A stretch of DNA of 64,000 nucleotides from Myxococcus guangdongensis. Lineage in GTDB: Bacteria > Myxococcota > Myxococcia > Myxococcales > Myxococcaceae. Under the pieces are notes generated by a model, which searched no databases, was not told the DNA's origin, and worked only from the letters and a program-made list of their open reading frames with translations. The stretch spans positions 1 to 64,000 of the forward strand of contig NZ_JAJVKW010000012.1 in NCBI RefSeq assembly GCF_024198255.1. Direction: 5' to 3'. A program made the position numbers and the translations under genes. Positions 1 to 64,000 of the stretch are shown one piece after another (the stretch's first letter is position 1; each line of letters starts with the position of its first letter).

Positions 1-1081
1 TGTCTCCGTCCAAGTCTCCATCCTTGTCCGGATAGAACATTCGCGGGGCTTGCGCATTGCATTCGACACCATTCTGGGCGGCATTGCAGACGACCGTCCC
101 AGTGCAACTCAGGTTGTTGCAGGAATTACCCTTCGTGGTGAAGGTCTCGTCAGTATCTCCGTCGCAGTTGTTATCTTTGTTATCACAAAGCTCCGGTTTG
201 CCAGGTGCGACGCTAATGTCATCGTCTCTGCAGTCGAACGGAGGCCCCGAAGGATATTGCTTGTACTTCGCTCCAGGCGAGTCACATTGAACGGTGGCGC
301 CTGCTCGCGGCACCCCGTCACCGTCATCGTCCAGATACCAGTTCTTGTCGAAGCCTTCGTCGGTACGCCCGTCACAGTTGTTGTCTTCGTTGTCGCAGAC
401 CTCGGTCTTGCCGGGAGCGATGTTCTCGTTGTCGTCCTTGCAGTCCCCGCCAACCGTCGCATATCCACGGACACCGGCCACTGGGGCACAGTGCTGGATC
501 GCCTCGCCACCCACCCCGTCTCCATCCAAGTCCCGGAACATCGCAACCAGAGGCAGTCCCTCGTCGACCCCGTTACGACAGTTGTTATCCTTGTCGTCAC
601 AAACCTCCTGCTGCGAGGGGTTGCGCATCGCGTCCCCATCGTCGCAGTCGGTGCCGCCCTTCCCCGCCTCGCTCGAAACAGCGACAAACCCGTCCCCATC
701 CGCGTCCGGGGTCTCAAGCTCCACGGTCCTCTTCGGCTTCGCCCCCGTCCCCGAGAGGTCGACCACCAGGCTTTTCTCATCCACCTGCTTGCCGCTGCAG
801 CCCTGCTCGTGCGCGCGGACGGTGACTCGAACGTCCGTCCCCCACCCCTCCCGTAGGAGCACCGCCAACTTCAGCGGGGGTGCCTGATTCGCGAGCTTCT
901 CTCCGTCAAAGGAGTGCGTCAGCACATTCTCCGCATTCGCTTCATCGACGGCCTGCATCACGATGCAGCCCTTCTTGAAGCTGGGAGTGTAGGCAATGTC
1001 GATGGCGACGTTCGCCTGCTCCTTGTCTTTGGAGCACGCGACCAGCAGCAACGGGAACAGGAATAGGGCTATGCGACGCAT
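1..1081 (-). CDS. MopE-like calcium/metal-binding lipoprotein, 3' end outside window
   Basis: The frame is open from an ATG at 1081 to the window edge, giving 360 residues with no stop seen. The N-terminus is a lipoprotein signal with lipobox LLVAC (Cys about 16). From about residue 125 there are acidic repeats: DADGDG, then units centred on CDDKDNNC, CDNEDNNCDG and CDNKDNNCDG (about 161, 229 and 299), alternating with DxDGDGV runs. Such DNNCDG repeats define the MopE-like metal-binding motif common in myxobacterial surface proteins, where Asp-rich loops are expected to bind calcium. The protein is probably anchored in the outer membrane and exposed. The downstream end and any C-terminal domain lie outside the window. 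It is transcribed alone as far as can be seen. The family call is firm; the function is unknown. Confidence 0.8.
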   Translation of the reverse strand, partial: MRRIALFLFPLLLVACSKDKEQANVAIDIAYTPSFKKGCIVMQAVDEANAENVLTHSFDGEKLANQAPPLKLAVLLREGWGTDVRVTVRAHEQGCSGKQVDEKSLVVDLSGTGAKPKRTVELETPDADGDGFVAVSSEAGKGGTDCDDGDAMRNPSQQEVCDDKDNNCRNGVDEGLPLVAMFRDLDGDGVGGEAIQHCAPVAGVRGYATVGGDCKDDNENIAPGKTEVCDNEDNNCDGRTDEGFDKNWYLDDDGDGVPRAGATVQCDSPGAKYKQYPSGPPFDCRDDDISVAPGKPELCDNKDNNCDGDTDETFTTKGNSCNNLSCTGTVVCNAAQNGVECNAQAPRMFYPDKDGDLDGD

Positions 1082-1282
1082 GGGGCCGCACTCTACCGCA
1101 CCCCTCCGTCCCCTGGCGCTCTCCTCGTACTCCGCGCCCCCTTGCCGTCAGCCTCCCGGCAAAAGTCCCACCCTGCCGTCCCGGCTCCCCCTTCCCCCAG
1201 CATTCCAAGGTTCCGAGCGCCACATCCACGCACCCAGGGACACCAGGGGCCCTGCGGCCCCCGGCATCCCCAAGGCTGTCGC

Positions 1283-3589
1283 CTACTTACACGTGAAGGA
1301 CCACCGACACGTGCCCGACAGGCACTCGCGGCCAGAGCCGCAGGCCGCCCCTCGGCCCTTCTTGTTCTGGCACTTGCCCGAGTTCAGCCCCCAGCCACAG
1401 TACTGGCTCGCACCACAGTGCGAGTCGCTGTCGCACAGGCAACTGCCCGTCGGATTCAGGTAACAGTCCGCGCTGCAACGGTCCGTCCTGCACTCCCTAT
1501 CCGACTTGCACGTCTCCCCGTACCCCTTCGAATCCGGCGTGTAGCACCACCCCACCGCGTTCGCACACCCGCCACACGCCCCCGACTGGCACTGCCCATC
1601 CCGACTGCATGACACCCAGTCCGCCTTCTTCGGCACACAGTCGTTGTCCGCCGGATTCCCCGGCGTGTCCTTCTGGCAGTACCCCACCCCGCCACAGTCC
1701 TCGTCCCCGTTGCACACACACCGCCCCTTGATGAGGCTGCACAACACCGACGAACACTGCTCCGTCAGGCACTCATCGTCGAACCGGCACTGCTCGTTCA
1801 TGTCCTTGCTGTCCGGCGCGTAGTGCTTCCCACACACCGTCGGGTACGCCGCCTCCCGGTCCTCCGGCTTCACCCACGCCGCCACCCCCGACGTGTCGAT
1901 GTCGTTCGCCGGGTCCGCCATCCCCACCCGCGGCAACGCCGCCCGCTCCCACATCCGGATGAACGTCTCCGACGAGCCCGTCAGCCCCGCCGTGTTCACC
2001 CCCAGGTTCTTCAGGTCCTTCACCATGTCCGGCAACAACCCCACGTGCGCCAGACCCGCCTCGTCGAACGCCGTCCCCAACCGCCCAGGCCCCTGCAGCT
2101 CCTGCTGACGCGCCTGCGCGTCCGCCTCCGCCTCGAACCCCGCCGAGCACGCCCCGTGGTCTCCGAACCGCGGCCGCGTCTGCTGGATGAACCCGTTGAA
2201 GTCCGCGCCGAACGCCATCGGAACCTTCAACCCCTGACGGCCAAACTCGTACGCCTGCGCGAACGAGCGCGTCGACCCCTGGCAGTTGTTCGCCACGCCG
2301 GACTTCGTATACGTCCGCGTCTCGTCATGCGCCGTGCGCAGACCGAACATGCCGCCCGTGCGCCGCAACATCTGCACCACCCACGCCGGCGTCGTCTTCT
2401 CGTTCTCCGCCAGCTTCCCGTTCATCACCTCACGGAAGTGCCCGTGGCTCACGTACAGCGGGTAGTACTTGTTCGTCTCCGCCACCGAGTACGCATCCTG
2501 GATGCCCTTCTCCGACAGGTGCGCCAGGTCGATGAGCATCCCCTTGTCCATCATCGCCTGCACCAGCTGCCGCCCCTCGCCCGTCAGACCCTTCGTGTTC
2601 TTGCAGCTCCCATCCACGTCGAACCCCAACGTCATCCCGCCCACCGTCAGCCCACAGTCCGAGTCGATGTGACAGTTCTCCAGGAACTGCGCCGCCTGGA
2701 AGATGGCGTTGTGCGGCGCCGCGCCACCGAACCGGTTGTCCAGCTGGTGCACCGGCTGCAACGTGCGCACCCCCAACCCGTGGAAGCGCTCCAGCTCCGC
2801 TCGCCAGTCCCTCGTGCCGAACAGCTTGCTCGTCTCGATGGACAACACCATCGCCAGCTTCCCCTCGCCGATGATGCGTCGCGCGTCCGCCGGCGTCAGC
2901 GCCAGGTCCACCCAGTCCCGCGTCGCCGCGAAGTCGCGCGCCTTCTGCAGCTGCACCTCCACGTCCATCATCTCGTCGCACGCCCGCGTGCGGTTCTGCG
3001 GCGGCAACGCATCACACAGGAAGCCGTTGCTCACCGCCGACACCACCACCAGCGACATGCCGCCCTGGTGCGCCTGGCGCAGCCACCCCTCCCACGACTG
3101 CTGGTGCGCAATCGTGTCCCAGCGCGGCCACTCGCTGTTCGGGTTGCGCCGCCCGTCGTGCAGGCCCGTGTCGCCCTGCGTGCCCTCAATCTTGCCCAGG
3201 AACTCCGAGCCCACCGCGCCCGCCACGCCGAACAGCTGCGACAGCACCGGCACCCCGCGCAGGTCGATGTTCTTCGAGTTCGGACACAGGTTCAGCAGGT
3301 GGCTCAAGTCCATCCGCACCCGCGCGTGGTCGCTCTCCGGCCACCCTCCGTCACACCGCGTGAGCGCGTCCGTCACCGTGCCGTGGAACCAACCACCACC
3401 AAACGCCTCCTCGGCGAACATGTGGTGGTGCAGCTCCGCGAAGCCCGGCACGCCGGCCAGCCTCGCCGTCTTCTCTGTTTCAGCCTCCGCGGGTGACGAG
3501 GGGCTCTCGCCCTCTTCGACAGGCACGCAGGACAACGCGGATGCCATGACCAAGGTGGTACACCATCGCAGCAGACGCGGACGGGACAT
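1283..3589 (-). CDS. M19 (membrane dipeptidase)-like lipoprotein with cysteine-rich C-terminal repeats
   Basis: The protein has 768 residues starting at ATG 3589. The N-terminus looks like a lipoprotein signal, with a Cys at about 21 after ASALS. The body resembles peptidase family M19: AMVLSIETSK (the Glu metal ligand), DLAHLSEKG and YVSHGHF (a His ligand) occur in family order. The usual N-terminal HxD is represented by ELHHHMF, so one metal ligand may be substituted. From about residue 590 to the end are four Cys-rich modules (CRFDDECLTEQC, CSRDGQCQSGACGGC, CKSDRECRTDRC, CGSGRECLSGTC). They resemble the Dickkopf/EB-like repeats frequent in myxobacterial extracellular proteins and may be stalks or binding modules. 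It is probably a secreted hydrolase of dipeptides or related amide substrates. The exact substrate is unknown. Confidence 0.72.
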   Translation of the reverse strand: MSRPRLLRWCTTLVMASALSCVPVEEGESPSSPAEAETEKTARLAGVPGFAELHHHMFAEEAFGGGWFHGTVTDALTRCDGGWPESDHARVRMDLSHLLNLCPNSKNIDLRGVPVLSQLFGVAGAVGSEFLGKIEGTQGDTGLHDGRRNPNSEWPRWDTIAHQQSWEGWLRQAHQGGMSLVVVSAVSNGFLCDALPPQNRTRACDEMMDVEVQLQKARDFAATRDWVDLALTPADARRIIGEGKLAMVLSIETSKLFGTRDWRAELERFHGLGVRTLQPVHQLDNRFGGAAPHNAIFQAAQFLENCHIDSDCGLTVGGMTLGFDVDGSCKNTKGLTGEGRQLVQAMMDKGMLIDLAHLSEKGIQDAYSVAETNKYYPLYVSHGHFREVMNGKLAENEKTTPAWVVQMLRRTGGMFGLRTAHDETRTYTKSGVANNCQGSTRSFAQAYEFGRQGLKVPMAFGADFNGFIQQTRPRFGDHGACSAGFEAEADAQARQQELQGPGRLGTAFDEAGLAHVGLLPDMVKDLKNLGVNTAGLTGSSETFIRMWERAALPRVGMADPANDIDTSGVAAWVKPEDREAAYPTVCGKHYAPDSKDMNEQCRFDDECLTEQCSSVLCSLIKGRCVCNGDEDCGGVGYCQKDTPGNPADNDCVPKKADWVSCSRDGQCQSGACGGCANAVGWCYTPDSKGYGETCKSDRECRTDRCSADCYLNPTGSCLCDSDSHCGASQYCGWGLNSGKCQNKKGRGAACGSGRECLSGTCRWSFTCK

Positions 3590-3700
3590 GGGGGACTCCC
3601 TTCAGGTGGAGATCCCCACTTAGCGACACCTCACACCCGGAGTTCAAGCCAGTCGACGCCATGCCGTGACTGACGCAACGCTGATGCACCGCGTCGCGAA

Positions 3701-5065
3701 TCAGGGGCCCGCGGGCTCCGACACCACGGGGGCCTCGTAGACGGGCGGCACGTAGGCTGGAGGGATGTATGCGGTGGCTCGCTGTCGCAGCGCGGGGGAG
3801 GCGACGGCGAAGCCCTCGGGCAGCATGCGGAGGATTCGCTCCCTGCGGTGACGGGAGCCATCCAGCCGGCGCTCGAGCTCCGCGCGCTCCTCCTTCGTCT
3901 CCTTGTCCTGCGGGGCGGGACGCGCGGCCAGCGTCGCCAGGCGCTCCGTCACCGCCTCCAGCTCCCGGTCGATGAGCACCGGCTGGATGTTGCGTGTCTC
4001 CTTGCGCTTGCGGCCCACGGCGTTGTTCTCAATCCAGACGGGCAGCACCGCGACGTCGCCCAGCACCACCCTCGACTCCGGGCTCGGGCGCGTCAGGGAG
4101 ACTCGCAGCAGCATGGAGTCTCGCTTGTCGCCGGCCACGCCCTTCTTCGGCTTGGGCGCGTGGAGATAGAAGCGGTCCTGGTTCGCCACCAGGTTGCCGA
4201 GCGAGAACGCGATGAGCCCTCGCCGTCCGTCCGCGGTGGTGTAGCCCTCCAGCGGCTGGAGCACGTGGGGATGATGCCCCACGACGGCCAGCGCCCCCGC
4301 GTCCAGCAGCGCCTGCCCCAGCTTGCGGTCATCCGGGTGCGGGCTGTCCGCGTACTCGACACCCCAGTGCACCAGGACGATGAGCGCGTCACACTGGGCC
4401 GAGAGCTCGCGCACCTTCTGCGTCACCTCGTCCGTCGTCAGGCCTCGGTGGAAGCGGTGCTGCGGGTACGGCACGAAGGCCACGTGCGGCGCCTCGGCGT
4501 CCTTCGGGTTGCTGAAGCCGTTGAGCCAGCGCGTGAAGGACAGGAAGCCCACCTTCATGCCCCGCACGTCCATGAAGACGGGCTCCCACGCGGCATCCCT
4601 CGTCGCGCCCGTCCCCGTGTGGCGCAGACCCATCGCATCCAGGTGTCGCAGCGTCTCCACCAGGCCCGTGGGGAGCTGGTCCCTGGCGTGGTTGTTCCCG
4701 GTGGACACCACCTTCACGCCGGCGCGAGCCATGGCGCGGGCCATGGCCGACGGTGCGTTGAAGAGCAGCTCGCGCGTCACCGCCTTCTTGTTGTCCGTGA
4801 CGGGCGTCTCCAGGTTCAGGACGCCGATGTCCGCGGTGCGCAGCACGTCCGCGATGGGGCCGAAGATGTGGTCCCAGCCCTCGTTGTTGAGCGACGGCGA
4901 GGGCCCGCCCTCGGGAGGCTCGGCGCCGTTGCGCGCGTGCAGCTTCGCCACCGTCTTCACCTCCCCATGCGGAATCACATCCCCGCCGAACACGAGCTCG
5001 ACGTGGGTGGGCGCGGCGGCGAACAGCACGGGGACCAACAACAAGACAGGCGAAGGCACGCCCAC
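3701..5065 (-). CDS. CapA/PGA_cap family metallophosphoesterase-like protein
   Basis: The protein has 454 residues. It begins with a hydrophobic signal-like segment (about 5-18) followed directly by the family's first motif, ELVFGGDVIPHG. Further CapA-family signatures are VLNLETPVTDN, STGNNHARDQ, LIVLVHWGVEY, VVGHHPHVLQPLEGY and AFSLGNLVANQDRF. These build a calcineurin-like phosphoesterase core. Founding members take part in poly-gamma-glutamate capsule synthesis, but no other capB/C/E genes are nearby, so the role here is open. The C-terminal 100 residues are charged and then Pro/Tyr-rich (YIPPAYVPPVYEAP). The start is a GTG at 5065; a second GTG two codons in (5059) is about as good, being spaced 7 bases from AAGG. 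Confidence 0.82.
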   Translation of the reverse strand: MGVPSPVLLLVPVLFAAAPTHVELVFGGDVIPHGEVKTVAKLHARNGAEPPEGGPSPSLNNEGWDHIFGPIADVLRTADIGVLNLETPVTDNKKAVTRELLFNAPSAMARAMARAGVKVVSTGNNHARDQLPTGLVETLRHLDAMGLRHTGTGATRDAAWEPVFMDVRGMKVGFLSFTRWLNGFSNPKDAEAPHVAFVPYPQHRFHRGLTTDEVTQKVRELSAQCDALIVLVHWGVEYADSPHPDDRKLGQALLDAGALAVVGHHPHVLQPLEGYTTADGRRGLIAFSLGNLVANQDRFYLHAPKPKKGVAGDKRDSMLLRVSLTRPSPESRVVLGDVAVLPVWIENNAVGRKRKETRNIQPVLIDRELEAVTERLATLAARPAPQDKETKEERAELERRLDGSRHRRERILRMLPEGFAVASPALRQRATAYIPPAYVPPVYEAPVVSEPAGP

Positions 5066-5263
5066 ACCTTAGTCCAGCCCCACCACCCGCACGGAATCCC
5101 CCGCCCCCGCGGGCTCGACGCGGTGTTTCATCGAATCCCTCTCTTGGAGGATGAGAACAAGAAGGGCCTCTCGACCGACGTTTGTCTTCCCGGCCCGCCG
5201 CGCGTTCGGTGTTCTGCAGCCCCTGACGGAGCCCGTTTTCCGAGGGAAGCCCAGCAGGCAGGC

Positions 5264-5308
5264 ATCAATCTATGGGCCGAAAACCTGTTCTGCGACCAAT
5301 AGATTGGT
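5264..5308 (+). promoter_or_regulatory. Pair of operator-like palindromes upstream of hipBA
   Basis: A perfect palindrome, ACCAAT-AG-ATTGGT, lies at 5295-5308. A second copy at 5264-5277 (ATCAATCTATGGGC) matches 11 of 14 positions of the same sequence read on the other strand. The centres are 31 bp apart, about three helical turns, so dimers would sit on one face of the DNA. The nearer site ends 21 bp before the hipB start. HipB proteins typically repress their own operon through such sites. The E. coli HipB operator sequence is different, so binding here is inferred. Confidence 0.6.
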
Positions 5309-5329
5309 GGTATCCTCCACGGCCCACGC

Positions 5330-5671
5330 ATGCCTCGACAGAACCTGACCCAGGAGACGATTCCCCTCACAGTGACCCGGTCAATCACCACCCTGGGCGC
5401 CAACATCACTCGCGCTCGGCTTCGTCGCGGACTGAAGCAAGTCGACCTCGCGAAGAAGACAGGGCTGGCCCTGGGCACCCTCAAGCGCATCGAGGCGGGA
5501 AGTCCCACCACCGCCATCAGCGCGTACTTCGTGGTGTTGTGGGCCTTGGGGCTCGAGCGCGAGTTCGCGAATCTCGCCTCTCCTGACCGTGACGAGGAAG
5601 GAAAGACACTCGAAGCCGCTCGCCAACCCAAGCGGGCCTCTTCCTCGAGGAGCTTGGATGCCGACTTCTGA
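5330..5671 (+). CDS. hipB: HipB-like antitoxin, XRE-family DNA-binding protein
   Basis: The protein has 113 residues with a Cro/C1-type helix-turn-helix at about residues 22-75 (GANITRARLRRGLKQVDLA, then GLALGTLKRIEAG). The C-terminus is basic and polar. It stands on the plus strand amid minus-strand genes and overlaps the next gene (hipA) by 14 bases. Together they form a classic antitoxin-first toxin-antitoxin operon. Two palindromic sites lie just upstream and suggest autorepression. No clear Shine-Dalgarno sequence precedes the ATG. A TATCCT hexamer at 5311 lies only 14 bases upstream, so a leaderless or very short-leader mRNA is possible. Confidence 0.8.
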   Translation: MPRQNLTQETIPLTVTRSITTLGANITRARLRRGLKQVDLAKKTGLALGTLKRIEAGSPTTAISAYFVVLWALGLEREFANLASPDRDEEGKTLEAARQPKRASSSRSLDADF

Positions 5672-6902
5672 AGCCCTCCGCTGTTACGTCTACATCCAGC
5701 TTCCGGGTTCGCTCGACGTCGTCACCTGCGGGCTCTTCGAACAGAGGGACGGCGTCGGTCGCTTCGTCTACGGAAGGAGCTACCGGTCCAATCCCCTCGC
5801 CGTCGAGCTGGAGAAGTTCGACCTCCCCCTGGGCTCGAACACCTTCGAGACCGCCAGGCTCGGCGGCATCTTCGGCGCGCTGAGGGACTCCTCTCCGGAT
5901 GCCTGGGGACGCACCGTCATCGAGCGTCAGCTCGGCCGCGCGGAACTCACCGAGGTCGACTTCCTCCTGCACTCGCCCGAAGACCGTGCGGGAGCATTGT
6001 CCTTCGGCGTCGACACCGCACCACCCGCGCCCATCCACCAGTTCAACAAGGTCCTCCAGTTGGACGTCCTCATGCGCGAAGCAGCTCGCATCGAGCAGGG
6101 CCTCGCGCCATCGACGCCCCAGGTGGACTCACTCATCCAGCCCGGCAGCTCCCTGGGTGGCGCACGGCCCAAGAACGTCGTCGAGGACGACGAGGGCCTG
6201 TGGGTCGCCAAGTTCCCCGCGCGCAACGACCGCTGGAACAATGCCGTGGTCGAAGCCGGCATGCTGCGATTGGCGCAAGAGTGTGGACTGCGCGCCGCCT
6301 TCGGCAGAGTCCTCTCCGTCGCCGGACAGGATGTCCTGCTGGTGCGTCGCTTCGACCGGGAACGCGTGGACGGCGGCGGCTACTTGCGACACCGCATGGT
6401 CAGCGCGCTGACCGTCCTACGTGCCGACGAGAATCCACTGGACCGCTCGAAGTGGTCCTATCTCCTGCTCGCGGACGAACTGAAGCGCTGGGTCGCCCAT
6501 CCGGACCAGGACCTGCGGGAGCTGTTCTCCCGCATGGTGTTCAACGCGCTCATCTCGAATGTCGATGACCATCCGCGCAACCACGCGCTCATCGCCCCAG
6601 GCACGGCGTGGAACCTCTCTCCCGCCTATGACCTCACACCCGCACCCCAGGCCAGCATCGAGCGGGACCTGGCCATGGAGGTCGGGAGCACGAAGAACCG
6701 CCGCGCCAACCGCACCAATCTGCTCAGCGAGTGCGGTCGGTTCCGCGTGTCCCGTGACGAAGCGAGCCGGCTCATCGACCAGATGAAGGCCACCGTGTCC
6801 GCGCGCTGGCGTGACGTCGTGACGGAATGCGGAGGCACGGCGGCCGACCTGAACGCCATCTCACGCGCGTTCGACTACGAGGGTTTCGAGTACACCCCCT
6901 GA
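5658..6902 (+). CDS. hipA: HipA-type Ser/Thr kinase toxin
   Basis: This 414-residue protein is read from ATG 5658, which has GAGGAG five bases upstream and overlaps hipB by 14 bases. The frame extends upstream to 5589 but that part lacks support. It shows HipA hallmarks in order: GSSLGGARPK (nucleotide loop), VAKFPARND, ISNVDDHPRNHAL (catalytic Asp and Asn region) and LSPAYDLTPAP (metal-binding DLT). In E. coli HipA is a kinase that phosphorylates glutamyl-tRNA synthetase and drives persistence. The substrate here is not known. The N-terminal region (about 10-110) matches the HipA N1-type domain. Full length and intact motifs suggest an active toxin controlled by HipB. Confidence 0.88.
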   Translation: MPTSEALRCYVYIQLPGSLDVVTCGLFEQRDGVGRFVYGRSYRSNPLAVELEKFDLPLGSNTFETARLGGIFGALRDSSPDAWGRTVIERQLGRAELTEVDFLLHSPEDRAGALSFGVDTAPPAPIHQFNKVLQLDVLMREAARIEQGLAPSTPQVDSLIQPGSSLGGARPKNVVEDDEGLWVAKFPARNDRWNNAVVEAGMLRLAQECGLRAAFGRVLSVAGQDVLLVRRFDRERVDGGGYLRHRMVSALTVLRADENPLDRSKWSYLLLADELKRWVAHPDQDLRELFSRMVFNALISNVDDHPRNHALIAPGTAWNLSPAYDLTPAPQASIERDLAMEVGSTKNRRANRTNLLSECGRFRVSRDEASRLIDQMKATVSARWRDVVTECGGTAADLNAISRAFDYEGFEYTP

Positions 6903-6960
6903 ACACCTCCAGCGCGAAGGCCCGCAGGCCCACGCGCCGGAGGTCCTCCTCACACAGTCC

Positions 6961-8385
6961 TCAGTGGACCACGACGGAGCCGACGTAGGCGTGGTGCTTC
7001 GGGTGGCACTCGTCGCCGACGTCCTGACGCTTCAGCGCTCCCGTGAAGACCTGGTCCGCCTGCCCCGCCCGCTTCACCGTCACCGAGTAGGGCACCGGGC
7101 TCGCTTCCCCCGCCGCCGGGTGGAAGTTGGCCGCCTTCAGGCACACGTCGTACGTCCCCGCCGGCGGCGTCGTCCCCGCGGCCCAGGCCACGTTCTCCGG
7201 CCCCATCCCGCTCGCCACGTCCCCCTCGAACCGCCCCTGGTCCGTGGCAACGCCAGGCCCCGGGTTGCCGTAGGACACAATCTTCCCCGTCGGCGTCCGC
7301 ACCACCAGGTCCGCGTCTCCGTCCCGACCCCACGTCGCCGTGAACCGCAGCGGCTCCCATCCGCCACCACCACCGCCCACGCACACGCCCGACGCGCACG
7401 TCCTCCCCGCCCCACAGACGTTGCCACAGCAGCCGCAGTTGTTCGGGTCCGACGACAGGTCCGCGCACACCGAGCCGCACTGGACCCTCGGCGACATGCA
7501 GCTCGCCGGATTGCACTCGAAGCCCCCCGGCGTGTTCACGCACTGCTCACCCGCCGGGCACGTGTCCATCCCCATCGCGCACTCGTCGATGTCCACACAC
7601 GTGAAGCCATTGCCCGTGTAGCCCGGCCGGCACGTGCACGTGTAGCTGCCCGGCGTGTTCGCGCAGTGCGCGTTCGGCGAGCACCGCGCCGCGCCGTTGG
7701 TGCATTCGTTGACGTCATGGCACACGCTCGGCTGGCCCAGGCACGTGTAGCCCGGCTCCATCTGGCACGTGGCGCTACAGCCATCACCCGCCACCCGGCC
7801 TCCGTCGTCACACTGCTCGCCCGTCCCCACCATCCCGTCCCCACAGAGCCCTGTCCCCGCGCTCCCCGTGGCCTCCACCGCGTCCACCTGGTACAGCGAC
7901 AGCACCGCGCCTCGCAGCGTCACGTAGCGGTAGGGCGCCGGCTGGATGTACGACACCAGCGTGGAGTGCGTCCCCAGGCCCAGGTCGAGCAGCTGCGCCT
8001 GCCCCGTCGCGATGATGCTCATGTCCGAGCGCCGGAACTCCACCTGCGTCACCACCCCCAGCGACAACCCCTGGTAGTAGATGCGCAGGGGCCCCGTGCC
8101 CTCCTCGCCCTGCCCCATGTCCAAGGTCAGCGCGCCGCCCAACAGGCTCAGGAAGCTCGCGGTCTGCCCGTCCGGCGCCCCCACCGCGTTCTGCGGATTG
8201 GCCACCAGCGTGACGCCACTCTGGACCACCGCGTTCGCGTAGTTCGGAGCCAGCGCCTGCTCCCGCGTCACCACGTCCTCCGTCGGCAACGTGTCTTCCT
8301 CGAGCCCGACTCCGCAACCACCCACGACGAATGCGAACGCCGCGCTCAACCAGCGCGACGCCGTGACACCACGATCGACCTTCAT
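6961..8385 (-). CDS. EGF-repeat lipoprotein, paralogue A of a myxobacterial family
   Basis: The protein has 474 residues from ATG 8385, which has GGAG six bases upstream. The open frame reaches back to 8655 without support. A lipoprotein signal ends in VVGGC. About residues 50-175 form a beta-rich domain (NAVGAPDGQ, LDMGQGEEG, FRRSDMSII, YRYVTLRG) shared with the paralogue at 9481-10752. Next come a CGDGMVGTGEQCDDGG type Cys-rich repeat and two calcium-binding EGF modules (DVNECTNG, DIDECAMG). After a short CCGNVCGAG segment there is a C-terminal domain with GDADLVVRTPTGK and GTYDVCLKAANF. It is probably a surface adhesion or matrix protein. The paralogue lacks the first of the two EGF modules. 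Confidence 0.72.
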   Translation of the reverse strand: MKVDRGVTASRWLSAAFAFVVGGCGVGLEEDTLPTEDVVTREQALAPNYANAVVQSGVTLVANPQNAVGAPDGQTASFLSLLGGALTLDMGQGEEGTGPLRIYYQGLSLGVVTQVEFRRSDMSIIATGQAQLLDLGLGTHSTLVSYIQPAPYRYVTLRGAVLSLYQVDAVEATGSAGTGLCGDGMVGTGEQCDDGGRVAGDGCSATCQMEPGYTCLGQPSVCHDVNECTNGAARCSPNAHCANTPGSYTCTCRPGYTGNGFTCVDIDECAMGMDTCPAGEQCVNTPGGFECNPASCMSPRVQCGSVCADLSSDPNNCGCCGNVCGAGRTCASGVCVGGGGGGWEPLRFTATWGRDGDADLVVRTPTGKIVSYGNPGPGVATDQGRFEGDVASGMGPENVAWAAGTTPPAGTYDVCLKAANFHPAAGEASPVPYSVTVKRAGQADQVFTGALKRQDVGDECHPKHHAYVGSVVVH

Positions 8386-8652
8386 GTCTTGCTCCATTCC
8401 GCTTGTCTGGCTGGACGGAAAAAGCCCGCGTGCAAGCAGATGACGTCGGGGATTTCCGTCGCCCCCATGGAACGCATGATGGATTTTTCCTGCCGCGATT
8501 TTCCGCGAGCAGCCCCTCACGCCGTGCGCGAGCCGACATGCCAGCCGCGCAGGCCCGCCTGGGCGAGAGACAGTCGACATCCTCATTGAACCTTCGTCAT
8601 ATTCATAGACATGAGCACCAACATGTCTCTCTTTTCGAGAACACGGCAGACA

Positions 8653-8670
8653 CATGTTTCTCGAAACATG
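8653..8670. promoter_or_regulatory. Palindrome in a 375-base gene-free stretch
   Basis: The interval 8386-8760 has no supported gene and is less GC-rich than its surroundings. It contains CATGTTTC-TC-GAAACATG, a perfect inverted repeat with 8-base arms. A looser relative (CTCTTTTCGAGAAC) lies just upstream near 8628-8642. The position, upstream of the minus-strand lipoprotein gene that begins at 8385, makes an operator plausible. No known factor is assigned. Confidence 0.35.
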
Positions 8671-8728
8671 ACGACATGGTTCATGTCAGACCCACGGGTC
8701 CACCCGGAGACCCCTCCCGGATGGACCG

Positions 8729-8753
8729 CGTGTCTCAATCAAAGACAGACACG
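8729..8753 (-). terminator. Hairpin after the MYXO-CTERM-like gene
   Basis: On the minus strand CGTGTCT and AGACACG pair perfectly around an 11-base loop, eight bases after the stop of the gene at 8761-9303. There is no clear U tract, so termination strength is uncertain. Confidence 0.35.
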
Positions 8754-8760
8754 ATTCGGC

Positions 8761-9303
8761 TCAGCGCCCGGCGTGACGACTCCGGAGCATCGCGCCCAGG
8801 AGGGCCAGCACGCCCCCGAGCAACAGCCCGCCACCGGTGGACGTGGCAGAACAGCCTCCCGACGACGTGTCCCGCGACACACAGGACACGTTCGCCGAGA
8901 CGACGACGTCGTGCTCCTGGCCGTCCACGGAGACGACGTAGTGCTCCTCCTCGAAGCGCTCCTCGACCTGCCCCTTCCGCAGCGGGTCCTCGCGCTTGTC
9001 GTTGGCGAAGTAGAAGGAGACCTCCTCGTTCGGCAGGAGTTCCTCGTCACAGACTGTCGCGCCCTCACAGCCCGCCAGGGGCCAGCCCACCAGCGTCACG
9101 GGCTCGTCACAGGCATTGCGGATTCGGCTGGTGCCACACGTGGCGTAGGTGGAGATGATGAGGCACGGCTTCTCCGACACCACGCTCTGTCGCTCGGTGA
9201 CGCAGTCACACGGCTCGCTCTCGGCCCGGGCCGGCCACGCCGAGCCCACCACCACCGCCGCCAACACCATGGACAGACCCCGGGGAATGAACGTCGTTCG
9301 CAT
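8761..9303 (-). CDS. Secreted protein with MYXO-CTERM-like C-terminal anchor
   Basis: The protein has 180 residues from ATG 9303; GGAGG lies eight bases upstream. The signal peptide runs to about ARA at residue 25. The mature part has several Cys residues (CDCVTERQ, CGTSRIRNAC, CEGATVCDEE) and a beta-sandwich look. The C-terminus reads GGCSATSTGGG, a hydrophobic LLLGGVLALLGAML stretch and a basic RSRH end. That is the layout of the myxosortase-recognised MYXO-CTERM signal: Cys, membrane helix, Arg-rich tail. It is therefore expected to be processed and displayed at the cell surface. The body of the protein is not recognised. Confidence 0.6.
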   Translation of the reverse strand: MRTTFIPRGLSMVLAAVVVGSAWPARAESEPCDCVTERQSVVSEKPCLIISTYATCGTSRIRNACDEPVTLVGWPLAGCEGATVCDEELLPNEEVSFYFANDKREDPLRKGQVEERFEEEHYVVSVDGQEHDVVVSANVSCVSRDTSSGGCSATSTGGGLLLGGVLALLGAMLRSRHAGR

Positions 9304-9480
9304 CCTCGAAACCTCCGCCTCGAATGTCGGCCCCTGCGCGGGTTCGCATCCTGACCCCTCACGGAGCGCGGAGCCAGACATCGTTGCCCAGGGCAACCTT
9401 CTCCACCCAGACAGCCTGTCACCCGACGTCCGGCCCGGGTCCACCCAGCCCACCTGCCTGGCGCGGACCCGGGCCTCGTG

Positions 9481-10752
9481 TCACGGATAGCTGACGGACG
9501 CGATGTGGCCATCCTCGCCCGGGGCGCACTCGAAGGAGCGCGGGGAGACGGTCACCTGCCCGGTGATGACGAGGTCCGCCTGTCCGAGGCGTCGGACCCT
9601 GAGGACATAGGGCACCGGCGTCTCGGGGCTCGGGGCGGGAGAGAAGCTGACGGAGTACAGGCAGACGTCATAGGTCCCGCTCGGTGGCGTCCGTCCCGAG
9701 GCCCAGAAGACATTCTCGGGGCCCATGCCCCCCATGGCATCCACGTCCAGCTCGCCGAAGTCCGTCCCCTCGTCGGGGCCTCTGTTCGCGAAGAAGATGC
9801 GCTTGCCCGTCGGCGTGTCGACGGCGAGGTCCGCGTCCCCCTCCCGTCCCCAGGTCGCGGTGAACTGGAGGGTGCCCGTCCCCACGCACGTGCCCACCGC
9901 GCAGTTGCGGCCCGGTCCACAGGCGTTGCCGCAAGCGCCACAGTGGCTGTCATTGCTGCTCGGGTCGACACAGACGCCGTCACAGACGAGCCGCGGAGGC
10001 AGACAGGCCGGTGCCTCGCACTCGAAGCCGCCCGGCGTGTTGACGCAGACCTCCTCCGGCGCGCAGGTGTCGGTGCCGTTCGCGCACTCGTCGATGTCCT
10101 CGCACACGCTCGGCGCGGAGCCCTCGCACGCGTAGCCCGGCTCCACCTGGCAGACGCTGTCGCACCCATCCCCGGACTGCTGATTCCCGTCGTCACAGAC
10201 CTCGGCGCCGCCCACGCGTCCGTCACCACAGAAGGCGTACCCCTCGGCCTCCACCGCGTCGACGCCGTACAGGCCGAGCACGGAGCCGCGCAGCCGCACA
10301 TAGCGGTAGGGCTTGCCTGGCTTGGGGTTCAGCACCACCGCGACGTGCGTGCCCAGGCCCAGCTCCACCAGGTGCAGCAGGCCCGTCCCGATGAGCGCGC
10401 CGTGCGCATCGAGGAAGTCCACCTGCGCGACCAGGGCCAGCGACAGGCCCCGGTAATACACCCGCAGGTCGCCCATCTCCGGCTCGCCCATGTCCAGCAG
10501 GAGCACCGTGTTCAACACGGACACCAGCGTCGCCACCTGCCCATCCGGAGCGCCCACCGCGCCGTTCGGGTTCAACACCACGGCGCTCGTCCCCGGCGCC
10601 ACCGCGTTCGCATACGGGTGCGCGGACAGCGCCTGCGCCTGGCCCGACTCCGGGCGCTCGTCAGGCGCGATGACATCACACGCGCCGAGCAGCCCCAGCC
10701 CCAACGCGCCCCACAACAAGACCGACGACCTTCCATCCAGACGATTCGCCAC
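9481..10752 (-). CDS. EGF-repeat lipoprotein, paralogue B
   Basis: The protein has 423 residues. The best start is GTG 10752, with AGGAG six bases upstream and directly before a signal ending in lipobox LLGAC; the frame extends to 10932 without support. Domains follow the same order as the neighbour at 6961-8385: beta-rich domain (NGAVGAPDGQ, LLDMGEPE, YRYVRLRGSV), CGDGRVGGAEVCDDGN repeat, one EGF module (DIDECANGTDTC), a CGNACGPGRNC segment and the C-terminal GDADLAVDTPTGK/GTYDVCLYSVSF domain. The pair is a local duplication with an unrelated gene between them. Probable outer-surface protein; function unknown. Confidence 0.72.
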   Translation of the reverse strand: MANRLDGRSSVLLWGALGLGLLGACDVIAPDERPESGQAQALSAHPYANAVAPGTSAVVLNPNGAVGAPDGQVATLVSVLNTVLLLDMGEPEMGDLRVYYRGLSLALVAQVDFLDAHGALIGTGLLHLVELGLGTHVAVVLNPKPGKPYRYVRLRGSVLGLYGVDAVEAEGYAFCGDGRVGGAEVCDDGNQQSGDGCDSVCQVEPGYACEGSAPSVCEDIDECANGTDTCAPEEVCVNTPGGFECEAPACLPPRLVCDGVCVDPSSNDSHCGACGNACGPGRNCAVGTCVGTGTLQFTATWGREGDADLAVDTPTGKRIFFANRGPDEGTDFGELDVDAMGGMGPENVFWASGRTPPSGTYDVCLYSVSFSPAPSPETPVPYVLRVRRLGQADLVITGQVTVSPRSFECAPGEDGHIASVSYP

Positions 10753-10933
10753 TTCGCGCTCCTGGCATCCCCCCGGAATTGGGGACGGCCATGCTGCTCG
10801 CCGTCCTCCGCGGGCCCCGTTGGACCCTGGGACAAGGCTGATGGATGTCGAACCCTTGGCCCCGCATCCCACCCCGCTGCCGCGCGACGCGGGCCCGCCC
10901 CAGCGCTTCCGCGGCGGGCCCAGGCACCTCACG

Positions 10934-11255
10934 TCACGGCGAAGGCTGCCAGCTGAAGGTCCCGATGCGGGCCTCGCTGTCCTCGGTGCACTCGAACGAG
11001 GCCGGCGGGGCGCTCAGGCGTCCGGTGATGGGGGAACATCCTGCCCGTTGCTGCGTATCCGCAGGGTGCAGTCCACCGGCGCCGTCTCGCCCATCGGCGG
11101 GTCGAAGCCCTGGGCGAGCAGGCAGACCACATACGTCCCGCGCGGAGGCGTCTGCCCCCGGGCCCAGAAGACCGCCTCGGGCCCCTGGCACTCGAAGCCA
11201 CCCGGCCCCAGCCGCATCCTCCGCGCATCATCGTGTCCCTCGGCCCCCCGAGGAA
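10934..11255 (-). pseudogene. Frameshifted remnant of a third EGF-lipoprotein paralogue
   Basis: Minus-strand translation from about 11255 gives residues that align with the C-terminal domain of the adjacent paralogue: GPEAVFWARGQTPPRGTY against GPENVFWASGRTPPSGTY, followed by VVCLLAQGF. Near 11015-11040 the similarity jumps to another frame (GRLSAPPASFEC against QVTVSPRSFEC) and runs to a stop at 10934. The signal peptide, beta-rich domain and EGF region are missing, and a stop lies in frame just upstream. This is a 5'-deleted, frameshifted copy, so the family once had at least three members here. Confidence 0.68.
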
Positions 11256-11392
11256 GGCCAGGCCCGGCATGGGCTCACGGCCCCCAGGAGGGATGCGAGG
11301 CGATTCGGCCCCCGCGCCCGCGACAATCAAAGACACAGACGCCCCTGGGCCCGAAAGAACCCGGGGTCATCCATGACAGGCATTGGCGAGCG

Positions 11393-12031
<639 letters not shown>

Positions 12032-12062
12032 TGCGTCCCTCCCTCGTCGGGCCTGCGGGTTT

Positions 12063-13266
12063 TCAGAACACCGTTCCGTCGCTGTCCACGCGGATGGGCG
12101 GCACGCCGCCGGGGCGCGCCTCGGCGGCCACCTTGCGCCCCGCCGTCCACGTGCCTCCCTGCAGCACCTTGCCCAGGGGCAGCTCCTCCGCGCTCATCCC
12201 CAGCCGGCCGCGCACCAGCGCCGCCACCCGGTCCAACAGCGCCACCGTCAGCGCGCGCCACTCGACGATGGGCTCCTCGCTCGGGCGCAGGGCCTCGCTC
12301 GTGAGCCGCGCGTCCCGGGGCACCAGCACGCCCAGGTCCACGAAGAGGCCGCCGTTGCGGTACTCGGGCAGGCCGGTGAGCCCGTCCAGCTCCACCACGC
12401 GCACGCCCGCCTCCTCCAGCGGCTCCACCAGCGAGTACGTCAGCCACTGGGACAACTTGTGGAAGGGCACCAGCGCCTCCACGCCCTCCACCGGGCCCAG
12501 CGCCGAGTGCGGCCACACGTCACCCAGGTTGACGGCGTCCACCATCACCCGCCCCGGCCAGATGGGCCCCAGCTGCTCCAGCACGTGCCCCAGCAGCTCC
12601 GAGGCGCGCACGCTCTTGCCCTGCGCGACCACCAGGTCGAACAGCGTCCCGGGCCGTGGCAGCACGCGCCCCAGGCCGTGCATCAGGTGCAGCCGGCCCT
12701 CGAGCCCATCCAGTGGATTCGACTCGGAGACCTGGAGCCCCCGCGCGAGCGCGTCGAGCGACAGCCGGCTCAGCCCCTCCGCGTCCGCGCACAGCGGCCG
12801 GGCCGGGTCCGACGAGAAGACGCCGTCCATGAACATGCGGAAGCTGGCCACCGCCAGCCCTTCCGAGCGCGCCCACGTCTTCCCACCCTGCTCGACGTAG
12901 CGCCACTTGGGGCCGCTGCCCGCGTCCAGCAGCACGCTCACCACGGCCAGGTCCAGCTTCGCCCGCGCGCGCTCCTCGGGCGACACGTCCTTCAGCCGCG
13001 CCTCCAGCTCCGCCACGCGCGGGACGCCGCCCGCGTCGAAGTGACGCCAGCGGCTGTGCAGCGGGATGTCCAGCGTGGGGTACGCCTCGCGCGTGACGGC
13101 CAGCACCGTGTCCACCACGGCCGACAGCCGCGCGGGCTCCACGTGGAAGTGCGTGAGCTTCCCGGCGAGCCCCAGCTCCAGCAGCTGGTGGCAGCGCTCA
13201 CGGATGGCCGCGGGGGTGCGCAGCCACGCGACGGCCGGGGACACCTGCGTCCTCCCCACGGGCCGC

Positions 13267-13274
<8 letters not shown>
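12063..13274 (-). CDS. DUF1688 protein, URC4-like uracil catabolism protein
   Basis: The protein has 403 residues and starts at ATG 13274, overlapping the upstream gene by 8 bases, so translation is probably coupled. It matches the DUF1688 family as I know it ([17 protein letters not shown] near the start, [48 protein letters not shown]). In the yeast Lachancea kluyveri, Urc4 belongs to this family and is needed for uracil degradation. Its reaction is not firmly established to my knowledge. Position between upp and the URC1-like gene strongly supports the same role here. Confidence 0.82.
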
Positions 13275-14520
<1,246 letters not shown>

Positions 14521-14568
14521 GGGAGCGCCCTCCTTGCGGGCGCGACTGGAGCTCGTGCGAGGAGACGC

Positions 14569-16059
14569 TCAGCTCATCCACGAGCCGTCGGTGCGAGCCG
14601 ACCACTTGCGGGTGACCTTCTTGAGCTGCGTCCAGAAGTCGAGGCTGGAGACGCCGGTGATGTCGCCGTGGCCGAAGCGCGACTCACCGGTGCCGCCGAA
14701 GGAGAACGGCTCGCGCGGGACGGGCACGCCCACGTTGACGCCCACCATGCCCGCGCGCACGCCCTCCACCGCCGCCTGCGCCACCGCGCCGCTGGTGGTG
14801 AAGATGGACGCGGCGTTGCCATGGGTGGACGCGTTCTCCACCGCGAGCGCCGCCGACAGCGTGGGCACGCGGATGATGGACAGCACCGGGCCGAACAGCT
14901 CGCGCCTGGCGGCCTCCATGTCCGGGCGCACGTGGTCCAGGATGGACGGGCCCAGCCAGTTGCCGCCGGCCCACGCCTCGCCCACCGGACGCTTGCCGCG
15001 CCCGTCCAGCGTGACGCGCGCGCCCTCGGTGGCCGCGCGGGCGATGGCCGCCTCCAGCCGCTCCACCGCGCCCTTGTCGATGATGGCGCCCATGCCGGGG
15101 CCCACCTCGAGCCTCGCCGCGCGCCGGGCGATGTCCTCGAGCAAGGGCTCGATGTCGCCCACCGCCAAGAGCACGCTGCCCGCCATGCAGCGCTGGCCCG
15201 CGCAGCCGGTGAACGAGTCCACCACGGCCTGCGCGGTGAGCTCCGGGTCCGCGTCCGGCGCGACGATGAGGTGGTTCTTCGCGCCGCCCAGCGCGAGCAC
15301 GCGCTTGCCGCGCTCACCGCCGCGCGCGTAGAGCTGCCGCGCCACGGCCGACGAGCCCACGAAGGCCAGCGCCTTGACGTCCGGGTGCGCCACCAGCGCG
15401 TCCACCGTCTCGCGCGCGCCGTGCACGACGGAGAAGACGCCGGGGGGATAGCCCGCCTCGCGCATGAGTTCGCCCAGCGCGCACGCGGTGAGGGGCACCT
15501 TCTCCGACGGCTTGAGGATGAAGGCGTTGCCCAGCGTCACCGCGATGGGGAACAGCCACATGGGCACCATCGCCGGGAAGTTGAACGGGGTGATGCCCGC
15601 GACGATGCCCAACGGCTCGCGGCGCAGCTCACACGTGACGCCCCGGCTGACCTCCAGGTGCGCGCCGCTGTCCAGGTTCTGCAGGGACAGCGCGAACTCG
15701 CACACCTCCAGACCCTTGAGCACCCCGGCGCGCGCCTCCGCCACCGTCTTGCCCGCCTCGCTCGCGGCCAGGTGGGAGAGTCGATTCAAGTCCCGCTCCA
15801 GCAGGCTCCGGAAGCGGAACAGGGGCTGGGTGCGCTCGCGCGGCGACAGGTTGCGCCACAGCGCGGCGGCGGGGCGCGCGGCCTCCACCGCCTGCGCGAC
15901 ACCCTCCGCGGGCGTGAGGGGAACCCGGCCGATGACGGTGCCGGTGTAGGGGCTGCGGACATCGAGCAGCGTCGCGCCCTGCGGCACCAGCCACTCGCCT
16001 CCCACCAGGTTTCGACACGGAACGACGCTCTCGGGAAGCTCGACGAACGACAAGCGCAC
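14569..16059 (-). CDS. mmsA: CoA-acylating (methyl)malonate-semialdehyde dehydrogenase
   Basis: The protein has 496 residues. MmsA signatures include VGGEWL near the start, GITPFNFPAMVPMWLFP, ILKPSEKVPLTA, FVGSSAVARQLY, LALGGAKNHLIV and FTGCAGQRCMA with the catalytic Cys. The enzyme converts malonate or methylmalonate semialdehyde plus CoA and NAD+ to acetyl- or propionyl-CoA and CO2. It leads the operon with the URC1-like, URC4-like and upp genes; the gap to the next gene is 48 bases. The URC route releases a three-carbon semialdehyde/3-hydroxypropionate skeleton, so MmsA would finish the pathway at acetyl-CoA. The start is a GTG at 16059 with poor ribosome-site support; TTG 16053 is an alternative. 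Confidence 0.88.
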   Translation of the reverse strand: MRLSFVELPESVVPCRNLVGGEWLVPQGATLLDVRSPYTGTVIGRVPLTPAEGVAQAVEAARPAAALWRNLSPRERTQPLFRFRSLLERDLNRLSHLAASEAGKTVAEARAGVLKGLEVCEFALSLQNLDSGAHLEVSRGVTCELRREPLGIVAGITPFNFPAMVPMWLFPIAVTLGNAFILKPSEKVPLTACALGELMREAGYPPGVFSVVHGARETVDALVAHPDVKALAFVGSSAVARQLYARGGERGKRVLALGGAKNHLIVAPDADPELTAQAVVDSFTGCAGQRCMAGSVLLAVGDIEPLLEDIARRAARLEVGPGMGAIIDKGAVERLEAAIARAATEGARVTLDGRGKRPVGEAWAGGNWLGPSILDHVRPDMEAARRELFGPVLSIIRVPTLSAALAVENASTHGNAASIFTTSGAVAQAAVEGVRAGMVGVNVGVPVPREPFSFGGTGESRFGHGDITGVSSLDFWTQLKKVTRKWSARTDGSWMS

Positions 16060-16304
16060 ACCCCAGACATGGCAACGAGGACGTGCGCTTCATCGTATCC
16101 GCGAACACAGACATCACCGCAACCCACCCCGGCGCCGCCCGCCAGAATGCCGGGCGACTGTCCTGCACCCAGGCACTCCACCTGTCGGGAACAGGACCCG
16201 CCTCACGCAAAGACATCCGACACCGACTCCAATGCATGGCGTCATGGGCCGCGCCGCGTCATTCATTGACGGGTGCGGGCGGACTCAGGCGGCGGTGTTG
16301 TCTT

Positions 16305-16715
16305 TCACGCGCTCGCGCCGGGGCCCAACCACCCGCGGAGGCGGGCGAGGACGGCGGAGTCCTCCGCATCGTGGGGGAGGCCCAGGCGGCGCGACTCGGC
16401 ATACAGCGCGAGCGCGTATTCGAAGCGCTCGGTGGCCATTCGCGAGTCGCCCTGCTCCAGGTGCAGCTCGCCGTCCTCGGCCACCAGTCGCGCGAGCACC
16501 TTGACCCGCATCGGGTCGCCCAACAGGCGCGCGGTGGACGCGGCGTCCACCATCAGCAGGGCCGAGTACTCCATCCCCAACGTGTCGAGCGCCGTCGAGC
16601 GGATGAGCGCCGCCGCCTCGGCGAAGCGCTTCTCCTGACGGGCCTTGAGCAGCCGCGACAGCGCGGCGGCGAACTGCTCGATGAGACGCTCGACGTAGTC
16701 CTTGCGGATGGACAT
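16305..16715 (-). CDS. Small helical protein, DUF6483-like
   Basis: The protein has 136 residues from ATG 16715; the open frame continues to 16817 but lacks support. It begins SIRKDYVERLIEQFAAALSR and continues LLKARQEKRFAEAAALI, the pattern I associate with DUF6483: a short helical hairpin ending in GMEYSAL, then a tetratricopeptide-like C-terminal half (ELHLEQGDSRMATERFEYAL). No signal peptide or membrane segment, so cytoplasmic. Function unknown. It is divergent from the kinase gene starting at 16997 and monocistronic. Confidence 0.6.
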   Translation of the reverse strand: MSIRKDYVERLIEQFAAALSRLLKARQEKRFAEAAALIRSTALDTLGMEYSALLMVDAASTARLLGDPMRVKVLARLVAEDGELHLEQGDSRMATERFEYALALYAESRRLGLPHDAEDSAVLARLRGWLGPGASA

Positions 16716-16996
16716 GGCCCGCCCAGGCTCGCGCCTTCCGACGCGCGGACACAAGCGCCCCGGCGCCGTGGGCGTGTGCACCTGGATGAACCTCCGCGAC
16801 AGGTGTGGCCTTCCCACATCACGGCCTGTGCTCCGACCTCGCCCGCGGGAGGAGAGGTCCTGGCGGACACCTCACATTCGGGAGGTGGGAGCCACGGCAC
16901 GTCTGTCCTGGAGCAACCAGGCGACTGACGCGAGACGGCGAGAACCTCGGAGTCTGGAGGAGCTTGGGTACACTTGCAGGGAAGGGTGCGCCAGGA

Positions 16997-19900
16997 ATGA
17001 CCAAGAACGACACAGGCGACAGGGGCGAGGGCTCCGTCGGCACGGGCAGCGACGACGAGGGAACCGCCTCGCTCGTCCCGGCGCCTGCGGACGAGGGGAC
17101 GATGTCCCTGGGCACGGGCGACAAGCTCGAAGGGCCCCTGTCCCTGGGCACGGGCGGCGAGCACGAGGGGACGATGTCCCTGGGCACGGGCGACAAGCTC
17201 GAAGGGACCCTGTCCCTGGGCGCCGGGAGCTCGGGTGCGGGCTCGGGCGCCCGCGGCGCGGGAGACCGGGACGTGGCCTCACGCTCCTACGGAACCGGGG
17301 ACCGGGAGGTGGGCTGGAGCTCGCACGGTGACGACTCCGCCACGGGGCCCGACGAGGCGCGCCGCCGGGCGCCGCCCTTCTCCCAGGTGGGCCGGTACGT
17401 GCTGCTGCGCCGGCTGGGCCAGGGCGGCATGGGCGTGGTGTACGCGGCCTATGACCCGGATCTGGACCGGAAGGTGGCGCTCAAGCTGCTGCACCCGGAC
17501 GGCCGTCACGACGAGTCCGAGGAGGCGCGGGCGCGGCTCTTGCGCGAGGCGCAGGCCATGGCGCGCGTCTCCCACCCGCACGTCATCCCGGTGTTCGACG
17601 TGGGCATGTGGGGCGATCAGGTCTTCGTCGCCATGGAGCTGGTGGATGGCGGCACGCTGGCGTCGTGGCTGAAGGAGTCACCGCGCTCGTGGCGCGAAAT
17701 CCTCACGCGCTACGTGGACGCGGGCCGGGGCCTGGAGGCCGCGCACGCGGCGGGGCTGGTGCACCGCGACTTCAAGCCGGCCAACGTGCTCATCAGCCGC
17801 GCGGGCCGCGTGTACGTGATGGACTTCGGCCTGGCGCGCCCCATCGGCGAGATGCGCGAGGAGGACCCGCTCCCCGAGGAGACCCGCGAGACGCTCGCCT
17901 CCAGCCGGCGGATGCTGGACACCACGCTCACCGGACACGGCGCGCTGGTGGGCACGCCCAACTACATGTCCCCGGAGCAGTTCCGGGGCGCGACGTTGGA
18001 CGGACGCACGGACCAGTTCAGCTTCTGCGCCGCGCTGTACGGCGCGCTCTACGGCGCGCGCCCCTTCGACCCGGGGAGCGTGAAGGCCTACGTCGTCTCG
18101 AGCATGGGCGAGACCTCCCAGCGCACCGAGTCGCTCGCCACGCCCGCGGGGGCCCTGGCGACCACCGCCACCCGGCCGCCGCCGCTCGCGGTGCGCGAGC
18201 CTCCGCGCGACTCGAAGGTGCCCGGCTGGGTGCGCGACGCGGTGCTGCGCGGCCTGTCGCTGGAGGCCGACGCGCGCTTCCCCTCCATGTCCGCGCTGCT
18301 GGAGGCCCTGTCCCAGGAGCACAACAGGCTCCAGCGCCGCCGGTGGGTGACGGCGGCGGGCGCGCTGGGCACCACGCTGGCGCTGACGGCGGGCGCGGCG
18401 TGGCACCAGTCGCGGACGTGCGTGGACGCGGGCGCGCAGATGGACGCGGCGTGGTCACCCTCCACGTCGGAGAAGCTGGCCACCGCGTTCGAGGCCACGG
18501 GCCGCCCCTTCGCGAAGGCGATGGCCGAGCGCGTGACGCACGCGCTGGGAGACTACGCGCAGGCGTGGAAGCAGCAGCGCGTGCAGGCCTGCGAGGCCAC
18601 CCAGGTGCAGGGCGTGAAGCCCGAGGAGCAGCTGGACCGGCAGTTCGTGTGCCTGGAGCGCCGGCGCAAGGACTTCACCGCCACGGTGTCGCTCTTGTCG
18701 AGCGCGGACGCGGCGATGGTGGAGAAGTCGCTGGACGCGGCGCTCGCCCTGCCCGCGTTGGGGGAGTGCGAGGACGCGGAGGCGCTCGCCTCGGCGCAGC
18801 GGCTGCCCACCGACCCTCGGCGCCGCGCGGACATCGAGGCGCTGGAGGAGAAGCTCTCCCACGTGCGCGCGCTCATGGACGCGGGGAAGCACCCCCTGGC
18901 CCTGGAGGCGGTCAAGCCGCTGATGGCGCCCATCGAGGCCACGGGCCATCTGCCCTTGCGCGCCGAGGCGCGGTACCTGAACGGCTGGCTGCTGGAGCAG
19001 ACGGGGGAGTCCACCGAGGCCGCGAAGCTGCTCTCACGCGCCGTGTTCGACGCCGAGGCCGGCCACGCGGACCGGCTGAAGGCGACGGCGCTCAACAAGC
19101 TGCTCTTCGTGGAGGACGGGCTGCGGCACTTCGAGCCCGCGGCGCGCTGGGGCGAGCTGGCCGAGGCCACCCTGGAGCGCATGGGCGGAGACCCGGTGCT
19201 GCTGGGCGACGTGCGCGTCAATCAAGCCAACCTGGCCATCACGCAGAACCAGTTCGACGTGGCCAAGGCGCGCGTGGAGGAGGCCCGCGCGCTCTACGCG
19301 AGGGAGCTGCCGGAGGAGCACCCCAAGCGCGCGCGCACCACGTTCCTGCTCGCGCACGTGGTGAACTCGCTCGGCGACCCGGCGCTCGCGCTGAAGCTGA
19401 TGGAGGAGGCGCTCCAGAAGACCACCGCCGCCATGGGCCCCCAGCACCCCGACGTGGCCCGGCGCCACGGCCTGTTGTCCATGACGCTGCGAGAGCAGGG
19501 GCAGGACGACAAGGCCCTGCCCCACGCGCAGGCGGCGGCGGACATCTTCCAGGCCCTCTACGGCGCGGACAACCTGAAGCTGGCGGAGGCGCTCGACGAG
19601 GTGGGCATGTGTCAGCTCGCCCTGCGCCGCTTCGAGGACGCGCTGAAGACGTATGAGCGCGCGCTCGCGATGAAGCAGAAGGTGCTGCCCCCCGGCGACG
19701 ACAAGCTGCAGTTCTCCCTGGACGGCGTGGGCCAGGCGCTGCTCGGGCTGGGCCGCGCGGGCGAGGCCGTGAAGCCGCTGCGCGAGGCGGTGGGCTTCCC
19801 GTCCGTGCCCCCGGACGCGCTGGCGGAGTCCGGGTTCGCGCTGGCGAAGGCGCTGGCCCAGACGGGACAGGTGCCCCAGGCGCGCGAGGAGGCCGCGCGG

Positions 19901-20032
19901 GCCAAGGGGTGGTTCACGGAGGCGGAGCTGCCCGAGCGCGCGGGGGAGGTGGACGGGTTCCTCGCCTCCCTGCCCGTGGAGAGGAAGGCCGCGCGGCCGG
20001 TGCGCGCGCTGGTGCGTCCCCGGAAGAGGTGA
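16997..20032 (+). CDS. Membrane Ser/Thr protein kinase with C-terminal tetratricopeptide repeats
   Basis: The protein has 1011 residues from ATG 16997; the frame is open from 16805 but the 5' part is weak. Residues about 33-80 are a run of 12-residue repeats (see separate entry). The Hanks-type kinase domain spans about 134-405, with LGQGGMGVVY, VALKLL, catalytic HRDFKPANV (about 256), MDFGLA and GTPNYMSPEQF, all active-kinase residues. A single membrane helix lies at about 448-468. The C-terminal half (about 590-990) has repeated helix pairs with LNGWLLEQTGE and ALKTYERALAM, typical of TPRs, which bind partner proteins. This PknB-TPR architecture is characteristic of myxobacteria. It probably signals together with the FHA-domain activator that follows 31 bases later. 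Confidence 0.9.
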   Translation: MTKNDTGDRGEGSVGTGSDDEGTASLVPAPADEGTMSLGTGDKLEGPLSLGTGGEHEGTMSLGTGDKLEGTLSLGAGSSGAGSGARGAGDRDVASRSYGTGDREVGWSSHGDDSATGPDEARRRAPPFSQVGRYVLLRRLGQGGMGVVYAAYDPDLDRKVALKLLHPDGRHDESEEARARLLREAQAMARVSHPHVIPVFDVGMWGDQVFVAMELVDGGTLASWLKESPRSWREILTRYVDAGRGLEAAHAAGLVHRDFKPANVLISRAGRVYVMDFGLARPIGEMREEDPLPEETRETLASSRRMLDTTLTGHGALVGTPNYMSPEQFRGATLDGRTDQFSFCAALYGALYGARPFDPGSVKAYVVSSMGETSQRTESLATPAGALATTATRPPPLAVREPPRDSKVPGWVRDAVLRGLSLEADARFPSMSALLEALSQEHNRLQRRRWVTAAGALGTTLALTAGAAWHQSRTCVDAGAQMDAAWSPSTSEKLATAFEATGRPFAKAMAERVTHALGDYAQAWKQQRVQACEATQVQGVKPEEQLDRQFVCLERRRKDFTATVSLLSSADAAMVEKSLDAALALPALGECEDAEALASAQRLPTDPRRRADIEALEEKLSHVRALMDAGKHPLALEAVKPLMAPIEATGHLPLRAEARYLNGWLLEQTGESTEAAKLLSRAVFDAEAGHADRLKATALNKLLFVEDGLRHFEPAARWGELAEATLERMGGDPVLLGDVRVNQANLAITQNQFDVAKARVEEARALYARELPEEHPKRARTTFLLAHVVNSLGDPALALKLMEEALQKTTAAMGPQHPDVARRHGLLSMTLREQGQDDKALPHAQAAADIFQALYGADNLKLAEALDEVGMCQLALRRFEDALKTYERALAMKQKVLPPGDDKLQFSLDGVGQALLGLGRAGEAVKPLREAVGFPSVPPDALAESGFALAKALAQTGQVPQAREEAARAKGWFTEAELPERAGEVDGFLASLPVERKAARPVRALVRPRKR
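17093..17236 (+). repeat. Four in-frame 36-bp tandem repeats
   Basis: The kinase N-terminus consists of 12-residue units EGTMSLGTGDKL, EGPLSLGTGGEH, EGTMSLGTGDKL and EGTLSLGAGSSG, preceded by a degenerate unit (EGTASLVPAPAD). At the DNA level the unit is 36 bp, with a near-exact 72-bp higher-order repeat (17092 against 17164). Each unit carries Ser and Thr, so it could be an autophosphorylation tail or FHA-binding site. Copy number is likely to vary between strains. Confidence 0.85.
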
Positions 20033-20063
20033 CACGCGTGGAAGGTGGCACCCCCGCCGGGGC

Positions 20064-37882: not shown

Positions 37883-38795
37883 AGTCCACCCCCTCGCAGA
37901 CGCGAGCCTTCGCGCGCAGCGTGTCGAGCAACCCCGTCTCCAGCTTCGCCAGGTAGCCCTGACGGTCCTTCACGCCGTAGACGAACTCCTCCAGCCAGGC
38001 GCGATACGTCTCCGGCTTGCGGGAGATGTCCTCCCACTTCACGTAGAAGTCGTTGTCCCGGTCATGGAAGCCCTGCACGAAGCTGGGGTGGCACCCCCAG
38101 GGCTCGTGCACCACGTGGCTCACGATGATGCCGGGCACCAGCGTGCGGTTGGGGTCCTTGCGGATGACCTCGGTGGGGACGATCTGCTCGGCCACGACGA
38201 TGACCTTGCGCGCGGCGAAGGCCACCTCCTTCTGCGAGCCGAGCAGGCCCCACACCTGCGCGTTGCCCTCCATGTCCGCGCGCTGGCAGTGGATGATGGC
38301 CACGTCCGGATGGAGCGCGGGCACGGTGGCCAGCTCACGGTCCGTGTACGGACAGCGCACCGTCTTGATGGCGGGGTTCACCCGTGCGATGTCCGCGCCC
38401 TGGTAGTTGTCGAGCGGCCAGAACGGCAGGCCCGCGCTCGCGGCGAGGAAGCGCGAGAGCAGCCCGAAGTGCGAGTACTCCTCCAGCTCCAGCCGCTCCG
38501 TGGAGGACGCCTCGCTGCGACGGCGGAGCGCGTGCAGGCTGCCCACGCCGGGGTTGCCCGCCCAGCTGAAGACGAGCTTCTTCACCGCGCCCGCCTCGAT
38601 GAGCTGGTCGTAGACCAGGTCCGGGGTGAGCCGGATGGCGGTGAGGTCCTTCACGCCCTGGCGGATGATTTCGTGGCCCGCGGCGAAGCAGATGAGGTGC
38701 GTGAAGCCGTCGATGACGATGGAGCTGCCGTCCTTCACGCTGGCCGAGATGGCCTCGCGCATGGAGCAGCGCTTGTCCACGGCCCCAGGCTTCAC
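37872..38795 (-). CDS. catI: 3-oxoadipate CoA-transferase, alpha subunit (CatI type)
   Basis: The protein has 307 residues from GTG 38795. The start overlaps the upstream gene's stop as GTGA, so translation is coupled; the frame further upstream lies within the aminotransferase gene and is not used. CatI-like motifs: DGFTHLICFAAGHEIIRQG, LTPDLVYDQLI, LVFSWAGNPGVGSLHALR, VNPAIKTVRCPYT and GCHPSFVQGFHDRDNDFY. It pairs with the beta subunit gene immediately downstream. Its role is activation of 3-oxoadipate to the CoA ester. Confidence 0.85.
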   Translation of the reverse strand: MKPGAVDKRCSMREAISASVKDGSSIVIDGFTHLICFAAGHEIIRQGVKDLTAIRLTPDLVYDQLIEAGAVKKLVFSWAGNPGVGSLHALRRRSEASSTERLELEEYSHFGLLSRFLAASAGLPFWPLDNYQGADIARVNPAIKTVRCPYTDRELATVPALHPDVAIIHCQRADMEGNAQVWGLLGSQKEVAFAARKVIVVAEQIVPTEVIRKDPNRTLVPGIIVSHVVHEPWGCHPSFVQGFHDRDNDFYVKWEDISRKPETYRAWLEEFVYGVKDRQGYLAKLETGLLDTLRAKARVCEGVDYGY

Positions 38796-40171
38796 AGCTT
38801 CACCCCCGCCGCGACCCGGGCGGGCGCGACCTTGGACACGTCGAGCGACAGCTCCCGCAGGCACTCCTCGAGGATGCGAAGCATGACGGCCACCTCGTGC
38901 TCACCGATGATGAGCGGCGGCGCGAAGCGGATGGTGGACTTGCCACACGACAGCAGCAGCAGGCCCTTGCGGAACGCGAGCTGCTCCAGCTCGCCCACGT
39001 AGGCGCTCGCGGGCTCCCGAGTCGCGGGGTCCACGAACTCCGCGCCCACCATCAGGCCCACGCCGCGCACGTCGCCGATGACGGGGTGCCGCGTCTGCAG
39101 CTCGCGCAGTCCCCGCTGGAGCAGCGCCCCGGTGGCGCGCACGGAGTCGAGCAGCCCCTCCACCACGTCCAGCGTGGCGAGCGCCGCCGCGCAGCACACG
39201 GGGTTGCCGCCATAGGTGCTGCCGTGCGAGCCGCGCGGCCACGTCATCACCGACTCCTTGGCGATGATGGCGCCCAGCGGCATGCCGGAGGCGATGCCCT
39301 TGGCGGACAGCAGGATGTCCGGCATCACGCCGAAGTGCTCCGCCGCGAACATGTGTCCGGTGCGGCCGATGCCCGACTGCACCTCGTCGAACACGAGCAG
39401 GATGCCGTGCGCGTCGCAGATGCGGCGCAGCTCTGTCAGGAAGCTCTTCGGGGGCACCACGTAGCCGCCCTCACCCAGGATGGGCTCCACGAAGATGGCG
39501 GCGACCTCGCGCGGGTCCACGTGGTTGACGAACCACTCGCGCTCCAGCGCCAGGGCCGGGTTGCACGCGTCGCCGCACGTCTGGGGCGCGCAGCCGTTGG
39601 GACAGCGGTACGGGTTGGCGTAGGGGACGTGGATGACGCCTGGCAGCAGCGGCCCGAAGAAGGCGCGCTGGGCCACCTTCGACGAGTTGAGCGAGATGGC
39701 GCCGTACGTGCGCCCGTGGAAGCCGCCCTTGAAGGCGACGATGTACTGGCGGCGCGTGTGGTGCCGCGCCAGCTTGATGGCGCCCTCCACCGCCTCCGTG
39801 CCGGAGTTGGTGAGGAAGACCTTCTTGGGTCCCATCTCGGGCAGGTAGCTGGCGAGCCGCGCGCAGAGCTTCGAGAAGGCGTCGTAGTAGAAGTCCGTGC
39901 CGCAGATGTGCAGGAAGCGGCCCGCGGCCTCCTGGACGGCCTTCACCACGTGCGGATGCGCGTGGCCCGTGGAGGCCACGGCGATGCCCGCCATGAAGTC
40001 GAGGAAGCGGTTGCCGTCGACGTCGTGGACCCAGGGGCCCTCGCCGCGCTCGACGACCAGCGGATACTCCTTGATGTACGAGGGGGAGCTGAAGCGCTGG
40101 TCCAGCTCGATGATGGCGCGCGCCTTCGGCCCCGGCAGGGCGGTCTTCACTTCGGGATGGAGCATGGTCAT
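38792..40171 (-). CDS. Class III aminotransferase, GabT-like
   Basis: The protein has 459 residues from ATG 40171, with AGGAG six bases upstream. PLP enzyme of the omega-aminotransferase class: FLTNSGTEAVEGAIKLAR, GGFHGRTYGAISL, VFDEVQSGIGRTGHMF and the PLP Lys in LLSAKGIASGMPLGAI. It is closest in look to 4-aminobutyrate aminotransferases, but it carries a Cys-rich insertion (CPNGCAPQTCGDAC) near 200 that is less usual. In this operon it could remove the beta-amino group of 3-aminoadipate or a related omega-amine. It overlaps the CoA-transferase gene by four bases. Confidence 0.85.
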   Translation of the reverse strand: MTMLHPEVKTALPGPKARAIIELDQRFSSPSYIKEYPLVVERGEGPWVHDVDGNRFLDFMAGIAVASTGHAHPHVVKAVQEAAGRFLHICGTDFYYDAFSKLCARLASYLPEMGPKKVFLTNSGTEAVEGAIKLARHHTRRQYIVAFKGGFHGRTYGAISLNSSKVAQRAFFGPLLPGVIHVPYANPYRCPNGCAPQTCGDACNPALALEREWFVNHVDPREVAAIFVEPILGEGGYVVPPKSFLTELRRICDAHGILLVFDEVQSGIGRTGHMFAAEHFGVMPDILLSAKGIASGMPLGAIIAKESVMTWPRGSHGSTYGGNPVCCAAALATLDVVEGLLDSVRATGALLQRGLRELQTRHPVIGDVRGVGLMVGAEFVDPATREPASAYVGELEQLAFRKGLLLLSCGKSTIRFAPPLIIGEHEVAVMLRILEECLRELSLDVSKVAPARVAAGVKL

Positions 40172-40192
40172 GGAGGTCTCCTGTCGAGGGCG

Positions 40193-41752
40193 TCAGCCCA
40201 TCCGTGTCTGCGCCTGCTCGCGCATGAATTGAGCGACGTAGTAGGGGCCGCAGCCGCCCTTGCCGGACCCGCCGCTGCCCTTCCAACCGCAGAAGGACTG
40301 CACGCCGGGCCACGCGCCCGTCGTCGCGCCCGTGCGGCGGTTGGCGTAGAGGACGCCCGCCTCGGCCTGGGCCATGAAGCGCTCCACGTCCTCGTCGCCG
40401 CGGCTGAAGATGCCGGCGGTGAGGCCGTAGTCGCAGTCGTTGGCCAGCCGGAGCGCCTCGTCCAACGTGGAGAAGCGCGTCACGCCGACGAAGGGCAGGA
40501 ACAGCTCTTCGCGCATGAGGCGATGTCCGTGCGACAGCGCCACCACCGTGGGCTCCACGAAGTACCCCTTCGCGAGCGCCGCATCCAGGCGAGGACGTCC
40601 ACCGCCGGCCATCACCGCGCCGTCCTGACGGGCCTCGTCCACGGCGCGCTCGAAGCGCTTCACCGCCGCCGCGTTGATGACGGGGCCGGTGAAGACGGAC
40701 GCGAGCGACGGGTCCCCCACCTGCGCGGCGCGCGCCTTCGCGGCGAGGCCATCGGTGAACGCGTTGTACAGCGACTCGTGCACGTAGATGCGCGACAGCG
40801 CGCTGCACTTCTGGCCGGACATGCCGAAGGCGGAGCGGAAACAACCCTCGATGGCGGCCTCCAGGTCCGCGTCGCGACAGACGATGGCCGGGTTCTTCCC
40901 GCCCAGCTCCAGGAGGCACGGCCGCACCCGGCCCGTGGACATCTGCCGGTGGAGCTCCATGCCCACCGCCTTGCTCCCGGTGAAGGACACCCCGTCGATG
41001 CCGGGGTGGCGCACCAGCGCCGCGCCCACCGTCTCGCCCTCGCCGTGCGCGACCTGGAAGACGCCGGGAGGCAGGCCCGCGTCGGCGAGCGCCTGGTACA
41101 GGCCCTCCGCGCACCAGGGCGTCTCCTCGCTGGGCTTGAGGATGACGCTGTTGCCGCCGAGCAGCGCGCCGCCGCTCATCCCCGCCGCGAGCGCGAGCGG
41201 GAAGTTGAACGGCGAGATGATGACGAAGACGCCGTAGGGCCGCAGCACGCTGCGCGTGTCCTCGTTGGGGGACAGCCGCGCCATGGGCCGCGAGTAGCCC
41301 TCCGCCTGCTCGAGCTGACCGGCGTAGTAGCGCAGCAGGTCCGCGGACTCCTCCACGTCACCGAGCGACTCGAGGCGGCTCTTGCCCACCTCCAGCGTCA
41401 TGCGCGCGGACAGCGCCATGCGCCGCTCGGAGATGAGGTCCGCGGCGCGGCGGAGGATGCGCACGCGCTCCTGCCACGGCGTCGCGCCCCAGCCGCGCTG
41501 GGCCTCGCGCGCCACGCGCACCACCCGGTCCACCTCGGCCACGGGCGTGCGGTGCACGGACACGAGCACCTCGTCCGGCCGCGCCGGGTTGCGGCTCTGA
41601 AGCAGGTCTCCGCTCCGGAACGCCTCGCCCCCGAGCCACGACGGCAGCTCTCCGCCCAGCTTCGAGCGCACGGCGGTGAGCGCCTCGTCGAACTGCGCGT
41701 GCAGCGCGGACAGGTCCGCCTCCAGCACCGAGTAGGTGATGCGGAAACTCAT
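40193..41752 (-). CDS. Aldehyde dehydrogenase, 1-pyrroline-5-carboxylate dehydrogenase-like
   Basis: The protein has 519 residues from ATG 41752, overlapping the upstream aminotransferase stop as ATGA. A longer same-frame opening to 43384 runs antisense-free through the aminotransferase and is spurious. Motifs: IISPFNFPLALAAG, ILKPSEETPWCAEG, SFTGSKAVGMEL, LLELGGKNPAIV with the general-base Glu and FGMSGQKCSALSRI with the catalytic Cys. Length and layout match RocA-type glutamate-semialdehyde dehydrogenases. Such enzymes accept amino-aldehydes that cyclise to a pyrroline. 3-Amino-6-oxohexanoate from beta-lysine would cyclise in exactly this way. Confidence 0.85.
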   Translation of the reverse strand: MSFRITYSVLEADLSALHAQFDEALTAVRSKLGGELPSWLGGEAFRSGDLLQSRNPARPDEVLVSVHRTPVAEVDRVVRVAREAQRGWGATPWQERVRILRRAADLISERRMALSARMTLEVGKSRLESLGDVEESADLLRYYAGQLEQAEGYSRPMARLSPNEDTRSVLRPYGVFVIISPFNFPLALAAGMSGGALLGGNSVILKPSEETPWCAEGLYQALADAGLPPGVFQVAHGEGETVGAALVRHPGIDGVSFTGSKAVGMELHRQMSTGRVRPCLLELGGKNPAIVCRDADLEAAIEGCFRSAFGMSGQKCSALSRIYVHESLYNAFTDGLAAKARAAQVGDPSLASVFTGPVINAAAVKRFERAVDEARQDGAVMAGGGRPRLDAALAKGYFVEPTVVALSHGHRLMREELFLPFVGVTRFSTLDEALRLANDCDYGLTAGIFSRGDEDVERFMAQAEAGVLYANRRTGATTGAWPGVQSFCGWKGSGGSGKGGCGPYYVAQFMREQAQTRMG

Positions 41753-43113
41753 GACGCCTCCTGGAAGAAGTGGTGGATGCCGCGGGCGAGCGTGTCGACC
41801 AGCTCGTCGACCTCCGCCTCGGTGATGACCAGCGGGGGGCCGACCATGAGCAGGTCCCCGTTCGTCCCGTCCGCGTGGCCCGTGTTGGACCAGAGGACGA
41901 GCCCTCGCTCGAACAGCGCCGCGAGCAGTCGCTCGATGACCTTGCGCGCGCGCGGGAAGGGGCGCTTGCTCGCGATGTCCTCGACCAGCTCGATGCCGGC
42001 CATCAGCCCCACGCCCTGCACGGAGCCGACGTGCGGCAGCGTGCCCAGCGCCTCGCGCAGCCGTCGCTGGAGGTGCGCGCCCACGCGCTCGGCGTGGGCC
42101 ACCAGGTCGTGCCGCTCGTAGTAGTCGAGCACCGCCAGCCCCGCCGCCGTCATCGCGGGCGCCTGGAGGTACGTCTGCGCGTGCATGAAGCCGCCCGAGC
42201 CCCGGCGCAGCTCCTCCAGGTGCTCTTCGCGGATGAGCAGCGCGCTCAAGGGCGCGTAGCCCCCGCTGATGCCCTTGCCGAGCACCAGCACGTCCGGCGT
42301 GAAGCCGTAGAGGTCGCTGGCGAAGAAGCGGCCGGTGCGACCACAGCCGCACATCACCTCGTCGGCGATGGTGAGGATGCCGTACTCGCGACACACGGCG
42401 CTCACGCGCTCGAAGTAGCCGGGCGGCGGAGGCGACGCGCCCGCGGACGAGCCGATGACGGGCTCCGCGATGAAGGCGGCGATGGTGTCCGGGCCCTCGC
42501 GGCGAATCGTCTCCTCGAGCAGCCGCGCGTAGTGCTCGGCGCCGTCGCGCGCGTAGTCCTCCAGGCCGGAGCGGTACGGGTACGGCGCGGCCGTGGTGAC
42601 GACCTCCGCCAGCATGGGGCCGAAGAAGGTCTTGTAGTGGGGCCGGCCCGACAGCGAGAGCGCGTACAGCGTGTTGCCGTGGTAGCCGGGCACGCGCGCG
42701 ATGACCTTGCCGCGCTGGGGCTCGTCTCGCTCCACCCAGAGCTGGCGGACGAACTTCACCGCGGCCTCCACCGCCTCGGAGCCCGAGCCGAGGAACGCGG
42801 CGCGCGTGAGCCCCTGGGGCGCGTGGGCGCACAGGCGCGAGGCGAGCTCCTCGGTGACGTCGGTGGTGAAGTGGGTGCCGTTGACGTAGGCGACGCGCAG
42901 GAGCTGCTCGTGGATGCGGTCCGCCACCTCGCGGTTGCCGTGGCCCACGCTGGCCACGAGCGCGCCGGCGGAGGCGTCCAGGTAGCGCTTGCCGCTCGCG
43001 TCGAAGAGGTGGACGCCCTGACCGTGCGTCACCACGGGGAAGTCGCGCGCGAGATTGCGCAGCAGCACGTTCCCCTGGGGGTAGCGCACCGTGTGCCTGG
43101 CTTCTTCCCGCAT
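41749..43113 (-). CDS. Class III aminotransferase, first gene of operon
   Basis: The protein has 454 residues from ATG 43113, with GGAGG seven bases upstream; the frame to 43248 is not supported. PLP motifs: AFLGSGSEAVEAAVKFVR, VPGYHGNTLYALS, TIADEVMCGCGRTGRFF and the PLP Lys in VLGKGISGGYAPLSALL. It belongs to the broad diamine/beta-amino-acid branch rather than to GabT, so the two operon aminotransferases probably act on different amino groups. A cobalamin riboswitch lies 282 bases upstream and a four-base overlap couples it to the aldehyde dehydrogenase gene. Confidence 0.85.
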   Translation of the reverse strand: MREEARHTVRYPQGNVLLRNLARDFPVVTHGQGVHLFDASGKRYLDASAGALVASVGHGNREVADRIHEQLLRVAYVNGTHFTTDVTEELASRLCAHAPQGLTRAAFLGSGSEAVEAAVKFVRQLWVERDEPQRGKVIARVPGYHGNTLYALSLSGRPHYKTFFGPMLAEVVTTAAPYPYRSGLEDYARDGAEHYARLLEETIRREGPDTIAAFIAEPVIGSSAGASPPPPGYFERVSAVCREYGILTIADEVMCGCGRTGRFFASDLYGFTPDVLVLGKGISGGYAPLSALLIREEHLEELRRGSGGFMHAQTYLQAPAMTAAGLAVLDYYERHDLVAHAERVGAHLQRRLREALGTLPHVGSVQGVGLMAGIELVEDIASKRPFPRARKVIERLLAALFERGLVLWSNTGHADGTNGDLLMVGPPLVITEAEVDELVDTLARGIHHFFQEAS

Positions 43114-43367
43114 CGTCCGTCCTCCACGCAGCGCGGACGACCGGAGGTCGCCCGACAGGGCTCCCGCGTGGAAGAAGGGCAGTCGCGATGCACGCGTGAG
43201 CGCACACCAGGCTCCGACTGGAGCCCACGGACCGACCTTCGCCCCCACGGGCGACTGGAGACACGGGGGATGGAGGTCGGAGAAGTCGAGCGTGCGTGAG
43301 GGCCCGTCGAGGCACGAGCGCCGCTCGAACCTTCCGGCCGTCCCACGCGGCTCCAGGTCGAAACCGT
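43114..43367 (-). other. Leader between riboswitch and first operon gene
   Basis: This 254-base stretch holds no supported gene. It contains a perfect hairpin, TCGCCC-CCAC-GGGCGA (43239-43254), and the GGAGG ribosome site of the first aminotransferase gene. Additional RNA control elements may lie here, but none is recognised. Confidence 0.4.
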
Positions 43368-43386
43368 CCGTGGATTTCTCCCACGG
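43368..43386 (-). terminator. Hairpin just after the riboswitch aptamer, possible expression platform
   Basis: On the minus strand CCGTGG and CCACGG pair around a seven-base loop (GAGAAAT), beginning 10 bases after the aptamer's last conserved base. A short run, ACGGTTTCG, follows. It could act as an intrinsic terminator or as part of a switch, although the U tract is weak. Confidence 0.4.
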
Positions 43387-43395
43387 CCGGATGCG

Positions 43396-43578
43396 GGCAG
43401 GTCTTCGGGCTCGTGAGCGCTTCGGCTTTTGAGGGCCGGCTTCCTACGACTCGTCGCTTCCCAGCTCCCCGAGGGAACCAGTGCGGATGACGAGGCTCGT
43501 TCTCACTTACCGCTGCGGGGCAGCCCCGGAATCGAACCGGGTTCCCTTTTAAGCTCGGACCGAGGTCCGGGCACCAAC
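43396..43578 (-). promoter_or_regulatory. Cobalamin (adenosylcobalamin-class) riboswitch
   Basis: Read on the minus strand the element contains the conserved cobalamin-riboswitch segments in order. They are GGTGCC (43570-43575), a P2 hairpin CGGACC/GGTCCG, AAAAGGGAACCCGGTTCGAT (43531-43550), GCTGCCCCGCAGCGGTAAG (43506-43524), CACTGG, GGGAAGC, AGGAAGCC and finally GAGCCCGAAGACCTGCC (43396-43412). Spacing and order fit the known aptamer. Bound cobalamin usually lowers expression of the downstream genes. Those downstream here are the two-aminotransferase/CoA-transferase/thiolase operon, not B12 synthesis or transport. Confidence 0.9.
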
Positions 43579-43587
43579 ATGGGGCGG

Positions 43588-43617
43588 TATGTACTGTTCG
43601 CCTCTTCGGACTGTCAA
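43588..43617 (-). promoter_or_regulatory. Sigma-70-type promoter of the riboswitch operon
   Basis: On the minus strand a perfect -35 TTGACA (43612-43617) is followed after 18 bases by TACATA (43588-43593) as a fair -10. The predicted start near 43581 falls directly before the first conserved riboswitch base, which supports the assignment. Confidence 0.65.
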
Positions 43618-43775
43618 GCGAAGCGCCGGTGCGCGCTCGACGCGCATGGACGCGACGTCCGCTGTGCGCTCACGGATGTTCGACGAGCAACCTGCCGTGC
43701 ATGAGCGCTGGCGCATCCCGTGCGCAGGCGTCACCTTCATCGGTGGCCCTCCGCGTCGGAGGACGCCCCGAGACT

Positions 43776-45545
43776 ATGGCTCCGTCCGCCGCGACCACCG
43801 CTGCCGCGCCCTTCACGTTCACCCGCGCACAGAAGGTGTTCACGATGTCGGGTGCGCTGCTCGGGCTGCTGCTCGCGGCGCTGGACCAGACGATTGTGGC
43901 CACGGCGGGCCCCTCCATCCAGGCGGACCTGGGCATCTCTCCGGCGCTCTATCCGTGGCTGACGACGTCGTACCTGGTCGCGTCGACGATGATGGTGCCC
44001 GTGTGGGGGAAGCTGTCGGACCTCTTGGGCCGGCGCGCGGTGCTGGCGGCGGGAATCATCGTGTTCCTGCTGGGCAGCTTCCTGTGCGGCGTGTCGCGCT
44101 CGACGCTGACGCTCATCCTGTATCGCGCGGTGCAGGGAGTGGGCAGCGCGGCGCTCTTCACCGCGTCGCTGTCGGTGGTGGCGGACCTCTATCCGCCGCG
44201 CGAGCGAGGCAAGTACCAGGGCCTGTTCGGCGCGATGTTCGGTCTGTCGAGCGTGGTGGGGCCGCTGGCCGGGGGCTTCATCACGGACCGGCTGGGATGG
44301 CACTGGGTGTTCTTCATCAACCTGCCGGTGGGCGCGGTGGCGCTCGCGCTCGTGCTCTTGCGCATGCCGGCGCTCAAGCCTCCGGGGGCCTCGCGCGGGA
44401 AGCTGGATGTGACGGGCGCGGTGCTGCTGGCGCTGGCGGTGGTGCCGCTGTTGCTCGCGCTCAGCCTGGGACGTGGCGCGGAGCAGGTGGCGCACGGTGG
44501 AGGATGGGCATGGGGTTCGTGGCAGGTGCTGGGGTTGTTCGCGCTCGCGGCGATGGGGACGGTGTTGTTCCTGCGCGAGGAGACGCGGGCGCAGGAGCCG
44601 CTGTTGGACTTGAAGCTGTTCCAGGACCGGACGTTCGCGTTGGGGAACGTGGCGGTGTTCATCATCGGCGCGGTGTTCCTGTCGGGCGTGGTGTTCCTGC
44701 CGTTGTTCATGGTGAACGTGGTGGGGCTGTCGGCCACGCACTCGGGGCTGACGCTGACACCGCTGACGTTGGGCGTGGTGGCGGGCAACGTGCTCAGCGG
44801 GCAACTGGTGTCGCGCATCGGCCGGTACAAGGGGCTGATGCTGGGCTCGCTGGGGGTGTTGATGGTGGGCTTCACGGTGATGGGGTTCACGCTGACGCCC
44901 ACGTCGACGCAGACGGAGGTCACCGTGAAGATGGTCCTGGTCGGCGTGGGCCTGGGACCGTCGATTCCGCTCTACACGCTGGCCATCCAGAACGCGGTGT
45001 CACCGCAGCGCATCGGCGTGGCCACGGCGATGGCCACGTTCTTCCGTCAGCTGGGGATGACGTTGGGTGTGGCGTTGTTGGGCGCGGTGTTCGCGACGAC
45101 GCTGTCGCATCAACTGGGCACCCGTGTGGCGAGCGCCACGGAGGGGCTGCCGCCGAAGCTGCGCGCGGAGCTGGCCTCCGCGGTGCCGGGTGTTGGGGGA
45201 AGCGAGGCGGGCCCGGCACAGTCGGCCTTCCAGGCGGAGAAGGTGAAGGAGCGCGTGCGCGCGGAGTTGGAGGCCGAGCGGAAGACTCTTCAGAGCCCGG
45301 GGGCGCGGGAGAGCGATGCGGCCCCACGCGAGCAGCATGTCTCCGACGTGGACGCAAAGGAACAGCGAGCGCTGGAGGCGGTCGACCGGACAGCGCTGGC
45401 GCTGAAGGAGTCCTTCACGCGGGCGGTGGAGGCGGTGTACCGCTGCGCCATCTTCGTCGCGCTGCTCGCGTTCCTGGTGACGCTGAAGCTGCCCGAGCAG
45501 CCCCTGCAACGCGGGCGCGCGCGGGTACCGGCGCCATCGGAGTGA
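43776..45545 (+). CDS. DHA2-family (EmrB/QacA-like) drug efflux transporter
   Basis: The protein has 589 residues from ATG 43776; the frame opens at 43629 but the 5' part has no support. Major facilitator with about 14 membrane helices. Motif A-like LSDLLGRRAVL and DHA2 motif LDQTIVATAGPSIQADL are clear, then LVASTMMVPVWGK and GLFGAMFGLSSVVGPLAGG. A long polar insertion before the last helix (about 495-560, coiled-coil-like with AEKVKERVRAELEAERKT) is unusual. Proton-driven export of drugs or natural products is the likely role. It is divergent from the riboswitch operon. Confidence 0.88.
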   Translation: MAPSAATTAAAPFTFTRAQKVFTMSGALLGLLLAALDQTIVATAGPSIQADLGISPALYPWLTTSYLVASTMMVPVWGKLSDLLGRRAVLAAGIIVFLLGSFLCGVSRSTLTLILYRAVQGVGSAALFTASLSVVADLYPPRERGKYQGLFGAMFGLSSVVGPLAGGFITDRLGWHWVFFINLPVGAVALALVLLRMPALKPPGASRGKLDVTGAVLLALAVVPLLLALSLGRGAEQVAHGGGWAWGSWQVLGLFALAAMGTVLFLREETRAQEPLLDLKLFQDRTFALGNVAVFIIGAVFLSGVVFLPLFMVNVVGLSATHSGLTLTPLTLGVVAGNVLSGQLVSRIGRYKGLMLGSLGVLMVGFTVMGFTLTPTSTQTEVTVKMVLVGVGLGPSIPLYTLAIQNAVSPQRIGVATAMATFFRQLGMTLGVALLGAVFATTLSHQLGTRVASATEGLPPKLRAELASAVPGVGGSEAGPAQSAFQAEKVKERVRAELEAERKTLQSPGARESDAAPREQHVSDVDAKEQRALEAVDRTALALKESFTRAVEAVYRCAIFVALLAFLVTLKLPEQPLQRGRARVPAPSE

Positions 45546-45551
45546 ATCGGC

Positions 45552-46832
45552 TCACGCGGCGGTGAGCGCGGAGGACTCCGAGTCCAGCGTGTAGATGCGC
45601 ACGGGATGAGGTACGCCCTTGACGGGGTGGTGACCCAGGTCCTTCACATCGCCACGGTAGTGGGAGACGAAGGACTCGGAGAGGAGCACGGGCTCGTTGA
45701 GCCCCGCGCACAGGCCCGCGATGCGGCTGGCCAGGTTCACAGCGGGGCCGATGACGGTGAAGTCGAGCCGGTCCGACGCGCCGATGTTCCCGTACATCAC
45801 GTCGCCGACATGGAGGGACGTTCCGAACTCGTAGGTGGGCAGACCCTTGCGGCGGCGTGAGGCATTGTCCTGCTCGCTGGCACGCACCGCATCATGGACG
45901 GTGCGCGCGGCGGCGGCGCAGCGGTCCTCCACGAGCGCATGCTCGTCGATGCGGAAGATGGCCAGCACGGCGTCGCCCATGAACTTGAGCACCTCCGCGC
46001 CGTGCGAGTGGAAGGCGCCGACCATCGTCTCGAAGTAGGCGTTGAGCAGCTCCAGCAGCGCGTCGCGAGGCAGCGCGTCCGACAGCACGGTGAAGCTGCG
46101 CAGGTCACTCAGGCAGATGACGGCGGAGGTCGTCTCGCCGTCGCCGCGTCGAATCTGTCCCTGGAGGACACGGCGTCCCGCGTCTCGACCCAGGTAGGTG
46201 TCGAGCAGCACGCCCGTCATGTCCTTGCGCGCGAAGACCTCCATCACCAGCTCCAGCATGGGATGCAGTTCGTGAAGCAGCGCACGGTGCGCATCGGTGA
46301 AGCCCCCAGGCGCGGAGGTGGCCCAGGAGACACCGTGACGCGAGTCGTCGCTGAAGCACACCGGCAGCGCGAGGTACTCGGTGAGCCCCTCGGCGCGCAG
46401 CTCGGCGAACATGGGGAAGTCGCCGTCCGGGAGTGGCTGCTCCAGGCGGCGATGGATGACGGGCAGTCCCTCACGCAGGGCCTTGAAGGGGCTCTTCGAG
46501 AACGCGGGGAGGTGCTGGAGGCCGTGGGGATGGACCTCCGAGGTGGCGTCATGTCCAGGGCGCCAGCGGAAGCTCTTCGCGTGCAGCAGCGGGTGCAGCG
46601 TGAAGAGGACGATGGAGGCGCGCGACACGGGCACGCCGCACGCGGTCAGCCGTTCGCACAGGCCCGAGAGCAGCGGCACGGGATTGGGCAGACGCCTCGC
46701 TTCCACGGCGAGCCAGCCCACCACGGAGGAGAAGGCATGGTCGCGAAGGCTTCGCGAGTCTCCGGCATTCACTTTCACGAGGCGCTCACCACTCCCCAGC
46801 GGGCCGAGCCGGGCCGGGCGCCAAGCAACCAT
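45552..46832 (-). CDS. Class III adenylate/guanylate cyclase with N-terminal sensor region
   Basis: The protein has 426 residues. The C-terminal cyclase domain (about 230-415) shows VICLSDLRSFTVLSD with the first metal Asp, EVLKFMGDAVLAIF with substrate Lys and second metal Asp, and LDFTVIGPAVNLASRIAGL with the Asp that favours ATP and the transition-state Asn/Arg. The N-terminal part (about 40-215) resembles a GAF-like sensor (ALPVCFSDDSRHGVSW). It is soluble. Its stop lies six bases from that of the convergent efflux gene. The start is uncertain: ATG 46832 is used, GTG 46775 is possible. Confidence 0.85.
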   Translation of the reverse strand: MVAWRPARLGPLGSGERLVKVNAGDSRSLRDHAFSSVVGWLAVEARRLPNPVPLLSGLCERLTACGVPVSRASIVLFTLHPLLHAKSFRWRPGHDATSEVHPHGLQHLPAFSKSPFKALREGLPVIHRRLEQPLPDGDFPMFAELRAEGLTEYLALPVCFSDDSRHGVSWATSAPGGFTDAHRALLHELHPMLELVMEVFARKDMTGVLLDTYLGRDAGRRVLQGQIRRGDGETTSAVICLSDLRSFTVLSDALPRDALLELLNAYFETMVGAFHSHGAEVLKFMGDAVLAIFRIDEHALVEDRCAAAARTVHDAVRASEQDNASRRRKGLPTYEFGTSLHVGDVMYGNIGASDRLDFTVIGPAVNLASRIAGLCAGLNEPVLLSESFVSHYRGDVKDLGHHPVKGVPHPVRIYTLDSESSALTAA

Positions 46833-46919
46833 GACGAACCCGGAGCGTCAACGAAGACCGTGGGGAGCGAGCGGGAGGGTGCCTGTCCCCGCCGCCCCTC
46901 CCCCGAGTGTGCGTGGACC

Positions 46920-47693
46920 TCACAGCTCTTCGAACAGATCGACGACGGCCTGCGCCAACAACTCCTGCTCGTCGGTGGAATGCTGCGAAGCGTACGTGAG
47001 GACATCCTGAACGCCCGGCGCGTCCCTGCTCCAGAAGAGGTCCTTCAGTCGCGCTCGCAAGAGCCGGCCTTCTTCCCCTGCAGATTCGAGCGCCGCACGC
47101 ACAGACTCGGCTCCCACCAGCTTCACGTAGACGAACATGTCGAAGCTGTCTTTGAACTTTTCCGGGCGTTGCTCGCGCTTGGCTCGCTCCTTCATCGTGA
47201 GGAAGCCCACGGCGTCGGGCAGCAGAATCACCAGGGACTTGCCACCCACGGGGAGCGATACGCTCTGGCTCCGACGCAGGGCGACACGCGAGTCCGGCAG
47301 GCGCGTCATCTGCGTGGGAAGGTCGTCGACCTCCACGTCATCCGGCGCGAAGAGGTCCAAGTCCATACTCGTGCCGCTGAGCAGCGTCTTCGACCACCGG
47401 TACGATTTCGTTCGCGCGAAGTTTCGAGACTTGAGCACCTCAGGAAGCCGCTCCGCCATGAACCCTGAGCCATCCATGTCGAACAGCAGGTCGGGCTCGA
47501 ACGAGAAGCCTCGCTCCACAGCCACGCCCGTGTCCGTCTCGACGGAAATGACTCCCGTGCCCCCGCGGCGCTTCGACTCCACTGCAAGCACCTGTCCGCC
47601 GATGAGCATCACAGGCGTCGAGAGCGCGCCCAGGTCGAGTAACAGCTCCCGGAGTTCACCCAGGATTTCGTCGAACCGCTCCTCGTCGGTCAT
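46920..47693 (-). CDS. AbiEii-like nucleotidyltransferase, putative toxin
   Basis: The protein has 257 residues from ATG 47693, overlapping the upstream AbiEi-like gene by ATGA. It opens with a helical segment, then VMLIGGQVLAVESKRRGG, the Gly-Gly of a nucleotidyltransferase fold, followed by acidic strands (SFEPDLLFDMDG, TSMDLDLFAPDD) that could hold metal-binding Asp residues. The usual hG-GS...DxD spacing is loose, so the toxin call is moderate. In AbiE systems the second gene encodes a nucleotidyltransferase toxin repressed and counteracted by AbiEi, and the arrangement here fits. Confidence 0.5.
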   Translation of the reverse strand: MTDEERFDEILGELRELLLDLGALSTPVMLIGGQVLAVESKRRGGTGVISVETDTGVAVERGFSFEPDLLFDMDGSGFMAERLPEVLKSRNFARTKSYRWSKTLLSGTSMDLDLFAPDDVEVDDLPTQMTRLPDSRVALRRSQSVSLPVGGKSLVILLPDAVGFLTMKERAKREQRPEKFKDSFDMFVYVKLVGAESVRAALESAGEEGRLLRARLKDLFWSRDAPGVQDVLTYASQHSTDEQELLAQAVVDLFEEL

Positions 47694-48808
47694 TCCAATT
47701 CCTCGACGAGCGGCAACGACTTCGCGAAGCGACGCAGCAGCTCGTCCGCCTGTTCCTCGCCGCGCCCGCCACTGTGCTGGAAGTCCACGGCCAACTGCGG
47801 GAGCGATACGCCCGGGCCGTGCGCGAGGGACCTCTCGCCAAAGTAGACACCACCCACCTCCGTCTCCGCCGCAGGATCCGCGCGGAGAATCCAGAAGTTG
47901 TATGGCGTCATCCGGCGCAACCCGAAGGCATCGATGGCCCTCTCCAGCGAACCCGAGAGATAGAGCCCGTGAGGTAGCCCCGAGACGAATCGCTCATCGG
48001 GCTCAAGCCCACTCGCCAGGGAGAAGATGGAGCGAATCCCCTGTGACTCCAGCCTTCGATATCCGCGGTCGAGCACATCCGGCGTCGTGGAGGGCGCGTT
48101 GAAGCCCTCCTTCGAGATGGCCGTGGGACGCCCGTGCTTCATCCAGGTCTTCAACAGGCCCACAGGCTCGCGAAGTCGCACGCCGCCACTGACATCTACC
48201 AGTCCCTCCTGGGTGAGCCGCTTGATGACCCCGTGGGCATACGTGTAGCTCGTCTGGGTCTGGTCCGAGAGAGCGCGCACCGTCCAGCGGCGGCCGGGGA
48301 ACTTGAGCAGCACGCGCACGATGCGACTGCCCTTGCCGTGGAACACGGGCTCACGCGGGACACGACTCGATGAACCGCTCCCCTGAATCCTGATGAAGGT
48401 GCTCCCCGCGCGCAGGAAGAACGTTCCGCGTTGATCCACCAGCGCGAGTTCGTTGTTCGCGCACGCCTCGACCACACGGGGCGACGCGGAGTCGGTGACG
48501 AGCATCGGAACTCGGAAGGTCGGCAGCTTGCCGACGTCCGACTCCCTGAGGCGAAGCTGCTCACGGAGCGACTGCAACTTGTCCTTCTGGGCCACCACCT
48601 GCGCGGGGAACAAGGGCGCACGGTAGCTCAACAACACTGGGACCTTTGCCTCGGAAAGCCGGACCTCCGCGAGGTCATAGGCCGACTCCCCTCCCGGACC
48701 TGTTCGAGGGACGACGAGCCCCTCCTGGCGCACCAGTTCCACGCCCGGCGGAAGCGCCGGTGGGTTCTCCCAGAACTCTTCTCTGAAGTGGGGTCTCTCA
48801 GGCTTCAT
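47690..48808 (-). CDS. AbiEi-type antitoxin/transcriptional regulator
   Basis: The protein has 372 residues from ATG 48808. The layout is that of long AbiEi-family antitoxins: an N-terminal domain with PMLVTDSASPRVVEACANNE and LALVDQRGTFFLRAGSTFI, a winged helix at about 165-210 (RIVRVLLKFPGRRWTVRAL, then TYAHGVIKRLTQEGLVDVSG), REPVGLLKTWM, and a C-terminal domain ending VSLPQLAVDFQHSGGRGEEQ. Type IV AbiEi antitoxins repress their own operon by binding inverted repeats. A nested repeat array begins three bases upstream of the ATG. Four-base overlap with the toxin-like gene. Confidence 0.72.
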   Translation of the reverse strand: MKPERPHFREEFWENPPALPPGVELVRQEGLVVPRTGPGGESAYDLAEVRLSEAKVPVLLSYRAPLFPAQVVAQKDKLQSLREQLRLRESDVGKLPTFRVPMLVTDSASPRVVEACANNELALVDQRGTFFLRAGSTFIRIQGSGSSSRVPREPVFHGKGSRIVRVLLKFPGRRWTVRALSDQTQTSYTYAHGVIKRLTQEGLVDVSGGVRLREPVGLLKTWMKHGRPTAISKEGFNAPSTTPDVLDRGYRRLESQGIRSIFSLASGLEPDERFVSGLPHGLYLSGSLERAIDAFGLRRMTPYNFWILRADPAAETEVGGVYFGERSLAHGPGVSLPQLAVDFQHSGGRGEEQADELLRRFAKSLPLVEELE

Positions 48809-48810
48809 TC

Positions 48811-48886
48811 AATTTTGTCGATACTGGCGCATTCAGCGCCAAACTGGCGCAAGATTAGCGCCATTCTTGGCGCTATCGACAAAATT
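48811..48886 (-). promoter_or_regulatory. Nested inverted-repeat operator array of the AbiE-like pair
   Basis: Outer arms AATTTTGTCGATA (48811-48823) and TATCGACAAAATT (48874-48886) are perfect 13-bp inverted repeats. Between them are two inner inverted repeats, TGGCGC-ATTCA-GCGCCA (48825-48841) and TGGCGC-AAGATTA-GCGCCA (48845-48863). A fifth half-site GGCGC lies at 48869-48873. The array is AT-richer than its flanks, sits between the AbiEi start and the M28 gene, and on the minus strand includes TTGTCG...TAATCT as a possible promoter. It is a strong candidate for autoregulation by AbiEi. Confidence 0.78.
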
Positions 48887-48954
48887 AAGTCACCAGCATC
48901 AAAGCCCGCGCAGGTGCCACAGAGGGCCCGCAAGGCCGAGCCCCCGCCCTGCGC

Positions 48955-50454
48955 TCAGTGCCCCGACGCGGCCTTCGGAGGAGTCGCCACGGGCGCACCG
49001 CCACCCGGGGGCGCGGTGGGCGCCTCCGGCCGCGCGAGCGTCTCCGGGGACTCCGCCATCGCGTACGTCACCCACGCCGTGGCGGCCGTGCTGCGCGCCA
49101 GGTCCTGTGGCTCCACCTTGTCCAACGTGTCCGCGTGCGTGTGGTGCACATCGAAGTAGCGGCTCGCATCCACCTCCACGCCGAAGAACGGCACGCGCGC
49201 GGGAACGAGCGGGCTGATGTCCGCGCCCCCGGCCTCACGCGTGGAGAACTGCGCCGCGCCGAGCGCCACCAGCGGCGACAGCCACGGCTCCAGCAGCTCC
49301 TTGCCACCCGGCCCCGAGCGCAGGCTCACCGCCACCGGCCGCCCGCCACCCGAGTCCATCTCCATGGCGGCCACGTGCTTGGACAGCTCCGCCGCGTGCG
49401 CCTCCGCGTATGCACGTCCACCGCGCAGGCCGTTCTCCTCGTTCATGTACAGCACCACCCGCACCGTGCGCCGGGGCGCCTGGGGCAGCTTCGCGATGAG
49501 CCGCGCGGCCTCCATCACCATCACCACGCCCGCGCCGTCGTCATGCGCGCCCGTACCCACATCCCACGAGTCCAGGTGCGCGCTGATGAGGACGATCTCC
49601 TGCGGCTTCTCACGGCCACGCACCTCGGCGACCACGTTGTGCGAATCCGCGTCCGGAAGCTCCGAGCACCCGAGCACCATCTTCACGCGCACCGGCCCCT
49701 TCGCAATCAGACGGTGGAGCTGGTCCGCCTCCTCCGTCGTCACCGACGCGGCGGGGATGCGAGGCCCCTCGTCATCGAAGCGCGTGGAGCCCGTGTGCGG
49801 CGTGCGCAGCGACGCCGTGGCCAGCGAGCGCACCAGCGAGCCCACCGCGCCCGCCTTCGCCGCGAGCGCCGGGCCTCGACCGCGCAGCCCCGCGAAGCGT
49901 CCGTAGTCCGCGGGCGACGACATGGTGTGGTTGAAGAAGACAATCTTCCCCTTCACCGAGTCACCCAGCGTCGCGAGCGCCTCCAGCGACGTCACCTCCA
50001 CCACCTCGGCGGTGAGGCCCTCGGGCGCCGTCGGCGGGCTGCCACCCAGCGCGAGGATGAACAGCGGATGGCCGCGCGTGAGCTCGGACGGGAGAATCTC
50101 CGCGCGCTCCTCGCCGCGCACCCAGCGAGGCACCTTCACGGGCTCGGTCCACGCCTTCACGCCATCCGCCTTGAAGCTCTTGAGCGCCCACTGCACCGCG
50201 GCGGCGGCGCCCTCGGAGCCCGACAGGCGCGGGCCAATCCCATCCGTCAGCTCCGCGAGCCGCGCGTAGGAATGTCCTTCCGTCAGCGCGGGGCCCACCA
50301 GCTTCTCCGCCACGGCCAGCGGCGGCGCATACGCCTTCTTCGCGGGCGCGGCGGACTTCACGGGGGCCGAGGACTTCGCGGGAGCAGCGGGGGCGGCACC
50401 CGACACGAGCTGCAGCGCCAGGGATGACGACAGGATGAGCGTGGAGACGGGCAA
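48955..50454 (-). CDS. M28-family zinc metallopeptidase, secreted
   Basis: The protein has 499 residues. A signal peptide (about 1-22) precedes an Ala/Pro/Lys linker. The M28 zinc ligands appear in order: His in VLISAHLDSWDVG, Asp in TGAHDDGAGVVMV, Glu-Glu in YMNEENGLRGG, Asp in AAMEMDSGGG and His in FDVHHTHADTLDKV. The inserted segment at about 120-260 is a PA-like domain. Such enzymes are aminopeptidases or carboxypeptidases acting on extracellular peptides. The C-terminus is Pro/Ala-rich. Monocistronic. Myxobacterial predation and nutrition depend on many secreted peptidases. Confidence 0.9.
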   Translation of the reverse strand: MPVSTLILSSSLALQLVSGAAPAAPAKSSAPVKSAAPAKKAYAPPLAVAEKLVGPALTEGHSYARLAELTDGIGPRLSGSEGAAAAVQWALKSFKADGVKAWTEPVKVPRWVRGEERAEILPSELTRGHPLFILALGGSPPTAPEGLTAEVVEVTSLEALATLGDSVKGKIVFFNHTMSSPADYGRFAGLRGRGPALAAKAGAVGSLVRSLATASLRTPHTGSTRFDDEGPRIPAASVTTEEADQLHRLIAKGPVRVKMVLGCSELPDADSHNVVAEVRGREKPQEIVLISAHLDSWDVGTGAHDDGAGVVMVMEAARLIAKLPQAPRRTVRVVLYMNEENGLRGGRAYAEAHAAELSKHVAAMEMDSGGGRPVAVSLRSGPGGKELLEPWLSPLVALGAAQFSTREAGGADISPLVPARVPFFGVEVDASRYFDVHHTHADTLDKVEPQDLARSTAATAWVTYAMAESPETLARPEAPTAPPGGGAPVATPPKAASGH

Positions 50455-50703
50455 GAGGACCTCCGGAAGAGGCGCCCACTCTCCGCCCGGCCCTCAGGCC
50501 TCGCAAGCCCGATGCGCTCGACGCACCGTGCGAGTCCAAGACGCTTGCTGCGTGAACCTGGAGAGGATTTCGGAGAATCCCAGGGGCCACCGCGCGCCGA
50601 GAGGGGGAACGCGGCGCGCGGGGCTCAACTGGGACTTCATACGGCGGTATCGCTTTTGGGGGAGGCAATAGCCGCCGCTGCGTCTCACTCTTTGGGAGGA
50701 AAC

Positions 50704-50862
50704 GTGGCGGGCATGTTGAAGATCATTCGCAACGCCGTCAAGCCCGGTACCTCACTCAGCGTACAAGCGGACAATCTTTTCCCAGGAAGTGGTTCATTTT
50801 TACAGCCACATCATCATCAAGAGGTGATGAAATGTGGTATTCAGCGGATAATCGGTCCATGA
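50704..50862 (+). CDS. Small peptide gene overlapping a methyltransferase gene
   Basis: The peptide has 52 residues from GTG 50704, with GGGAGGA four bases upstream (ATG 50713 is an alternative). Its TGA overlaps the methyltransferase ATG as ATGA, the usual sign of translational coupling. The sequence has a helical basic start (MLKIIRNAVKPG), a Ser/Gly-rich middle (FPGSGSF) and HHH near residue 37, followed by one Cys. The region is less GC-rich than its flanks. It may be a real peptide or a translated leader. A substrate for the adjacent methyltransferase is a speculative but testable idea. Confidence 0.45.
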   Translation: MAGMLKIIRNAVKPGTSLSVQADNLFPGSGSFLQPHHHQEVMKCGIQRIIGP

Positions 50863-51602
50863 CGACAGACGAGGCATTCTTCACCCTCTACGGCGACCTG
50901 CCACGGCTGGGTCCTGGCAGTGACGCCTGCACACGTGAGGCATTGGGGCGCCTGCCATCCCTGCCACCCGCCCCCCGCGTCGTGGACCTGGGCTGCGGCA
51001 ACGGAAGACAGACGTTGGTGCTCGCCGAAGCCTTGCGGACCCCCATCCTCGCGGTGGATCTCCACCCACCCTTCCTCCACCAACTCGAACAGGACGCCCG
51101 CGCGCGAGGACTGCAAACCTTCATCCAGACACGCTGTCAGGACATGGGTGCGCTCGACCTCCCCCACGAATCCGTGGACCTGCTCTGGTCCGAGGGTGCC
51201 ATCTACCATCTGGGCTTCGGCCCCGGCCTCACGCGCTGGCGGCCCCTGCTCGCCCCCGGAGGCGTCACCGCCATCACCGAGTGCACCTGGCTCACCGACG
51301 CCCGCCCCACCGAGGCCGTGGACTTCTGGGCCCAGGGCTCCCCCTCCATGGGCACCGTCGAGGAGAACCGCGCCGCCGCCCACGCCGCGGGCCTCGAGGT
51401 GCTGGACACCTTCACCCTCCCGCCCTCCGCGTGGTGGGACAGCTATTACACCCCGCTGCTCGAGCGCGCCCGGCGCCTCGCCCCCACCGCCGACGAGCCC
51501 CTCCGCCAGGTCATCGCCGACGCCCACCGCGAGACGGACCTCTACCGTCACCACGGCCACGCCTACGGCTACGTCTTCTATCTGTTGCGCCGCCCCACCT
51601 GA
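50859..51602 (+). CDS. SAM-dependent methyltransferase (class I)
   Basis: The protein has 247 residues from ATG 50859. An alternative ATG at 50832 with AGAGG seven bases upstream would add nine residues. The Rossmann methyltransferase core begins with VVDLGCGNGRQTLVLAEAL (motif I), ILAVDLHPPFL (motif II, Asp for ribose), and LDLPHESVDLLWSEGAIYHLG (motif IV). Then GGVTAITECTWL and a C-terminal helical region with HRETDLYRHHG. The acceptor substrate is unknown. Overlap with the small peptide gene upstream suggests joint expression. Confidence 0.85.
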   Translation: MTTDEAFFTLYGDLPRLGPGSDACTREALGRLPSLPPAPRVVDLGCGNGRQTLVLAEALRTPILAVDLHPPFLHQLEQDARARGLQTFIQTRCQDMGALDLPHESVDLLWSEGAIYHLGFGPGLTRWRPLLAPGGVTAITECTWLTDARPTEAVDFWAQGSPSMGTVEENRAAAHAAGLEVLDTFTLPPSAWWDSYYTPLLERARRLAPTADEPLRQVIADAHRETDLYRHHGHAYGYVFYLLRRPT

Positions 51603-51848
51603 GCGATTGCGCTGTCCTGGGAATGCGACAGGAATTGAGCCCCACCGTCAGGGCTCGGCCTTGTGGTTGCCCTGCACCCGGGCACCCACTCACACCCCTG
51701 GGTCAAAGAAATACGGACATGCATTTTTTCCAGAAATGGTGTCTATGTCGCTGAAGGCAAGTTAGTCCCCGTCACGCACCCAGCGACGCCATGTCCCCTC
51801 CCCCCAAGGGCCGTGGTGTGTCGAGCCTCAGGACGTCGAAGGAACGCA

Positions 51849-54194
51849 ATGTTGATGGAGCAGTGGGCTCACCGATTCTTCGAGCTCTCGACCGAGCTGT
51901 TCGCGGTGCTGGGCTCGCAGGGACGGATTCTGGAAGCCAACCCGGCCTGGAACGTGACGGTGGGTTGGTCCCCCACGGAGCTGCGGCTGGAGGGCTATCG
52001 GGGCTTCATCCATCCCGAGGACCTCGCCTCGGTGGACTCCCGGTTGGAGTCGCTGACGCGGATGATGGGCACCACCCGCTTCTCCTGCCGCTGGCGCTGT
52101 CGGGACGGCACGTGGGCCTGGCTGGTGTGGAGCGTGGCCTGCTCCGCGGTGGGCGGCCCGCTGTACTGCACGGTGCGCAGGCTGGAGTCGCCTCCCGCGC
52201 TCGAGCCGGGGCGCGCCTCGTCCGAGGCCAGCGGCCCGCTGCCGCCGTGGGCGATGAGCGACAGCCTGCCCCTGGGGCTCTACGTGGTGGAGGTGCGCAC
52301 GGGCACCGTCCTCTACGCCAACCACCGCTTCTGCCAGCTGTGGGGCATCGAGTCGCTGGAGGCCGCCCTTCGAAAGGGCCAGGTGTCCCACGAGGACGTG
52401 CTCGGCCACTGCCTGCGCGCGGGTGACGCGGCGAGCGTGCTGCGCCTGGTCTCCGCCGAGACGCAGCTGGACGTGCCGCCGCTGCACGCGGATGAAGCGC
52501 GGCTCACCAACGGCCGCACGCTGCGCAGGCTGTCCACGCCCATGGGCGCCAGCGGCGACGAGTCCCGCTACCGGCTGTTCGCGTTCGAGGACGTCACCGA
52601 GCGCAAGCGCACCGAGGAGGCCCTGCACCGCTCCGAGGAGAGCTTCCGCAAGCTCATCGAGACGGCGCCCGAGGTCATCTTCGTCCACCGCGACCAGCGC
52701 TTCGTCTACGTGAACCCCACGCTGCTGCGCGCGCTGAAGTACGACCACGCCAGCGAGCTCATCGGCCGGTCCATCTGGACCATCGTCCACCCGGACGACC
52801 TGGACCTGGTGCGCCAGCGCGTGCACGCGGTGGTGGCTCGGGGCGAGCTGGCTCCGCTGCGCGAGATTCGCTACCTGCGCCGCGACGGCACCTGGTTCGA
52901 CGCGGAGAGCGCGGGGCTGCCCGTGGACTTCGACGGCGTGGGCGCCGTGGTGGTGATGGCGCGCGACATCACCGAGCGCAAGCGCATGCAGGCCCAGCTG
53001 CTCCAGTCGGACCGGATGGTGCTCGCCGGCACGCTCGCCGCGGGCGTGGGCCACGAAATCAACAACCCGCTCACCTACGTCATGGCCAACCTGGAGTCGG
53101 CCCTGGACGCGATGCACCGGCTGGGCGGAGAGCTGGGGAGGACGTTGCCCGACGGCGCGCTCGCGCCGAGCTGGTCCATGACCTTGAAGGACACGGTGGA
53201 GCTGCTCAAGGAGGCGCACGAGGGCGCCACCCGCGTGCGCAACATCGTCCGGGACTTGAAGTACATCTCCCGCCAGGAGGAGGAGCGGCGCGAGCTGCTC
53301 GACGTGCGCGAGTCACTCGAGTTCTCGCTCAAGCTGGCCTCCAGCGAGCTGCGCCCGCGCGCCCAGGTCATCAAGAGGTACGAGGACGTGCCGCGGGTCC
53401 ACGCGGACGCGTCGCGGCTGGGGCAGGTGTTCCTGAACCTCGTCGTCAACGCGGCGCAGGCCATCCCCGAGGGGGACCCGACGAACCAGCGCGTGACGCT
53501 CTGGGTGCGCCCGGGGCCTCACGGCGGCGTGGCGGTGGACGTGAGCGACACGGGCAGCGGCATGCCCCCCAGCGTGCTCGCGCGCATCTTCGACCCGTTC
53601 TTCACCACCAAGGCGGTGGGCTCGGGCACGGGCCTGGGTCTGTCCATCTGCCATGGCATCATGCGCAGCCTGGGCGGTGACATCACCGTGCGCAGCGAGC
53701 CGGGACGCGGGACGACCTTCACGGTGCTCCTGCCCCCCGCGCCCGCGGACGCGGCGCCTCGCGAGGTGCCCGTGCTGCCCCCGCCCTCATCCGAGCGCGC
53801 CGGTCGGATGCTCGTCATCGACGACGAGCCCGCGGTGGGGCGCTCGCTGGCGCGCATCATCGGCAAGCGCCACCAGGTGACGGTGGTGAGCAGCGGCGAG
53901 GAGGCGTTGGCGAAGCTGGACTCGGGTGCTCCGTTCGACGCCATCTTCTGTGACCTGATGATGCCGGGCATCACCGGCATGGACGTCTACGAGCGGGTGC
54001 GTGAGCGGGAGCCCGGGTTGAGCCTGCGCTTCATCTTCATCACGGGCGGCTCGTACACGGCGCGGGCGCGACAGTTCCTGGAGCGCATCCCCAACCCGCG
54101 CATCGAGAAGCCGTTCGACGCGCAGATGATTCAGCAGCTGGTCGGAGAGGTATTGGCCGTCGGGGTCGACGGCGATGTCTCCGGCTTGAAGTGA
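51849..54194 (+). CDS. Hybrid PAS sensor histidine kinase with receiver domain
   Basis: The protein has 781 residues from ATG 51849, with AAGGA five bases upstream; the frame runs back to 51663 without support. There are three PAS domains: about 5-115 (ELSTELFAVLGSQGRILEAN), 140-260 and 265-385 (RKLIETAPEVIFVHRDQRF, then VVMARDITERKRM). HisKA with phospho-acceptor His in GVGHEINNPLTYV (about 402). HATPase with DTGSGMPPSVLARIFDPFF and GTGLGLSICHGIM. A C-terminal receiver has the phosphate-accepting Asp in IFCDLMMPGITGM (about 702). No membrane helix, so it is a cytoplasmic sensor. The output partner is not encoded here. Confidence 0.92.
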   Translation: MLMEQWAHRFFELSTELFAVLGSQGRILEANPAWNVTVGWSPTELRLEGYRGFIHPEDLASVDSRLESLTRMMGTTRFSCRWRCRDGTWAWLVWSVACSAVGGPLYCTVRRLESPPALEPGRASSEASGPLPPWAMSDSLPLGLYVVEVRTGTVLYANHRFCQLWGIESLEAALRKGQVSHEDVLGHCLRAGDAASVLRLVSAETQLDVPPLHADEARLTNGRTLRRLSTPMGASGDESRYRLFAFEDVTERKRTEEALHRSEESFRKLIETAPEVIFVHRDQRFVYVNPTLLRALKYDHASELIGRSIWTIVHPDDLDLVRQRVHAVVARGELAPLREIRYLRRDGTWFDAESAGLPVDFDGVGAVVVMARDITERKRMQAQLLQSDRMVLAGTLAAGVGHEINNPLTYVMANLESALDAMHRLGGELGRTLPDGALAPSWSMTLKDTVELLKEAHEGATRVRNIVRDLKYISRQEEERRELLDVRESLEFSLKLASSELRPRAQVIKRYEDVPRVHADASRLGQVFLNLVVNAAQAIPEGDPTNQRVTLWVRPGPHGGVAVDVSDTGSGMPPSVLARIFDPFFTTKAVGSGTGLGLSICHGIMRSLGGDITVRSEPGRGTTFTVLLPPAPADAAPREVPVLPPPSSERAGRMLVIDDEPAVGRSLARIIGKRHQVTVVSSGEEALAKLDSGAPFDAIFCDLMMPGITGMDVYERVREREPGLSLRFIFITGGSYTARARQFLERIPNPRIEKPFDAQMIQQLVGEVLAVGVDGDVSGLK

Positions 54195-54241
54195 ACCCAC
54201 CGCGCCGGACGTCCCGGCGCGCCCCTGAAGGGAGTTCCCTG

Positions 54242-55315
54242 GTGATTGGCGGCGGTTTCGTCATCGATGCGGTTACGCACGCGTACAACCTGCACCCGTC
54301 CAACTGGCGCGCCGGCAAGTACGCCGAGTCCCTGGCCCAGCTCATCTTCGGCCTGCACTCGGGGCTGTCCGGCGACACGCACCGTGTCGTGAAGCCGGAG
54401 CAGTTCATGAAGGACTGGTCCGTGGACGAGCTGGCCCACATCCTCTTCGTGGAGAGCGACATCGACCTCGCGGTGCACCACGTGCTGCCGCTGCAGACGC
54501 TCTACACGGACGGGCTGTGCTCGTACGAGAAGACGCTCGACATCAAGCGGCGCTTCCCGGACCGCTTCCTGGTGTACGCGGGCGTGGACCCGCTGCGCGG
54601 CACGGCGGCGCTGGAGGATTTGGAGAAGCAGGCGGAGGAGCTCAAGCCCACGGGGCTGAAGCTGTATCCGGCGGCGTGGCTGGGGGACTCGTTCAAGCAC
54701 ACGGGCTGGCGGATGGATGACCCGCGCATCGCGTTCCCGCTGTTCGAGCGAGCGCAGAAGCTGGGCATCAAGAACATCGCGGTGCACAAGGGCCTGCCGA
54801 TGGGGGCGGTGCCCATCGAGGCGTACAAGGTCGACGACATCGGCGGCGCGGCGGATGCGTTCCCGGACCTGAACTTCGAAATCGTCCACGGCGGCATGGC
54901 GTTCCTGGACGAGACGGGCATGCAGCTGTCGCTGTTCCCCAACGTGTACGTGAACCTGGAGGTGACGGGGGCGCTGTTGGTGAAGCGCGAGCGCTGGTTC
55001 GCGGAGTCGCTGGCGCAGCTGCTCAAGTGGGCGGGCCCGGGGAAAATCATGTGGGGCTCCGGCACGGTGTTCAGCCACCCGCAGCCGGCGCTGCAGAAGT
55101 TCTGGAACGACTTCCAGCTGCCCGAGGAGCTCACCCAGGTGTGCGGCATGCAGGTGACGCCCGAGGTGAAGCGGATGATTCTCTGCGACAACTACGCGCG
55201 CTACGCGGGCGTGGACGTGGACGCGGTGAAGAAGCGCATCGCGAACGACGAGTTCGCGCGCAAGAAGGCGCAGGGGAACATCCAGCCGTACAGCTACAAG
55301 GGGGGCCAGCCGTGA
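54242..55315 (+). CDS. Amidohydrolase-2 family protein
   Basis: The protein has 357 residues from GTG 54242, with GGGAG seven bases upstream; earlier starts lie within 51 bases of the kinase gene. It has the COG2159 layout: IDAVTHAYNLHPSNW near the start, DIDLAVHHVLPLQ, FPDRFLVYAGVDPLRG, TGLKLYPAAW, NIAVHKGLPMGAVP, FEIVHGGMAFLDE and NVYVNLEVTGALL. MWGSGTVFSHPQPAL stands near the usual catalytic Asp segment but has no Asp, so the metal site may be altered. Reaction could be decarboxylation or hydrolysis. It is coupled (GTGA overlap) to a DUF59 Fe-S protein, so an oxygen-sensitive or metal-dependent pathway is suspected. Confidence 0.75.
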   Translation: MIGGGFVIDAVTHAYNLHPSNWRAGKYAESLAQLIFGLHSGLSGDTHRVVKPEQFMKDWSVDELAHILFVESDIDLAVHHVLPLQTLYTDGLCSYEKTLDIKRRFPDRFLVYAGVDPLRGTAALEDLEKQAEELKPTGLKLYPAAWLGDSFKHTGWRMDDPRIAFPLFERAQKLGIKNIAVHKGLPMGAVPIEAYKVDDIGGAADAFPDLNFEIVHGGMAFLDETGMQLSLFPNVYVNLEVTGALLVKRERWFAESLAQLLKWAGPGKIMWGSGTVFSHPQPALQKFWNDFQLPEELTQVCGMQVTPEVKRMILCDNYARYAGVDVDAVKKRIANDEFARKKAQGNIQPYSYKGGQP

Positions 55316-55686
55316 CGGCCGTGGAGAGCGCGTTGCGCGAGCGCATCCAGGAGATCCCGGACCCGTGCAGCCTGGCCACGGGCGTGCCGCTGGGCATCGG
55401 GGAGATGGGGCTCATCGAGAGCGTGGTGCACCAGGAGGGGAAGGTGACGGTGCGTCTGCACATCACCTCGCCCATGTGCATGATGGCCGCGTACTTCATG
55501 CGGGAGATCGAGCAGCGGCTCACGGGACAGGACGGTGTCGAGTCCGTGCACGTGGAGTTCGACCACGACTTGAAGTGGACGCCGCAGGACATCCACCCGG
55601 AGGCCCGGGAGCGGCTGGCGGCGAAGCGAATCACGATGCTCGGGGGGCGGATGATTCCCCGCGGTGAGGCGCCGACGTCGCGCTGA
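55312..55686 (+). CDS. DUF59/MIP18-family iron-sulfur cluster assembly protein
   Basis: The protein has 124 residues from GTG 55312; GTGA overlaps the amidohydrolase stop and GGGGGG lies six bases upstream. It matches the MIP18/PaaD-like domain: IQEIPDPCSLATGVPLGIGEMGLIE at the start, VRLHITSPMCMMAAYF, and VHVEFDHDLKWTPQDIHPEA. These small proteins help to mature Fe-S or metal centres of specific enzymes. Here the client may be the co-translated amidohydrolase or an oxygenase elsewhere. Confidence 0.82.
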   Translation: MTAVESALRERIQEIPDPCSLATGVPLGIGEMGLIESVVHQEGKVTVRLHITSPMCMMAAYFMREIEQRLTGQDGVESVHVEFDHDLKWTPQDIHPEARERLAAKRITMLGGRMIPRGEAPTSR

Positions 55687-55753
55687 AGCGTGCTGTTCGT
55701 CTGGATTGGAGCGGGCTCGTCATCCGGGTGGGTGACGGGCCCTTTGCTTTGGG

Positions 55754-57121
55754 ATGGGTATGGCGCGATGGATGGTGGTGTTGCTGTCGCTCGTGATGGG
55801 CTGTGCTTCCGAGGACCACGGGCTGCTGCGGTACCAGCGGTTCGGTGAGGGCTCGCCGCGGGGTGGGCGCGAGGACGTGGCGTCGGTGCATGGCGCGGTC
55901 CTTCACTCCGTCGATGAGGTGAAGGGCTCCTTGGGTGGGACGCGCGCCGCGCTTGTCGTGCTCGAGGAGCGGCCGTCGGACTTCGGGGGCCGGGGGTTCG
56001 ATGGGGTGTTCGGGAGGTATCTCGAGCAGGGGACGCGACAGCTGACGTGGGCTCGGGGCGAGCTGGGGAGCGCGATGCTGTGGATGGGCGAGGCCTCGGA
56101 GGTGGAGGACCCGGACATGGAGCTGGCGCTGCTCCGGATGGCGGGGCCTCGGCTGCAGGCGGCGATGTTCGGAGCGCTGCTGGCGGCGACGTGGGTGGAC
56201 TTCCTCCAGCTCGCGGACGCGGTGCTTCGACACTGCGCGGTGTGCGGGTCGGAGAAGTTGTTCGTGGACCTGGACCGGGTCCAGCGGTTGATGGAGCCCA
56301 CGCTGAAGGAGCTCGCGTCAAAAGACTCCGTGCGCATCGAGGCGGCGGCGACGGCGATGCCGGTGTTGATGGGGACGTTGACGCGCGAGTTCGAGGGGAT
56401 TCGTCGGGAGACGCGCGAGGCGATGGAGGTGGGCGGGAAGGTGATGGTGGCGGTGCAGGTGCTGGAGATGGCGGCGATGGTCTCCACGCTGAAGATGTCG
56501 CTGCCCCGGGTGCCTCCGGCCGCGCCCATGACGATGGGAGTGGGGCTGGTGATGAGCTCGGGAGGGGTGATGACAGGCTCGCGAATCGTCGTCTCCGCGG
56601 AGTGGGTGGAGATGATGCGGAGGCTGGTGCAGGCGGGTGTCATCTCCGCGCCGGCGGTGAGCGCGGCGGTCCGCATCCACGGTGGCCAGGTGCTGATGGC
56701 CCAGGCGAATCAGGACCTGCCCGAGGGCGTGCGTGAGGCGCTGGGAGACAGCCCCGAGGTGCGCGGCATGCGGGTGACGGACAGAGCGGGCGCGGGCATG
56801 GCCGACACGCCGAAGCACCATGTACTACCGAGAGAGCACCGCAAGTGGTTCGAGCAGCGCGGCTTCAAGGGGGACATGGACATCGACCAGTTCTGCGTCC
56901 GGTTGGAGCAGGCTCACCATGAGGCGATTCACGGTGGAGGCAACTGGAAGCTGGGACGCACGTGGCCCGGGGAATGGAACCGACTGACCATGGAGGCTTT
57001 GCATGCGGCCGAAGTTGAACGTGGCCGGATGTTGACGCGGAATCAGGTCCTCGACATCGTCGCGGAACTCATGGAGATCTATGACGTTCCGATCAGATTC
57101 GTGACAGGACGCAGCCGATGA
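55754..57121 (+). CDS. SitA-like toxin lipoprotein (DUF2380/TIGR02269 type)
   Basis: The protein has 455 residues. The signal ends in lipobox VMGCAS. A long N-terminal region (about 20-340) has Met/Val-rich helices (MVAVQVLEMAAMVSTLKM) typical of this myxobacterial lipoprotein family. The C-terminal domain (about 350-450) has KHHVLPREHRKWF, GDMDIDQFCVRLEQAHHEAIHGGG and WNRLTMEAL, matching an HNH/GHH-like nuclease toxin pattern. SitA lipoproteins are delivered between cells by outer-membrane exchange, and kill recipients that lack immunity. The last third of the gene is less GC-rich than the start, as expected for swapped toxin tips. An overlapping immunity candidate follows. Confidence 0.72.
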   Translation: MGMARWMVVLLSLVMGCASEDHGLLRYQRFGEGSPRGGREDVASVHGAVLHSVDEVKGSLGGTRAALVVLEERPSDFGGRGFDGVFGRYLEQGTRQLTWARGELGSAMLWMGEASEVEDPDMELALLRMAGPRLQAAMFGALLAATWVDFLQLADAVLRHCAVCGSEKLFVDLDRVQRLMEPTLKELASKDSVRIEAAATAMPVLMGTLTREFEGIRRETREAMEVGGKVMVAVQVLEMAAMVSTLKMSLPRVPPAAPMTMGVGLVMSSGGVMTGSRIVVSAEWVEMMRRLVQAGVISAPAVSAAVRIHGGQVLMAQANQDLPEGVREALGDSPEVRGMRVTDRAGAGMADTPKHHVLPREHRKWFEQRGFKGDMDIDQFCVRLEQAHHEAIHGGGNWKLGRTWPGEWNRLTMEALHAAEVERGRMLTRNQVLDIVAELMEIYDVPIRFVTGRSR

Positions 57122-57588
57122 CTGACGGCCGTTCCTGGCAGGGCAATTGGAAAGCACGACTCCATGAGCGCGTCCGTTCGCGAGGCTACGAGTCACTCAC
57201 AGCTTTCGCTGAAGCTCGCCCCACCGCATCGTTGGTTGCGTTGGCCGAGGAACTTGGTCCGGACGATGTTTCCGGAGTGCAGGTGTACAACGAACTGGTT
57301 GCCGAAGCGGTACGCAACCATCGAGTCACTCGGTTGGTGCGCGGGCAGCTCGTGCGCCACCTATGGGGCAGCCTCCCCAACGGCTGGCCAGCGGAGATGG
57401 ATGACGACAATCGATTCAAGGTCGCCAAGGCACTTGGATTGTGGGCTGGATTCATCCCTGAAACCCATAAGGAGCGAGGCCGACTTGCCAGGGAGGAGCT
57501 TCGCTCCAATCCCCCGCCCGCGGGCTGGCGTCCACTCGGTCCCGACGACGAGCTTCTCCGTACGCTCCTGCCCGACGAAGAAGCCTGA
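57118..57588 (+). CDS. Probable immunity protein for the SitA-like toxin
   Basis: The protein has 156 residues from ATG 57118, overlapping the toxin stop as ATGA. No signal peptide, so it acts inside the recipient cell. The sequence (GYESLTAFAEARPTASLVALAEELG, QLVRHLWGSLPNGWP) is mainly helical and matches no family I recognise. Base composition is clearly less GC-rich than surrounding genes, which fits recent acquisition together with the toxin tip. Assignment as SitI-type immunity rests on position and coupling. Confidence 0.62.
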   Translation: MTDGRSWQGNWKARLHERVRSRGYESLTAFAEARPTASLVALAEELGPDDVSGVQVYNELVAEAVRNHRVTRLVRGQLVRHLWGSLPNGWPAEMDDDNRFKVAKALGLWAGFIPETHKERGRLAREELRSNPPPAGWRPLGPDDELLRTLLPDEEA

Positions 57589-57592
57589 CCCC

Positions 57593-58195
57593 TCAGTCGC
57601 GCAACAGCCGCTTTCCCTCCAGCACGTGCTCGGACCAGGACTGTGACGAGTTCAGCGTGGGCACGAGCCGCGCCTTGAGCGCATCACCCTCGATGGGGTC
57701 CGGCACCGACTCCGGGAGATAGATGGCGCCACGCTCGCTCGGCCGCAGCCACGCGCCGATCTTTGCCTCACCGTGGACGACCAGATGCGCCGCATCCGTC
57801 ACCTCCGTGACGAGGTTGCCGGACAGCTTGAGGTCCCCCTCGATGAACACCTGGGCGTCGTCGACCAGCAACAGGTCTCGCGCAATCAGCGAGCCCTTGA
57901 TCCACAGCGGCACATAGACGTCCACGTCGTGAATCACCAGCGGGCCGTCGACGATGAGGTCGCCTTCGATGACACACACCCGCTGCTCCTCATTCTGCAC
58001 GGACGTCGGACCACTCAACGAGAGCGAGCCCTCGTGCACCACGAAGTTGACGTCACCTCCGCCGAAGAGGTCCGCGTAGTCGACCGAATCATCGCTGACC
58101 TCGAGCAGGTCGTAGCGCTCGAGGCCCTCCTCCGTGTCCAGGGGTTGGAACCGCGCACCAGGGAGCGTCGTGTAGGGCTGGGGCTTGAGGGACAT
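57593..58195 (-). CDS. Beta-helix-like protein of unknown function
   Basis: The protein has 200 residues from ATG 58195; the longer frame to 58309 is unsupported. It has repeated short strands ending in Gly or Asp (VNFVVHEGSLSLSG, CVIEGDLIVDGPLVIHDVDVYV, LWIKGSLIARDLLLVDDAQ, VFIEGDLKLSG, HLVVHGEAKIGAWL), which read as a parallel beta-helix like bactofilins or trimeric LbH proteins. No signal peptide. It sits 11 bases downstream of the oxygenase gene and is convergent with the immunity gene (stops 57588 and 57593). Role unknown; a second immunity function is conceivable but unsupported. Confidence 0.6.
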   Translation of the reverse strand: MSLKPQPYTTLPGARFQPLDTEEGLERYDLLEVSDDSVDYADLFGGGDVNFVVHEGSLSLSGPTSVQNEEQRVCVIEGDLIVDGPLVIHDVDVYVPLWIKGSLIARDLLLVDDAQVFIEGDLKLSGNLVTEVTDAAHLVVHGEAKIGAWLRPSERGAIYLPESVPDPIEGDALKARLVPTLNSSQSWSEHVLEGKRLLRD

Positions 58196-58206
58196 ATGAA
58201 CCGAGG

Positions 58207-59220
58207 CTACAGCACCCGCCGCACGAGCTGGGGAAACACCTTCGACACCTTTCCCAGCAGATAGTCCCCATACGTCCCACTGAAGGCGTGGACGCTCGCA
58301 CCATCCCATCGATGTGCACGGTCTTCATCCACGGCCACGTTCGGCAGCGGCGGCACCTCCGCGGCGAAGTCCGGGTCGAAGAACAACGGGAACGAGAGCC
58401 GATCCCTTCCGCTCACGTTCTTCACCCGGTGCGGCGTGGAGCGATACCAACCTCCCGTGAGCCGATCGAGCATGTCCCCGATGTTGCACACCAACGTCCC
58501 GGGAATCGGCGGCGCCTCGACCCAGCCCCTTCGTGACTTCACCTGCAGCCCACCGTTCGCGTCCTGCGCGAGCAGCGTCAGCAACCCATAATCCGTGTGC
58601 TCACCCACGCCCCAGCGCTCCTCACCATCCACGGGCTCCGGCTCCGCCGGATAGTGGAAGATGCGGAACAGCACCGTGGGGTCCGCCGTGTACGCACGGT
58701 GGAAGTAGTCCCGCTCCAACCCCAGGCTCTCCGCCACACCCTCCATCAGCGCATGCGCCGCGCGCGTGACCCGGTCCATGTACTCGAGCACCACGCCGCG
58801 CAGCTCCGGCAGGTCCTCCGGCCACAGGTTCGCACCGTGCAACGGCCAGCCCGCCTTCACGCGCGGATGCTCGGGCCCCAGCTCCGTGCCCAGGTAGAGC
58901 CCCTCCTTGCGGTCGGGCTTGCCCGACGTGAGCTCGCCTCCCAACGGAAACCACCCTCGCCACGCGGGACCACCGCGCGCCATGTCCATGGCCTCCTTCG
59001 CCTCACGCGGCAGCGCGAAGAAGCGGTGACTCAGCGCCTCCATGCGCGCGACAAGCACATCGGGCACCCCATGCCCCGAGACGTAGAAGAAGCCCGTGTC
59101 ACGACACGCCTGCTCGATGTCGCGCGCCACCTGCCTCCGAGCCTCGGAACCAGATGTGTCGAACAGCGGGGACATGTCGATGACAGGCAGACTTCCGGAC
59201 GAGGAGGGGACTCCGGCCAT
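58207..59220 (-). CDS. 2-oxoglutarate/Fe(II) oxygenase, isopenicillin N synthase family
   Basis: The protein has 337 residues. N-terminal DIOX_N part ([30 protein letters not shown]) and C-terminal double-stranded beta-helix. Iron ligands: His and Asp in [12 protein letters not shown] and His in [10 protein letters not shown]. The 2-oxoglutarate-binding Arg-x-Ser is in [27 protein letters not shown] is also typical. The enzyme hydroxylates or desaturates a small molecule, possibly a natural product or a nucleobase. Substrate cannot be told. Operon with the beta-helix-like gene. Confidence 0.88.
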
Positions 59221-59364
59221 GCCCCGAGCCTACACCGGCCCGCACTCGGACCGTGTGGGGTCGATGACGCCTGACGCGGCACTGCCGACGCTCCAGTCCT
59301 CACCCGAGGCCCCAAGCGTCCACCAGGGTCGCGCGTCGCGGGTGTGCAGAGAACCTCCGCGCGG

Positions 59365-59386
59365 GTCAGCGACTCACGTCGCTGAC
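59365..59386. promoter_or_regulatory. Perfect 9-bp hairpin in a 387-base gene-free region
   Basis: The interval 59221-59607 has no supported gene and lies between the divergent oxygenase and MFS genes. It contains GTCAGCGAC-TCAC-GTCGCTGAC, a perfect 9-bp stem with a four-base loop. It is a candidate operator or RNA hairpin. Confidence 0.45.
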
Positions 59387-59541
59387 ACCTGCTTCTGTGG
59401 GCACACACGAAACCGCGCACGCACTCCTGGCAACAACGAAGAAAGACGCCTCGGAGCGCCACTGCCGCGTGGCGTGGGTCCTCGTGGTCCCATGGAGAGC
59501 AACCCGAGCACGGACGTGTGCCGCACATCCCGAGCAGGCGA

Positions 59542-59555
59542 GCGTGACGTCACGC
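59542..59555. promoter_or_regulatory. Perfect 14-bp palindrome before the MFS gene
   Basis: GCGTGACGTCACGC is fully self-complementary and ends 52 bases before the MFS start. Its TGACGTCA core is a plausible dimeric-regulator site in the MFS promoter. The regulator is unknown. Confidence 0.4.
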
Positions 59556-59607
59556 ACGTGGCGCTGGACCCGACCTGTCCCCGGGTGGAGAGTGCGCCGC
59601 GTCTGCC

Positions 59608-60801
59608 ATGTCCACGTCAGCACCTCCTGAATCGTCTCACGCCACGCTCAGCCCCGGGCTCGTGTGGCTCATGGCCGCCGCCTCCGGCGCGACCGCCGCC
59701 AACCTCTATTACAACCAGCCCCTGCTCGGAGACATCGGCCGGGACCTCGGTGCCTCGGGCGGGATGCTCGGCCTCGTGCCCACGCTCACCCAGGTCGGCT
59801 ACGCGGCGGGCATGCTGCTCATCGTCCCGCTCGGTGACAGCCTGGAGCGACGGCGCGTCATCGTCACCATGTCCGCGCTCGTGAGCCTCGCCCTCGTCGG
59901 CGCCGCGCTCGCCCCCACCCTGCCCTGGCTCGTCATCGCCAGCTTCCTCGTGGGTGCCACCACCGTCGTCCCCCAGCTCCTCGTCCCCTTCGCCGCGCAC
60001 CTCGCCCCCGCCGCGCAGCGCGGCCGCGTGGTGGGCACCGTGATGAGCGGCCTGCTCATCGGCATCCTCCTGTCGCGCACCGCCGCCGGCTTCGTGGGCA
60101 CCCACCTGGGCTGGCGCGCCATGTTCTGGCTCGCCGCGGGCTTCATGCTCCTGCTCGCCATCGTGCTGCGCTTCACCCTGCCCTCGCAGCCGCCCGTGGC
60201 CGCCATGCCGTACCCGGAGCTGATGCGCTCGCTCGTGCACCTGGCGCGCACCGAGCCCGTGCTGCGCATCCACGCCGTGCTCGGCGCCCTCACCTTCGGC
60301 GCCTTCAGCGTCTTCTGGTCCACGCTCGCCCTGTATCTGGAGAGTCTCCCCGAGCACTACGGCTCCCAGGTCGCCGGACTCTTCGGCGTCGTCGGCGTGG
60401 TGGGCGCGCTGATTGCCCCCGTCGTCGGCCGCTACGCCGACTCGCACGGAGGCCGGCGCATCAACATGTTCGCCATCGGCGTGCTGCTGCTGTCCTTCGT
60501 CGTGATGTGGCCGCTGGGTCGCTGGCTGTGGGGCATCGCCCTGGGCGTGGTGCTGCTCGACCTGGGAGTCCAGGGCAACCACATCTCCAACCAGACCCGC
60601 GTCTACGCCCTGCGTCCCGAGGCTCGTAGCCGCCTCAACACGCTCTACATGGTGACCTACTTCGCCGGCGGCGCGGCCGGCTCGTGGCTCGGCACCACCG
60701 CGTGGACCCACGCCGGCTGGACGGGCGTCTGCGCCGCGGGCGCGGCACTCTGTGTCCTCGGCCTCGCCATCCTCGCGCTGAGCCACCGACGCGAGGCCTG
60801 A
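59608..60801 (+). CDS. MFS transporter (YnfM/NepI-like)
   Basis: The protein has 397 residues with about 12 membrane helices. The start has the family signature ANLYYNQPLLGDIG, followed by VGYAAGMLLIVPLGDSLERRRVI (motif A), a second half from about 205, and VVGRYADSHGGRRINM as the repeated motif. Export of sugars, nucleosides, arabinose-like compounds or drugs is known in relatives. Substrate here is unknown. It has its own promoter region with two palindromes and ends in a hairpin. Confidence 0.86.
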   Translation: MSTSAPPESSHATLSPGLVWLMAAASGATAANLYYNQPLLGDIGRDLGASGGMLGLVPTLTQVGYAAGMLLIVPLGDSLERRRVIVTMSALVSLALVGAALAPTLPWLVIASFLVGATTVVPQLLVPFAAHLAPAAQRGRVVGTVMSGLLIGILLSRTAAGFVGTHLGWRAMFWLAAGFMLLLAIVLRFTLPSQPPVAAMPYPELMRSLVHLARTEPVLRIHAVLGALTFGAFSVFWSTLALYLESLPEHYGSQVAGLFGVVGVVGALIAPVVGRYADSHGGRRINMFAIGVLLLSFVVMWPLGRWLWGIALGVVLLDLGVQGNHISNQTRVYALRPEARSRLNTLYMVTYFAGGAAGSWLGTTAWTHAGWTGVCAAGAALCVLGLAILALSHRREA

Positions 60802-60816
60802 GCCTCCACTCAGGCC
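60795..60816. terminator. Terminator hairpin between convergent genes
   Basis: GGCCTGAG-CCTCCA-CTCAGGCC is a perfect 8-bp stem that overlaps the MFS stop codon and lies 16 bases from the stop of the convergent oxidoreductase gene. No U tract. Confidence 0.5.
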
Positions 60817-60831
60817 CCTCGTGACGGGCGA

Positions 60832-61785
60832 CTACGTGCTCGCCACCTTCAGCACCACCTTGCCCCGCCCATGCCCGGAGTCGAGCCGGCGGTGCGCGTC
60901 TCCCACCTTCTCCAACGGCAGCACCTGGTCCACCACGGGACGCAGCTGCTTGCGCTCGATGAGCGCCGTCATCTCCTCCAGCCGACGCCGCTCGCGCGTG
61001 AGGAACACCCCGTGCAACGTCTGGTTGCGCGGGTACATCCCCGACACATCCCCCTTCACATCCAGGATGGTCGCGAGCCTCCCGAAGGCCCGCGTCGCCG
61101 GGATGCTCGGGACGATGTTGCTGCCCACCGTGTCGAACACCGCGTCCACGCCCTTCCCGCCCGTCTCCCGCAGCGCCACCTGCGCCACGTCCTCCTTGCG
61201 GTAGTCGATGGCCAGGTCCGCGCCGAGCTCCCGCAGCAGCTCCAGGTTCGCCGGGCCCGACGTCGCCAGCACCCGCGCGCCCGCCGCCTTCGCAATCTGC
61301 ACCGCGAACGTGCCCACGCCGCCCGCGCCGCCGTGGATGAGCACCGTCTCACCCACCTGCACCTGGAGCCTGCGCACCAGCGCGTCCCACGCGGTGCCTC
61401 CCGCCAGCGGAATCGCCGCGGCCTCCTCGTGCGAGATGCTCGCCGGCTTGCGCGCCACGATGCTCGCGCTCACCAGGTTCAGCTCCGCGTAGGAGCCATG
61501 TGGGTTGCCGAAGATCTCCGGCGTATAGAAGACCTCGTCCCCCGGCTTGAAGTCGGTGACGCCCGGCCCCACCTGCTCGACGACGCCCGACGCGTCATAG
61601 CCCAGGACGACAGGCGGCTTCAGCCCCGCCCAGGAGCCGTCGTGCCGCAGCTTCGCGTCCACGGGGTTGGTGCCCGACACCAGGACACGGACGACGAGCT
61701 GCCCGGGACCCGGCGTCGGAGCGGGGACATCACGAACCTCGAACAGCTCAGGACCGCCGAAGCGGGGAAGCACCATTGCGCGCAT
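60832..61785 (-). CDS. Zeta-crystallin-type NADPH:quinone oxidoreductase
   Basis: The protein has 317 residues. Medium-chain dehydrogenase/reductase without structural zinc Cys: GPELFEVRDVPAPTPG, VSGTNPVDAKLR, GYDASGVVEQVGPGV, the dinucleotide-binding loop IHGGAGGVGTFAVQIAKAAGA, and FDTVGSNIV. The family reduces quinones or alpha,beta-unsaturated carbonyls with NADPH. Cytoplasmic. Single gene, 96 bases upstream of which lies the carboxylase gene end. Confidence 0.88.
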   Translation of the reverse strand: MRAMVLPRFGGPELFEVRDVPAPTPGPGQLVVRVLVSGTNPVDAKLRHDGSWAGLKPPVVLGYDASGVVEQVGPGVTDFKPGDEVFYTPEIFGNPHGSYAELNLVSASIVARKPASISHEEAAAIPLAGGTAWDALVRRLQVQVGETVLIHGGAGGVGTFAVQIAKAAGARVLATSGPANLELLRELGADLAIDYRKEDVAQVALRETGGKGVDAVFDTVGSNIVPSIPATRAFGRLATILDVKGDVSGMYPRNQTLHGVFLTRERRRLEEMTALIERKQLRPVVDQVLPLEKVGDAHRRLDSGHGRGKVVLKVAST

Positions 61786-61881
61786 GGCCAGCCGGAGTAG
61801 CCGCCCACCCCACGCCTCGCAACACGGACGCCCGACGAGCGTCCATGTCTCGACGATGCGAGCACCCCGCTGCTCGCGACC

Positions 61882-63885
61882 TCACGCTTCCTTCGGCTTC
61901 GCCTCCGGGGTCAACACCACCAGCAGCTGCTTGGCGCTCACCTGACCGCCCACCGAGGCGTTCACCGCCTCCACCGTGCCCGGGATGTCCGCGACGAGCT
62001 GGAACTCCATCTTCATCGCCTCCAGCACGACGAGCACATCCCCTGGCTTCACCGTGGCCCCGGGCTTCGTCTCCACGCGCAGGATGCGTCCATCCATCGG
62101 CGCGAGCAGCCGCCCTGTCCCCGCCCCCTCCGCCGACTTCGGCGGACGGAACGTGACGTCCGTGAGGCACCGCGCCCCCGCGCCCAGGTCCAACCACAGC
62201 GAGTCCCCAGCGCGCAGATACCGCCCTCGCCCCCGAGCCCCCGCGACGGCGTAGTCGAACACGCCCTCCGCGAGCCCCAGCACGGAGACCTCCAGCTTCT
62301 CCTCGCCCGCGACGACCTCGTACTGCTCCGCCGTCACCGGGCGCACGGAGACCTTCGCCTCGCCGCTCCGGTCCTCGAGCGTCATCGTCACTGCGTGCGA
62401 ATACGCCGTGTTCCAGTTCATCAGCGAGGCATCCACCCCGCGCGTCCGCGACAGCCGCAGCGCCTCGTCATGGAACAGGGCCACCGCCGCCAGCGTCCGC
62501 TCGCGCGTGCTCGTGCGGTACAGCCGCTCCAGCGTCGCGCCGTCCGCGTGCTTGCCGATGAAGCCCGTGTCGTACGCCCCCGAGCGGAACGCGCCATCCT
62601 CCAGCACGTGCAGCAGCAGGTCCTTGTTCGTGGTGACGCCGAACACGGTGAGCTCGTGCAGCGCCTCCACGAGCCGCCGCCGCGCCATCTCACGGTCCGC
62701 GCCGTACGCAATCACCTTCGCCTGCATGGAGTCGTAGAAGGGCGGGATGTCCTGCCCCTCGCGCACGCCATGGTCGATGCGCACACCCTCGCGCGAGGGC
62801 AGCCGCCACGTGAGCAGCTTCCCCGCCTGCGGCGCGTACTGGTTCGCCGGATCCTCGGCGCACAGCCGCACCTCGATGGCGTGGCCCGTCCAGGTGATGT
62901 CCTCCTGCGCGCGCGGCAGCTTCTCGCCGGAGGCGACCCGCAGCTGCCACTCCACCAGGTCCAGCCCGGTAATCAGCTCCGTGACGGGGTGCTCCACCTG
63001 GAGACGCGTGTTCATCTCCATGAAGTAGAACTCGCCATTCGGCGCCAGCAGGAACTCGATGGTGCCCGCGCCCTTGTAGGCAATCGCCTTGGCCGCCGTG
63101 ACAGCCACCTGCCCCATCTTCTCGCGCAGCAGCGGGTGCACCGCGGGTGACGGGCTCTCCTCGACGATCTTCTGGTGACGCCGCTGCACCGAGCAGTCGC
63201 GCTCGCCCAGGTGCACCGCGTTGCCGTGCTCGTCCGCGAAGACCTGGATCTCCACGTGCCGCGCGTTGATGACCGCGCGCTCCAGGATGAGCTCTCCGCT
63301 GCCGAACGCGTTCGTGGCCTCCGAGCGGGCGCCCTTCAGCGCGGCCTTCAGCTGCGACGCCTCGTGCACCAGCCGCATGCCGCGTCCACCACCACCCGCG
63401 GCCGCCTTCACCATCAGCGGGAAGCCGATGCGCTCGCCCTCCTTCACCAGCGCGTCATCGTCCGCGTCCGAGGCCTCGTAGCCCGGGATGCAGGGCACGC
63501 CCGCGGCGATCATCCGCAGCTTGGCCTGACGCTTGTTGCCCATCAGCGTGATGGCCTCCGCGTCCGGACCGATGAACACCAGCCCCGCGTCCTTGCACGC
63601 GCGCGCGAAGGCCGCGTTCTCGGAGAGGAAGCCGTAGCCCGGGTGGATGGCCTGCGCCCCCGACGCCTTCGCCGCGCCGATGAGCTTCTCGATGACCAGG
63701 TACGACTCCTTCGCGGGCGACGGGCCGATGGGCACCGCCTCGTCCGCGGCGAGCACGTGCGGCGCGCCCCGGTCCGCCTCCGAGAACACCGCCACCGTCC
63801 GGAAGCCGAGTCGCTTGCAGGTGCGAATCACCCGCACCGCGATTTCACCCCGGTTCGCGATGAGGACCTTGTTGAAACGCTCCAT
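61882..63885 (-). CDS. Acyl-CoA carboxylase biotin-carboxylase/carrier subunit (methylcrotonyl-CoA type)
   Basis: The protein has 667 residues from ATG 63885, with AGGAG eight bases upstream; GTG 63903 overlapping the previous stop (GTGA) is an alternative. Biotin-carboxylase domain about 1-450: KVLIANRGEIAVRVIRTCK, VKAAAGGGGRGMRLV (ATP loop), MEMNTRLQVEHPVTELITG. A linking domain follows, and the C-terminal biotinyl domain carries LEAMKMEFQLVAD with the biotin Lys. Length matches LiuD/MccA and AtuF. The gene upstream encodes the matching carboxyltransferase. Probably leucine or isoprenoid breakdown. Confidence 0.9.
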   Translation of the reverse strand: MERFNKVLIANRGEIAVRVIRTCKRLGFRTVAVFSEADRGAPHVLAADEAVPIGPSPAKESYLVIEKLIGAAKASGAQAIHPGYGFLSENAAFARACKDAGLVFIGPDAEAITLMGNKRQAKLRMIAAGVPCIPGYEASDADDDALVKEGERIGFPLMVKAAAGGGGRGMRLVHEASQLKAALKGARSEATNAFGSGELILERAVINARHVEIQVFADEHGNAVHLGERDCSVQRRHQKIVEESPSPAVHPLLREKMGQVAVTAAKAIAYKGAGTIEFLLAPNGEFYFMEMNTRLQVEHPVTELITGLDLVEWQLRVASGEKLPRAQEDITWTGHAIEVRLCAEDPANQYAPQAGKLLTWRLPSREGVRIDHGVREGQDIPPFYDSMQAKVIAYGADREMARRRLVEALHELTVFGVTTNKDLLLHVLEDGAFRSGAYDTGFIGKHADGATLERLYRTSTRERTLAAVALFHDEALRLSRTRGVDASLMNWNTAYSHAVTMTLEDRSGEAKVSVRPVTAEQYEVVAGEEKLEVSVLGLAEGVFDYAVAGARGRGRYLRAGDSLWLDLGAGARCLTDVTFRPPKSAEGAGTGRLLAPMDGRILRVETKPGATVKPGDVLVVLEAMKMEFQLVADIPGTVEAVNASVGGQVSAKQLLVVLTPEAKPKEA

Positions 63886-63899
63886 CCCGTCCGCTCCTC

Positions 63900-64000
63900 T
63901 CACAGGCGTGCGACTCCGAAGCTGTTGGGGTTCACCTGCCGCCCCTCCGCCTCGCGGCAGATGGACAGCACGAACCCGAGCACCCGCCGCGTGTCGCGCG
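63900..64000 (-). CDS. Acyl-CoA carboxylase carboxyltransferase subunit, C-terminus only
   Basis: Only the last 33 residues lie in the window, with stop TGA at 63902-63900. The tail (DTRRVLGFVLSICREAEG, then NSFGVARL) matches the C-terminus of methylcrotonyl/geranyl-CoA carboxyltransferase subunits, which end in FGVFRM-like sequence, and not the propionyl-CoA type. It is cut by the right edge and precedes the biotin subunit gene by 14 bases. Confidence 0.72.
   Translation of the reverse strand, partial: RDTRRVLGFVLSICREAEGRQVNPNSFGVARL

Follow-up and report, generated by a model that had tools for sequence, protein, structure and literature searches.

A cobalamin riboswitch in front of a putative B12-independent beta-lysine degradation operon in Myxococcus guangdongensis

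Cobalamin regulons are known to comprise genes for cobalamin biosynthesis, B12 transport, cobalt transport, and isozymes of B12-dependent enzymes (PMC3766115). When both isozymes of a pair are encoded in one genome, it is the B12-independent isozyme that is found under riboswitch control (PMC2211319); Bacillus subtilis, which has metE without metH, carries no riboswitch there (PMC9600662). Control in the positive direction also exists, activating corrinoid riboswitches having been reported (PMC10653944). Within the Myxococcaceae, riboswitches of the same class (Rfam RF00174) lie in front of metE, nrdA, and cbiM, a cobalt transporter gene, indicating that the isozyme logic is in use in this family.

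Here, we analyze a stretch of 64,000 nucleotides of the Myxococcus guangdongensis genome (the window), in which an RF00174 riboswitch precedes an operon for amino acid degradation. As with metE (alongside metH) and nrdAB (alongside nrdJ), the riboswitch lies before a putative B12-independent replacement, and the B12-dependent counterpart is encoded in the same genome. Unlike those cases, the target would be a multi-enzyme alternative catabolic route, and the counterpart would be lysine 5,6-aminomutase. By analogy, the operon appears to follow the isozyme rule at the level of a whole route.

The proposed route resembles parts of several described pathways. It would have its start, lysine and beta-lysine, in common with the KamA-KamDE-Kdd-Kce-Kal lysine fermentation. 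That fermentation, however, uses a B12-dependent 5,6-aminomutase and ends in acetoacetate and crotonyl-CoA, and its enzymes are absent from the operon. Like the end of the beta-ketoadipate pathway (PcaIJ/CatIJ, PcaF), the operon pairs a CoA-transferase with a 3-oxoadipyl-CoA thiolase-like enzyme, but it is fed by two aminotransferases and an enzyme similar to 1-pyrroline-5-carboxylate (P5C) dehydrogenase (P5CDH), and its CoA-transferase is nearer to glutaconate CoA-transferase than to PcaIJ. Like the P5C route (ornithine aminotransferase plus P5C dehydrogenase), it would use an aminotransferase and then a P5CDH-type enzyme acting on a pyrroline/amino-semialdehyde equilibrium; unlike that route, the predicted substrate has an additional carbon as well as a beta-amino group, and a second transamination and thiolysis would follow. 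The literature searched, which was open access only, contained no paper on a 3-aminoadipate, beta-lysine transaminase, or pyrroline-5-acetate pathway, and with that restriction the result is weak evidence.

Aptamer, promoter, and operon in the window

A sequence-only reading of the window had recognized a complete cobalamin aptamer with a TTGACA promoter at its 5' side, facing an aminotransferase/CoA-transferase operon, and had proposed a covariance-model search. That search (cmscan) bore the reading out. A complete RF00174 aptamer runs from 43593 to 43379 on the minus strand, with a score of 105.3 bits (E value of 2.5e-25) that is well above the gathering threshold of 31.5 bits and with an untruncated match to model positions 1 to 189. 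It is the sole Rfam match within the 64-kb window and the top scorer of four RF00174 matches genome-wide. The conserved core (AAAAGGGAACCCGGU, GCUGCCCCGCA, CACUGG, GGGAAG, and GACCUGCC) is present, and the same core is found in the aligned relatives.

Other cobalamin riboswitches were also seen. One in the host precedes a gene for a 4HBT hotdog thioesterase-like protein (L014, 10558-10797, minus strand; genome C16:210557-210796). At locus L013 (plus strand), two riboswitches lie 4 kb apart (6975-7221 and 10915-11131), one before a TonB-dependent receptor gene, likely for B12 uptake, and the other before a gene for a Cys-rich lipoprotein of a type that follows a riboswitch in other relatives as well (L042 and L045).

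The promoter (43588-43617, minus strand) consists of a -35 box TTGACA at 43617-43612, an 18-nt spacer, and a -10-like box TACATA at 43593-43588 that coincides in part with the unpaired positions at the start of the RF00174 model. The range 43396-43617 singled out earlier takes in this promoter and nearly the whole aptamer. Alignment placed both boxes at the same position in those relatives whose leader is intact, and both are also kept in the relic leaders of the KamD-less genomes described below. A generic promoter scan did not list the TACATA promoter; the scan demands a T at the last -10 position. The aptamer lies on the same (minus) strand as the operon, the next gene being that for the first aminotransferase (AT1); some 280 nt separate its start codon from the 3' side of the aptamer (272 to 294 nt in 13 sequences). 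We regard the identity of the cobalamin riboswitch and its linkage to the operon as being as good as certain.

The operon runs in one direction through six enzyme genes, encoding AT1, an aldehyde dehydrogenase (ALDH), a second aminotransferase (AT2), CoA-transferase subunits A and B, and a thiolase, and then through a gene for a small protein, all on the minus strand. AT1 (41749-43113) is a class III aminotransferase (PF00202, 292 bits) whose gene overlaps the dehydrogenase gene in an ATGA. The ALDH (40193-41752; PF00171, 461 bits) is nearest to P5C dehydrogenases: its best NCBIfam match is L-glutamate-gamma-semialdehyde dehydrogenase, and its best solved relatives are all P5CDH/PutA proteins. 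Because it nonetheless scores under the curated cut-offs of the P5C dehydrogenase models TIGR01237 and NF002852 (391 versus 660 bits and 416 versus 648 bits, respectively), its predicted substrate is a related pyrroline/semialdehyde rather than P5C. AT2 (38792-40171), also of class III, matches NF004426 above the cut-off (600 bits) and has GABA-aminotransferase-like solved relatives. The CoA-transferase subunits A (37872-38795) and B (37115-37882), both PF01144 members and the former of the glutaconate CoA-transferase type, have 1POI_A and 1POI_B as their best solved relatives. The thiolase (35893-37089) fits best to the 3-oxoadipyl-CoA thiolase models, with scores just under the curated cut-offs (NF006551, 552 versus 605 bits; TIGR02430 pcaF, 543 versus 597 bits). 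The small protein (35561-35893), which matched no Pfam or NCBIfam family, has a counterpart of 46 to 67% conservation at the corresponding position in most relatives. Directly downstream of the operon lies a gene for a secreted protein that has FG-GAP repeats and, at its C terminus, a lysyl oxidase domain (33480-35582, minus strand), which adjoins the operon also in genome G055.

Does the host also have the B12-dependent route? The sequence-only reading had recommended a search for kamDE, and both genes are present. KamD (763 bits) is encoded outside the operon, with Kdd, KamE, and Kce within about 8 kb of kamD and all of them above the NCBI cut-offs. The genome that bears the riboswitch thereby holds the B12-dependent counterpart, as in a replacement of the metE/nrdAB type. 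KamA of the lysine 2,3-aminomutase type is encoded elsewhere in the genome, beside a diverged KamA-like neighbor. This neighbor (L011, 9633-11060, minus strand) is a radical SAM protein whose only solved relative is lysine 2,3-aminomutase; it adjoins KamA across the family, and three small genomes with neither KamD nor the operon gave no match to it. The B12-dependent route and the operon could both start from beta-lysine.

Co-occurrence of the riboswitch and KamD

We compared 96 Myxococcaceae genomes by pairing the coordinates of AT1 orthologues with RF00174 matches. The operon is present in 20 of them, including the host, and the 19 other AT1 orthologues are 81 to 90% identical to that of the window. 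An RF00174 riboswitch lies immediately upstream on the same strand in 17 of these 20 genomes. KamD is encoded in all 17 operon genomes with the riboswitch versus none of the 3 without it, a contrast that reflects the loss of KamD and riboswitch in one clade and not three independent events. These three genomes (G032, G033, and G034) belong to one genus and lack Kdd as well as KamD, with KamA kept; a fourth member of the genus (G035) has KamD and Kdd and no operon. That the relatives without the B12-dependent lysine route have also lost the switch suggests that the operon is a spare route turned off by B12.

The gene order of the operon is constant in the sixteen relatives read, save for G038 and G032 to G034, and the flanking genes differ in most. 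In G038, where KamD is still present, CoA-transferase A, CoA-transferase B, and the thiolase are missing between AT2 and the small gene; in G032 to G034, no match was found for the small gene at the operon end. The number of riboswitches varies as well: G029 has two in tandem before AT1 (L077, 3333-3571 and 4180-4395), and Archangium lansinium (G003) has a second one at the far end of the operon, converging on it (L078, 13664-13883, minus strand).

The three KamD-less genomes retain traces of the riboswitch. Alignment of their leaders revealed that the promoter, along with the initial ~30 nt of the aptamer, survives (CTTGACAAGCCAAAGAGGC...TTGGTGCCTG) and that the remainder is gone. A profile built from intact species to cover their promoter and the 5' part of the aptamer, used in an untargeted nhmmer search of 455 kb, found exactly the G032 to G034 sites (E values of 0.0007 to 0.003), at the expected position and strand. 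By pairwise Smith-Waterman comparison, which discriminated less well than the profile, the relics scored 44 to 51, and the maxima of the shuffled sequences were 47 to 55.

The reverse situation is found in G065 and G075, both of which encode KamD. Here the riboswitch and leader are kept and the operon is deleted, with different deletion end points: 35 codons of AT1 are left in G065, and in G075 the leader extends to the start codon and is followed by the thiolase end and the small gene. The simplest reading of these genome comparisons is that either route may stand in for the other and that a switch would be of use only in genomes having both. The sequence-only reading had suggested that the operon could be a B12-free replacement of the KamDE route, and this suggestion gains support from the KamD pattern, the relic leaders, and the two operon deletions.

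Outside the family, operon copies of 48 to 67% identity occur in other Myxococcota, in Bdellovibrionota-type MAGs, and in one Gemmatimonadetes MAG, and no cobalamin riboswitch was found near any of the distant copies scanned. KamD and Kdd are absent from four of six distant myxobacterial genomes tested, and none of these four, which may never have had one, has a riboswitch at the operon. Two genomes from another family of the order (G134 and G144) encode KamD and the operon with no riboswitch at the operon; the rule is therefore not universal.

A proposed beta-lysine route and its substrate

We think it probable that the riboswitch controls a B12-independent operon for beta-lysine degradation that serves as a spare for the KamDE route, where we infer the substrate, the ligand response, and the direction of control. 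With somewhat less assurance, we favor the view that the operon encodes an undescribed myxobacterial lysine pathway, repressed by B12 since a B12-dependent route coexists, and that the switch is discarded once that route is lost. When adenosylcobalamin is ample, the riboswitch would keep the operon off, and lysine would be degraded via KamA, KamDE, Kdd, and Kce; a shortage of cobalamin would allow the operon to be expressed. One aminotransferase would then remove the 6-amino group of beta-lysine to yield 3-amino-6-oxohexanoate. Ring closure of this product should give 1-pyrroline-5-acetate, a homologue of P5C with one more carbon. The P5CDH-like enzyme would oxidise this compound to 3-aminoadipate, and the second aminotransferase would convert 3-aminoadipate to 3-oxoadipate, with either order of AT1 and AT2 compatible with the scheme. 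The CoA-transferase would form 3-oxoadipyl-CoA, and the thiolase would cleave it to succinyl-CoA and acetyl-CoA. In this scheme, which is built from predicted chemistry, every operon enzyme would have one place and none would need B12.

Can the operon be tied to lysine itself? Co-occurrence of KamA, considered as proof of the substrate, was given little weight. KamA is found nearly everywhere in the family, also in some genomes having neither route, so its presence by itself does not link the operon to lysine. A different reading is that the operon is repressed by B12 and degrades another amino acid or a polyamine, its connection to B12 running through, for example, methylmalonyl-CoA mutase and the supply of succinyl-CoA. 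Succinyl-CoA is also a product of methylmalonyl-CoA mutase, and it is the end product that the thiolase logic gives for the operon. Moreover, AT1, AT2, and the ALDH match broad families only, and a KamA gene is found neither within the window's operon nor within the operon elsewhere in the family. Against this reading, the loss of the riboswitch coincides with the loss of KamD and Kdd, which are lysine-specific steps. In addition, the P5CDH-like and 3-oxoadipyl-CoA thiolase-like enzymes and the dicarboxylate-type CoA-transferase fit the predicted beta-lysine chemistry step by step. Finally, the cluster of G134 (L138) contains a KamA-like gene, 73% identical to the host's second KamA and, by eye, adjoining an Lrp-type regulator gene; this in-cluster gene is the best direct link of the operon to an aminomutase product and, among the KamA observations, the one that carries weight. 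We consider another substrate unlikely. The comparative genomics makes a B12-free spare lysine route well supported, as a reading that draws on one KamD-loss clade together with the predicted chemistry.

The leader and the direction of control

Between the aptamer and AT1 lies a conserved structured leader (43114-43378, minus strand) that is the probable expression platform, with 79% mean column identity over 11 species and a folding z score of -4.1. Directly 3' of P1 is a hairpin, CCGTGG...CCACGG with loop GAGAAAU (43368-43386, minus strand), a candidate P13 whose stem is present in all 11 species aligned and includes one compensatory change (C-G to G-C). Farther downstream, a helix predicted to sequester the Shine-Dalgarno (SD) sequence (43121-43174, minus strand) is formed by pairing of CTTCCACGC (43166-43174) with GCGTGGAGG (43121-43129), and pairing is possible along most of this helix in 11 of 11 species. 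An expression platform with an intrinsic terminator was rejected, there being no such terminator on the operon's strand of the leader. This result, the hairpin after P1, and the SD-hiding helix favor translational or Rho-dependent control. Repression would most likely occur by blocking ribosome access to the AT1 SD and start codon, or by Rho.

Does cobalamin turn the operon off or on? Computed folds with P1 forced or forbidden left the SD paired in nearly all states, and no ligand-dependent switch was visible in them. In some species only, the 3' strand of P1 (CCCGCAUC) and the start-codon region (GAUGCGGG) are complementary, so P1 formation could free the AUG in those species; together with the activating corrinoid riboswitches noted above, this complementarity would suit a switch by which cobalamin activates the operon along with the KamDE route. 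The complementarity, however, shrinks to about 5 bp at L078, L079, and L089, the SD pairing just described speaks against such an ON switch, and activation leaves unexplained both the loss of the switch with KamD and the dispensability of the operon where KamD is present. We therefore view an ON switch as quite improbable. The OFF direction that we prefer is inferred from the evolutionary pattern and from precedent. A divergent MFS efflux gene begins on the other strand just upstream, but an accidental linkage of the operon to a riboswitch serving another nearby gene is rejected as highly implausible, given the same strand, the fixed distance of about 280 nt in 17 of 20 genomes despite different flanking genes, and a leader conserved up to the AT1 start codon.

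If the proposed repression of a spare lysine route is true, the cobalamin regulon would gain a target of a new kind, namely, a complete alternative route of catabolism whose B12-dependent counterpart is lysine 5,6-aminomutase. A lysine pathway not described so far, with a specified set of enzyme activities, would be predicted as well. The relatives would represent a natural experiment, in which those that lost the B12 route keep a relic of the switch and those that lost the operon keep an orphan switch, and this would make the idea of a riboswitch as a selector of spare routes directly testable in Myxococcus.
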